This document shows, piece after piece, positions 1-40,308 of a stretch of 40,308 nucleotides of DNA. The position numbers and the translations under genes are program-made. Position 1 is the stretch's first letter; each line of letters opens with the position of its first letter. Under the pieces are notes generated by a model. The model had not been told where the DNA came from and searched no databases. It was given only the letters and a program-made list of their open reading frames with translations. The DNA lies in the IMG/VR virus record IMGVR_UViG_3300008116_000707, positions 1 through 40,308 of that record; one strand, given 5' to 3'. Source of the DNA: a virus.

Positions 1-255
1 ATGGCTTGTACAGCATGTGGACAACAAGTCAATGATTCATTGAAGATGACATCAGATGACTCAACCTTCGTAAGTAATGTCGTAAAAGACATGCATCCCA
101 TATCCTACACAGCAACTAAAACTCACCACGGTGTAGTTCTAGTAATGGTCTTTGACAAGTACACTCTAATAGAGACACTTGTTGACGGCTTTGTGGAAGA
201 TCTAGCGGAACTAACACCTAAAGGTCTCATAGTGTATCCAAGGGAGTCTGACTGA
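1..255 (+). CDS. Small hypothetical protein, start at window edge
   Basis: An 84-residue protein that I do not recognise. It starts with ATG at the first base of the window, so it may be complete or may extend upstream. The N-terminus has a CxxC pair (C3, C6), too little for a zinc site on its own. The middle is rich in beta-branched and hydrophobic residues, and no membrane segment or signal peptide is visible. It is followed by about 370 bases of non-coding, repeat-bearing DNA, so it looks like the last gene of a unit lying to the left. Confidence 0.5.
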   Translation: MACTACGQQVNDSLKMTSDDSTFVSNVVKDMHPISYTATKTHHGVVLVMVFDKYTLIETLVDGFVEDLAELTPKGLIVYPRESD

Positions 256-277
256 CTCCTTTGGTACTCTAGGACAT

Positions 278-396
278 CCTACACTACCATCTTAAGTCCT
301 AATCACCGTCCTCCGTTTTTTCTTTTCCTTCCTACTATTACCACCTCTTCTCTAAAAAAGATAAGCCTACACTACAATCTTACGTCCTAATTACGG
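278..396 (+). repeat. Two copies of a 31-base motif, with relatives at 542, 1298 and 1708
   Basis: Positions 278-308 and 366-396 are near-identical 31-base units, 88 bases apart, sharing the core ATCTTACGTCCTAAT with a few mismatches. Related copies lie at 542-565 (TCTTACGCCTAACGG), 1298-1328 (ATCTTACGTTCTAAT) and 1708-1737 (ATCTTACGGGCTAA). All five are on the plus strand and all lie in non-coding DNA. They could be phage promoters, binding sites for a replication or partition protein, or processing signals. The sequence alone does not decide between these. Confidence 0.7.
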
Positions 397-408
397 CTTA
401 ACAGGTAC

Positions 409-509
409 AAGTTTGTGTAAGTTTGTAAGCCAAACGTTAAACAAAAAGTTAAACAAAACAGGGCTAGTCAAAAAATTCCCCGTGTTGAGACAAATAAAAG
501 TTAAACAAA
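409..509 (+). repeat. Iteron-like direct repeats
   Basis: GTTAAACAAA occurs exactly at 436-445, 448-457 and 500-509. The first two are 12 bases apart, and a reverse-complement core (GTTTAAC) follows at 542-549. Just upstream, AAGTTTGT occurs twice with a 10-base period (409-416, 419-426). The region holds no gene. Short iterated sites near one helical turn apart are common at phage and plasmid origins, so an origin or operator is possible. This is inference from the pattern. Confidence 0.45.
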
Positions 510-573
510 GCCAATAAGACCTCGCTTCGCTCGGTCATTTGCGTTTAACGGTCTTACGCCTAACGGCCGATAT

Positions 574-600
574 CCCCCCTACGGGGGTTTTTTCTTTTCC
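574..600 (+). terminator. Rho-independent terminator
   Basis: A CCCCC/GGGGG stem (575-579 with 583-587) closes a 3-base loop and is followed by TTTTTTCTTTTCC. It lies 23 bases before the next gene, so it separates the upstream non-coding transcript from that gene. The T-rich tail is one copy of a recurring element described separately. Confidence 0.75.
588..600 (+). promoter_or_regulatory. Recurring TTTTTTCTTTTCC element (first of about ten)
   Basis: TTTTTTCTTTTCC or a close variant recurs at about 315, 588, 1760, 2342, 2837, 4226, 12073, 15832 and 22223. It usually lies 15-45 bases before a start codon and is often followed by TACTA or TAAT; the copies at 1760 and 2837 share CTACTAATAT. Several copies form the T-tract of a hairpin terminator, but those at 315, 1760 and 15832 have no obvious hairpin. 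It may be a combined terminator and phage-specific promoter element. Confidence 0.4.
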
Positions 601-623
601 TTTTTGCCTAATTACTATTCAGT

Positions 624-1205
624 ATGAGCACAGTTAACGCTTATTCGGCTTGGGTTAACGGAAAAGGTTCCGTTAGCGTTCTATGTGGCGTAGAATCCGA
701 CTCACTATCCGCCTTCTCACTCGGTTTGCAATCTCGTTTATTGCGTACCGCTATTCACACATTCTCTATGGATGTATTCGAAAAAGCCTTTGGCATTAAA
801 GCCGACGAAATTTCGCATACCTCTTCTAGCGAACCCTACAAATTCCAAGACAACGGCATCAGCCCTGTAAACTTGGAATCTGTTTTCGGTCGTGCTGTGC
901 GTATCCAAATCATTGAAACTGCTGACTTTAACGAAGCCGTTAGTTACAAAATCATCAATGAAAAGGACGCTAACGGTAACTACATTGTTCGTGAATCTGC
1001 CTTCAAATTGGACAGAGAAACCAAACAGCGTGTTACTGACGGACACGGCAACTTTGTGTATCGTAAGTGCTTCTTGCGCCCTGATACCAAGGACTACGCT
1101 GACAAAGTAATGGTTGTCGCACAGCGTACTACAGCGGACCTCTCTTCACTTACAGAGAATGTTCCCGCAGAAGAAACTGCGAATGCGGACGATGTTCCCT
1201 TCTAA
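624..1205 (+). CDS. Putative SSB-like protein with acidic C-terminal tip
   Basis: A 193-residue protein bounded by its own upstream and downstream terminators, so probably transcribed alone. The last residues are acidic and end in DDVPF, like the C-terminal tip with which bacterial SSB proteins contact partner enzymes. The body has alternating charged and beta-rich segments compatible with an OB fold, but I see no diagnostic motif. A second, more clearly phage-type SSB candidate lies at 18039-18899, so this may be a divergent ssDNA-binding protein or simply a DNA-binding protein with a similar tail. The single-gene unit suggests high expression. Confidence 0.4.
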   Translation: MSTVNAYSAWVNGKGSVSVLCGVESDSLSAFSLGLQSRLLRTAIHTFSMDVFEKAFGIKADEISHTSSSEPYKFQDNGISPVNLESVFGRAVRIQIIETADFNEAVSYKIINEKDANGNYIVRESAFKLDRETKQRVTDGHGNFVYRKCFLRPDTKDYADKVMVVAQRTTADLSSLTENVPAEETANADDVPF

Positions 1206-1217
1206 CAGTTAACCAAG

Positions 1218-1243
1218 AGCACCCTTCGGGGTGCTTTTGTTTT
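1218..1243 (+). terminator. Strong Rho-independent terminator
   Basis: A perfect 7-base stem AGCACCC/GGGTGCT (1218-1224 with 1229-1235) with a stable TTCG tetraloop, followed by TTTTGTTTTCCCC. It ends the SSB-like gene. Confidence 0.9.
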
Positions 1244-1665
1244 CCCCTATATAGAGAGAGACAATAACAGTAGGAACCAAAGAGAGTAAAAAAGCAACTG
1301 CTCTAACATCTTACGTTCTAATCATAAGCCACTTATTTGAAGCTAATTCATGCAATTTATCGCTATTTTACACCAAATAAAGTGCCTGAGAATTGCATAT
1401 TTGTGCACTAAACTACAGCAAAAAGCAAAGAATTGATTCTCATAACTAATTGATAATGAATGCATTAGAGAGATGGGGACTCATCCCCCCATAGTTTTAT
1501 CTCTTCACTCTAAATTGCATTAGGTTAAGATAACTGACAACGACTTAATATAGATAAACTACAGATAGGGTTATATACGGTTCTATAGGACATTACTATA
1601 CCTCTCTCTATATCTACGGGTATTACTCTCTCTCTCTCTCTACTGTTAGTTGTTCTATATAGGGG
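1244..1665. repeat. Non-coding region bounded by an inverted repeat
   Basis: The gene-free stretch 1206-1792 is bounded internally by an inverted repeat. CCCCTATATAGA at 1244-1255 matches TCTATATAGGGG at 1654-1665, and AACAGTAG at 1266-1273 matches CTACTGTT at 1640-1647. Between them are a CT run (1626-1640), an ATGGGG/CCCCAT hairpin near 1475-1494, and several short ATTGCAT/ATGCAAT words. One copy of the 31-base motif lies inside at 1298 and another just outside at 1708. No ORF is credible here. It could be an origin, a packaging signal or a long structured RNA. Confidence 0.5.
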
Positions 1666-1792
1666 AGTAGGGTAACAGTAGCCATGGTGTGCGATTAATC
1701 AATTTAAGCGGCTATACAATCTTACGGGCTAACTAATCTCTTCCTTATAGGCCTTTCTTTTTTCTTTCCTATCCTACTAATATTAGAAACCT

Positions 1793-2065
1793 ATGTCAGA
1801 ACAAAATGAAAACCCAGAAGAGTTTCAACTAGACAGTGTATTTGAAACTATTAAACAACTAGACCTTAACGGTGAAAGAGAAGGATTGATTGCTATTGGT
1901 TATGTAGACCTTGGTGAGCAAACATCTGTTCGTGCGACTATCCAAGGAAAAAAAGGTCAACTTGTACAAACATTAGCTGCAGCTTTAGATAGCGACAGAG
2001 ACTTAAGGGACCTTTTCCAAAAAGCCATGCTGTACTCTATGGCTAAGCAAGTTGGTCAGGATTAA
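1793..2065 (+). CDS. Small acidic hypothetical protein
   Basis: A 90-residue acidic protein of unknown function. The start ATG lies just after a TTTTTTCTTTCC...CTACTAATAT element, the same arrangement as before the gene at 2870. The C-terminal half (GQLVQTLAAALDSDRDLRD) looks like an amphipathic helical segment. There is no signal peptide or membrane segment. It is transcribed alone between two long non-coding regions. Soluble and probably small-domain; I cannot name a family. Confidence 0.55.
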   Translation: MSEQNENPEEFQLDSVFETIKQLDLNGEREGLIAIGYVDLGEQTSVRATIQGKKGQLVQTLAAALDSDRDLRDLFQKAMLYSMAKQVGQD

Positions 2066-2067
2066 CT

Positions 2068-2112
2068 ACAAAGAATTATCTTTGTGCTGAACCCCTTTTG
2101 GGATAGTATCCC
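2068..2112 (+). other. Two short hairpins in non-coding RNA region
   Basis: ACAAAG/CTTTGT (2068-2073 with 2080-2085) and GGGAT/ATCCC (2100-2112) form consecutive small hairpins after the gene ending at 2065. They begin an 800-base gene-free stretch (2066-2869) that is packed with RNA structure. Confidence 0.4.
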
Positions 2113-2120
2113 TTAACCGA

Positions 2121-2181
2121 AAGTTCCCACCTGCATACCGTTAAGAAGCTACGCTCTTAGATCTGCTCGTGGGACTTTTTC
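2121..2181 (+). terminator. Terminator-like long hairpin
   Basis: AAGTTCCCAC (2121-2130) pairs with GTGGGACTT (2169-2177) with one bulged base, and a T run follows. The apical part holds a second small stem (TAAGA/TCTTA). It could end the 1793-2065 transcript, or it may itself be a stable RNA. Confidence 0.5.
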
Positions 2182-2183
2182 AT

Positions 2184-2308
2184 AGTCAGGTGGCGGAATG
2201 GTAAACGCTACCCAGATAACAGCCGAAAGGTGGGGATTAATCAGAATAGTTATTCTGCAAAGCACTAACGAAACAGATTAATTACAGGTTCGATTCCTGT
2301 CCTGACTA
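2184..2308 (+). tRNA. tRNA-like gene with expanded anticodon region
   Basis: A perfect 7-base acceptor stem AGTCAGG/CCTGACT (2184-2190 with 2301-2307), a D arm with GCG/CGC stem and GGTAAA loop (2193-2208), and a perfect T arm ACAGG-TTCGATT-CCTGT (2284-2300) are plain. The CCA is not encoded (CTA follows the discriminator A). The part that should hold the anticodon and variable arms is 75 bases, well above normal. It folds into its own elements: CCCA/TGGG enclosing a GCC-GAAA-GGT tetraloop hairpin, then ATTAATC/GATTAAT (2236-2242 with 2276-2282) enclosing AGAATA/TATTCT. I cannot assign an anticodon. It may be a tRNA with a small insertion, or a tRNA mimic. Confidence 0.5.
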
Positions 2309-2321
2309 CTAATAAGACACT

Positions 2322-2352
2322 AGAAGGATTCTAAGTAATCCTTCTTTTTTCT
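2322..2352 (+). terminator. Terminator after the tRNA-like gene
   Basis: A perfect 9-base stem AGAAGGATT/AATCCTTCT (2322-2330 with 2337-2345) with a 6-base loop and the tail TTTTTTCTTTTCC. It makes the tRNA-like gene a separate transcription unit. Confidence 0.85.
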
Positions 2353-2362
2353 TTTCCTTTAT

Positions 2363-2414
2363 ACTCTGACTTTACTGGTTATCTGGTAATGTTCTCATAG
2401 CGTCAGAGTTTTTG
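2363..2414 (+). other. Hairpin ahead of tRNA-Glu
   Basis: ACTCTGAC (2363-2370) pairs perfectly with GTCAGAGT (2402-2409), followed by TTTTTG. The 31-base loop is long for a terminator. It may be a weak terminator or a leader structure of the tRNA transcript. Confidence 0.4.
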
Positions 2415-2458
2415 AAGTTCATATATCTGTTTCCCTTAGCAATAGGGGAAACATTTAT

Positions 2459-2533
2459 GGCCCGTTCGTCTAGCGGTTAGGACAATAGGATTTCATCCTA
2501 GAAACAGAGGTTCAACTCCTCTACGGGCTACCA
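2459..2533 (+). tRNA. tRNA-Glu (UUC), CCA encoded
   Basis: A canonical cloverleaf. The acceptor stem GGCCCGT/ACGGGCT is closed by a G-U pair. The D arm carries TAGCGGTTAGGA. The anticodon arm is TAGG-ATTTCAT-CCTA, with anticodon TTC. The T arm is AGAGG-TTCAACT-CCTCT. The discriminator A is followed by an encoded CCA (2531-2533). The gene directly abuts the structured RNA that begins at 2533, so the two are probably processed from one transcript. Confidence 0.9.
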
Positions 2534-2727
2534 AACAAACTCTCTTACAGAATATAGGTTAGCACTATTGAAAGAAGACTTGACTTATGGGAAGTAGCTA
2601 CCCATAAGCATTAATGACTCAAGGATAGCTGTAATGGATCCTGCTCTGATGTGCACGTCAACAGGTTATGGGGAACAAACCATAAGTAAAATCCACAACT
2701 ACGGTAATCGTAGAAGAGAGTTTGTTT
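2533..2727 (+). ncRNA. Candidate structured RNA closed by a 14-bp stem
   Basis: AAACAAACTCTCTT (2533-2546) pairs without mismatch with 2714-2727. Inside, in order: ATAG/CTAT; CTTGA/TCAAG (2579-2583 with 2619-2623) enclosing CTTATGGG/CCCATAAG (2584-2591 with 2601-2608); CCTG/CAGG (2640-2643 with 2662-2665); TTATGG/CCATAA (2666-2671 with 2680-2685); and CTACG/CGTAG (2699-2713), which abuts the closing stem. No ORF explains it. The multi-branched shape is unlike a terminator, and it starts at the CCA of tRNA-Glu. I do not recognise a known family; it lacks tmRNA and hammerhead signatures. Confidence 0.5.
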
Positions 2728-2741
2728 TAGTTATTAAGAAG

Positions 2742-2811
2742 AACCACATGGGATTGTCTAGTCTTATGTGGTTTTCATAGATAGTCAGTCTTAACCGACT
2801 GACTATTTTCT
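2742..2811 (+). terminator. Hairpin plus terminator ending the RNA cluster
   Basis: AACCACAT/ATGTGGTT (2742-2749 with 2766-2773) is followed by a perfect 9-base stem TAGTCAGTC/GACTGACTA (2782-2790 with 2797-2805) and TTTTCTTTTC. The second hairpin is a strong terminator for the tRNA-Glu and ncRNA transcript. Confidence 0.8.
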
Positions 2812-2869
2812 TTTCTTATTCCTCCCTTCGGTCGGATTTTTTCTTTCCCTTTCTACTAATATCTGACCT

Positions 2870-3250
2870 ATGAGAAAAAGATTATCTAAAACAGTTGACG
2901 GTAAAACTTACGAGAGAGTTGATACCAGTCGTTTCTTCAGAGTTAAAGCGCGTTCTATTAAGAAAGCACTAGACAAACTTGAATTCATCCACACACGGGA
3001 AGTTCGTGACATGTTCAGAAGTTTAACAGTCGATACCATATTGGCTGATAAGCGTGAAGCACGTGTTAACCTTACCTATAGGTTAGCAGTAGAGCAGGAA
3101 GTAACAATTCCTGTGAAAACTACTGTTCCTACTAGTTATAGAGAAACAGGTGATTTGGGATTTGGGTATCCCAAGTTCACACCCTGTAACTTTATAGAGC
3201 AACTACGTATGGTTAGAGAAATAATACCTACTGTGGGATGGATTGATTAG
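2870..3250 (+). CDS. Small basic hypothetical protein
   Basis: A 126-residue protein with a strongly basic N-terminus (MRKRLSKT) and no membrane segment. I do not recognise it. It starts 20 bases after a TTTTTTCTTTCCC...CTACTAATAT element and ends just before a clear terminator, so it is transcribed alone. The basic N-terminus would suit nucleic acid binding, but that is only a guess. Confidence 0.55.
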   Translation: MRKRLSKTVDGKTYERVDTSRFFRVKARSIKKALDKLEFIHTREVRDMFRSLTVDTILADKREARVNLTYRLAVEQEVTIPVKTTVPTSYRETGDLGFGYPKFTPCNFIEQLRMVREIIPTVGWID

Positions 3251-3255
3251 CCATG

Positions 3256-3287
3256 AAGCCTCTTGAGAAATCAGGAGGCTTTTTTTA
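3256..3287 (+). terminator. Rho-independent terminator
   Basis: AGCCTC/GAGGCT stem (about 3257-3262 with 3275-3280) with an eight-base T run. It ends the gene at 2870-3250. Confidence 0.85.
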
Positions 3288-3310
3288 ACTGAACTTAACA
3301 AAAAAAATAT

Positions 3311-4198
3311 ATGAAAACATTTCCAGAGAACATCGCCAATACAGCTAAAATGCTTAAGGCGGTACTAGACACATCCGAAACTAGTAAGTTTCTAACAACT
3401 GACGAAAAGATTCAACTAGAGTATGAACAATTGATTGGTAAAGACATCAATTATCCTCTTAAGAATCTTAAATTTATCTCTTCTGATGTTCCTCTCTATC
3501 AATTTGAGAGTCTAAACAGAGAAGTTGCTGCCTCACAAGCCAACAAATTAAGCAAGTCTATGCTTAAGATGGGTAATCTAAGAGCCATCGTTGTAGTTAA
3601 GCTGAAGTATAAGTCAAAAACTGCTCATTACTACATCTTAGATGGTCAGCATTTGTACACTGCACTCTTGAGTTTAAAAGTTACAGAGATACCTGTTGTA
3701 GAAATCTGTATTGATTCTTTGCCTTCTTTGGTAGAGAAAATTGCTTTGCTTAACTCCTCTTCTAAGGCATGGCAGTTGAAAGATTACATCGTAGCTTGGT
3801 CAAACATACACAGTGACTACGTAACTCTACTAGAACTACAGAAAAAGTATGACCTAGAGTATAGCATGATTGCTGCTATCTGTGCAGGTTTAGACTTAAA
3901 AGCAGGTACTCCAGGGGCTAACAGCATCAAAACAGGTAAGTTTAGAATCAAAAACTTAGCATCAAGTGAACAAAAGATGTCTGATATCAACGAAATATTA
4001 AACCAACTGCCACGTATGGATCGTGCAGCTAATAGATATTTTGTTATGTCACTCGTAAACTTGTTCCATGAGGTTAATTACACTAGAACTCATCATAGAA
4101 AACTGATGCGTTTTGTTATAGCTAATAAGGACACCTTAAGGTTTGCATTAAACAATGTAACTGAACTTAAGCAATTCCTATTAAAAGCTTTTGATTAA
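3311..4198 (+). CDS. ParB/Srx-fold (DGQH-type) domain protein
   Basis: A 295-residue protein. Residues about 50-135 read as a ParB-type N-terminal domain: a strand preceding helix (LNREVAASQANKLSKSM), then YYILDGQHLYTALL at about 107-120. The ILDGQH box stands where ParB and DGQHR-type proteins have their NTP-binding or nuclease motif. The remaining 150 residues are helical and could form an HTH or dimerisation region. Phage members of this superfamily act as DNA-binding regulators, nucleases or partition factors; which applies is not visible. It is a single-gene unit between terminators, and no parA-type partner is nearby. Confidence 0.65.
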   Translation: MKTFPENIANTAKMLKAVLDTSETSKFLTTDEKIQLEYEQLIGKDINYPLKNLKFISSDVPLYQFESLNREVAASQANKLSKSMLKMGNLRAIVVVKLKYKSKTAHYYILDGQHLYTALLSLKVTEIPVVEICIDSLPSLVEKIALLNSSSKAWQLKDYIVAWSNIHSDYVTLLELQKKYDLEYSMIAAICAGLDLKAGTPGANSIKTGKFRIKNLASSEQKMSDINEILNQLPRMDRAANRYFVMSLVNLFHEVNYTRTHHRKLMRFVIANKDTLRFALNNVTELKQFLLKAFD

Positions 4199-4205
4199 AC
4201 CTACA

Positions 4206-4240
4206 GGGAAGTCATTGTACTTCCCTTTTTTTCTTTTCCC
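4206..4240 (+). terminator. Rho-independent terminator
   Basis: GGGAAG/CTTCCC (4206-4211 with 4220-4225) with an 8-base loop, then TTTTTTTCTTTTCCC. It ends the ParB-like gene and carries the recurring T-rich element 45 bases before the next gene. Confidence 0.85.
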
Positions 4241-4284
4241 TTTAATATACTATATTAGTAATCTAAAACATTAAAAATAGTACT

Positions 4285-4809
4285 ATGAAAAACACATATT
4301 TTAAACTAACTGATGACCTTAAGTTAAAGAAAGTCAGTAATCTCGGCATTGTAGCTAAATTTTCCTTGCTACTAAATTTTGTATTTGTAATTATTATTTG
4401 TGTATTAATTGCAAAAGAACCAAGCATTCGTAAAATACATACACACACTACCGACACAATCACTATCGGAGATGTATCAATGACTGACAGTTCTATTCTA
4501 AAAGAACTGGTAAAACACAAGTGTGTCTTACCTTCTATTGCCATAGCTCAAGCTAGAATTGAGTCAGGCAACTACAAATCACAGGTTTGTAAGCAAAACA
4601 AAAATCTGTTTGGTATCAAGTGGCACAAGTGTGAGTTTGTAGCAGGAGAGCATCTTAACCATGCAAGTTATAAGTCCTTTAAAGATAACATTAGATGTTA
4701 TATTCACATACAAAATCGTTATCTTCGTAATATAGATGGTAGATACGCTGAAGCAGGTAATTACGTAGCTATCTTAAAAGGAATGACCAAACATGAGTCA
4801 GGAAATTAG
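4285..4809 (+). CDS. Membrane-anchored glucosaminidase-type endolysin
   Basis: A 174-residue protein with one N-terminal hydrophobic segment (about residues 24-44) after a short positively charged stretch: a signal anchor, as in SAR-type endolysins. Residues about 80-165 match the glucosaminidase/lysozyme fold of PF01832: PSIAIAQARIESGNY carries the catalytic-type Glu93, followed by NLFGIKWH and YKSFKDNI. It would cleave N-acetylglucosamine bonds of peptidoglycan from the periplasmic side. It lies far from the holin and spanin-like genes at 37-38 kb and overlaps the helicase start by 17 bases, so it may act at a different stage or be regulated with early genes. Confidence 0.8.
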   Translation: MKNTYFKLTDDLKLKKVSNLGIVAKFSLLLNFVFVIIICVLIAKEPSIRKIHTHTTDTITIGDVSMTDSSILKELVKHKCVLPSIAIAQARIESGNYKSQVCKQNKNLFGIKWHKCEFVAGEHLNHASYKSFKDNIRCYIHIQNRYLRNIDGRYAEAGNYVAILKGMTKHESGN

Positions 4810-5920
4810 AGAAAGAATTCAGAAAGAAGCACTAGATGCAGTCTTGTCATCAAGAAGGGCAGGACTGCATGTTAGTATGGGTGTAGGTAAGACTTATATA
4901 GGTCTACAGTACATCAACAAATTTGGTGGTAAGGTATTAGTAGCGGCTCCCAAGCTTACAATCTTTGAGTCGTGGAAGAACGATGCAGCAAAGTTTGGAT
5001 TAGAGTACTTGTTACAAAGTATAACCTTTACAAGTTATATCTCCTTAACAAAACATAATCCAAAAGATTATGACATTGTAATTCTAGACGAAGCACACAA
5101 TACCAAGAGTTCTCACGATGAGTTCTTAGGTAACTTTACAGGAAGAATACTAGGACTTACAGGTACACCTCCAAAGTACACCTATGGAGAGAAAGGACAG
5201 ATGATGGAGCAGTACTATCCCATTAAGTATACTTATGGTGTAGACGAGGCTGTAGGTGAAGAGATTCTAAACGACTATAGAATCTTTGTTCATACATTAC
5301 CTTTAGGTACAGCAAACAACATACAAGTAGGGAAGGGAAATAAAACTTTTCTTACAAGTGAAGCTAAGAACTATAGCTGGTTGCAGAGTCAGATTCAATC
5401 TGCAGTAAGCGACAAGCAAGTGTTTATGAAGCGTATCTTCCTTCTAAATGCCCTTAAACAGTTCAAGACTAAGTTGTTCTTTACCGATTTCATATCTAAA
5501 CGAGTACCTCCCACTGAAAAGTGCTTACTATTTGCCAATACTACAGAACAAGCTGATGCTATCTGTCAGTATTCTCACCACTCCAAGAACTCTAAAACAG
5601 TTAATGAGATTAACCTACAGAAGTTTGCTAGTGGTGAAGTAACTAGATTAAGTGCAGTAGAACAACTCAGTGAGGGTGTTACTGTACCTAATCTAAAACA
5701 CATTGTTATCATGCACTCTTATGGTAACGAGAAGAAAGCTTCCCAGAAAATCGGCCGTGCACTTCGTCTAAACAAAGATGAAGTAGCAGCAGTACATGTA
5801 TTGTGCTTCAAGAACACGGTAGACGAAACCTGGGTAGCAAAATCATTAGAGGACTTTGACATAAGTAAAATAAAATGGATAGATTGGACATTGCAAGGCA
5901 ACCAATTCGTGAAGTTGTAA
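4793..5920 (+). CDS. SF2 DEAH-type helicase
   Basis: A 375-residue superfamily 2 helicase with all main motifs: Walker A MGVGKT (29-34), DEAH (99-102), LTGTPP (122-127), a motif IV-like LLFANTTEQA, motif V EGVTVPNLKHIVI, and motif VI QKIGRALRLN (318-327). It is compact, without large inserts, and resembles phage repair or branch-migration helicases of the UvsW kind. It overlaps the endolysin start on the left and the radical SAM gene by 46 bases on the right, so the three are translationally coupled. A role in recombination-dependent replication or DNA repair is the family-based expectation. Confidence 0.9.
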   Translation: MSQEIRERIQKEALDAVLSSRRAGLHVSMGVGKTYIGLQYINKFGGKVLVAAPKLTIFESWKNDAAKFGLEYLLQSITFTSYISLTKHNPKDYDIVILDEAHNTKSSHDEFLGNFTGRILGLTGTPPKYTYGEKGQMMEQYYPIKYTYGVDEAVGEEILNDYRIFVHTLPLGTANNIQVGKGNKTFLTSEAKNYSWLQSQIQSAVSDKQVFMKRIFLLNALKQFKTKLFFTDFISKRVPPTEKCLLFANTTEQADAICQYSHHSKNSKTVNEINLQKFASGEVTRLSAVEQLSEGVTVPNLKHIVIMHSYGNEKKASQKIGRALRLNKDEVAAVHVLCFKNTVDETWVAKSLEDFDISKIKWIDWTLQGNQFVKL

Positions 5921-6756
5921 GAAAAACATTTGACATACGGCCTAGCGGAAGATCGACTGACTTCATTAGTCCTTCTTTCGGCTATGGCTGTTTGTTCAAC
6001 TGTTCCTACTGCTACATGAAAAGACACCAGCCTGATGGATTAACAGTGGCAACCAATATCAATGATATACTAACAGAGATAAACAACCACTGCACTTTTG
6101 CCGTAGTAGATAAGCCTAACCAAACACATGATGAGTATATAACGTATGACATCTCTTGTAATGAAGATTTTGCGTTACATCTTAGGTATTATCCTTGGCA
6201 GTACATTCTACAGTTCTTCAAAGAACATCCTAAAGCTATGGCTTCATTTGCTACCAAGTATGTAAACAATAAACTACTTGAGTTCAACCCTGAAGGTAAA
6301 GTTAGAGTTAGGTTTTCTTTGATGCCTCAGTACTATGCAGATCTTTTAGAGCCAAATACCAGTCCTATACTTGATCGGATAAAAGCGATAGACCGATTTA
6401 TAGAAGCAGGTTATGACGTTCACATCAACTTTTCTCCAATTATAGTACACGATAGATGGTTAGAACACTACGAGTATCTATTCAAACAAGTAGAAGAGCA
6501 TGTAAAGTACAAAGATTTAGTTAAAGCTGAGGTTATCTTCCTCACACACAATGAGGGTAAACATCAGCACAACCTTATGTATGGAACTAAAGGAGAGTAT
6601 CTCTTGTGGCAACCTGAGATACAAGAAAACAAGATAAGTCAATACGGAGGTAAGAACATTCGTTACCGACACGACTTAAAGGCTAAGTACATCAAACAAT
6701 GGACTGAGTTACACGACCAGTTCATTCCTTGGAACACAATAAGATACATATTCTAA
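5875..6756 (+). CDS. Radical SAM enzyme, spore photoproduct lyase-like
   Basis: A 293-residue protein with the radical SAM cluster motif CxxxCxxC (C39, C43, C46 in GYGCLFNCSYCY). Downstream segments match the spore photoproduct lyase family: RFSLMPQYYADLLEP, DRIKAIDRFIEAGYDVHINFSPI and a WLEHYEYLF segment. SplB repairs the thymine dimer 5-thyminyl-5,6-dihydrothymine using SAM. Whether this phage member repairs lesions or modifies DNA is unknown. The early ATG is needed to include the cluster, so a 46-base overlap with the helicase is real. Coupling to a helicase supports a DNA substrate. Confidence 0.8.
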   Translation: MDRLDIARQPIREVVRKTFDIRPSGRSTDFISPSFGYGCLFNCSYCYMKRHQPDGLTVATNINDILTEINNHCTFAVVDKPNQTHDEYITYDISCNEDFALHLRYYPWQYILQFFKEHPKAMASFATKYVNNKLLEFNPEGKVRVRFSLMPQYYADLLEPNTSPILDRIKAIDRFIEAGYDVHINFSPIIVHDRWLEHYEYLFKQVEEHVKYKDLVKAEVIFLTHNEGKHQHNLMYGTKGEYLLWQPEIQENKISQYGGKNIRYRHDLKAKYIKQWTELHDQFIPWNTIRYIF

Positions 6757-7157
6757 TGGATTTATTAGTAACACACCCAGTAAAGAAGTCTGATTTAGGC
6801 TTCCACGGTAATCTTTTTGGTGGTAAACTCCTTGCATGGGTAGACGCAGCATTAGCCGCCTATGCAATGGAGAAATGCCATACTCAAAACATGATTACAA
6901 TTTCACTAGATCAGTGCGTATTCAAGAAACCAGCCAAAGAGAAACACCTGGTTAAGATTTACGCCCAAATGATTAAAATAGGTAACACTTCAGCTACTTT
7001 TCGAGTAGAAGCAAGAGCATACAATGTATTTAGAGAAGACGAAGTTATTCTTTTGCAGACCTGTATGACTTTTGTAAGAGTAGATGAAGAAGGAGAGCCT
7101 ATTCCTATTTCTAAGCAAGTAAAAGAAACCTTTAACCCACCAGATTCAAAACTATGA
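6756..7157 (+). CDS. Acyl-CoA thioesterase, YciA/BFIT-like hotdog fold
   Basis: About 133 residues with the hallmark of the acyl-CoA thioesterase hotdog family: GFHGNLFGGKLLAWVD (about 15-30), the Asp aligning with the catalytic-helix aspartate, then ISLDQCVFKKPAKEKHLV and a long strand region ending FVRVDEEGEP. It would hydrolyse acyl-CoA. I chose the ATG at 6756, which overlaps the radical SAM stop as TAATG. An in-frame ATG at 6729 would add nine residues but overlap more. A lipid-metabolism enzyme inside a phage DNA-repair operon is unusual. It may be an auxiliary metabolic gene. Confidence 0.85.
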   Translation: MDLLVTHPVKKSDLGFHGNLFGGKLLAWVDAALAAYAMEKCHTQNMITISLDQCVFKKPAKEKHLVKIYAQMIKIGNTSATFRVEARAYNVFREDEVILLQTCMTFVRVDEEGEPIPISKQVKETFNPPDSKL

Positions 7158-7489
7158 ACGAGGAATTAGAATTTTTCGACCACGATGTTACAGCCAATGT
7201 AACTACACTTCTTACAAAGTATCCAAAAACTAAAGATGATGACATGTTTTTGGTAGCTACCTACTACTATAAGTATTACCCTAATCTAGCTAAACGTTCA
7301 GCACTAGACTTCATAAAAGCTATGGCAGAAGGTAGATTGGTTTCCTCTGATTTAATTACCCGCACAAGAAGAAAGTTGCAGGAGCATAACCCAGAACTAA
7401 GAGGAACCAAGTGGAAGGAAAGACACCAGAAACAAAGTGAAGTTAAGTCAGACTTAAGAAAAGTAGATCAATTTAGAAACTCAATATAA
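7154..7489 (+). CDS. Hypothetical protein, last of the helicase operon
   Basis: A 111-residue protein starting in an ATGA overlap with the thioesterase stop. It has an acidic N-terminus, a central aromatic patch (VATYYYKYYPN), and a basic C-terminal half (RTRRKLQEHNP...KWKERHQKQ). No family recognised. The overlap puts it under translational coupling with the thioesterase. Its basic tail would allow nucleic acid binding. Confidence 0.6.
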   Translation: MNEELEFFDHDVTANVTTLLTKYPKTKDDDMFLVATYYYKYYPNLAKRSALDFIKAMAEGRLVSSDLITRTRRKLQEHNPELRGTKWKERHQKQSEVKSDLRKVDQFRNSI

Positions 7490-7498
7490 AAACCAATT

Positions 7499-7960
7499 AT
7501 GAAAAACTTATTAATTATCGCCTTTTTACTTGTCTCTAACTTAAGTTACGGACAATGGGTAGCCAAAACAATCAACAACAACTTAGATGAGCCTTATAAG
7601 ATAGCTTACTGTCCATCAACAGATAAGAAAGCAATTCTTAAACTTGAACTGGTAGGTACAGAACTAGCCTTTTACATAACTGGTAGTTATTTCTGTGACG
7701 AAGAACTTTCAGTAGATGTAGCCCTAATTGTTAACGGAGAATCTAAACGCTATCATTTTTTATCTTCAAAGTCAAGTGACAACACCACTGTATTTTTAGT
7801 AGATGACATTCTTAGTCTAGTTCAACAAGAGTTCTTAGCTGACTTTAAGAAATGCTCTTCTGCTATAGTAAGAGTTAACGAAAGCCACTGCACTACTGAT
7901 ATATATAAGTTTACAATGAGTGGTTCTACTAACGCTATTAATGTAATGTCTAAACCATGA
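7499..7960 (+). CDS. Secreted hypothetical protein with signal peptide
   Basis: A 153-residue protein with a clear Sec signal peptide: MKNLLIIAFLLVSNLSYGQ, with cleavage probably after G18. This is the pattern usual for Bacteroidota periplasmic or surface proteins. The mature part is beta-rich with two or three cysteines and no motif I can name. It overlaps the next gene by four bases (ATGA). It may act in the periplasm, for instance in superinfection exclusion, but that is a guess. Confidence 0.65.
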   Translation: MKNLLIIAFLLVSNLSYGQWVAKTINNNLDEPYKIAYCPSTDKKAILKLELVGTELAFYITGSYFCDEELSVDVALIVNGESKRYHFLSSKSSDNTTVFLVDDILSLVQQEFLADFKKCSSAIVRVNESHCTTDIYKFTMSGSTNAINVMSKP

Positions 7961-8241
7961 AACTTAAACTAAGACTAATAGCAATCTTTGTAATTGTAAT
8001 CCTATTCTCATTCATTCCAGAGACATTCCCAGACTTCTTCGGAGACTGGGTTTGTCAAGGGGGTAAAATTGTTGGGGTCAAAAAAGGATATTATGAAATA
8101 CAAGGATGTTCCTATGGAGAAGCTCTAGAACACATGCCTACTACACATTGGGGCTTCAGACATTGGATGTGGACACTGTGTGGCGTAACGCTGTTCGTTT
8201 GGAATGTAGTAGAACTAATTGATAAGAAATACAGACTATGA
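7957..8241 (+). CDS. Small membrane protein with two hydrophobic segments
   Basis: 94 residues with an N-terminal membrane segment (about 6-24) and a second one (about 68-86), with a cysteine-containing loop between (C34, C50). Function unknown. It starts inside the stop of the signal-peptide gene (ATGA) and its stop overlaps the next start, so it belongs to a coupled small-gene operon. The two membrane genes in a row suggest a shared envelope role. Confidence 0.6.
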   Translation: MKLKLRLIAIFVIVILFSFIPETFPDFFGDWVCQGGKIVGVKKGYYEIQGCSYGEALEHMPTTHWGFRHWMWTLCGVTLFVWNVVELIDKKYRL

Positions 8242-8594
8242 CAAACAATAAACAACAAACACCACACGGGTTTTGTGAAACCCCAGAACAAAAATGTACA
8301 ATGAATTATTGTGATGAAAACGGATGTCAAAATAGAAAAAGAACTTTGGCAGAACCTATTGAGATGACAGATAATAAAGAACAAACGGCAGTACAACTAA
8401 TTATTCAAGCCTTGGACATTGAATGCAAATCAAGAGGAATGAATGTAAATTGGGATATGTATTTAGAAACGGAGAAAGAAAGAATTGAAACTGCATACAA
8501 CAAAGGAACAGTTCATGGAATTGATTATCCTGAAAGTGCACTACCATTAACTGGTGAACAATACTACGAAAAAACATACGGAGGTAACAAATGA
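8238..8594 (+). CDS. Hypothetical protein, flavobacterial small-protein type
   Basis: 118 residues. The N-terminal part is cysteine-bearing (FCETPEQKC...MNYCDENGCQ) and could bind a metal. From about residue 43 a second module begins with TDNKEQTAVQLIIQAL and ends with EKERIETAYNKG. That second module is a pattern I associate with small proteins scattered in Flavobacteriia and their phages; the gene at 8824 has a related module. Two such units may have fused. The function is unknown. Confidence 0.55.
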   Translation: MTNNKQQTPHGFCETPEQKCTMNYCDENGCQNRKRTLAEPIEMTDNKEQTAVQLIIQALDIECKSRGMNVNWDMYLETEKERIETAYNKGTVHGIDYPESALPLTGEQYYEKTYGGNK

Positions 8595-8827
8595 AACTAT
8601 ACACAGAAGAACAGGTTAAAGAGATATATTTTAAAGGGGTACATAATGGTAGACTTCATATTGAGGGGAAATGTAGTGATGAAGTTGAATTGTTAATCCC
8701 CATCGAACTACCAAGTGATGAGGAGATAAAAAAAGAATTTGATGTAGATGAATTTGACCCTTATGATTTAGCATACTTGGGTGGTGCTATTTGGATGCGT
8801 AATAAAATACAAGGAGGTGAGCAATGA
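8591..8827 (+). CDS. Hypothetical acidic protein with strong Shine-Dalgarno
   Basis: 78 residues, acidic, no recognisable domain. It contains EEQVKEIYFKGVHNGR near the N-terminus and an ELPSDEEIKKEFDVDEF segment. The start ATG is preceded by GGAGGTAA at 8580-8587, an unusually good ribosome site for this genome. It overlaps both neighbours by four bases. Confidence 0.55.
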   Translation: MKLYTEEQVKEIYFKGVHNGRLHIEGKCSDEVELLIPIELPSDEEIKKEFDVDEFDPYDLAYLGGAIWMRNKIQGGEQ

Positions 8828-9078
8828 ACGACAAAATAAAAAAACTCCTTGAAAATGCCGAGCAATCTGATGCAATAGCAATAAACAAATGGCGTATTGA
8901 AAACCGAGAACAACGAAGAGAACAAAGAAAAAAAGAACTTAAAGAACTTATGGAAAAAGAAAAAACAATGAGCAACAATAAACAGAGTAGCGTAGAGTGG
9001 TTGGTTGAACAAATCAAAAAAGACATCAATTTGAGATTGAGAGGATTTGATATTGACAAAGCACTTGAACAAGCCTAA
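8824..9078 (+). CDS. Hypothetical helical protein, probably 5' part of a split gene
   Basis: 84 residues with a strongly charged helix (about 25-48, likely coiled coil), then a SNNKQSSVEWLVEQIKK module and the ending DIDKALEQA. The ATG follows GGAGGTGA (8813-8820). The reading frame stops directly after a GCC codon (9073-9075). The next open frame resumes, after another GCC at 9099-9101, with KEIESRQLQAYAEF. In related small proteins this sequence would follow LEQA directly. So this is likely the first half of a protein broken by about 26 inserted bases, or joined by an unusual decoding event. Confidence 0.55.
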   Translation: MNDKIKKLLENAEQSDAIAINKWRIENREQRREQRKKELKELMEKEKTMSNNKQSSVEWLVEQIKKDINLRLRGFDIDKALEQA

Positions 9079-9311
9079 CTACAAAGAAATTACTAAAAGC
9101 CAAAGAAATTGAAAGTCGGCAATTGCAAGCGTATGCAGAATTTTGTGTTACATGTGATAGAAACAAATTGCCTTTACTAGATTTTGAAAGTTGGCTTAAA
9201 TTACCAAGTAAAGAAGACTCTGCTGAAGCAGCTCTAGACGATTACAACAGAATGGAAGAAGAATGGGAGATGGAGAACTACAATCAGATGAAGGAAGAGC
9301 AATCCGAGTAG
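9069..9311 (+). pseudogene. 3' part of the split small gene
   Basis: An open frame from 9069 to the stop at 9309-9311 that has no ATG; the only near-cognate start is TTG at 9123. From 9102 it reads KEIESRQLQAYAEF and then an acidic C-terminus (LKLPSKEDSAEAALDDYN). It joins naturally to LEQA of the 8824 gene if the 26 bases 9076-9101 are removed. CAAAGAAATT is repeated at 9082 and 9102, which could mark a duplication that created the break. It may be expressed from TTG, by bypassing, or not at all. Confidence 0.5.
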
Positions 9312-9454
9312 ATTTACAAGGCTTTACCCCAAGGCAATATGCTGTGCTAATCCTTCGTGACGAACTAAACTATTCTTGGGCTAAGTGTGGAATCAAACTA
9401 AACATTACTCGCTATGCTGCTCGTGAGTTGTACAAAAGAGCAAAACTAAAATAA
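9263..9454 (+). CDS. Small HTH protein, sigma-70 region 4-like
   Basis: 63 residues. From about residue 19, GFTPRQYAVLILRDELNYSW and then AKCGIKLNITRYAARELYKRAK read like the helix-turn-helix of sigma factor region 4: a long helix, a short helix, a turn with a hydrophobic residue, and a recognition helix. No other sigma regions are present. It could bind DNA near a promoter or touch host RNA polymerase. The start overlaps the preceding frame by 49 bases. It lies just upstream of the thyX remnant. Confidence 0.5.
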   Translation: MGDGELQSDEGRAIRVDLQGFTPRQYAVLILRDELNYSWAKCGIKLNITRYAARELYKRAKLK

Positions 9455-9461
9455 CTAAACA

Positions 9462-9509
9462 ATGCAAAATAAAGTAGAACTATTGGGCTATTACGGATCA
9501 GATGAATAA
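9462..9509 (+). pseudogene. Remnant of the thyX 5' end
   Basis: Sixteen codons (MQNKVELLGYYGSDE and stop) that mirror the first codons of the intact thyX at 10143 (MKNKVELIGWYGDD). The DNA matches closely but not exactly. The copy stops at TAA just where the HNH gene insertion begins. It is best explained as the original start of thyX left behind when the HNH element inserted and thyX was given a second start. Confidence 0.75.
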
Positions 9510-10142
9510 TTATAAATATTCAACTGATTAATAATTCCAAAAAATTACACTATCTTTGAAGCATTATGAGATGGACTAAAGATGAAGATCAAATTCTTCA
9601 AGAAAAATTTCAAACTGCTCAAAAAGATGAATTAATGTTGCTTCTACCTAACAGGTCTTGGGATTCTATACTAAATAGAGGAAACCGAACCTTTAAGTTA
9701 AGTAGAAGCAACTTTAAGCATGGTTTTGCTGCTGGAAATACTTTTAGAAAAGATAAAACTCCTTGGAATAAAGGTATTCCTTTTTTTGCATTAAGAGGTG
9801 AAAAAAATCCTAAATACAAAGGATATTCTTATATCACTAAAAGAGGATATCGTTATATTAAAGTTAGTGAAGACACAGATACTTGGACTTCCTACCGACC
9901 TGAACATATTGCTGTCTTAGAGAACTTTTTAGGACGGAAAATAATTAGAACAAAAAATGGTAAAGGAGAAGGTGTACATCACATTGACGGCAATAAATTA
10001 AATAACGAAATCGACAACTTACTTTTGTATTCCAATGAGAAAGAACATAGATTAATCCATAATCAATTAGAAAGTTTAACTTTTAAGTTAGTACAAAAAG
10101 GAATAATAAAATTTGACAAAATAACAAAAAAATATTACTACA
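9510..10142 (+). mobile_element. HNH homing-endonuclease insertion in the 5' end of thyX
   Basis: The segment between the thyX remnant and the intact thyX start holds one free-standing HNH gene. The duplicated first codons of thyX at both ends (9462 and 10143) mark the insertion. The element carries its own TAnnTTTG site at 9551-9558 just upstream of the HNH start. Its sequence is visibly more A+T rich than its neighbours, which fits transfer. Confidence 0.7.
9551..9558 (+). promoter_or_regulatory. Bacteroidota-type promoter -7 site (TATCTTTG)
   Basis: TATCTTTG matches the Bacteroidota primary sigma -7 consensus TAnnTTTG, eight bases before the HNH ATG. I see no good TTG box at the usual distance upstream. 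The site would leave almost no leader. Confidence 0.35.
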
Positions 10143-10153
10143 ATGAAAAATAA
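9566..10153 (+). CDS. HNH homing endonuclease with SANT/Myb-like N-terminus
   Basis: 195 residues. The N-terminus (WTKDEDQILQEKF and SWDSILNRG, 3-40) looks like a Myb/SANT-type helix-turn-helix for target binding. A PWNKGI motif at 66-71 is common in phage HNH proteins. The catalytic region reads GVHHIDGNKLNNEIDNLLL at about 137-154 with HH, the IDGN box and a distal EHRLIH (160-165). It would nick or cut the intron- or element-less thyX allele and spread by repair. The gene overlaps the thyX start by 11 bases. Confidence 0.9.
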   Translation: MRWTKDEDQILQEKFQTAQKDELMLLLPNRSWDSILNRGNRTFKLSRSNFKHGFAAGNTFRKDKTPWNKGIPFFALRGEKNPKYKGYSYITKRGYRYIKVSEDTDTWTSYRPEHIAVLENFLGRKIIRTKNGKGEGVHHIDGNKLNNEIDNLLLYSNEKEHRLIHNQLESLTFKLVQKGIIKFDKITKKYYYNEK

Positions 10154-10760
10154 AGTTGAATTAATAGGTTGGTATGGAGACGATACCACAATCGCTTTAT
10201 CTGCTTGGACATCAACCAGCAGAGAATTAACAGTAGAGAAGAAAGCACGTATACCAGCACTCATTAAGATGTTATGGTCTGAAGGACACGAAACTCCGTT
10301 TGAGAAAGCTAACGTACACTTCTTGGTAACTTGTGATATTGCCTCACACATCCACCTACTTAAGCACCGCATCGCTTCTATTAATGCTGAATCAGCCAGA
10401 TACAAGGAGTTAAAAGAGGACAAGTACTACATGCCAGAAGATTGGCCTGCTGATTGGCTTAAAGAACTAGAAAAGTTTACTGCGGATAGCAACTATCTTT
10501 ATCACGAGTCCCTAGAAGCGTTAACACCTATTCTAGGTCGCAAGAGGGCCAAGGAGAGTGCTAGATTCTTCAAGACTTACAACTCACAGATTACCGCTGA
10601 CGTACAGTTCAACATGCGTTCCTTTGCAAACTTTCTCAAACTTAGAGCCTCAGAGCACGCACAAGTTGAAATACGGGACATTGCATGGGAAATGTTTAGG
10701 TTGGTAGATACAATCGAAGGAGATCCATTCAGACACACTTTGGAGATGATTAAACCTTGA
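10143..10760 (+). CDS. thyX: Flavin-dependent thymidylate synthase ThyX
   Basis: 205 residues. The ThyX signature RHRxxSxNExSxRY appears at 74-87 as KHR, then SINAESARY. The first Arg is Lys and the Glu after Asn is Ala, while H75, R76, S84, R86 and Y87 are kept. EGHETPFEKANVHFLV (47-62) and EVRDIAWEMF-like EIRDIAWEMF near the C-terminus also fit. It makes dTMP from dUMP using methylene-THF, FAD and NADPH. It works with the dCMP deaminase at 29862. An HNH gene overlaps its start and a copy of its first codons lies 680 bases upstream. Confidence 0.93.
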   Translation: MKNKVELIGWYGDDTTIALSAWTSTSRELTVEKKARIPALIKMLWSEGHETPFEKANVHFLVTCDIASHIHLLKHRIASINAESARYKELKEDKYYMPEDWPADWLKELEKFTADSNYLYHESLEALTPILGRKRAKESARFFKTYNSQITADVQFNMRSFANFLKLRASEHAQVEIRDIAWEMFRLVDTIEGDPFRHTLEMIKP

Positions 10761-10775
10761 TGTATATTCGAGGCT

Positions 10776-11009
10776 ATGAATCTAGAGGTGTATACATTTA
10801 GCTGTCTTCTTAAAGAATATGATGAGGATTACGAGGCACTAACATATCAAGAACAGTATGAGGCTATCCAAAACTACTATAAAGAGTACTGTAAATCTAA
10901 AGAAGCTAAAAGTAGTTCAGACTTAACTGTAGGTATGATTACTTATTTAGAAAACAAGTATTCTAGTGGAGATATGTATGACTCGTTTGACTTAGAAGAA
11001 GATGATTAG
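10776..11009 (+). CDS. Small acidic hypothetical protein
   Basis: 77 residues rich in Glu, Asp and Tyr, ending in FDLEEDD. No domain recognised. It follows thyX by 15 bases and probably shares its transcript. Acidic small proteins of this kind in phages are sometimes host-protein inhibitors or DNA mimics, but nothing here shows that. Confidence 0.55.
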   Translation: MNLEVYTFSCLLKEYDEDYEALTYQEQYEAIQNYYKEYCKSKEAKSSSDLTVGMITYLENKYSSGDMYDSFDLEEDD

Positions 11010-11064
11010 TGTATAACTATTTGGATTATACTCGATTATTTATTAACTTGCAATATTAATAATC

Positions 11065-11259
11065 ATGTTTTATAAGAAGCCAACCAACAAGTATAGAGAA
11101 ACTACTTACGAGAGAGAAGACCGCAAGTACTATCAAAATGCTTGTCCTGTGTGTGGTAAACGATTAAGTAAGGAAAGGCCTGTTTGTTTTGCTTGTCCTA
11201 TACATCCACTGGAGTACTACGAAAGGAAACAGAAAGAACGTGAAGACAATCAAATCTGA
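11065..11259 (+). CDS. Small zinc-ribbon protein
   Basis: 64 residues with ACPVCGKRLSKERPVCFAC (27-45): two CxxC pairs spaced for one zinc ion. The flanks are rich in basic and acidic residues. It is followed by a four-base ATGA overlap with a 59-residue gene. Probably nucleic acid or protein binding. Confidence 0.65.
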   Translation: MFYKKPTNKYRETTYEREDRKYYQNACPVCGKRLSKERPVCFACPIHPLEYYERKQKEREDNQI

Positions 11260-11438
11260 TGAGCAAAGTAAAAGACATAAAGAGTATGCAAAGAATTAAG
11301 TCAATGCAGGAGAAAATGACTCCGCAGTTCATAGACTATTGCAACGTAAATAACATAAATTTGCAGCAATGGTATCGTTGGCAACTTCACTTGATTTGGC
11401 AACGTAGAAAAGATGGTAGAACCTTAAAGAAGAGTTAA
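11259..11438 (+). CDS. Small basic hypothetical protein (59 aa)
   Basis: A 59-residue frame starting ATGA at 11259, in overlap with the zinc-ribbon stop, and ending TAA at 11436-11438, six bases before the next gene. The product begins MSKVKDIKSMQRIK, contains QQWYRWQLHLIWQRR and ends basic (KDGRTLKKS). The tight packing supports it as a real gene. Function unknown. Confidence 0.6.
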   Translation: MSKVKDIKSMQRIKSMQEKMTPQFIDYCNVNNINLQQWYRWQLHLIWQRRKDGRTLKKS

Positions 11439-11443
11439 AAGTT

Positions 11444-11695
11444 ATGGTAAACACAGAGATGTATAAGATTCATTACATGGCAGGACAAGGTAAAGTAGAA
11501 GTAATCAGTGTATTACAAAAGAATGGTCAAGATTGGGCTTTAGTTAAAGACCCAAACTTAGAAGAGGCTTTAGTGAGCAAGTTTCTACAGAAAGACCACT
11601 ACAACAAACACAATAACAATATGGGTTATGGGCAAATTGTAGTTACTGATAGACTAACTTACATAACTGGAAGTTTTGAGATACACAACAAATAA
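11444..11695 (+). CDS. Hypothetical protein
   Basis: 83 residues, a mixed alpha/beta composition with no known motif. It starts six bases after the preceding short gene and precedes the next by 17 bases, so it is part of a tight run of small early genes. No signal peptide or membrane segment. Confidence 0.55.
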   Translation: MVNTEMYKIHYMAGQGKVEVISVLQKNGQDWALVKDPNLEEALVSKFLQKDHYNKHNNNMGYGQIVVTDRLTYITGSFEIHNK

Positions 11696-11712
11696 AAACT
11701 AACTAATCCCAT

Positions 11713-12024
11713 ATGGAAAACGAAGAAATGAAAATGAGTGAGGAGATGATGAATAAAGCTGTGGAAGCACAGGGTCAGAAAATCTACAAGATGTTTTTTG
11801 ATATCATCAATCCTCAAATTACTGATGCAGTAACACAATTATCTCCTAATCTTGCTAAAGACCTAAGTAAAGCTTGTGCATTAGAGCACATCAAACCGTT
11901 TAAGAATCCCTTGGAGAATCTACCCAAAGAAAAGCTAGACGGCTTAAATGGTGCGGCCTTAGAAAGATTTGAGATGGTAGTGAAGTTCTGGGAAGGTGTA
12001 AGCATCTACCTACACAATCTGTAG
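11713..12024 (+). CDS. Hypothetical helical protein
   Basis: 103 residues, predicted mostly helical, with Met- and Glu-rich N-terminus (MENEEMKMSEEMMNKA) and an amphipathic C-terminal helix. I do not recognise it. It is the last gene before a strong terminator at 12052. Confidence 0.55.
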   Translation: MENEEMKMSEEMMNKAVEAQGQKIYKMFFDIINPQITDAVTQLSPNLAKDLSKACALEHIKPFKNPLENLPKEKLDGLNGAALERFEMVVKFWEGVSIYLHNL

Positions 12025-12051
12025 CCTACTAATTATTAACGATTACTTACA

Positions 12052-12084
12052 AAGAGGACTCCAAAAGGGTCCTCTTTTTTCTTT
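12052..12084 (+). terminator. Rho-independent terminator
   Basis: AAGAGGAC/GTCCTCTT (12052-12059 with 12069-12076) with a 9-base loop and TTTTTTCTTTCCC. It closes the thyX-to-12024 unit. The next gene begins 80 bases on. Confidence 0.9.
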
Positions 12085-12164
12085 CCCATTTCGACACAAT
12101 TAACCCATAACAAAAGGAAAAGAAAACCAATTGTAAAACTTGACAAAACTTAAAGAAATTAACT

Positions 12165-13733
12165 ATGCCAGAGATTGTAATTCACCCGACTAATGTAACG
12201 GTAGAAAGATCTATTAGTTACGACCGACTTCACTTTTCAGATGATTTAAAACAACGTCTTCTAGCTATTACGAGATCCTCATTTATTGCTGAGATTCTGT
12301 GTGCAGTGCAAGAGTCTTGCGAAAGAGTTATCGCAGAGACCAACTCAAGCATGAACTACTTCGGAGTAAGTATTGATGATCCTACTAAAGTATCTTACCT
12401 AACCTATGACCGTGTACACTCCTGCTACAGTAAGGGAGAGTCGCATAGGATTTGGAACGATAAAGACTTCCGCTACCACAGTGGTGCAGGTAAGGTAATC
12501 AGAAAGCTGTTTGCTTCAATTCCAGTAAATCTATCACCTCCAGTTACTGAGTTTGATAGAAGGATTCACTATGTTATCACTAACAACAAACCCGAACTTT
12601 TCGAAAGACACGTAACAAATCTATCAGACTTATTTACAGAAGCTGACTTTGATGCGTTTAACAGTCTATTTCGTACAGAAGGTTTTAGACAAGGTGACAC
12701 AGGAGAAGTAATCTATGTACGTGGTCATTGGATTGCAGAACTGTACCATGAGAAGAACTATGCATCTCTTTCAGGTACTTTGGGCAACTCATGTATGCGT
12801 TACGAAAGAACTAATAAGTACTTAGACATCTATGTAAAGAATACAAGCATCTGTAAACTTGCTGTTCTGCTAAACAAAGAAGGTAAGGTACAAGGTCGTG
12901 CGTTGGTTTGGACAAAAGATGGAGTAGACTATTACGACCGTATCTACTACACTTCTGACTTAATCCAAGACAGGATGAAAGCGTTCTTCTTAACTCAAGG
13001 TATTGAAACTTGTTATCCAGGTTATTCAAACTACAAGGAAATTAGGTTTGATGAGGATACAATGAATGCTGACTTTGATAAGCGTGTAATACTACTTCAT
13101 GATTATTATCCTTACATGGACAGTTTGAAGTTTCTAGAAGAAAACCATTCGTTCATAAGTAATTATGATACTCACTTAAGAGGTTCTGGATACTATATCT
13201 TAAATGATACTAGCGGTCAATACGAGGACGTGTCTTCAAATACCATAGAGTGTGCGCATTGTAGTCGTGAGGTTCAAGAAGATGACAGTAATTACGTAGA
13301 CAATTCTAATGATGAGAATAACAACTGTAGCCTTTGTTGTGATTGTGCTGTGTATTCAGATTTCCACAACACCAATATCACTAGAGAATATGCTGTGTAT
13401 GTTGATTCTGTAGATAGCTGGGTAATAAGAGATTATGCTATTGCAGATTATGCAGGAGAATACATTGTACCTAGAGATGCAATAGTTTTAATTGATGGAA
13501 GATATGCAGATCATGATGATGGAAACCTAGAGCAGTATGTATCAGGTGAGTACTTTATCCTCAACCATAGTAATTACGAGTATGTTGAATACAACCACGA
13601 ATACTACAAAGTAGAAGATTGTGTGGAAACCAAAGACGGAGTTCTTGTACCTTCACAATATACTGCGGAGCATAACGGAGAAGTATGGCTTCATTCAGAC
13701 TTAAATGACCACTTAAACTTAAACTTAATTTAA
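12165..13733 (+). CDS. Large conserved phage protein with zinc-ribbon-like region
   Basis: 522 residues. A central segment around 200-270 (SLSGTLGNSCMRY, YLDIYVKNT, CKLAVLLNKEGKVQGRALVW) resembles a family I know from large phages but cannot assign a function to. Around residue 365-400 lies a cysteine set, ECAHC then CSLCCDC, suited to one zinc ion. The last 130 residues are rich in Asp, Tyr and Asn in short repeated units (GEYIV, GEYFIL, YNHEYYKVED). No nuclease or ATPase motif is visible. It follows a terminator and is followed closely by the peptidase. Confidence 0.6.
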   Translation: MPEIVIHPTNVTVERSISYDRLHFSDDLKQRLLAITRSSFIAEILCAVQESCERVIAETNSSMNYFGVSIDDPTKVSYLTYDRVHSCYSKGESHRIWNDKDFRYHSGAGKVIRKLFASIPVNLSPPVTEFDRRIHYVITNNKPELFERHVTNLSDLFTEADFDAFNSLFRTEGFRQGDTGEVIYVRGHWIAELYHEKNYASLSGTLGNSCMRYERTNKYLDIYVKNTSICKLAVLLNKEGKVQGRALVWTKDGVDYYDRIYYTSDLIQDRMKAFFLTQGIETCYPGYSNYKEIRFDEDTMNADFDKRVILLHDYYPYMDSLKFLEENHSFISNYDTHLRGSGYYILNDTSGQYEDVSSNTIECAHCSREVQEDDSNYVDNSNDENNNCSLCCDCAVYSDFHNTNITREYAVYVDSVDSWVIRDYAIADYAGEYIVPRDAIVLIDGRYADHDDGNLEQYVSGEYFILNHSNYEYVEYNHEYYKVEDCVETKDGVLVPSQYTAEHNGEVWLHSDLNDHLNLNLI

Positions 13734-13739
13734 AAAAAC

Positions 13740-15083
13740 ATGAGTAGAAAAAATAAACGCAATAGACTTAAGATAGTAAAAAGCGAACTCCCAAAGAAAG
13801 AAATGATAACAGTAGCGGGATTGACTCCTGTTCCCAAAATAGAGTTGGCCATTAAACCTGACTACACCAAGCTAAAGATGTTGCTAGATATGAGAACATA
13901 TTCTAGTGGACCTCTACAAGATGTATTGATTGGCAAACTAGACGAGTACTTTACAAATCTAGGAGCCGTCACACAGAAAGACGCTTATGGTAACTTGTAT
14001 GTAACTAAAGGTAACGCAGAGTTCTATCCATGTGTTGTAGGTCATACTGACATCAATCAACAAACTAGAAGTAATGTTAAGGTTATTACTGAGTATCCTT
14101 GGATATTTGGCTTTGACCTAAACAAAGCAGAGCAATGTGGTATCGGTGCAGATGACAAAGTCGGTGTATACTTTGCAGTACACATGTTTGACTTGTTTGA
14201 CAACATCAAGTTGTTCTTTCCAAAAGACGAAGAGATTGGCTTAATAGGTACTTACAAAGCAGATAAGAACTTCTTTGCAGATTGTAGCATGCTTGTTCAG
14301 TTGGACAGAAACTCTTACAAAAATGACCTTATCACTTACACAAATGGAATTACCGTTTGTAGTGACGAGTTTGTTATGGCTGCTGGAGGAATCATGAACA
14401 AGTATGGTTATGCCAAGAACAACGGTAGCTGTACAGACATCGGTGGCTTAAAGAAGTATGACACTGTAAACTGTGTGGCTATGAACGTAAGTTGTGGTTA
14501 CATTAACGAGCATGGTGATGACGAAGTAATCTCTATACCTCACTTTGAGAATGCAATTAACTTCGGTTATGAGTTACTCAAAATGGGTGTGGATAAAGTA
14601 TGGGAACACAAAGCAGAAATTCCTACTTACACTGGATATACTTATGGTACTTATGGCAGTTATGGAGGAAGAAACTCTTGGTTAGATACTGATTATTCAG
14701 CATTTGGTGAAAACAACCCAGAATCCATTAAATGCATTACACCTACTGGTAACACATTATATCTAAATGCAAAGCACAAATCACAAGATGCTTACATTAC
14801 TGACATGTATGGACACCTACATAATCTTGGAGATAGAGAAATAGGTTTACAGCAACAACCTATGCATCTAGATGCAGAAGATGATGGATACGGTATCTTA
14901 CATGATCAAAGCTATGTAGATGACTGTCTTTCTGATAGCATCTGTCCATGCTGCTATAGTGATGTGCAAATTGACAATAGTTTATTGTTGTATGTAGATT
15001 GTGATTATTGTGGAAGTACTTGGAATAGACCAAATGATACTATCGAAAAACCTAAATCACTTACAACAAGAAAACAATGGTAG
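13740..15083 (+). CDS. M20-type metallopeptidase with C-terminal zinc ribbon
   Basis: 447 residues. Residues about 40-290 match the M20/peptidase T catalytic domain: GHTDINQ (metal His-x-Asp), GIGADDKVG (bridging Asp), PKDEEIGLIGT (catalytic and metal Glu), QLDRN, and SCGYINEH as the likely distal metal His. The last 130 residues are an extension with CPCC and CDYCGSTW, a probable separate zinc ribbon. Phage members of this type may trim phage or host proteins, or serve as a non-proteolytic scaffold; the substrate is unknown. It starts seven bases after the preceding gene. Confidence 0.75.
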   Translation: MSRKNKRNRLKIVKSELPKKEMITVAGLTPVPKIELAIKPDYTKLKMLLDMRTYSSGPLQDVLIGKLDEYFTNLGAVTQKDAYGNLYVTKGNAEFYPCVVGHTDINQQTRSNVKVITEYPWIFGFDLNKAEQCGIGADDKVGVYFAVHMFDLFDNIKLFFPKDEEIGLIGTYKADKNFFADCSMLVQLDRNSYKNDLITYTNGITVCSDEFVMAAGGIMNKYGYAKNNGSCTDIGGLKKYDTVNCVAMNVSCGYINEHGDDEVISIPHFENAINFGYELLKMGVDKVWEHKAEIPTYTGYTYGTYGSYGGRNSWLDTDYSAFGENNPESIKCITPTGNTLYLNAKHKSQDAYITDMYGHLHNLGDREIGLQQQPMHLDAEDDGYGILHDQSYVDDCLSDSICPCCYSDVQIDNSLLLYVDCDYCGSTWNRPNDTIEKPKSLTTRKQW

Positions 15084-15361
15084 ATAAAAAAGATTTATCG
15101 TTTAATTGCTATGGAGAAAGTCTGGACACAAGTCCAGATTTTCTTTTGGCAAAAAGAGCCTACGAAGAGTCTCTAATTGACTGGAATGAGGAGGAAAACT
15201 ATTGTGGAAAAGACTTGCAAATTTCCGAACACATGCCTAATTTTGATACCCCACTAAAGGAAAATCTTCCTTTAAATCAACCAACTAACAATGAAGAAGT
15301 CGTTTTACGAAGTAATGTGGAGTCTCTTGGAGAGAGAGGGAATCCTACAGAAATGGTTTGA
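15077..15361 (+). CDS. Hypothetical acidic protein overlapping the next gene
   Basis: 94 residues, acidic, with no known domain. It starts seven bases inside the peptidase stop. Its 3' end overlaps the next gene (15291) by 71 bases in another frame, the longest overlap in this block. It may be real, with the downstream gene starting inside it. Confidence 0.5.
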   Translation: MVDKKDLSFNCYGESLDTSPDFLLAKRAYEESLIDWNEEENYCGKDLQISEHMPNFDTPLKENLPLNQPTNNEEVVLRSNVESLGERGNPTEMV

Positions 15362-15830
15362 CGAAGGTCTTCTTGTCACTAGTAAAAACACAACATTTTG
15401 GACACCAAAGGCTCTAGAAATCCTAGAGCTAGAGGAGTCCATAGGTGGTGTAAACTTAAGTGATAAGCCAGGACCTAAGGCAAGAGAAGTAGAAATCAAT
15501 CTTGAAGAGATTGAGTTTGCAGGAAAGTTTGCTAGTAAGTTTAGCGCTAAGGCTATTGGTATAGCAGGTAAGGGTGGTAACATAAAAGCTGTGCGTAAGA
15601 AGCTACAAGAGTTCCACAAAGACTATGACTATACCGAAGAAGAGATTCTAGCAGCAGTTGACTTGTATCTTGACAACCAAAAAAGAACTAACAGTATGGG
15701 CTTTGTACAAGAGGCTCATTACTTTATCAGTAAACTACAAGGCGGTGTCCAGGTAAGTAATTTATCCAAGTGGTGTGAAGAAGTTAGAAATGGTAACAAC
15801 AAGCGTTACACAAGTCACACAATACTTTGA
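15291..15830 (+). CDS. Hypothetical protein ahead of DnaB; possible helicase-loader-like
   Basis: 179 residues. The C-terminal half has HKDYDYTEEEILAAVDLYLD and a FVQEAHYFISK segment, an arrangement I recall from phage proteins placed beside replication genes. It stands directly before the DnaB-like helicase, so a loader or adapter role is a possible inference, not a demonstration. A T-rich element but no hairpin follows it. Confidence 0.5.
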   Translation: MKKSFYEVMWSLLEREGILQKWFDEGLLVTSKNTTFWTPKALEILELEESIGGVNLSDKPGPKAREVEINLEEIEFAGKFASKFSAKAIGIAGKGGNIKAVRKKLQEFHKDYDYTEEEILAAVDLYLDNQKRTNSMGFVQEAHYFISKLQGGVQVSNLSKWCEEVRNGNNKRYTSHTIL

Positions 15831-15870
15831 TTTTTTCTTTTTCCTACCACACCATTAAACATCCCTACGT

Positions 15871-16989
15871 ATGTCACACGAGTTAGTTAAGTTTCAAGAT
15901 TTAGTAAAAGTGATAGAAACTAACAAGCGTATCAAGGAAGAAGGAGGCATTACTTCTATCCTTGGTCCGTTTGATAGGCTGTCACAGTATTATGGGGGAT
16001 TTACCAAAGGTTCTATCACCGCAATTACCGCTTCTTCGGGAGTAGGTAAAACCAAATTCGTAAAATATCTGACCGTACACAATGTGTTGAGGAGAACACA
16101 TAAGAGCAACATCAAAGCCAAGATATTTTATTTTGCCTTAGAAGAAAACCAAACGGACTTTTGGTTATCGTTTATTTCTAGTTACCTGTATCAACAACAC
16201 AAACTAAACATCAGTGTGTCTCAGCTTAAATCTATTGGTAGTTTTAATGTAAGTGCTGATTTGATGGCTAAGATTAAGGAAGCAGAAAGATACATTAACG
16301 TTTTGCAAGAAACAGTAGAGTGTATAGATTACATCAGAAACCCCACGGGAATCTTAAAATACATCAGAGCCTACTTCGATAATCCAGAGATAGGCGAAAA
16401 CATATACAAAGAGATGCCTGATGGAAGTAGAAGGTTAACAGGTTACAAGTACAAGTCGGATAACCTATGGGTATTCTGTATCATTGACCACATCAGTTTG
16501 CTTTCTAACGAAACTATACCTGATAGTAAGATGAAGTACACTCCGTACCAAACCTTTGACTTGATGGTTAAGGATTATATCTTAGATGTGTTTGCCAAGA
16601 GATATCAAATGGTAAACGTAGTCGTACATCAGCAAACTCCATCTTCGGAGAAAGCCGTGTACACTAACAAAGGACATCTGATTGAAGAAAAGATAGAGCC
16701 ATCTTTAGAAGAACTGCACATTAACAAAGGTGTGCACCAGGATTACGAGATTGTGCTGGGGCTGTTCAACCCATCACGTTACGATATAGAAACTCACAAT
16801 GGATATGACATATCTATCTTGGGTAAGACATATCGTTGTCTCAAATTCCTCAAGGATAGACACTATGGACTAGAAAACGCTAGTTTAGGTTTACACTTTG
16901 AGGGTGCTAGTGGATTTTTTCAAGAACTGCCTAGAGCAGAGACAATGTCTACTGGTAACTATTACGAACAATTTAGAGAGAAGAAATAG
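15871..16989 (+). CDS. DnaB-like replicative helicase
   Basis: 372 residues with the RecA-type core: Walker A ASSGVGKT (54-61), FALEENQ as the catalytic-Glu motif H1a (about 91-97), Walker B CIIDHISLL (about 203-211, D206), and VVVHQQTPSS as the motif H3 region. It lacks the N-terminal domain of bacterial DnaB, as is common in phage versions. It would form the hexameric helicase at the fork. It lies beside primase, SSB and polymerase genes, all on the plus strand. Confidence 0.88.
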   Translation: MSHELVKFQDLVKVIETNKRIKEEGGITSILGPFDRLSQYYGGFTKGSITAITASSGVGKTKFVKYLTVHNVLRRTHKSNIKAKIFYFALEENQTDFWLSFISSYLYQQHKLNISVSQLKSIGSFNVSADLMAKIKEAERYINVLQETVECIDYIRNPTGILKYIRAYFDNPEIGENIYKEMPDGSRRLTGYKYKSDNLWVFCIIDHISLLSNETIPDSKMKYTPYQTFDLMVKDYILDVFAKRYQMVNVVVHQQTPSSEKAVYTNKGHLIEEKIEPSLEELHINKGVHQDYEIVLGLFNPSRYDIETHNGYDISILGKTYRCLKFLKDRHYGLENASLGLHFEGASGFFQELPRAETMSTGNYYEQFREKK

Positions 16990-16991
16990 AA

Positions 16992-17327
16992 ATGTTAAAG
17001 AAGCTTAAAACAGGAAAACACTTAGAAATTATACTCATTGAAATGTGTGCTAGAGTTGGTACAAATTTTAATGATATCGACATCATGAAAGATATGTGGC
17101 AGGAAGAGCATGAGTGGACAATTGATGAAGAGATTAAGTTCCAAGAGTGGATGTTCCAATACTTAGTTGCCAATCACGACGCTTTGCTCGAAATATCTGA
17201 CTATAGACCAAATGAACCTTACAGCACAAACGACCTAATTAAGCTAGTAAAAGAGTTCACACTGCTTTATGGATGGGCACTAGAGCAAGACGGAGATTTG
17301 GATTATATAAAAGAAAATAAACCATAA
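16992..17327 (+). CDS. Hypothetical helical protein
   Basis: 111 residues, mostly helical and acidic, starting two bases after the helicase stop. No domain recognised. The position between DnaB-like helicase and Sak4-like ATPase suggests a replication accessory. Confidence 0.55.
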   Translation: MLKKLKTGKHLEIILIEMCARVGTNFNDIDIMKDMWQEEHEWTIDEEIKFQEWMFQYLVANHDALLEISDYRPNEPYSTNDLIKLVKEFTLLYGWALEQDGDLDYIKENKP

Positions 17328-17339
17328 ACAAAAAAGCAA

Positions 17340-18011
17340 ATGTCTAGTAAATTAATCGCAGTAATCGGACCCACTGGTAGTGGGAAATCAACGTCAATCA
17401 AAAGTCTCGACCCAAAAGAAACGTACATTATTAACATCGCTCGTAAAGAACTTCCATTCAAAGGTTCCAACTTGATGTACAATGTAGAGAACAAGAACTA
17501 TGCAGAAATAGACGAAGCACTGCAAGTTGTAAAGTATCTACAAAGTATCAGCGAGAAGGCACCACACATTAAGAATGTAGTCCTAGAAGATTCCAATTAC
17601 ATTATGGGATTCAACATGGTAAAGAAAGCCACAGAAACAGGCTTCACCAAGTTTTCCATAATGGCCAAGGACATGGTCACATTACTTACGGAGGCCCGCA
17701 AATTACGTTCGGACTTGAAAATTTTCTACTTTTCCCATCCTGAGGAAATTATGGACGATGGAGCTATCGTTTCTTACAAGATGAAGACAGCAGGTAAACT
17801 TCTTGACAACCAAATTGTGTTAGAAGGCTTATTCACAATTGCATTGTACACTCACGTAGATGAAGATAATGAGGGCAACGCAACTTACGAGTTTGTAACT
17901 AACCGTTGGAAGAAGTATCCAGCAAAGTCACCACAAGGTATGTTTCCAGAAATCCGTATTCCTAACGACTTGAAAGTTGTAACAGATTACATTGACGAGT
18001 ATTATTCTTAA
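17340..18011 (+). CDS. Sak4-like RecA-fold ATPase
   Basis: 223 residues with Walker A GPTGSGKS (10-17), a Walker B-type VVLED (80-84) and a conserved SHPEE segment (about 136-140). The size and layout match Sak4/AAA_24-type phage single-strand annealing ATPases. It would pair ssDNA in recombination together with the SSB whose gene starts 27 bases downstream, a pairing known from other phages. Confidence 0.75.
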   Translation: MSSKLIAVIGPTGSGKSTSIKSLDPKETYIINIARKELPFKGSNLMYNVENKNYAEIDEALQVVKYLQSISEKAPHIKNVVLEDSNYIMGFNMVKKATETGFTKFSIMAKDMVTLLTEARKLRSDLKIFYFSHPEEIMDDGAIVSYKMKTAGKLLDNQIVLEGLFTIALYTHVDEDNEGNATYEFVTNRWKKYPAKSPQGMFPEIRIPNDLKVVTDYIDEYYS

Positions 18012-18038
18012 GAAAAAAAAAATTAAACATTTAAAACA

Positions 18039-18899
18039 ATGAATTTAGAAAATTTAGAAACCAGAACTAGTGGAGCTAGTAACAAGAAGTTGTTTACAGG
18101 TATTGCTCCTATCAAAATTGTAGCCATTAACCCTACTCGTGAGCAAATTGCAGCGTTGTATGAAGTAGATGTAGAGAAAGTAAAAGAACCAAATTACTTT
18201 ACCGAAGACTCTACTCGTATTGACTTCTTCTACAAGAATCACGATAGCATCACCACTCCACTCTTAGGTAAGTTTGCTTTGTTTCTTAGCAATCAACCAC
18301 GCACTAGCCAGTCAGGTAAGAATCAGTATATCGACAATCACAGTAAGACTTGTTGGGCTGATAGCTTGGGAGATTTGTCAGAGCGTAACAGCAAATTGGC
18401 TGACTACAACAAGTTGAAGTTGGATAACGTGCGTCAAGCGTTGCGTGGTGAAGAAGATTTGTATAGCTTGTTGAGAGCATACGGTAACATCGACACTAAC
18501 AACTCTCCATTCATGTTGGATGACATTAAGAACATTATCAAAGGCAACGTAAAAGAATTGCGTGAGTTCTTTGCTTGGGCTGACAACAAAGGTGGAGGTG
18601 TTAAAGTGTTGTTGGGTGTTAAGGATGGTCAATACCAAGATGTTTGGAACAGCATGTTCTTGACAGTTAATGGTAAGTTGAGCGACTACATGAAGAACAA
18701 GATTACTGATGATAATTATGGCTACCGTCATTACTACGGTCATAGCTTTAATTTGAAAGAGTATATTGCAGACAGTGCACCTGATGCAGTAGACTCAGGT
18801 AATGACCCTTGGACAACTAATGATGATCCATTTGGAGATGTACCAGTAACCAAAGCACCAGAAAGTAGCAGTCCTTTTGAGGATGATCTATTTGGTTAA
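18039..18899 (+). CDS. Phage single-stranded DNA-binding protein
   Basis: 286 residues ending in an acidic tail (about 255-286) with DDPFGD and DDLFG, typical for phage SSBs that recruit replisome partners. The middle has the strand-rich pattern of an OB fold (GKFALFLSNQP, KTCWADSLGDL). The family is that of SSBs found next to Sak4 and primase in Bacteroidota phages. It is the end of a transcription unit: a strong terminator follows. Confidence 0.7.
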   Translation: MNLENLETRTSGASNKKLFTGIAPIKIVAINPTREQIAALYEVDVEKVKEPNYFTEDSTRIDFFYKNHDSITTPLLGKFALFLSNQPRTSQSGKNQYIDNHSKTCWADSLGDLSERNSKLADYNKLKLDNVRQALRGEEDLYSLLRAYGNIDTNNSPFMLDDIKNIIKGNVKELREFFAWADNKGGGVKVLLGVKDGQYQDVWNSMFLTVNGKLSDYMKNKITDDNYGYRHYYGHSFNLKEYIADSAPDAVDSGNDPWTTNDDPFGDVPVTKAPESSSPFEDDLFG

Positions 18900-18916
18900 T
18901 TAGTTATAGCAGTAGG

Positions 18917-18946
18917 AAGAGGGGTATAACCTGCCCCTCTTTTCTA
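18917..18946 (+). terminator. Rho-independent terminator after ssb
   Basis: AAGAGGGG/CCCCTCTT (18917-18924 with 18934-18941) with a 9-base loop and TTTTC. The next gene starts 20 bases after it. Confidence 0.9.
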
Positions 18947-18960
18947 TTAATAGTAATCAT

Positions 18961-19923
18961 ATGGACCTAAGTACAATTAAAACCAACAAGCTAGTAAGTA
19001 GAGAGGAGTTACTGACTATTTTCAGCCAGGAACAAATCATGGAGTATTACTTTGGAGAACCCATTCGGTTACGACATGCTTATCTAAATCCATTTAGAGA
19101 AGACAATACTCCAAAGTGTTACTTTTTCTACACACGTGTCGGTGTTTTAGTATTCAATGACTTTAGTTTAGGTAAACAGTTTGATTGCTTTCAGATAGCT
19201 AACTTAAGAGCAGGTAAGTCTTTAAGTTCTCATCACATGTATCAACAGATGTCAAACTTACAGCCACTTGAACTCCCTACTCCTACCATAAAGTACAATA
19301 AGGAGGAGAGTGAACAAGAAACTGTAATTAAGGTAGAAGTTAGACCATACACCCAGAAAGATTTAGAGTTCTGGGGCCAGTTTAACATCGACCTAAAGAC
19401 ACTTAAAAAGTACAATGTCAGAAGAGTAAAGAAAGTATGGACCTATGAGACACTAACCTACATGGATAGTGATAGAGATCCATGCTACAGGTATATTGAG
19501 GGAGACAAAATTAAGTTGTACAGACCGTTCAATAAGGATAAGAAGTTTAGGAATAACTATACTCAAGAACTTGAAGGTGCTTTTGTATTACCAGCAAAGG
19601 GAAATAAACTAATCATAACTAAATCCACAAAGGATGTTATGGTGTTTTCTACCATTGGATTAAATGCAGTATCACCTAGGTCAGAGTCAAGTTTACTTAG
19701 CGAAGAAACTATGGAGGATTTGTTCAGCAGATTTAAACAGGTGTTTATTTGGTATGATGCTGATGCAACTGGTGAAGAAAAATCACAAAAAATGGTTGCT
19801 AAGTACCCTAAACTAGTAAGAATAATACACAATGCACAGCTAGGTAAAGACACTAGTGACATTGTTAAAACACACGGAATAACAAAACTAATAGAACTAT
19901 GCAAACAATACGAAATATTGTAG
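18961..19923 (+). CDS. TOPRIM-type DNA primase
   Basis: 320 residues. The N-terminal region (NPFREDNTPKCYFFY and FNDFSLGKQFDCF, about 43-78) resembles a primase CHC2 domain that has lost its zinc cysteines. The TOPRIM part has KLIITKSTKDVMVF (221-225 core KSTKD, where the classical Glu is Lys) and WYDADATG (D266, D268). The replaced Glu is also seen in some phage primases of this kind. It would lay primers at the fork with the DnaB-like helicase. The next gene overlaps its end by 25 bases. Confidence 0.8.
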   Translation: MDLSTIKTNKLVSREELLTIFSQEQIMEYYFGEPIRLRHAYLNPFREDNTPKCYFFYTRVGVLVFNDFSLGKQFDCFQIANLRAGKSLSSHHMYQQMSNLQPLELPTPTIKYNKEESEQETVIKVEVRPYTQKDLEFWGQFNIDLKTLKKYNVRRVKKVWTYETLTYMDSDRDPCYRYIEGDKIKLYRPFNKDKKFRNNYTQELEGAFVLPAKGNKLIITKSTKDVMVFSTIGLNAVSPRSESSLLSEETMEDLFSRFKQVFIWYDADATGEEKSQKMVAKYPKLVRIIHNAQLGKDTSDIVKTHGITKLIELCKQYEIL

Positions 19924-20486
19924 AGATTGTCGTTAAAGAGTGCTCAAAGGATATGCCTGATGTAGATACTTGGTATGTAGATAGAACTGTTACTAAGATC
20001 TTAGGACTAGAAACTATTAAACCCTACAAGAATAAGTCTTTTGGTAGTAATAAGAAGAAGAAACCTCTTAAGATTAAGCCATTCAGACCAATGAGTATAG
20101 ATGAGTTAAAGATAGTTCAGATAGCTTGTGACTATAACCACTATGACTTTAATAGTGTTATATCTAGCAGTAGGAGAAGAGAAATAGTTGAGGTTCGGAT
20201 GATTCTCATGTGCTTCTTCTACTATTATCGTGCCTATACTTACTCTGATTTGGGCAGGATGTTTGGCAGAGACCACAGCACTATCATTCATAACACAGGT
20301 ACTCACGAAGATTTATTAGAAAGTGACTCTATGTATGCAATCAAGTACTTCAATACAATCTCAAGAATCAAAGAAGAGATGCCTCATTTGTTTATTACTA
20401 AAGACGTACTAGAAAACCAATCAGCCGAATACGCCAAAATCAAAGCAGAAAGAAAAGCCAAAAGAAGTAAAAATGTCGTTAACTAA
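19899..20486 (+). CDS. DnaA domain IV-like DNA-binding protein
   Basis: 195 residues. Residues about 89-140 match the C-terminal DNA-binding domain of DnaA: REIVEVRMILMCFFYYYR, then YSDLGRMFGRDHSTIIHN (116-132). This is the DnaA signature helix-turn-helix with the GRDHST box that reads the DnaA box. No ATPase domain is present; the N-terminal part is basic (NKKKKPLKIK). It could bind the phage origin, or compete with host DnaA. It overlaps the primase end and the ung start. Confidence 0.85.
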   Translation: MQTIRNIVEIVVKECSKDMPDVDTWYVDRTVTKILGLETIKPYKNKSFGSNKKKKPLKIKPFRPMSIDELKIVQIACDYNHYDFNSVISSSRRREIVEVRMILMCFFYYYRAYTYSDLGRMFGRDHSTIIHNTGTHEDLLESDSMYAIKYFNTISRIKEEMPHLFITKDVLENQSAEYAKIKAERKAKRSKNVVN

Positions 20487-21171
20487 AAGAATAGATATAC
20501 CTGACGATTGGTATAACAAACTGAGACACTACATTGAATCAGAAGAATTCACAAAACTTGGAAGATATGTTGCATCCAAAAGAAAAGAAACGGATGTCTT
20601 TCCTCCAAGTAACGAAATCTTCAGAGCATTTCAACTAACTCCATACAATAATGTCAATACCGTCATTATTGGAATGGATCCATACCCAAACTTATATAAA
20701 GAGAAACCAGTAGCATGTGGACTTTCATTTGCACCTAGAGATAGAGATTATATACCTCCTAGCCTTAGGCAGATTTACAATAGAATCAAGGAGGATTTCT
20801 ATTCAGATGAAATGACGTTCCCTGTTGACTTGGATATTGAACATTGGGCAAAACAAGGTGTACTTATGCTCAACGCTGCGTTAACCGTTGAGCAGGGTAA
20901 GCCTGGTAGTCATATGAAAGTTTGGGAGAACTGGACAACTGAAGTAATCAATGCACTTAACGAGTACTCTACAGGAGTTATATTCTGTTTATGGGGTAAA
21001 GATGCACAAGCCTTTCAAAGTAAAATAGGCAGTCATCACATCGTCCTTACAGCAGAGCATCCTGTAGCTGCAAGTTATCAAGGCAGACAGTGGAGTTGTA
21101 ACCACTTCAAACAAATTAACACACACCTGATGGGAGCCAATGGCTACAACATCGAATGGATTAAAACTTAA
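20473..21171 (+). CDS. ung: Uracil-DNA glycosylase, family 1
   Basis: 232 residues. The water-activating motif appears as GMDPYPN (67-73, D69), where the usual GQDPYH has Gln to Met and His to Pro. GLSFAP (83-88), VLMLNAALTVEQGKPGSH and the second active-site loop EHPVAAS (H196) follow. It would remove uracil arising from deamination or dUTP use, sensible beside ThyX and a dCMP deaminase. It overlaps the DnaA-like gene by 14 bases. Confidence 0.88.
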   Translation: MSLTKRIDIPDDWYNKLRHYIESEEFTKLGRYVASKRKETDVFPPSNEIFRAFQLTPYNNVNTVIIGMDPYPNLYKEKPVACGLSFAPRDRDYIPPSLRQIYNRIKEDFYSDEMTFPVDLDIEHWAKQGVLMLNAALTVEQGKPGSHMKVWENWTTEVINALNEYSTGVIFCLWGKDAQAFQSKIGSHHIVLTAEHPVAASYQGRQWSCNHFKQINTHLMGANGYNIEWIKT

Positions 21172-21401
21172 TGACAACAGAAAACAAAACTATGGCAGAG
21201 ACTTTAGACGAACTGATACAGACCGTAGAAAGTAGAACTGTGGCACAAACAACAAGCTACTTGGCTAATTATGTCAGCGACAGACTAGATGAGTTAAAGG
21301 CAACTAGAGACGCTGGTACAAGTGAGTTTGACTATTGTGAGCACTTAGGAAGAATTAAAGAACTAGAATTACTTTTAAAAACAATTAAAGAACTAAAATG
21401 A
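21171..21401 (+). CDS. Small hypothetical protein
   Basis: 76 residues, acidic and helical (likely a coiled coil in the second half). It starts on the last base of the ung stop and overlaps the DUF932 gene by four bases (ATGA). Function unknown. Confidence 0.55.
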   Translation: MTTENKTMAETLDELIQTVESRTVAQTTSYLANYVSDRLDELKATRDAGTSEFDYCEHLGRIKELELLLKTIKELK

Positions 21402-22159
21402 ACAAGGAACAATTATTAACCGCATCACACACAGATTGGACAGTAGAGAAGAGACCATTGTTTGGTCCTAATGGAGAGCCTACCAGTGGCTATGGTATCT
21501 TTAGACAAGATAACGACAGATGCTTAGGCTTAGTTGGTGGTAAGTACACCATCACACAGAATCACGAAGTGGTAGAAATGCTTATGGATGCCGCAGGTAG
21601 TGTAAACATCCCTGCTGTACGTGGTGGTTGTTTGGGAATGGGCGAGCGTATCTATTATCAGTTTCAATTACCTGAAGTAACTATTGGTGGTTCTAAGAAT
21701 CTCCGTTACTTGACAGGTTTGACTGCACATGACGGCTTAACTAAGATTGGGTTTGGTGCAACTAACGTAGTTGTGATTTGCCAAAACACTTTCTTTCAGG
21801 CATTCAAAGATTGCGAAGCAGTTAAACACACACCTAACCACAAGGAAAGACTTGCAGGAATCATCAACTCATTGCGTGCATCTATGTTTGCAGAAGAGCA
21901 GACCATTCAGCGTATGATTCAGATGAGCAATACAGTAGTACCTAGTAAGATTGATGATGATTTCTTGTTTGAGATTATTGGAGGTCACTTGGAGTCTACT
22001 CGTAGCACCAACCGTCTGAATGATTTGAAAGCAGCAATGTCTACAGAGTATGCAGCACACGGTGAGTCAGCTTACGGATTGTTTAATGCAGTTACACGTT
22101 TCACCAATCACATGACTCCTTACAAAGACATTGACAGTTTGTACGGAGCAAACCAGTAG
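21398..22159 (+). CDS. DUF932-family phage protein
   Basis: 253 residues matching DUF932 (phage/plasmid-like protein): DWTVEKRPLF near the start, GKYTITQNHEVVEML, YLTGLTAHDGLTKIGFGATN and the VVICQNTF motif (about 123-132), then a helical C-terminal half. The family is frequent in phages and plasmids beside recombination genes. Its biochemical role is not settled. It is the last gene of a unit; a terminator follows. Confidence 0.8.
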   Translation: MNKEQLLTASHTDWTVEKRPLFGPNGEPTSGYGIFRQDNDRCLGLVGGKYTITQNHEVVEMLMDAAGSVNIPAVRGGCLGMGERIYYQFQLPEVTIGGSKNLRYLTGLTAHDGLTKIGFGATNVVVICQNTFFQAFKDCEAVKHTPNHKERLAGIINSLRASMFAEEQTIQRMIQMSNTVVPSKIDDDFLFEIIGGHLESTRSTNRLNDLKAAMSTEYAAHGESAYGLFNAVTRFTNHMTPYKDIDSLYGANQ

Positions 22160-22195
22160 AGGTTTACATCTAAAATTAACCAACAATTAGGAACA

Positions 22196-22231
22196 GAATA
22201 ACCTGAGTATAGCTTGGGTTATTCTTTTCCT
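22196..22231 (+). terminator. Rho-independent terminator
   Basis: GAATAACC/GGTTATTC (22196-22203 with 22217-22224) then TTTTCC. It lies 15 bases before the next ATG, and carries a short form of the recurring T-rich element. Confidence 0.75.
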
Positions 22232-22245
22232 TTGTATATTGTATT

Positions 22246-22863
22246 ATGTTGCGAAGAAAAGACCCACAGGAAAAGAAAACTCCAGTTAAAGGAGAACCTG
22301 TAAAGAAGGACAAACCTGTAGTCGAAACTATATGTAGTGAATGTGGCAAGAAGAGACCATATTCCAACAAGTCGAAGAAGCTATGTGCAGTTTGTGTAAA
22401 GCGTATTAACCAAACCAAAGTTAAAGAGCGCAAAGAGAAGGTGCGTAAGAAGAAAGCAGAGTCTATTGGTGTTCTCACCAAGAAACTTGACAGAATCTTT
22501 AGCGTCTATGTTAGATTATCAGGTGTTAAGAAGGAGCATAGTGCTCAATGTTTTACATGTGATAAAGTTTTGCACTGGAGAGAGATACAATGTGGACATT
22601 TTCAGTCAAGAAGATTCTACTCAACTCGATTCCATGTACTAAATTGCAAGCCCCAATGTTATGCTTGTAACATCGGATTGAGTGGCAACCAATACACTTT
22701 CGGAGTAAACTTAGATAAACTGCATGGTCAAGGCACTGCAGAGTCTATGGTACGCATGTCTCGTGAGCAGAAGAAATTTACGTCTGATGAGATGATGGCG
22801 ATGATTAGTCATTACGAAGAACAAGTAGGGGAGCTAAGAAAGAAACTAAACATCTGGGAGTAA
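22246..22863 (+). CDS. NinG/Rap-like recombination endonuclease
   Basis: 205 residues. An N-terminal zinc site CSECGKKRPYSNKSKKLCAVC-like region (here two CxxC pairs at about 29-52) precedes a basic linker. The C-terminal region reads QCGHFQSRR, TRFHVLNCKPQCYACN and LSGNQYTFG (about 115-155), the pattern of lambda NinG (Rap). NinG-type proteins cut or bind recombination intermediates such as Holliday junctions. Its stop overlaps the DNA polymerase start, so the two are coupled. Confidence 0.82.
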   Translation: MLRRKDPQEKKTPVKGEPVKKDKPVVETICSECGKKRPYSNKSKKLCAVCVKRINQTKVKERKEKVRKKKAESIGVLTKKLDRIFSVYVRLSGVKKEHSAQCFTCDKVLHWREIQCGHFQSRRFYSTRFHVLNCKPQCYACNIGLSGNQYTFGVNLDKLHGQGTAESMVRMSREQKKFTSDEMMAMISHYEEQVGELRKKLNIWE

Positions 22864-24866
22864 TGGCACTGTATTTTATTACAAATAACACCGAACTACA
22901 AAAAGAAATCAAGACACTATCTCGTGATGAGATATTGCCTTGTACAATCTCATCTTGTTTATCCTACTTGGAAAGTCAGGACGTACTTGGATTTGACATA
23001 GAGACGCTGGGCTTTGATCCATATACTGATAGGATAGTATGTATTCAGATTGGTAATGCTCAAGTTCAGTTTGTAATAGATACAGCAACTGTTGACATTC
23101 AAATCTTCAAGGACATCCTTGAGAAGAAAGAACTGATAGGTCATAACTTAAAGTTTGACATCAGATTTCTTTTGCACAACCGAATTATACCGTCTAAGAT
23201 ATATGACACATTCATTGCAGAGAAGACACTTTACTTAGGAGTAGATACCCATAAGTGTTCTTTGGCAGATTGTGTAGATAGATACTGCGGTAAGTATATG
23301 GATAAGGCAGAGCGTCTTAACATTACTGGTAGGTTTACAGTAGATTTCATTAGGTATAGCGGCACAGACGTAGTATATCTACATGAAATCAGAAGACAAC
23401 AAGAAGAACTAATCAAGGAAAAGAACTGTACATTATCTATTGACCTAGATAATCGGTTCGTAATTGTTTTATCTTACATTGAATACTGCGGTATGAAGCT
23501 AGACGTAGAGAAGTGGCTCAACCGATTGGGAAAGATTAAGAATGAAGCAGAAGAACTAAGAAAAGAACTTGACAACTATGTAATCGAGAATAAGTACGAC
23601 AAGTTTGTAGATTTACAGACAGATCTATTTAATCCAGGTTTAAGTACCAACATCAACTGGAACAGCGCAACCCAAGTCATTAAACTATTTGAAATGATGG
23701 GTGTAGACGTTGAGATAGTAGACAAAGGTGTAGTTAAGAAGACTACAGAGTCAAGTCAATTAGTAAAACAAGTAGAAGAGTTTCCTATACTTGAAACATA
23801 CATCCGATACAAAGAATGCCAAAAGAATATCGGAACGTATGGCGACAATTGGCTAAAGCTAATTAACCCCGTTAGTGGTAGAATACACACAAGTTATAAG
23901 CAGTTGATGAATACTGGACGCTTATCTAGTGGTGGACGAAACAAAGCTACAGGAGAAGCTTATCCAAACTTTCAAAACATACCTAGTGACGTAGAAACTA
24001 GAAGTTGTTTTGTAGCAGAAGAAGGAAACACATTAATAGGCTGTGATTACACAGGTCAAGAGCAGATTGTTCTAGTGAACAAATGTCTTGACGAGAACCT
24101 ATTAGAGTTCTACAGGAAGGATCTTGGAGATATGCACTCATTTGTGGCATCTAAGATGTATCCAGAGCTAGACGGCATGCCACTTGATGACATCAAGAAG
24201 AAGCATAAAGAGAAACGTCAAGCAGCAAAGGTGGCAGGTTTCGCCATCAACTACGGAGGCAGCGGAAGAGGTATTGCGGATCAGTTAGGACTAACTCTAG
24301 ATCAGGGTCAGCATATCTATGATTCATACTTCAGAGCATTTCCTGGATTGAAATCATACTTTGAGAAAGCCAAACAGTTCGGACTGAAGAATGGCTATGT
24401 ATTGATTTCAGAAGTAACAGGTAAAAAGTCTTACGTAGACAACTATGAATGGTACATGGAGAAGAAGGGCAAGATGACTAACGATTTTTGGGAAAGTTAC
24501 AAAAGACACAAAGAAAACAATACTCCTACTTTTAGAGAGCTTAAGAAAGAAGTACAAGCATTCTCTATGAAGAAAGGTGAGATTGAACGTATGTCATTGA
24601 ACTATCCTATCCAAGGCGAGTCTTCAGAAATAACCAAGTTATCTTGTGTTTTATTCTGGCACAACTATCTCGTACCAAACAAACTACTATTTACAGTAAA
24701 GTTTGTAAACACAATCCACGACGAAAACCTAGTGGAATGTCCTCAATCATTAGCTGAGGAATGTGCTAATGCATTACAAGATGCAATGGAGAAAGCAGGC
24801 AGTAAGTTTTGTAAAACTATACCGCTGAAAGCTGACCCTTGTATCGCACCTTATTGGAAGAAATAA
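22863..24866 (+). CDS. DNA polymerase, family A, with 3'-5' exonuclease
   Basis: 667 residues. The N-terminal exonuclease has DIETLG (D45, E47) and a later GHNLKFDIRF motif. The polymerase has motif A CDYTGQEQ (D395), motif B RQAAKVAGFAINYGG (R452, K456, F460, Y464) and motif C IHDE (H619, D620, E621). The nucleotide-selecting aromatic at the motif B F position is Phe, usual for bacterial Pol I. No 5' nuclease domain is present. It would be the replicative polymerase of this phage. Confidence 0.96.
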   Translation: MALYFITNNTELQKEIKTLSRDEILPCTISSCLSYLESQDVLGFDIETLGFDPYTDRIVCIQIGNAQVQFVIDTATVDIQIFKDILEKKELIGHNLKFDIRFLLHNRIIPSKIYDTFIAEKTLYLGVDTHKCSLADCVDRYCGKYMDKAERLNITGRFTVDFIRYSGTDVVYLHEIRRQQEELIKEKNCTLSIDLDNRFVIVLSYIEYCGMKLDVEKWLNRLGKIKNEAEELRKELDNYVIENKYDKFVDLQTDLFNPGLSTNINWNSATQVIKLFEMMGVDVEIVDKGVVKKTTESSQLVKQVEEFPILETYIRYKECQKNIGTYGDNWLKLINPVSGRIHTSYKQLMNTGRLSSGGRNKATGEAYPNFQNIPSDVETRSCFVAEEGNTLIGCDYTGQEQIVLVNKCLDENLLEFYRKDLGDMHSFVASKMYPELDGMPLDDIKKKHKEKRQAAKVAGFAINYGGSGRGIADQLGLTLDQGQHIYDSYFRAFPGLKSYFEKAKQFGLKNGYVLISEVTGKKSYVDNYEWYMEKKGKMTNDFWESYKRHKENNTPTFRELKKEVQAFSMKKGEIERMSLNYPIQGESSEITKLSCVLFWHNYLVPNKLLFTVKFVNTIHDENLVECPQSLAEECANALQDAMEKAGSKFCKTIPLKADPCIAPYWKK

Positions 24867-24881
24867 CTAAACAAAAAAATT

Positions 24882-25439
24882 ATGGGAGCACAATTAATTG
24901 AATTAACATCTAGAGGAGCCTCGATGAGAGAGGCATATAGAAATGCAGTAGAAGAAGCAGTTTACGAATACGGCAATGATTCATACAACGGAACCATTAG
25001 TACAACTCAAGGTTTTGTTGATATGACTAAAGAGTACTTATCCTCAGGCAAAAGTCTTGGGGATTTTGCGGAATGGCTGTATGAAAATAACAAGATTACT
25101 AAGTGGGGTAGTGCTGTAGGTATCTGTACAACAAAGCCAGTAGTTAACAACAACAAGATTAAGACTCAAGTTACAACTACACCACAAAGAGGTAATCGTG
25201 TTTGGAAGACAATCTATGAAGTACAGTTGTTTGACGGAGATGTAATCGGCAGTAGTGAGTTTCAGATAGACGCTATTAATATTGGTCGTAAGTATACAGA
25301 AGAGCACAAGGTTAAAACATATGTGCATATTACTAAGAAGCTTACTAACAGTAGCACACTAGTGTCTGAAATTAGTTACAAGAAAGCAGACAAAGAAACT
25401 CCTGGTTCCTACTACTTTATCGCAATAGCAGCAAACTAA
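24882..25439 (+). CDS. Hypothetical protein
   Basis: 185 residues. An N-terminal helical half precedes a central region with GNRVWKTIYEVQLFDGD and a C-terminal beta-rich half. No catalytic motif seen. It follows the polymerase by 15 bases and precedes the next gene by one base. It is part of the replication operon. Confidence 0.55.
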   Translation: MGAQLIELTSRGASMREAYRNAVEEAVYEYGNDSYNGTISTTQGFVDMTKEYLSSGKSLGDFAEWLYENNKITKWGSAVGICTTKPVVNNNKIKTQVTTTPQRGNRVWKTIYEVQLFDGDVIGSSEFQIDAINIGRKYTEEHKVKTYVHITKKLTNSSTLVSEISYKKADKETPGSYYFIAIAAN

Positions 25440-25440
25440 T

Positions 25441-25800
25441 ATGAAACACCTTTTTGACGTTATTCTAGAAAGAAAATTTACAGTTTGGGTTAGAAACACT
25501 ACTGTAATTGAGGCAAATAGTTTAGAAGAAGCTAAAGAAAAAGCTAAAGAAATGTATGTAAGTAATGATTTTGACTGCGATATGTATGACTCAGAGGAAG
25601 CTGAAGTAATCTCTGAAACTTTAACAGAAATAGACACTATTACACATGATGGAGAAGACACTCACCAGCTATTTGTAGGTGGAGAAATAGTTGACATTAC
25701 TTTACCCGAAGTTGACTACGACGATGACCCAGCATTTGACCACCTAAGAGACGAAGAAGCAAACTTTATTAACCAACAGAGAGAACAAGAAAATGAATAG
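25441..25800 (+). CDS. Hypothetical acidic protein
   Basis: 119 residues. The N-terminal part (FDVILERKFTVWVRNTTVIEANSLEEAKEKA) looks like the small strand-strand-helix unit seen in DpnD/PcfM-like proteins, and the rest is very acidic. Overlaps the next gene by eight bases. Function unknown. Confidence 0.55.
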   Translation: MKHLFDVILERKFTVWVRNTTVIEANSLEEAKEKAKEMYVSNDFDCDMYDSEEAEVISETLTEIDTITHDGEDTHQLFVGGEIVDITLPEVDYDDDPAFDHLRDEEANFINQQREQENE

Positions 25801-26050
25801 ACTAGAGTATGAAGTAGAAAGGCTAGAATTAGCTAACCTACTGTTAAAGGATAAGAAGATTGTAGAAATCCGTTACTCAACCGAAGAGGAGATAAAAGAG
25901 ATGGGTTGGCGTGAAGCTTTCATTATATTTAGGACGGAAGATGATGTAAGTTTTTACCCTAGCAGAGATCCTGAAGGTAATGAGGCAGGTGTTATCTTCC
26001 TACAAGAGCCAGTTTCTCTTAAAGGTCCACTACTATTTCATGAATTCTAA
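25793..26050 (+). CDS. Small hypothetical protein
   Basis: 85 residues, acidic, no known motif. It starts inside the stop of the preceding gene (GAAAATGAATAG) and ends where the next gene starts (TAATGG). Function unknown. Confidence 0.55.
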   Translation: MNRLEYEVERLELANLLLKDKKIVEIRYSTEEEIKEMGWREAFIIFRTEDDVSFYPSRDPEGNEAGVIFLQEPVSLKGPLLFHEF

Positions 26051-26712
26051 TGGCAAATCATTGTTACAATTACGGCTACTTTGTAGGTAGCCGTAAACAG
26101 ATTCAGAGATTACTTGCACAAGCTAAAAAACTAGAAGAAACTAAGGAGGTTAGATATCGTGAATCAACTCCTACTACTGCTGAGATTGGCTTGTATGCAG
26201 TGAACTACTCTAAACTCTTGATGAATCGACCTGACCAGCAGGAAGATGGCAATTTCAAAACTGGCTTTGATGTCTATAATAAGTATGGCTCTAAGTGGTT
26301 TGATGCTTACCTTGAGTTACAAGAATATCACAATGAAGATGAAATCGGATTAACAATTTCAGGTGATAGTGCTTGGAGTCCAATGCTTCCTTTGTTTGTA
26401 AAACTTTGTAAGAAGTACAAACTTACTTGTGAGGGTAACTACGATGAGCCAGGGATGGATTTTGCAGGTGAATTCTCAATAGATACAGAAGGTAATCTAG
26501 ACGAAACTCAATTGACTTATCGTGAGTTTCAGCAAAAGAACAATCCAGAATGCTTTTGGGATGATATCACCAATCAAATTAATGATGGTTATTTCCAAGA
26601 CATTAAGAGTGTTTATGCTGAGTTTAACCCTGAGTATTGGAAGCTTACCCCAGAAGAGAAAGAAGAGTTAAAGAAGTGTTTTGATACGTGGCAGAGTGAG
26701 CAATCTAAGTGA
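26050..26712 (+). CDS. Api92-like ferredoxin-fold protein
   Basis: 220 residues. The N-terminus MANHCYNYGYFVGSRKQI is the usual opening of Api92-like phage/plasmid proteins (MxNxCxN...L.I.G). A central SAWSPMLPLFVKLCKKY and YDEPGMDFAGEF segment matches the family too. The family has a ferredoxin-like fold and unclear function. It starts in a TAATG junction with the preceding gene. Confidence 0.7.
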   Translation: MANHCYNYGYFVGSRKQIQRLLAQAKKLEETKEVRYRESTPTTAEIGLYAVNYSKLLMNRPDQQEDGNFKTGFDVYNKYGSKWFDAYLELQEYHNEDEIGLTISGDSAWSPMLPLFVKLCKKYKLTCEGNYDEPGMDFAGEFSIDTEGNLDETQLTYREFQQKNNPECFWDDITNQINDGYFQDIKSVYAEFNPEYWKLTPEEKEELKKCFDTWQSEQSK

Positions 26713-26971
26713 AGAACAAAAACTAAAGGATATAAGAAGGGCCTATGTGTTAGCACGGGCCCTTAATATCCAATATCAGTGGGTTAGGGAGTTTCTCAAC
26801 CCAGAACTTAAGAAAGCAGCTAACAATGCAAAAGCCGCTAACGCATTCTTTATCAAGCAGATAGACGAAGCTTTTAAGAGACGTTTAAGAGACGGCAACC
26901 TAATAGATGCTGAAGAAGAGTTAGCGTTTAAACTTTTAGAAGAATTAGAAAAGAAAGAAGATGATAAATAA
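26696..26971 (+). CDS. Hypothetical helical protein (GTG start)
   Basis: About 91 residues, rich in Glu, Lys and Ala, probably all helical. I prefer the GTG at 26696 (VSNLSEEQKL), which overlaps the preceding stop by 17 bases; an in-frame TTG at 26681 would add five residues. The end overlaps the NinB-like start by 11 bases. Confidence 0.55.
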   Translation: MSNLSEEQKLKDIRRAYVLARALNIQYQWVREFLNPELKKAANNAKAANAFFIKQIDEAFKRRLRDGNLIDAEEELAFKLLEELEKKEDDK

Positions 26972-27401
26972 AATCTACATACCAGGTAAACTAGCCGTCA
27001 AAGTAGATGGCAATAGATACTTCAAACCAGATGATCCTGCTATATTACAACAGTACTTAACTGAGGTAATGAATGGAGACCCTGATGTAGAAGTAGAGCT
27101 GAGCATAGTGCGTGTTGAAGGCAAGAAAAGCATACAACAACTCCGCTACTTCTATGGAGTAATACTTCCTGTTATCAAGAACTCATTGGAAGAACTCCAA
27201 GGAGAAGAGTTAACTAAGGAAGAAGTAATTATGTTTCTCAAGAGCAAATACTTCTATGAAGAAGTTGCTATGGGAGGCGAGTTTGTAAAACTACCTATGT
27301 CATTCTCTAAAGCAACTAAAGAAGAAGTAACCAAGTTTATTACTAAGGTTCTTCAGTTTGCTAATGATGTACTAGGTGCACATATACCAGAACCAAACTA
27401 G
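26961..27401 (+). CDS. NinB-like recombination protein
   Basis: 146 residues. KKSIQQLRYFYGVILPVIKN (about 54-73) mirrors the RSxxQNxxYW motif of lambda NinB (Orf)-type recombination mediators, which load strand-annealing proteins on SSB-coated DNA. The C-terminal part, KLPMSFSKATKEEVTKFITKV, also suits the phage version of that family. It would work with Sak4-like and SSB proteins. Assignment is by motif only. Confidence 0.55.
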   Translation: MINKIYIPGKLAVKVDGNRYFKPDDPAILQQYLTEVMNGDPDVEVELSIVRVEGKKSIQQLRYFYGVILPVIKNSLEELQGEELTKEEVIMFLKSKYFYEEVAMGGEFVKLPMSFSKATKEEVTKFITKVLQFANDVLGAHIPEPN

Positions 27402-27403
27402 AT

Positions 27404-27799
27404 ATGGAAAACAAGACAATTATAAAAGAAGTTAATGAAGAAGCCGATGAGTTTATGAAAGCTTTGTCTGAGAGAGACAAACAAGAACAAGCACTTCGCT
27501 ACAACCAAGGTAAACTTCAATGGGCACTAGTGGACTTTGATTCACTAGAAGGACTAGTTAGAGTGTTAGAGTATGGCGCAGCTAAGTATGCACCAGACAA
27601 CTGGAAGAAAGGAATGCCTGTAACTCAAGTTAGCGAGAGTTTAATGAGGCATTTGTTTGCTTTCTTACGAGGCGAAGATGTAGATCCTGAATCAGGATGT
27701 CGTCACATCAGCCATGTAATGTGTAACACAATGTTTTTAGAATACATAATGAGGGAGAAACCACACTATGACAATCGGAAAACTAAAGCTAGAGACTAA
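27404..27799 (+). CDS. dATP/dGTP diphosphohydrolase-type protein
   Basis: 131 residues. RYNQGKLQWALVDF (about 33-46), VLEYGAAKYAPDNWKKG (54-70), LMRHLFAFLRGEDVDPESG and HISHVMCNTMFLEY match the dATP/dGTP diphosphohydrolase N-terminal family (PF18909) found in many phages. It would adjust purine deoxynucleotide pools. Relatives occur near Z-genome modification genes, but no PurZ or DatZ gene is in this window. The ORF at 27768 starts inside its end. Confidence 0.75.
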   Translation: MENKTIIKEVNEEADEFMKALSERDKQEQALRYNQGKLQWALVDFDSLEGLVRVLEYGAAKYAPDNWKKGMPVTQVSESLMRHLFAFLRGEDVDPESGCRHISHVMCNTMFLEYIMREKPHYDNRKTKARD

Positions 27800-27983
27800 T
27801 AGTTTCTACAAACGTACATGGGGGCAGCGAGATACACCCTTTGTTTTTTTCTATCTCCTTCCAATGTTAACTATCTCAAGAACAAGTAAACACGAACTGT
27901 TCACTTTATACATTGGGTGGTTACTATGGAACATTAAAATTACCTACCTACGATATGATAATAAACGAAGAATACTTAAGTAG
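27768..27983 (+). CDS. Possible small overlapping gene
   Basis: A 71-residue frame that overlaps the end of the preceding gene by 32 bases and the start of the nuclease gene by about 29. It fills an otherwise empty 155-base gap. FVFFYLLPMLTISR and YIGWLLWNIKITYL have the composition I associate with short phage proteins of unknown function. The overlaps on both sides make it uncertain. Confidence 0.4.
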   Translation: MTIGKLKLETNSFYKRTWGQRDTPFVFFYLLPMLTISRTSKHELFTLYIGWLLWNIKITYLRYDNKRRILK

Positions 27984-28935
27984 TACAGCTCTTAGCCAGA
28001 GCAAATTGAAGAAGTTGTTAGTGCATCCGCAACTCTTCATTAACTACAACACGGAGGATGACACAGACGAACCAAAAGAAACTACACTCATCGGAGATGC
28101 TGTTGACTTAATACTAACTCAAAGTAGTGACGCATTTTATGATGCATTCTATACAACAGATGTAGAAAAGCCAGGTGCTATGATGGGTGTGTTTGTGTGG
28201 CAGTTGTTTGTTAACAGAGATAGTTCTGATGCAGAACAAATTGCATACGAAAGATCTGGCTTTAAGATTAAGTTAGATAAAGTACGTGAGCGATTTGAGA
28301 AAGAAGGTAAGTATTACTATGAAGCTTTGCTAGAGTCTAATGGAAAGACAGTAATTACAAGTGCCCAAAAGACAAAGATAGACAACATAGTAGAGAGCCT
28401 AAAGAATAATCAATTCACGAGCGAATGGATAAACGGCTCAGACAGGTATGAAGTCCACAAGCAAGTAGTGGTAGAGTTTGAGTACGGCAAACATAAATGT
28501 AAGGGCCTACTAGATTTAGTAGTGGTAGATAAGGCAACAGGAGTAGTATATCCAATTGACCTAAAGACCACTTCATCTCCTACTAACTTCTGGATAGGTA
28601 TGTTCTGGAAGTTCAGATACGATATTCAGGCTGCTTTCTACACCTATGGTATTATTGCTTCAGGTCTAGTAGAGAAATTAGGTGGTAAGACATTACATCC
28701 CTTTAGGTTTATTGTAGAGAACCAAGACTATCCAGGTAGTCCTCTTATCTATGAGATAGACAAAACCATACTACATATTGGACAGAACGGTGGAGAATAC
28801 AACGGTCGTCAGTATGAAGGTTTCAGAGATGCTATTGAGAGATACGAGTGGCACTTAGAGAATGATTTGTGGGATTACCCTATGCAAGATTATCTCAACA
28901 ATGGTGTGCGAATTATAGGAGAAAAGTTGCTTTAA
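27955..28935 (+). CDS. PD-(D/E)XK nuclease, exonuclease VIII/YqaJ-like
   Basis: About 326 residues with the ATG at 27955; an in-frame TTG at 27913 would add 14. The nuclease core reads KGLLDLVVV (D187) and YPIDLKTTSS (D202, K204), the D...DxK arrangement of the PD-(D/E)XK fold. A trailing FRYDIQAAFYTYGI segment also matches exonuclease VIII-type and DUF3799-like phage proteins. The N-terminal helices (ALSQSKLKKLLVHP) are typical too. It would resect DNA ends for recombination with the Sak4-like ATPase and SSB. Confidence 0.78.
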   Translation: MIINEEYLSSTALSQSKLKKLLVHPQLFINYNTEDDTDEPKETTLIGDAVDLILTQSSDAFYDAFYTTDVEKPGAMMGVFVWQLFVNRDSSDAEQIAYERSGFKIKLDKVRERFEKEGKYYYEALLESNGKTVITSAQKTKIDNIVESLKNNQFTSEWINGSDRYEVHKQVVVEFEYGKHKCKGLLDLVVVDKATGVVYPIDLKTTSSPTNFWIGMFWKFRYDIQAAFYTYGIIASGLVEKLGGKTLHPFRFIVENQDYPGSPLIYEIDKTILHIGQNGGEYNGRQYEGFRDAIERYEWHLENDLWDYPMQDYLNNGVRIIGEKLL

Positions 28936-28937
28936 CT

Positions 28938-29414
28938 ATGACTTCTGTTAATTTTGTATTAGTGAGTATTCCAACTAATACAGCTCGGTTCCTTACCTGC
29001 ATGGTGTTTAACAAAGACGCATTGGCTACCCTAAGAACATATGGGCTAGTCAATGTGTACTTGGATGACTATGGCCACAGTAAAAAGTACAAAAATTGTC
29101 TATTCTTCTTGTTTCACTTAAGGGAAACTAAGGATTATGAAGAATTCCAAGCAAAAATTGTCGACTTCAACTCATTCTACGACTACTATGATATTCCTAA
29201 CGGAGAAGGTATGATGAGAATGTATGTATTCAGAGTACACGATGTGTATCGCAGAGACCTGTTTAGCTTTAGGCATGGCAGGTTTGATGAGTTTACAAGA
29301 GGATTCTTAGATATCTCTGACCCTGAAGCAAACTTTACTAAAGTTGAAGTAGACATAACTCAAGAAATCTACCGATTTAATTTACAATTAGAAACAATAA
29401 AGGAGGACTTATAG
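28938..29414 (+). CDS. Hypothetical protein
   Basis: 158 residues with start at ATG 28938, two bases after the nuclease stop (an upstream in-frame ATG at 28869 would sit inside the nuclease gene). Aromatic-rich, mixed alpha/beta. No family recognised. The stop lies inside a perfect GGAGGACT/AGTCCTCC hairpin, so the unit ends here. Confidence 0.6.
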   Translation: MTSVNFVLVSIPTNTARFLTCMVFNKDALATLRTYGLVNVYLDDYGHSKKYKNCLFFLFHLRETKDYEEFQAKIVDFNSFYDYYDIPNGEGMMRMYVFRVHDVYRRDLFSFRHGRFDEFTRGFLDISDPEANFTKVEVDITQEIYRFNLQLETIKEDL

Positions 29415-29424
29415 TCCTCCCTTG
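29402..29424. terminator. Hairpin between convergent genes
   Basis: GGAGGACT (29402-29409) and AGTCCTCC (29413-29420) form a perfect 8-base stem with a 3-base loop. Genes run toward it from both sides (28938 plus, 29457 minus). The T tracts are weak on both sides, so it may act in either direction or both. Confidence 0.65.
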
Positions 29425-29456
29425 TTGCTAATGGAAAAGCGCTATCTAGTACAAAT

Positions 29457-29792
29457 TTACAAGATTTCGTCTGAAATCTCATTAAGATCCATAGGAATAA
29501 CCTTTGCTTCAGACCCCAAGGTAGGTTCTGCTTGTGGAATTACAGCTTCCATTGGAGTTGAACTTAACTTACCTTCATTTGCAAGTCGTTCCATGATGTC
29601 ATTCTTAGCTGCGTTTGCAGTAGAGAACAACTCCATCAAAGTTGTAAGAGGTACTTGAGTTAGAGCAACTGTTTGAAGATCAACAAGATGCAACAATGCT
29701 GCAAGTTCTGTGCCTTTGATAGTAATTTGTTCGTCAGGTTTCCAATAAACTGTACTTTCCTGTGCTTCTGGTTGGCTATTTTCTGTAGTCAT
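29457..29792 (-). CDS. Lone minus-strand hypothetical protein
   Basis: 111 residues, acidic, starting MTTENSQPEAQES. The middle (GTELAALLHLVDLQTVALTQVPLTTLMELF) looks like two amphipathic helices. Unknown family. It is the only minus-strand gene before 36.6 kb. A plus-strand frame covers the same bases but has poorer composition. Being reversed inside a plus-strand operon suggests separate control, perhaps by a small regulatory or inhibitor protein. Confidence 0.6.
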   Translation of the reverse strand: MTTENSQPEAQESTVYWKPDEQITIKGTELAALLHLVDLQTVALTQVPLTTLMELFSTANAAKNDIMERLANEGKLSSTPMEAVIPQAEPTLGSEAKVIPMDLNEISDEIL

Positions 29793-29831
29793 AAAATTAA
29801 TTTTCTATGTTCAAAAATAGGATATTTCTTA

Positions 29832-29839
29832 TAACTTTG
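29832..29839 (+). promoter_or_regulatory. TAnnTTTG promoter site (TAACTTTG)
   Basis: TAACTTTG matches the Bacteroidota -7 element and lies 22 bases before the dCMP deaminase ATG. It fits the layout: the preceding gene is on the other strand, so a new promoter is needed here. The upstream box is not clear. Confidence 0.5.
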
Positions 29840-29861
29840 CAAATTAACCAATCAATCTAAA

Positions 29862-30299
29862 ATGACTCGTCCCTTGCATCATTCGGAGAAAAAACATAAC
29901 CTTTACTTAGATCTAGTGCGTAGAATTGCAGAAGAATCTTATTGTAAGAGACTACAAGTAGGTGCTTTAATTGTTAAGGATGGAAACATAATCTCCTTCG
30001 GTTATAATGGTACTCCTAGTGGTCTTCCTAACGTATGTGAAGAAGGTGATGTGACTTTACCTTATGTGTTGCATGCAGAGTCTAACGCCATTAGTAAGGC
30101 TTGTAAGTCTCCTATCAGTACTGAGGGAGCTACATTGTACATGACGCACTCTTGTTGCACTGAGTGTGCCAAACTGATTGTTCAAAGTGGTATCAAGAAA
30201 GTATACTACATAACTGAATATCGTGATTTAGCAGGCATCAACCTATTGAAAACCTGTGACGTAGAAGTAAGTAAAACAAACAACCTAAAACCAATATGA
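29862..30299 (+). CDS. dCMP/cytidine deaminase family protein
   Basis: 145 residues with the zinc deaminase motifs HAESNAI (H71, E73) and SCCTECAKLI (C99, C102). The N-terminus LYLDLVRRIAEESYCKRLQVGALIVKDG matches the dCMP deaminase group (ComEB-like). It would turn dCMP into dUMP, the substrate of ThyX. Four bases overlap the next gene. Confidence 0.9.
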   Translation: MTRPLHHSEKKHNLYLDLVRRIAEESYCKRLQVGALIVKDGNIISFGYNGTPSGLPNVCEEGDVTLPYVLHAESNAISKACKSPISTEGATLYMTHSCCTECAKLIVQSGIKKVYYITEYRDLAGINLLKTCDVEVSKTNNLKPI

Positions 30300-30577
30300 C
30301 TATTAAACTGAGAGGATCAAGGGTATTGCTTAATTGCCCCCCTCGTAGAGACCTAGGCATTCACTTGAGTGAAGAAGCCCAAAAAGAAGTTCTAATTAAA
30401 GAACTAAATGAAATGACCTCACTTGAGGTATTTGCTATTGGTGATACTGTTAAAGATATAGCAGTAGGAGATAAGGTGTATATCTCACCTAGCACCATTA
30501 TGCATGCAGAACTTATTGACGTAGAAGGCGGTCAGAAGTTTTTAATCCGTGAGATGGATGTTGTATTAATCTGGTAA
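30296..30577 (+). CDS. GroES-like co-chaperonin
   Basis: 93 residues with the GroES fold pattern: an opening KLRGSRVLLNCPPRR, then VFAIGDTVKDIAVGDKVYIS (about 47-66) and a closing GGQKFLIREMDVVLIW. The mobile-loop region (about 18-32) is shorter or divergent (LGIHLSEEAQKEV). It may replace host GroES to fold a phage protein, as T4 gp31 does. No GroEL gene is in view. Confidence 0.75.
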   Translation: MTIKLRGSRVLLNCPPRRDLGIHLSEEAQKEVLIKELNEMTSLEVFAIGDTVKDIAVGDKVYISPSTIMHAELIDVEGGQKFLIREMDVVLIW

Positions 30578-30593
30578 GTTAATAACTTTAGAA

Positions 30594-30935
30594 ATGAAAC
30601 TATTTTATTACACAGACATCGAGAGTGTACCTTCAGAGCAAGGCACTCAAACAACTCGTAAGAATGGATATTCTTTCGATTTAGATTCAGTAGTTATGAC
30701 GTACCCAGAGAAGGACGGATTAGCAATCATATTGAATAGGAATGCGGATAAGTTAAATCCAACAGACTATCAATACAAGATAAACCCTACTACTAAACAA
30801 AAAGAGCCAATAAAAATTACTAAATTTGAGGTAACAAGTGAGCCAATTGTAGTAGTATTGAAAGACCCAAGAGAGATTGATTCTTTCTTGAACCTAACAG
30901 GAGGACCAGAAGGTCTGTCTGTTATCTCGGAGTAA
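30594..30935 (+). CDS. Hypothetical protein
   Basis: 113 residues, no known domain. It has a beta-rich pattern (EPIVVVLKDPREIDSFLNL). It follows the GroES-like gene by 16 bases and is the last before a strong terminator. Confidence 0.55.
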   Translation: MKLFYYTDIESVPSEQGTQTTRKNGYSFDLDSVVMTYPEKDGLAIILNRNADKLNPTDYQYKINPTTKQKEPIKITKFEVTSEPIVVVLKDPREIDSFLNLTGGPEGLSVISE

Positions 30936-30974
30936 GGGAAATTTGTAATCATTTCCATAGTTTTAGTTAAGTAG

Positions 30975-31004
30975 AGGGGGATTTATATCCCCCTTTATTT
31001 TTTT
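30975..31004 (+). terminator. Strong Rho-independent terminator
   Basis: AGGGGGAT/ATCCCCCT (30975-30982 with 30987-30994) with a 4-base loop and TTATTTTTTT. It ends the replication block before the tail-fibre genes. Confidence 0.95.
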
Positions 31005-31015
31005 CTATATTGGCT

Positions 31016-31023
31016 TATATTTG
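31016..31023 (+). promoter_or_regulatory. TAnnTTTG promoter site for tail-fibre genes
   Basis: TATATTTG matches the -7 consensus TAnnTTTG, 24 bases before the ATG at 31048 and just after a terminator. It fits a new, presumably later-expressed unit. Confidence 0.45.
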
Positions 31024-31047
31024 TATATTACTATCAGTAGCCATGTC

Positions 31048-33330
31048 ATGTCTAATAATCCTCTGACTCCTCAAGACCTTATAACCTTTACACAAGCATC
31101 TGCTCAACAAGGTTTTTTGTCTCCTCAGTTCCCACCAAAGTATGTGTTTGCCACAGACCCAGTAAACTTTGGTACACCTGCATTCAGATTATTCGATGCG
31201 GCTTTCATCTCTACTGGTATCATCGATCCCAATAGATTAGGAACAGGTGCTACAGGAGCAGGTAATCTTTACTTAGCCGATGACGGAGTGTGGAAACCTG
31301 TTGCAGGAGGAGGTGGAGGTGGTGATATGTATAAGTGTTTTCACCCCGACACAGAGTTATTAACTCTAAACGGCTGGAAAAAAATCACTGACATTTCATT
31401 TGACGATGAAGTAGCAACTCTTAATCAAGAGACAAAAGAGTTAGAATACCAAGTACCTAATCATATTTTTAAATACGAGTATGACGGAGAACTATTAGGA
31501 AGAGAGACTAAACAGTTATCTTATTTGGTTACTCCTAACCATAGGATGTATGTAAGAAAATGGTATGGAGGACAAAGAGGACTAGTTTGGTCTGAAGATT
31601 TTTATTGGGAAAGAGCTGATGAAGTTTCAGAAAAAATAAGGTCATTTCCAATAACAGCAAAATGGAATGGAGTAAAAACAGAAACTAATCCTTTTGGAAT
31701 TGACGATGATTTGTTTTTAGAATTCTTAGGTTGGTTTTTAGCTGAAGGTTGTGTGGTTGGTACTAAAATATACGTAACTCAAACAAAAAGCAAAACTATT
31801 GCTGACTGTACTAAAGTTATGGTTGAGCTAGCAAGAAGTTTAGGAAGAACTTTGGCTCACAACCAGAATGCACATTTTAACTTTAGGCACTCAGAACTAG
31901 CAAAATTTTTAAGTCAGTTTGGCAAACATGCTCACAATAAATTTATTCCATCTTTTGTCAAGAATTTACCTCCAGAAAAGTTAATTTTATTTTATAGTGC
32001 TTACTACAAAGGAGACGGTCATCTAAATAGTAATAATATTACTACTGTATCAAAAAGAATGGCTGATGATTTACAAGAAATAATCTTAAAACTTGGAGGA
32101 TACGCCACAATTACAAAATGCTCTCCTGCAATTACTTCCTACGGTGTTAGAGACTTTTATAGACTAAATTGTAATTTCAATAACTTACAAGGGAGTACTG
32201 CTAAAAAAGACAATTATAAAATTGATTATAAGGGATTTGTACACTGCGTAGAAGTAGATAACGCTACTCTATATACAAGGTTTAATGGAAAGCCTGTATT
32301 CTTAGGAAACTCCACTTACGACACAGACAATAGTGGAATCGTAGACAAGGCAGAGGCTTTAATGACTTTAGGAAGAAACTCTACAGGAGCTACTCTTTAT
32401 AAAGGCACAGTAATCAGAATCCAAGGTTCAACAGGACATCTTCCTAACTTTGTAAAGGCCCAAGGTAACAACGATGCTAACTCTGCACAAACCTTTGGTG
32501 TAGTTGCAACGGACATAAACAACAACTCAGATGGGTATGTTATTGTTCAAGGAACGATTGATACTTTAGATACTCGTTCAGTAGCGACACATCCTTTTAC
32601 AGACGTTACTCTCGTAGACGGAGACATTCTTTACCTTCACCCTACAATTCCTGGATATCTTACGAACGTAAAACCTTCGGCTCCTCAGCACTTAGTTTAC
32701 GTAGGGGTCGTAACTAGAACCTCTCCGACAAACGGAACTATAGTTTATCGTATTCAGAACGGATATGAGTTACACGAACTTCATGATGTAGCTATTGCCT
32801 CAGAAGTCAACAACGACCTTTTGGTTTATGAATCATCTACGGATTTATGGAAGAACAAAACCATATCTACCATCTTTGGAGGTACTCCCTTGGTCTCAGT
32901 TCCTACCCTAGCTCAAGTAACCACAGCAGGGAACACCACCACCAATGCTTTATGGGTAGGTGGAGGACACTACCTTGAAGGAGTTGCTGCAAGCGGAACA
33001 GATGCGTCATTAGTTTTAAGAAGGACAGCCAACAACGGTTGGGTACGTTATGCTCTAGGGGTAGGTGGTCCTGTTTCTTTCGGGGCTCACATGGGTACAG
33101 GAGAGGTTCAAATAATGGCACCCTTTGGAGGATTTTTTCCCACCTTCTATTCAAATGGATCTGAGGCTATGCGTATTCCTACATCAAGAAACGTCCTTAT
33201 AGGCACTACTACCGATGCAGGATATAAGTTAGATGTTAACGGTACTGTAAGAGTAAAAGGTAATATTGATCTTGCCGATCAAATGGATCGTTATATTTAC
33301 GGCTTTGGCGGTAGTTATATTAAAATTTAA
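31048..33330 (+). CDS. Tail fibre protein, 5' part, with intein; frame-broken at 33327
   Basis: 760 residues from ATG 31048 (a TTG at 31021 would add nine). The N-terminus MSNNPLTPQDLITFTQ and GTGATGAGNLYLADDG are typical of Bacteroidota phage fibre proteins. The protein is interrupted by a 325-residue intein (C97 to N421). After the intein the fibre continues (STYDTDNSGIVDKAEAL) through a beta-rich shaft to an IGTTTDAGYKLDVNGT module near the end. The frame stops at 33328-33330, but the same protein clearly continues in another frame from about 33324. It recognises or reaches the host surface. Confidence 0.85.
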   Translation: MSNNPLTPQDLITFTQASAQQGFLSPQFPPKYVFATDPVNFGTPAFRLFDAAFISTGIIDPNRLGTGATGAGNLYLADDGVWKPVAGGGGGGDMYKCFHPDTELLTLNGWKKITDISFDDEVATLNQETKELEYQVPNHIFKYEYDGELLGRETKQLSYLVTPNHRMYVRKWYGGQRGLVWSEDFYWERADEVSEKIRSFPITAKWNGVKTETNPFGIDDDLFLEFLGWFLAEGCVVGTKIYVTQTKSKTIADCTKVMVELARSLGRTLAHNQNAHFNFRHSELAKFLSQFGKHAHNKFIPSFVKNLPPEKLILFYSAYYKGDGHLNSNNITTVSKRMADDLQEIILKLGGYATITKCSPAITSYGVRDFYRLNCNFNNLQGSTAKKDNYKIDYKGFVHCVEVDNATLYTRFNGKPVFLGNSTYDTDNSGIVDKAEALMTLGRNSTGATLYKGTVIRIQGSTGHLPNFVKAQGNNDANSAQTFGVVATDINNNSDGYVIVQGTIDTLDTRSVATHPFTDVTLVDGDILYLHPTIPGYLTNVKPSAPQHLVYVGVVTRTSPTNGTIVYRIQNGYELHELHDVAIASEVNNDLLVYESSTDLWKNKTISTIFGGTPLVSVPTLAQVTTAGNTTTNALWVGGGHYLEGVAASGTDASLVLRRTANNGWVRYALGVGGPVSFGAHMGTGEVQIMAPFGGFFPTFYSNGSEAMRIPTSRNVLIGTTTDAGYKLDVNGTVRVKGNIDLADQMDRYIYGFGGSYIKI
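31336..32310 (+). mobile_element. Intein with LAGLIDADG homing endonuclease
   Basis: 325 residues from Cys1 (TGT 31336) to the terminal Asn (AAC 32310), followed by Ser of the C-extein. Block A: CFHPDTELLTLNGWKKITD. Block B: YLVTPNHRMYV with the TxxH. The endonuclease has two LAGLIDADG-type helices, FLGWFLAEG and LFYSAYYKGDG. Block F: HCVEVDNATLYTRFNGKP ends FLGN, with Gly in place of the usual penultimate His. It splices the two fibre parts together and can home into intein-free alleles. A block-F Gly is also seen in some phage inteins. Confidence 0.93.
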
Positions 33331-35925
33331 GTACTACAGGTTCTTTTTCTATGAACGGTAACTTAAATATAGGTAATGGAAATTTTTTAGCAGCCGATCC
33401 GTCAAATTATAATAGAATCTACCCTTACAATGGCGCTAATGCAAATATGCGATTTGTATTGGGTCACCCAACAGCAGGTGATTTCGATTGGGAATATCCA
33501 ATTAACACAGTATTGGTTAGACTAAAAAGAAATGGTAATTTCTTAATAGGAACTACTACCGATTCAGGATATAAGTTAGATGTTAATGGGACAATACGTT
33601 CTTCTAGTGTAATATCTGGACTACAACTAACAAACACAAACTCTAATCCTGTAATTGGGTCTGATGGATCAAACATTGCGTTAGGGGTAAACTTTGCTTC
33701 TAGGATAGTTATGGCTGGTACCAATATTGACTTTATTGCAAATTCGGTAACCGTAGCAAGATTTGCTAGTTCTAATGGTGGAGTATACATTGGTGGAGCA
33801 GTAGTACCAACAGCAAAACTACAAGTAGCAGGTTCAATCACTGCGGCCTCAGCACTTGCACAAGGAGTATACTTCAACAACACTTTAGTAGCAGCAGCAA
33901 ACAATGACGTATTAGTAGGACTAGACATCAATCCTACCTTTACTAATGGTGCGTTTACGGGGGTTACGAATGTTGCTTTAAGGACTCAGACAGGAAATGT
34001 ATTACTAGCCACAACTAGTGGTAACGTAGGTATAGGTACTACTTCTCCACAACACAAACTTGATATTACCGTAGATAACGTACAAGGATTACGTGTTCAA
34101 TCAAATAACTCTGGTTTTTTAGAGGTTGGTAGATCATTTGGAAGTAAATGGAGATGGACAAATGATTATACAGCAGCTAATATACTAGAATTACTAGTAA
34201 ATAATTTAGTCGGAGGTAATCCGAATCAAAACGTACTTACTGTCTTTGGTTCTACTAAAAATATTAGTATAGGTACAACCACAGACGCAGGATACAAACT
34301 AGATGTAAATGGTACAGCAAGAATACAAGGCAATACTAATATAACTGGGTTTTTATCTGCCACAAGTTATTTAGAATGTAGAAATCAATTTCTTTTACGT
34401 AATGGTTTAGGTGGAGGACATACAAGTTTTAATATAGATGCTACGAATTTATATCTTGTAAACTCTACAAGTATTAATTTTCAAATAGGATACTCTGGTA
34501 ACTATTCATTTATTTTAAACAATGCTGATAGAACAATTGGTATGGCTGATAATGGTGCAACTGCTATAACAAATGCAAGTTCAGTATTAACTTTAACCTC
34601 CACTACTAAAGGCTTCTTACAACCAAGGATGACCAATGCTCAAGCAGTAGCAATTGCTACGCCTGCAACTGGTCTTCAAGCATACGACACCACAAACAAT
34701 AAAAACTTACTCTACAACGGAACTGCTTGGCAGAACATAGCAACTGAAAGTTGGGTCTCAGCACAAGGGTATGCAGTAGGTACTCCAACTTTAGATCAAG
34801 TTGTTACTGCAGGAAATAGTGTTGCAAATAATGGAATAACAATTACTAAAGCATCTGGAGCAACCTTGACTCTTAATCCTGGGAACTCAGATAATGCTAT
34901 TGTAATTAACAATAATGGATTTATAAAATTCACATCTAGTAGTGATTCTTTTATTAGAGGTAGCTCGTCAACATTTGTTGTTTTAGATGCTGGCTATGTA
35001 TCAAAGGTTCAATTTCACTGGGGGGGAAGTGCTTCATGGATAAACACAGGAGGTAACTTACTCATAGGAACAACCACAGATGCTGGGTATAAGTTGGATG
35101 TGAATGGTACGGCTAGAATACAAACAAACCTAAATGTAGGAGATACAGCATTTACGGCAACAACTCCAAATTATATTTCTTTAGGTGGAACATATGCAAA
35201 TAGCGGATATGGAGCTAAATTAAAACTTTTAGATTCTGGGTCAACGCAATGGGGACTTGGTATTTCTACTGCTGGAATAAATTATTATGGATCTTTTCAT
35301 AATTTTTTTGCAGGAACAACAACAGCGGCAATAGTAATATCTCCAAGTGCAGATACGGCATCAACATCTCCTGCCTATATTTCAATAGGACAAAGTTATA
35401 GTAGTGTTGCTGGGGCGAATCCAAAGTTAAGATTATTTGGAACAACATACGGACTAGGAGTTTCCGCTGGTCAAGTAGATTATATTGCTCCAAGTCATGT
35501 TTTTTATGCAAACGGAACAGAGGCAATGAGAATTACCTCGGCTGGATATATAGGTATAGGCACTACAACCCCAACAGAGCTACTCCACATAGTCAACAAC
35601 ACCACTGGGAATAAGTTTGCAAGGATCAGTGCTGGCGGAAGTAATGCAAGTGCTGCGTGGGTTGCACAGAATGACCAAGTAGATAACATTGTATACCGTG
35701 TGTTTGGTTCTGGAGTAAGTGGTACACAGATGGGTGTAAACTTAGCTAGAAGTGCTTCATTGATTGCCAACCTAGATGGTAGTGGTAAATTCTTAATTGG
35801 TACATACTCTAACACAGATGTAGTATTTGGAGCTGGAGACCAAGAAAGAATGAGACTTATAAACAATACAGGTAACTTCTTAATAGGTACTACTGTAGAT
35901 GTTGGAACTAAACTAAACGTAAGTG
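33199..35925 (+). repeat. Repeated fibre module DNA (IGTTTDAGYKLDVNGT)
   Basis: Nearly identical DNA encoding the module occurs at about 33199, 33547, 34269 and 35066, with more degraded copies near 34031, 35555 and 35882. Each marks the junction between shaft domains. Such repeats allow recombination between copies or with other phages, so the number of shaft units may vary between relatives. Confidence 0.75.
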
Positions 35926-36056
35926 GTGATATCAACGCAATGGGCTACCGAATAAACAACGTTATAGGTTACACAGGTATCCTAAATATTCCTGGAAATC
36001 CTCCTGGAATGCAAAACGTTGACATACAAGGTGGAATTATCGTAAATATTTTCTAA
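33351..36056 (+). CDS. Tail fibre protein, 3' part
   Basis: 901 residues from ATG 33351; the frame is open from 33324 and preceded by LSTTGSFS, which continues the upstream fibre text. It contains at least four IGTTTDxGYKLDVNGT modules or relatives, and many shaft segments rich in Asn, Thr, Gly and Ser, as in trimeric beta-helical fibres. The C-terminus (GYRINNVIGYTGILN and IPGNPPGMQN) lacks an obvious S74 chaperone domain. It probably reaches the host receptor. It may be made as one protein with the upstream part if the frame break is an artefact. Confidence 0.85.
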   Translation: MNGNLNIGNGNFLAADPSNYNRIYPYNGANANMRFVLGHPTAGDFDWEYPINTVLVRLKRNGNFLIGTTTDSGYKLDVNGTIRSSSVISGLQLTNTNSNPVIGSDGSNIALGVNFASRIVMAGTNIDFIANSVTVARFASSNGGVYIGGAVVPTAKLQVAGSITAASALAQGVYFNNTLVAAANNDVLVGLDINPTFTNGAFTGVTNVALRTQTGNVLLATTSGNVGIGTTSPQHKLDITVDNVQGLRVQSNNSGFLEVGRSFGSKWRWTNDYTAANILELLVNNLVGGNPNQNVLTVFGSTKNISIGTTTDAGYKLDVNGTARIQGNTNITGFLSATSYLECRNQFLLRNGLGGGHTSFNIDATNLYLVNSTSINFQIGYSGNYSFILNNADRTIGMADNGATAITNASSVLTLTSTTKGFLQPRMTNAQAVAIATPATGLQAYDTTNNKNLLYNGTAWQNIATESWVSAQGYAVGTPTLDQVVTAGNSVANNGITITKASGATLTLNPGNSDNAIVINNNGFIKFTSSSDSFIRGSSSTFVVLDAGYVSKVQFHWGGSASWINTGGNLLIGTTTDAGYKLDVNGTARIQTNLNVGDTAFTATTPNYISLGGTYANSGYGAKLKLLDSGSTQWGLGISTAGINYYGSFHNFFAGTTTAAIVISPSADTASTSPAYISIGQSYSSVAGANPKLRLFGTTYGLGVSAGQVDYIAPSHVFYANGTEAMRITSAGYIGIGTTTPTELLHIVNNTTGNKFARISAGGSNASAAWVAQNDQVDNIVYRVFGSGVSGTQMGVNLARSASLIANLDGSGKFLIGTYSNTDVVFGAGDQERMRLINNTGNFLIGTTVDVGTKLNVSGDINAMGYRINNVIGYTGILNIPGNPPGMQNVDIQGGIIVNIF

Positions 36057-36065
36057 ATTTGTGTT

Positions 36066-36377
36066 ATGATCAAGATACAAGATGTAATCGTACCAACTAA
36101 GGGAACTGCTAAATACTTCAGCATTAAGTGTCTTCAAATTGATGTTAACAAATCAAGTGAAGCGTCTCCTGTATTTTATTGGGCAGTTAAGAAAGCAACT
36201 CCCTATGCTATTGACGAAGTTCAAACTGAGATTCCTGGTGAAACTTTACTTGAAGGAAACTTATCTATGACTAAAGAAGAGTATGCTCTTTGGGGTGCAG
36301 ACGATTCTTACGCTGTAGATTGGGCACTAGCTAAACTTGGCTTTGTAGAGTCTACTGAAGAAGCTTCAGCAGAATAA
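36066..36377 (+). CDS. Small tail-associated hypothetical protein
   Basis: 103 residues. YFSIKCLQIDVNKSSEASPVFYWAVKK and EGNLSMTKEEYALWGADDSYAVDWAL are patterns I associate with a short gene following fibre genes in this phage group. It starts nine bases after the fibre stop. It may be a fibre assembly or head-tail accessory protein. Confidence 0.6.
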   Translation: MIKIQDVIVPTKGTAKYFSIKCLQIDVNKSSEASPVFYWAVKKATPYAIDEVQTEIPGETLLEGNLSMTKEEYALWGADDSYAVDWALAKLGFVESTEEASAE

Positions 36378-36398
36378 TAAAATTAACAACCTCCCTAT

Positions 36399-36592
36399 AT
36401 GAAAAAAGATTCAACATTAAACCTGAACAAAGCCATTAAGGATTTGGACGGTAAAGAAATTGAAGGTTCTAACCTTGGGGTGAAGCACTAGACTTAGATC
36501 CTTCAGATAAAGAAACTTTGAAAAACTTTATCAAAGAGCATGACCAATTGACTATTCTCTCTAAAGCACAAATACTTGAGTGCTTTGCTTAA
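36399..36592 (+). pseudogene. Short gene broken by a frameshift at GGGG
   Basis: ATG at 36399 opens a frame (MKKDSTLNLNKAIKDLDGKE) that stops at 36489-36491. From the GGGG run at 36477-36480 the next frame continues, GEALDLDPSDKETLKNFIKE, to TAA at 36590. Together they would give about 64 residues. A +1 base in the G run would restore one reading frame. The start and the length resemble a small tail-related protein of this phage group. Either a sequencing or real indel, or a frameshift event, separates the parts. Confidence 0.5.
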
Positions 36593-36627
36593 AACATTGC
36601 GCCACATTTTTTAAGCCCAATTGGTCA

Positions 36628-36654
36628 AACCCCTCTTCATGAGGGGTTTTTTGT
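36628..36654. terminator. Terminator at the convergence of plus and minus genes
   Basis: AACCCCTC/GAGGGGTT (36628-36635 with 36641-36648) with a 5-base loop and TTTTTTG on the plus strand. It ends the tail-fibre operon. Minus-strand genes run toward it from the right; the first of them (36637-36927) overlaps it, so a shared terminator is likely. Confidence 0.85.
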
Positions 36655-36927
36655 TTCCGTCATTCGGATAACCTTAGGCTCTTCTATGTAATCTGTAAAG
36701 ACTACCTTGAGTCCTTCTATAGACATTATCTTGATTTCCAATAAGACTTCATCGTTTACGTCTTCTTGGAGTTTAAACATTTCCTTTAGTATATTCTTAT
36801 ACTGGTCCTGTGTTAATAGTAGGGTATTTGGGTACTCTCCCCTTGACCGTACTTTATTATTCTCGAGTCCGTCTTTCTCCGACTCTAAATAATACTTGTG
36901 GATTTTTTCTTTTATCTCAGTAAGCAT
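36637..36927 (-). CDS. Hypothetical protein, last of the minus-strand unit
   Basis: 96 residues, charged and mostly helical (KEKIHKYYLESEKDGLENN), then KNILKEMFKLQEDVNDEVLLEIKIMSIEGL. No domain recognised. Its end overlaps the shared terminator. It follows the gene at 36933 by five bases. Confidence 0.5.
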   Translation of the reverse strand: MLTEIKEKIHKYYLESEKDGLENNKVRSRGEYPNTLLLTQDQYKNILKEMFKLQEDVNDEVLLEIKIMSIEGLKVVFTDYIEEPKVIRMTETKNPS

Positions 36928-36932
36928 AACGA

Positions 36933-37196
36933 TTACTGCACCAAATACTTTTTAAAGTCAGTAGTTATTGGTGCTTCGTTTGCAAAATAATAGACTTCTT
37001 TCTTATTTCCAAATTTTATGGTCTTATAGAAAGCTGTAGGTATGGTAGCACCTGTTGGTAGCTTGGCTGCTTTAGGGCCGTAAACCACTCTTATCTCTAC
37101 TTCTACTTTACTTGTCTTAGCCAACTCTCTCTCATATGCCTCAAGTAATCTCCACGCACCTCTGTTTAGTTTCTCGTGTTGTAAGATACAATTCAA
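36933..37196 (-). CDS. Hypothetical protein in lysis group
   Basis: 87 residues: an N-terminal helical part (RGAWRLLEAYERELAKTS) and a beta-rich second half (VEVEIRVVYGPKAAKL, YKTIKFGNKKEVYYF). No family recognised. It overlaps the spanin-like gene stop by four bases. Confidence 0.5.
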   Translation of the reverse strand: MNCILQHEKLNRGAWRLLEAYERELAKTSKVEVEIRVVYGPKAAKLPTGATIPTAFYKTIKFGNKKEVYYFANEAPITTDFKKYLVQ

Positions 37197-37597
37197 GTAA
37201 GAGAAGGTCTGCCACAGAGTTTCTCTAGTACAGTTAAAGTCAGCTGCTGGTGCACAATGTCCTTTGTCCCATACTCTGCATCCTTACGGTCAATGGTTCT
37301 ATTAAGGTCATAGACTTCTTTTTTAGACACCTCAATCATCTGTTGATAACTAGGTACAATAGAGTCTTTGTAGAGACTGATTTGCTGACTGTCCAAATGA
37401 ATAACAGTCTTAAGAACAACTACACGTTCTCTTGCTTTGATTCCCTTAAGGAATTCGTTATTCAACTCCTTTAGCGGTAAGCTGTCTAGAGATTGTGAGT
37501 AGATACTTGGTGCCGTCAATGTCAGGCATAGTATCAAGAGCAATCTGAATAGTGTCATACTTGAGGTTGATTTTTTCATAGTAACTAAATTGTTCAT
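37193..37597 (-). CDS. Putative outer spanin-like secreted protein
   Basis: 134 residues. A hydrophobic signal sequence FRLLLILCLTLTAP lies near the N-terminus, with possible starts at the first Met, Met7 or Met14. The mature part is helical, with no second membrane segment. Its 5' region overlaps the next gene upstream (37458-37778) by 140 bases in another frame. Overlapping genes for an exported protein and a membrane-anchored coiled-coil protein, next to a holin, resemble Rz1/Rz spanins. No clear lipobox is seen, so the assignment rests on layout. Confidence 0.5.
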   Translation of the reverse strand: MNNLVTMKKSTSSMTLFRLLLILCLTLTAPSIYSQSLDSLPLKELNNEFLKGIKARERVVVLKTVIHLDSQQISLYKDSIVPSYQQMIEVSKKEVYDLNRTIDRKDAEYGTKDIVHQQLTLTVLEKLCGRPSLT

Positions 37598-37778
37598 GTT
37601 TAAGTGTAGATAACGAGTCTACTCTACTGAGAAAAGTCTCGTTACGTTTTTCCATTGAGTCCATGTAAGCCATAAACTTTTCTTCGTTTCCGCTATTTAG
37701 GGATTGCCTTTCCCATAACAAGAAGGCTACTGTTATTAGCAGTAGCCCTATTATGATAGCTTCAATTTTGTTTTTCAT
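37458..37778 (-). CDS. Putative inner spanin-like (Rz-like) membrane protein
   Basis: 106 residues with one N-terminal membrane segment (IIIGLLLITVAFLLW, about 8-22) after a short positive stretch, then a long charged helix likely to form a coiled coil (about 25-80). This is the layout of Rz-type i-spanins. It lies directly downstream of the holin on the minus strand (20 bases) and overlaps the o-spanin candidate. It would bridge inner and outer membranes in the last step of lysis. Confidence 0.6.
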   Translation of the reverse strand: MKNKIEAIIIGLLLITVAFLLWERQSLNSGNEEKFMAYMDSMEKRNETFLSRVDSLSTLKHEQFSYYEKINLKYDTIQIALDTMPDIDGTKYLLTISRQLTAKGVE

Positions 37779-37798
37779 TTACTTTGTGTTGGTCTATT

Positions 37799-38104
37799 TT
37801 ATCTAAGATTAACTGCAGAGATAGTCTCACTTAACCAGAAAGTGCCCTCAAAGCCCTTCTCAATCATTAAAATACCTGTAAGCATAAATACCCACACCAT
37901 TAAAGTTTTAAGCACGCTAAGAGCCTTATGCGTCTTAAAACCTTCCATCTTAGTTCCTGCCCAGACCCCAAAGAATCCATCTATAAACACAACAGCAACT
38001 ACAGCTAAGTACTGTTCTATATTATCTGCTCCTAACTTAAGGAAGTAAGTTCCTAAAAAAGCTAAGAGAGTTGTACCTGTGTATAGTAGTGCTGATGTTT
38101 TCAT
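37799..38104 (-). CDS. Holin-like membrane protein
   Basis: 101 residues with three to four hydrophobic segments: about 7-25, 32-50 (YLAVVAVVFIDGFFGVWAG), 65-82 and perhaps the end. IDGFFGVWAGTKMEGFKTHK matches the family 4 (phi29/BlyA-type) holin pattern. It would open the inner membrane for lysis. It is placed upstream of the spanin-like genes. Confidence 0.75.
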   Translation of the reverse strand: MKTSALLYTGTTLLAFLGTYFLKLGADNIEQYLAVVAVVFIDGFFGVWAGTKMEGFKTHKALSVLKTLMVWVFMLTGILMIEKGFEGTFWLSETISAVNLR

Positions 38105-38110
38105 TAGTTA

Positions 38111-38482
38111 TTATAGATTTACTATAGAAGGATTACCAAGTGTTGTTTGCATACCATCTTCAAAAATAATGTACCAAAAGTTACTTAAAGAGTTTAACCG
38201 AGTCTTAGAAAACTCAATTGCAATTTCTTGTAGTGCTTCTTGGCCTGAATGTTCTGTAGCATACTGATAACCCCATACTTTACCGTAAGGCAAAATAGGA
38301 TAAGCAAGATTAAATACAGTTTGTAATTGTACTATCCAAGCCTGCTCATCTGTTGTTTGGTATAGTTCAGGTTGACCGCTTGTCATTTGCTGTTCTGGAT
38401 CAATATAACCATAATTAAAAATACTCGTATCAGTATAAGTGATAAAGTATGTTCTCTGTGTTGGAAATTTTATCTCGCTCAT
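38111..38482 (-). CDS. Hypothetical virion-associated protein
   Basis: 123 residues, aromatic and Thr-rich, with RTYFITYTDTSIFNYGYIDP and WIVQLQTVFNLAYPIL. It overlaps the adhesin stop by one base (ATGA type). It is probably a small structural or adhesin-related protein, given its place between adhesin and lysis genes. Confidence 0.5.
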   Translation of the reverse strand: MSEIKFPTQRTYFITYTDTSIFNYGYIDPEQQMTSGQPELYQTTDEQAWIVQLQTVFNLAYPILPYGKVWGYQYATEHSGQEALQEIAIEFSKTRLNSLSNFWYIIFEDGMQTTLGNPSIVNL

Positions 38483-40110
38483 TATATACCTCCGTCTACT
38501 ATTGTCCAGTTATTTGGTGCAAAATCTAAAATATTTTTACCTGCTTGAGCCTCTGCAGTGTACTTAATAGTTCCAAAACTAATACTCAAGTTAGGTTGTA
38601 CAGATCTTGAACTCCATCCATTGTAAATGGCATTAAGATTGGCTGCGGAATAGTTGGCTGCTGATTTGCCGTCCATGAAACTTGAAAAGTTAGTTACATT
38701 TGATACATTCCAATTTCCAATAGCTTGATTAAAAGTTGTATTAAACCTAAACATTAATGACATATTTGTTACCGCACTTGTATTCCAATTTCCTATTGGC
38801 TGATTAAATGTGCTATCTCCAAACATACCAGCCATACTTACCGTACCCGTGTTTTTAATTGTCCAGTTGTTAATATCCGAGGAACCTCCATTGTTAAATG
38901 AATAATTCGCTCCAAACATATTTGTGAAACTTGTTACGTTTGACACGTTCCATGCCCCAATGTTTTGATTAAAATTGGATGTGGAAAACATATTATTCAT
39001 GTCAGTTACCGCACTTGTATTCCATGAGCCAATTGGTTGGTTGAATGCACTATTTAATGAAAACATGCTTGACATATTCGTGACTGCACTTGTGTTCCAA
39101 CTTGAAATGTTTTGATTGAATGAAGAACTCCTAAACATACTACCCATACTTACCGCACTTGCCGTTCTAATTGTCCAATTATTTATATCTGCTGAGCCTC
39201 CATTATTAAATGCGGTTGCCCCATTAAACATAGATGAAAAATTGGTAACATTAGACACGTTCCATGCTCCAATATTTTGATTAAATGAAGACGCATTTTG
39301 AAACATTTCTCCCATATTAGTAACTGCACCCGTATTCCAAGAACCAATATCTTGATTGAAAAAATAGTTGCCAAAAAACATCCTATTCATAGTTGTTACG
39401 TTTCCTACATTCCAATTGCTAATGTCTCTATTAAAACTATTTTCGTGAAACATATTGTTCATAGTAGTAACTGCACTCGTATTCCAATTATCAATTGGTT
39501 GATTAAATGGGCATTGTCTAAACATTTGAGACATTGAAACCGACCCCGTTGTTCTGATAGTCCAATTATTTATATCCGCAGAATTTCCATTGTTAAATCC
39601 GCTTATATAAAACATTTCATGAAAATTAAGAACATTTGATACGTTCCAAGAGCCGATTGCCGAATTAAAGTTGTTACAACTTCTAAAATAAGTAGCCAAA
39701 CTTGTAGTTGTAATAGTAGGAGCATCTGTTGCACTTGCGGTTAAATTTGTACAACCCGCAAATCCCGCATCAACACTAATATTTAAACTACCCCAATTGA
39801 TAATATCAAGTATTTTTAATCTATCTCCTCCATTATTAAACTGCCATCCTAAAATAGAACCCGTAACACTTATAGTGTAAGTACCTACACTTGCATAAGT
39901 GTGAATGGCTAACGTATGATTTGCAATTGTTTCTACAGTTCCGTCCCCCCAATCTACTCGCATATTTAATCCTGTAGAAGTAGTAAGGGGCATTCTAAAC
40001 TGCGTACTTGTACTACTACCTGCTGAGGTATTGTTCGTATTTACTGTAAATCTAAAAGGAAGTTGATTTACTATACCACCTCCTACTACCCCTATACCAA
40101 TCCCAATCAT
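38482..40110 (-). CDS. BspA/DUF285-repeat adhesin with PKD-like domain
   Basis: 542 residues. A PKD-like domain lies near the N-terminus (RVDWGDGTVETIANHT and YASVGTYTISVTG). From about residue 150 the protein consists of about thirteen repeats of the type SWNTSAVTNMSSMF, NWNVSNVTNFSS or NWTIRTTGSVSMSQMF, the pattern of DUF285 (PF03382) of BspA-like surface proteins. No signal peptide is present, as expected for a virion protein. It could be a receptor-binding or decoy protein. It starts inside the stop of the following (upstream) gene. Confidence 0.8.
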   Translation of the reverse strand: MIGIGIGVVGGGIVNQLPFRFTVNTNNTSAGSSTSTQFRMPLTTSTGLNMRVDWGDGTVETIANHTLAIHTYASVGTYTISVTGSILGWQFNNGGDRLKILDIINWGSLNISVDAGFAGCTNLTASATDAPTITTTSLATYFRSCNNFNSAIGSWNVSNVLNFHEMFYISGFNNGNSADINNWTIRTTGSVSMSQMFRQCPFNQPIDNWNTSAVTTMNNMFHENSFNRDISNWNVGNVTTMNRMFFGNYFFNQDIGSWNTGAVTNMGEMFQNASSFNQNIGAWNVSNVTNFSSMFNGATAFNNGGSADINNWTIRTASAVSMGSMFRSSSFNQNISSWNTSAVTNMSSMFSLNSAFNQPIGSWNTSAVTDMNNMFSTSNFNQNIGAWNVSNVTSFTNMFGANYSFNNGGSSDINNWTIKNTGTVSMAGMFGDSTFNQPIGNWNTSAVTNMSLMFRFNTTFNQAIGNWNVSNVTNFSSFMDGKSAANYSAANLNAIYNGWSSRSVQPNLSISFGTIKYTAEAQAGKNILDFAPNNWTIVDGGI

Positions 40111-40308
40111 TACTTATAAGCAATTATACTACCTGAGGAGATAGCAAATCCTGTAATAATTCCGCCACCTGGAAGGTAAGCAAACTGCTTAAACGTAACT
40201 CCACTCATACCATTAGCAGTTAAGCGTTCTACTCCATTAACTTTAAATGAAGTAAAGACTGTGTCTTCTTGTGGTACAATTGCAGTAAACTGTACATCGT
40301 TTACAGTT
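40110..40308 (-). CDS. Partial structural protein, 5' end cut by window
   Basis: About 65 residues visible on the minus strand, beginning in mid-frame at the window edge and ending ...GSIIAYK at the stop (40110-40112), which overlaps the adhesin ATG (TAATG). The visible text (VNDVQFTAIVPQEDTVF, KQFAYLPGGGIITGFAISSG) resembles the C-terminus of a phage structural protein, for example a small baseplate or decoration protein. Only the end is in view. Confidence 0.55.
   Translation of the reverse strand, partial: TVNDVQFTAIVPQEDTVFTSFKVNGVERLTANGMSGVTFKQFAYLPGGGIITGFAISSGSIIAYK

Follow-up and report, generated by a model that had tools for sequence, protein, structure and literature searches.

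Results

An in-frame insert in a fibre-like gene

The window (the whole stretch of viral DNA that was analysed, 40,308 nucleotides of IMG/VR record IMGVR_UViG_3300008116_000707) contains an open reading frame at 31021-33330, with a likely start at the ATG at 31048, that holds an insert of 325 codons. The insert spans 31336-32310, from TGT (Cys1) to AAC (Asn325), keeps the frame and is free of stops. It is preceded by ...GGGGGGDMYK, ends in Gly324-Asn325 and is followed by Ser+1, the first residue of STYDTD...; an earlier note on this DNA had given exactly these coordinates and residues, with DMYK before, STYDTD after and Gly ahead of the terminal Asn. In outline, the insert reads CFHPDTELLTLNGWKK...LVTPNHRM...FLGWFLAEG...YYKGDGH...VHCVEVDNATLYTRFNGKPVFLGN, between GGGGGGDMYK and STYDTDNSGIVDKAE. 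Its features are listed below, all on the plus strand; the names of splicing blocks A, B, F and G are those that we take to apply to these segments, and conservation refers to ten aligned intein copies, a sample gathered partly through the shared peptide MADDLQEI and hence not neutral.

31048-31335, plus strand: N-extein, N-terminal region of the fibre-like protein, ending in GGGGGGDMYK; ATG at 31048, frame open from the TTG at 31021; homologous to the empty fibres L022, L024, L026 and L027
31336-32310, plus strand: putative intein, 325 residues, Cys1 to Asn325; based on family matches, alignment, predicted fold and alleles, L022 among them, from which it is cleanly missing
31336-31383, plus strand: splicing block A, CFHPDTELLTLNGWKK, with Cys1 as nucleophile; Cys1 invariant in 10/10 aligned copies
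31516-31563, plus strand: splicing block B, LSYLVTPNHRMYVRKW, with TxxH (T66, H69); T66 and H69 (T66-P-N-H69) invariant in 10/10
31666-32145, plus strand: LAGLIDADG homing-endonuclease domain, about residues 111-270 of the intein; from LAGLIDADG_3 and structure matches, with approximate limits set by eye
31714-31755, plus strand: first LAGLIDADG motif, FLEFLGWFLAEGCV, with acidic E137; Glu in 9/10, Asp in L012
31981-32025, plus strand: second LAGLIDADG motif, LILFYSAYYKGDGHL, with acidic D227; invariant in 10/10
32227-32283, plus strand: splicing block F, YKGFVHCVEVDNATLYTRF, with Cys304; invariant in 10/10
32284-32310, plus strand: splicing block G, NGKPVFLGN, with Gly324 and the terminal Asn325; from the alignment of ten copies
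32311-32313, plus strand: +1 codon TCC (Ser), predicted C-extein nucleophile; GCC (Ala) in L022, the empty allele closest at the junction
32311-33330, plus strand: C-extein, STYDTDNSGIVDKAE motif (DxDxxGxVD) followed by the fibre domain; homologous to phage fibre, with the frame ending at 33330 in this contig

The DxDxxGxVD motif presumably resembles a calcium-binding loop.

Several other genes of the window can be described. An HNH_3 endonuclease frame at 9566-10153 (PF13392, E 3.1e-7) adjoins and overlaps a ThyX-like gene at 10143-10760 (PF02511). A spore photoproduct lyase-like protein, possibly a DNA repair gene product, is encoded at 5875-6756 (PF20903, E 4.1e-27). The product of 30296-30577 looks by eye like a GroES-type co-chaperonin and has no Pfam match at 0.001. 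On the minus strand, 38482-40110 encodes a 542-residue protein with DUF285 repeats (PF03382, E 6.3e-93) and a PKD domain, the repeats being surface-protein-like.

Splicing residues, endonuclease motifs and predicted fold

The reading of the insert as a LAGLIDADG intein, already made in the earlier note, is borne out by its splicing residues, by two acidic LAGLIDADG motifs, by the LAGLIDADG_3 match, by the predicted fold and by exact empty sites in relatives. LAGLIDADG_3 (PF14528, Pfam) matches intein residues 217-275 with an E-value of 1.5e-8. The NCBIfam model intein_Nterm (TIGR01445) scores 25.2 bits on the insert alone, against a cut-off of 24.5, and 23.2 bits, under the cut-off, on the whole precursor. 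A match to the insert was also obtained with PHROG 85, a family that bears the label thymidylate synthase (E 2.3e-11). Intein_splicing (PF14890, Pfam) found no match within the window, and the match of Hint_2 (Pfam) to the insert lies under its cut-off.

An AlphaFold model of the intein built from the ten aligned copies (mean pLDDT 88.1, pTM 0.88) aligns with the intein homing endonuclease 2cw7 at Z 27.0 over 296 residues (3.8 A), spanning residues 1-325, with 7qsu at Z 26.8 over 304 residues (3.8 A) and with 7qst at Z 24.6. The intein-endonucleases in question (TliVMA, PhoVMA and PI-PkoII; 7qsu, 7qst, 2cw7) thus match the predicted fold over its whole length at Z 24.6-27.0, but they have archaeal ATPase and polymerase hosts and share 18-21% identity with the fibre intein. 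Smaller Hint proteins (mini-inteins, BIL and hedgehog domains) match at Z 14.5-20.3 over 122-144 aligned residues, and the endonuclease part of the model also matches PI-SceI, I-DmoI and the TliVMA intein. By this comparison of the model with the PDB, the insert is predicted to adopt a Hint fold. Together with the matches listed above, the fold places the insert well outside chance resemblance.

Class 3 inteins carry a Trp in block B, a Cys in block F and a Thr in block G (WCT) and do not need a Cys1 nucleophile. The insert has Cys304, but the residue two beyond the block B His is Met71 and the one preceding the penultimate position is Leu323; both Cys1 and Ser+1 are present, so that class 3 was rejected. 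The insert is very probably a class 1 intein with a nested and apparently intact LAGLIDADG homing endonuclease, able to home; splicing and cleavage are what we infer from these features.

The penultimate residue is Gly324 and not the usual, non-obligatory His. The earlier note had singled out this Gly, which is indeed there but is no oddity: among the ten copies, gathered as described above, nine have Gly and one (L010) has His, and a phage RDF intein with Gly splices, and does so faster than its own His variant (PMC5050341).

The host protein is fibre-like

The joined flanks of L002, an occupied relative used in place of the window's own sequence, retrieved 17 phage records by tblastn, several of them annotated as tail fibre. 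This L002-based query is 47% identical to the tail fiber protein of Pseudomonas phage Rollin over query residues 110-261, and identity to the Rollin tail fibre and to an unannotated region of phage zth2-2 is 47-48%. The next frame of the window, at 33351-36056, matches the PHROG tail fiber families 9942 (E 6.7e-6) and 18345 (E 0.002). No match to a Pfam tail family was obtained for either part. The fold predicted for the empty fibre L022 (300 residues, 7 rows) had a pLDDT of 38 and was left out of all readings. The suggestion of a fibre gene as host is in this way substantiated by the L002-based matches and by the downstream frame, and the assignment of the host protein as fibre-like is well based at the level of homology.

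Contig L001 and the window share 6613 identical bases that end at 32948, and in L001 the intein-bearing frame is open for 1709 codons, stop to stop. The window frame stops at 33330 and a new one starts at 33351 in another frame, whereas L001 keeps the single 1709-codon frame. The two sequences differ between 32949 and about 33313, near IGTTTDxGYKLDVNGT repeats, which could reflect either fibre variation by repeat recombination or misassembly.

Occupied and empty alleles of the site

A pattern search for occupied sites, which covered viral contigs (IMG/VR), found an intein at the same site in five contigs besides the window: L001 and L005, which equal the window, L002 and L003, which are alike, and L004. 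Asn325 and Ser+1 are present in the window and in all five. The intein copies of these contigs are free of internal stops, and a search of each whole contig, which may be a fragment, found one copy apiece.

Looking in the fibre genes of relatives for the uninterrupted site, as the earlier note had proposed, was productive. A search with the joined fibre returned 44 loci, five of which were the occupied contigs again; direct pattern searches gave seven contigs with Ser or Thr at +1 and eight with Ala. After duplicates were merged (compared over ±40 bases), 35 distinct empty sites were retained, of which 19 carry Ser at +1, 14 carry Ala and 2 carry Thr. They include an exact empty allele, L022, which agrees with the window at 88/90 bases before the site and differs downstream first at +1 (G for T) and next at +39. 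The insert is thus no normal domain of this fibre, since homologous fibres are empty at the same place. The intein was also absent from the intein-less contigs of L022, L024 and L026, each searched whole and each possibly a fragment.

Single-base differences between occupied and closely matching empty splice junctions

From 78 bases before the site to 38 after it, the sole difference between the window and L022 lies at +1, where the empty allele has GCC (Ala) and the occupied one TCC (Ser). Between L002 and the empty L026, only three bases differ from 30 before the site to 53 after it: L002 has T instead of C at -4, G instead of A at -1 and T instead of G at +1. Compared with L033 or L027, L004 shows the same three changes, with others in the run of glycine codons and a small number further downstream. 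All occupied sites therefore read TATAAG, the intein, then T, while the remaining bases of the +1 codon match the Ala-type empties of each lineage.

Within the closest fibre architecture, which was delimited after the data were seen, all eight distinct empty sites have Ala at +1. The C-extein nucleophile has to be C, S or T (PMC2814812), so Ala is unfit for ordinary splicing, and a short co-converted tract is the simplest account of the junction. Counted as Ser in occupied against Ala in empty alleles (3 vs 8), the difference has a nominal Fisher p of 0.006, or 1/45 if L002 and L004 represent one event. Ser is the +1 residue in two more distinct empty sites, L034 (with its copies) and L037, in which the LGTG N-terminus is combined with an additional linker and DMSK. 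A test of independent pairs, Ser against intein, had three pairs (median p 0.5) and was without power. The sequence GATATGTATAAG also occurs in 3/35 empties, and the match of the flanks is on that account suggestive at most.

From these comparisons, we consider it rather probable that Ser+1 was brought in together with the intein by co-conversion. The competing explanation retains the same intein but lets Ser+1 arise without co-conversion, either through mutation and selection or through entry into Ser-type fibres followed by fibre recombination. A change from GCN to TCN takes one base, and selection alone would leave the same trace; Ser is moreover frequent at +1 among the empties (19/35), and the closest row to the window C-extein is a Ser-type empty, L023 (AGC at +1), with 95% identity over 636 bases vs 87% for L022. 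At the junction, and only there, the window is closer to L022 than to L023. Against this explanation stand the eight Ala sites of the same architecture and the agreement of the +1 codon, at its third base, and of the sequence that follows with the Ala empties of each lineage. L002 and L004 furthermore share silent changes, to TAT and AAG, relative to the empties nearest to them, and protein-level selection gives no explanation for these. An origin of Ser+1 without co-conversion is to us a somewhat doubtful proposition, though one of real weight.

Probable movement of the intein between fibre lineages

The inteins of L002 and L004 differ at 1/975 bases, whereas the identity of their flanks is 80-87% within 30-60 bases and 94% over 300 bases downstream. 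Between the window and L002, intein identity is 92.4%, against 57% (ungapped) over the 300 bases downstream; in a gapped alignment, most 75-base blocks of this downstream region are 31-69% identical. Identity rises sharply at the intein borders, and the window and the five occupied contigs fall into three fibre lineages. A C-extein tree (190 residues, 24 rows) requires the intein state to change three times, each change being imposed by starred branches; a single clade of intein-bearing fibres is rejected (AU p 1.2e-98). These changes could be gains, or one gain with losses; near-identical inteins amid diverged flanks point to gains by transfer. The L002/L004 comparison indicates a recent transfer, and the two may represent one homing event. 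The guess in the earlier note that the intein could spread between phages gains support here, as flanks are far more diverged than the intein across the three lineages.

Between the window and L004, dN is 0.019 and dS 0.36 for the whole intein, and 0.037 and 0.38 for the endonuclease part; the first 100 intein residues show no amino-acid change. Low dN relative to dS in both domains and the retained acidic residues of both LAGLIDADG motifs imply that the endonuclease has been kept.

The insertion point is a conserved motif

The insertion point lies at the junction of a glycine run and a DMYK|xTYD-DxDxxGxVDxAE stretch. The motif DMYK|(S/A)TYD is common to many fibres and is also found in otherwise unrelated-looking proteins (L016, L017, L019 and L020, the last with four copies). 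In a conservation profile of 22 sequences, the site ranks 4/228, a rank biased by the fact that loci had been gathered with a GGGGGDM pattern; the DxDxxGxVDxAE tail of the motif lay outside the search patterns for empty sites and is therefore a fairer sign of conservation. Inteins favour conserved sites (PMC2814812), and the fibre intein, placed in a conserved fibre motif, follows this preference. Of the earlier description of the insertion as unusual, the choice of gene stands, whereas the choice of site is not unusual, since the motif is conserved.

In L056-L059, the LGTG fibre N-terminus is present and the DM(Y/L)K motif is missing. Related stretches, GDM(Y/L)K-(S/A)(T/V)YD-xxNxGxVDxAE, are repeated within one protein in L020/L063 (frame 158-2980), and also in L064 (frame around 5001-5575). 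This unannotated modular phage motif constitutes a large pool of potential homing sites.

Discussion

The features of the insert suggest the following course of events. The fibre precursor would be translated whole, intein included. Cys1 would start an N-S acyl shift, Ser+1 would attack and Asn325 would cyclise, rejoining the fibre at ...DMYK-STYD... and giving the ligated peptide DMYKSTYDTDNSGIVDK. When two phages meet in one cell, the endonuclease could cleave, at the conserved DMYK|xTYD, fibre genes that lack the intein; repair on the occupied gene as template would then copy the intein with a very short flank, from about -4 to +1. With the co-copied T, the +1 codon would change from Ala to the Ser required for splicing.

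The intein might instead act as a regulator that times fibre maturation during infection, beyond being a selfish element. It has been proposed that the penultimate residue tunes splicing in phage inteins (PMC5050341). We nevertheless consider such a role very unlikely here: among the loci compared, relatives of this fibre without the intein outnumber those with it, the endonuclease is under purifying selection as in a homing element, and the present data hold no sign of conditional splicing. Cleavage of the fibre without splicing by a bacterial intein-like (BIL) or other Hint domain, with regulated release of the N-terminus, is exceedingly improbable: the penultimate His is indeed missing and the fold matches include BIL and hedgehog domains, but the insert has a nested LAGLIDADG domain with both acidic residues, a terminal Asn and Ser+1, it is exactly absent from homologues at a conserved site, where BIL domains do not prefer to sit, being found at non-conserved sites of hypervariable proteins (PMC2814812), and a phage intein with a penultimate Gly does splice (PMC5050341). 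The nested endonuclease, the conserved site and the exact empty alleles led us to reject a BIL or hedgehog-type domain as such.

BIL domains are not known to contain a homing endonuclease. The class 1 intein that we favour has several known counterparts. The mycobacteriophage RDF (metallophosphoesterase) intein of Bethlehem shares with it Cys1, the penultimate Gly, the terminal Asn, a nested endonuclease and a conserved motif next to it (PMC5050341). Mycobacteriophage inteins sit mostly in packaging and nucleic-acid enzymes; the hosts named in PMC5050341 are terminase, portal, RDF, and nucleotide and DNA enzymes, whereas here the host is a fibre, and the word "tail" does not occur in its main text (0 occurrences). 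Portal inteins (L007-L009) and terminase-like ones (L010-L014) from IMG/VR have the same architecture, with 25-34% identity in the best segment and the block F Cys in common, but differ from the fibre intein in host protein and insertion site; the portal label was tested on L007 alone, and the terminase-like label of L010-L014 is a reading of sequence. The MADDLQEI stretch that these relatives share served as one of the search patterns and therefore does not count as separate evidence of relatedness. The same architecture, at 24-27% identity but with other hosts and sites, recurs in inteins of mycobacteriophage genes labelled nucleotidyltransferase and DNA methylase. Among isolated phages, the annotated host genes of intein relatives include nucleotidyltransferase, DNA methylase, terminase and portal genes. 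Tail fibre is not among the annotated names of the 60 records listed out of 274, several of which are unannotated or hypothetical.

A related intein (33%) at 4874-5848 of L006 lies in a very large protein whose N-extein matches an endolysin PHROG (4.9e-25). This protein is possibly another virion-type host for this intein group.

The closest parallel to the junction comes from the haloarchaeal MCM-d intein, which like the fibre intein has Ser+1 whenever the site is occupied, while most empty sites carry a residue (Pro) that blocks splicing; an intein next to Pro is not viable, and co-conversion was inferred by the authors (PMC10643990). That case concerns an archaeal replication helicase and a change from Pro to Ser, whereas here a phage fibre changes from Ala to Ser and the tract can be followed at the level of single bases.

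In the available text of a survey of cryoconite phages, no intein hit is recorded among 36 tail fibre/collar variable islands, though an intein is reported for a minor head protein (PMC7468147). An unexplained insertion of 145-146 residues, a suspected intron, is described in tmpF, a tail gene of staphylococcal phage (PMC5526547). In the literature consulted we found no description of a tail-fibre intein, which is not proof of its absence in print. As judged from sequence, the fibre intein is a class 1 LAGLIDADG intein of known type; its allele type is new and its host gene unusual.

Our comparisons suggest that the intein moved between related viruses, carrying with it the one base change needed for its own excision. 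A more tentative extension, quite possible though somewhat less likely than not, is that the fibre intein is a self-sufficient cassette, each homing event carrying about 4 bases before and 1 after and so rewriting an Ala site into a Ser site, and that its cleavage of fibre genes in co-infecting phages also drives the swapping of fibre segments and, through it, of host range. The locus offers natural, matched occupied and empty alleles, down to one splice-junction base, in which phage homing and co-conversion could be measured. A rapidly exchanged gene such as that of a fibre can host an intein if the target is a conserved motif. If the cassette reading is true, the intein could colonise receptor-binding genes whose own +1 residue would make insertion lethal.
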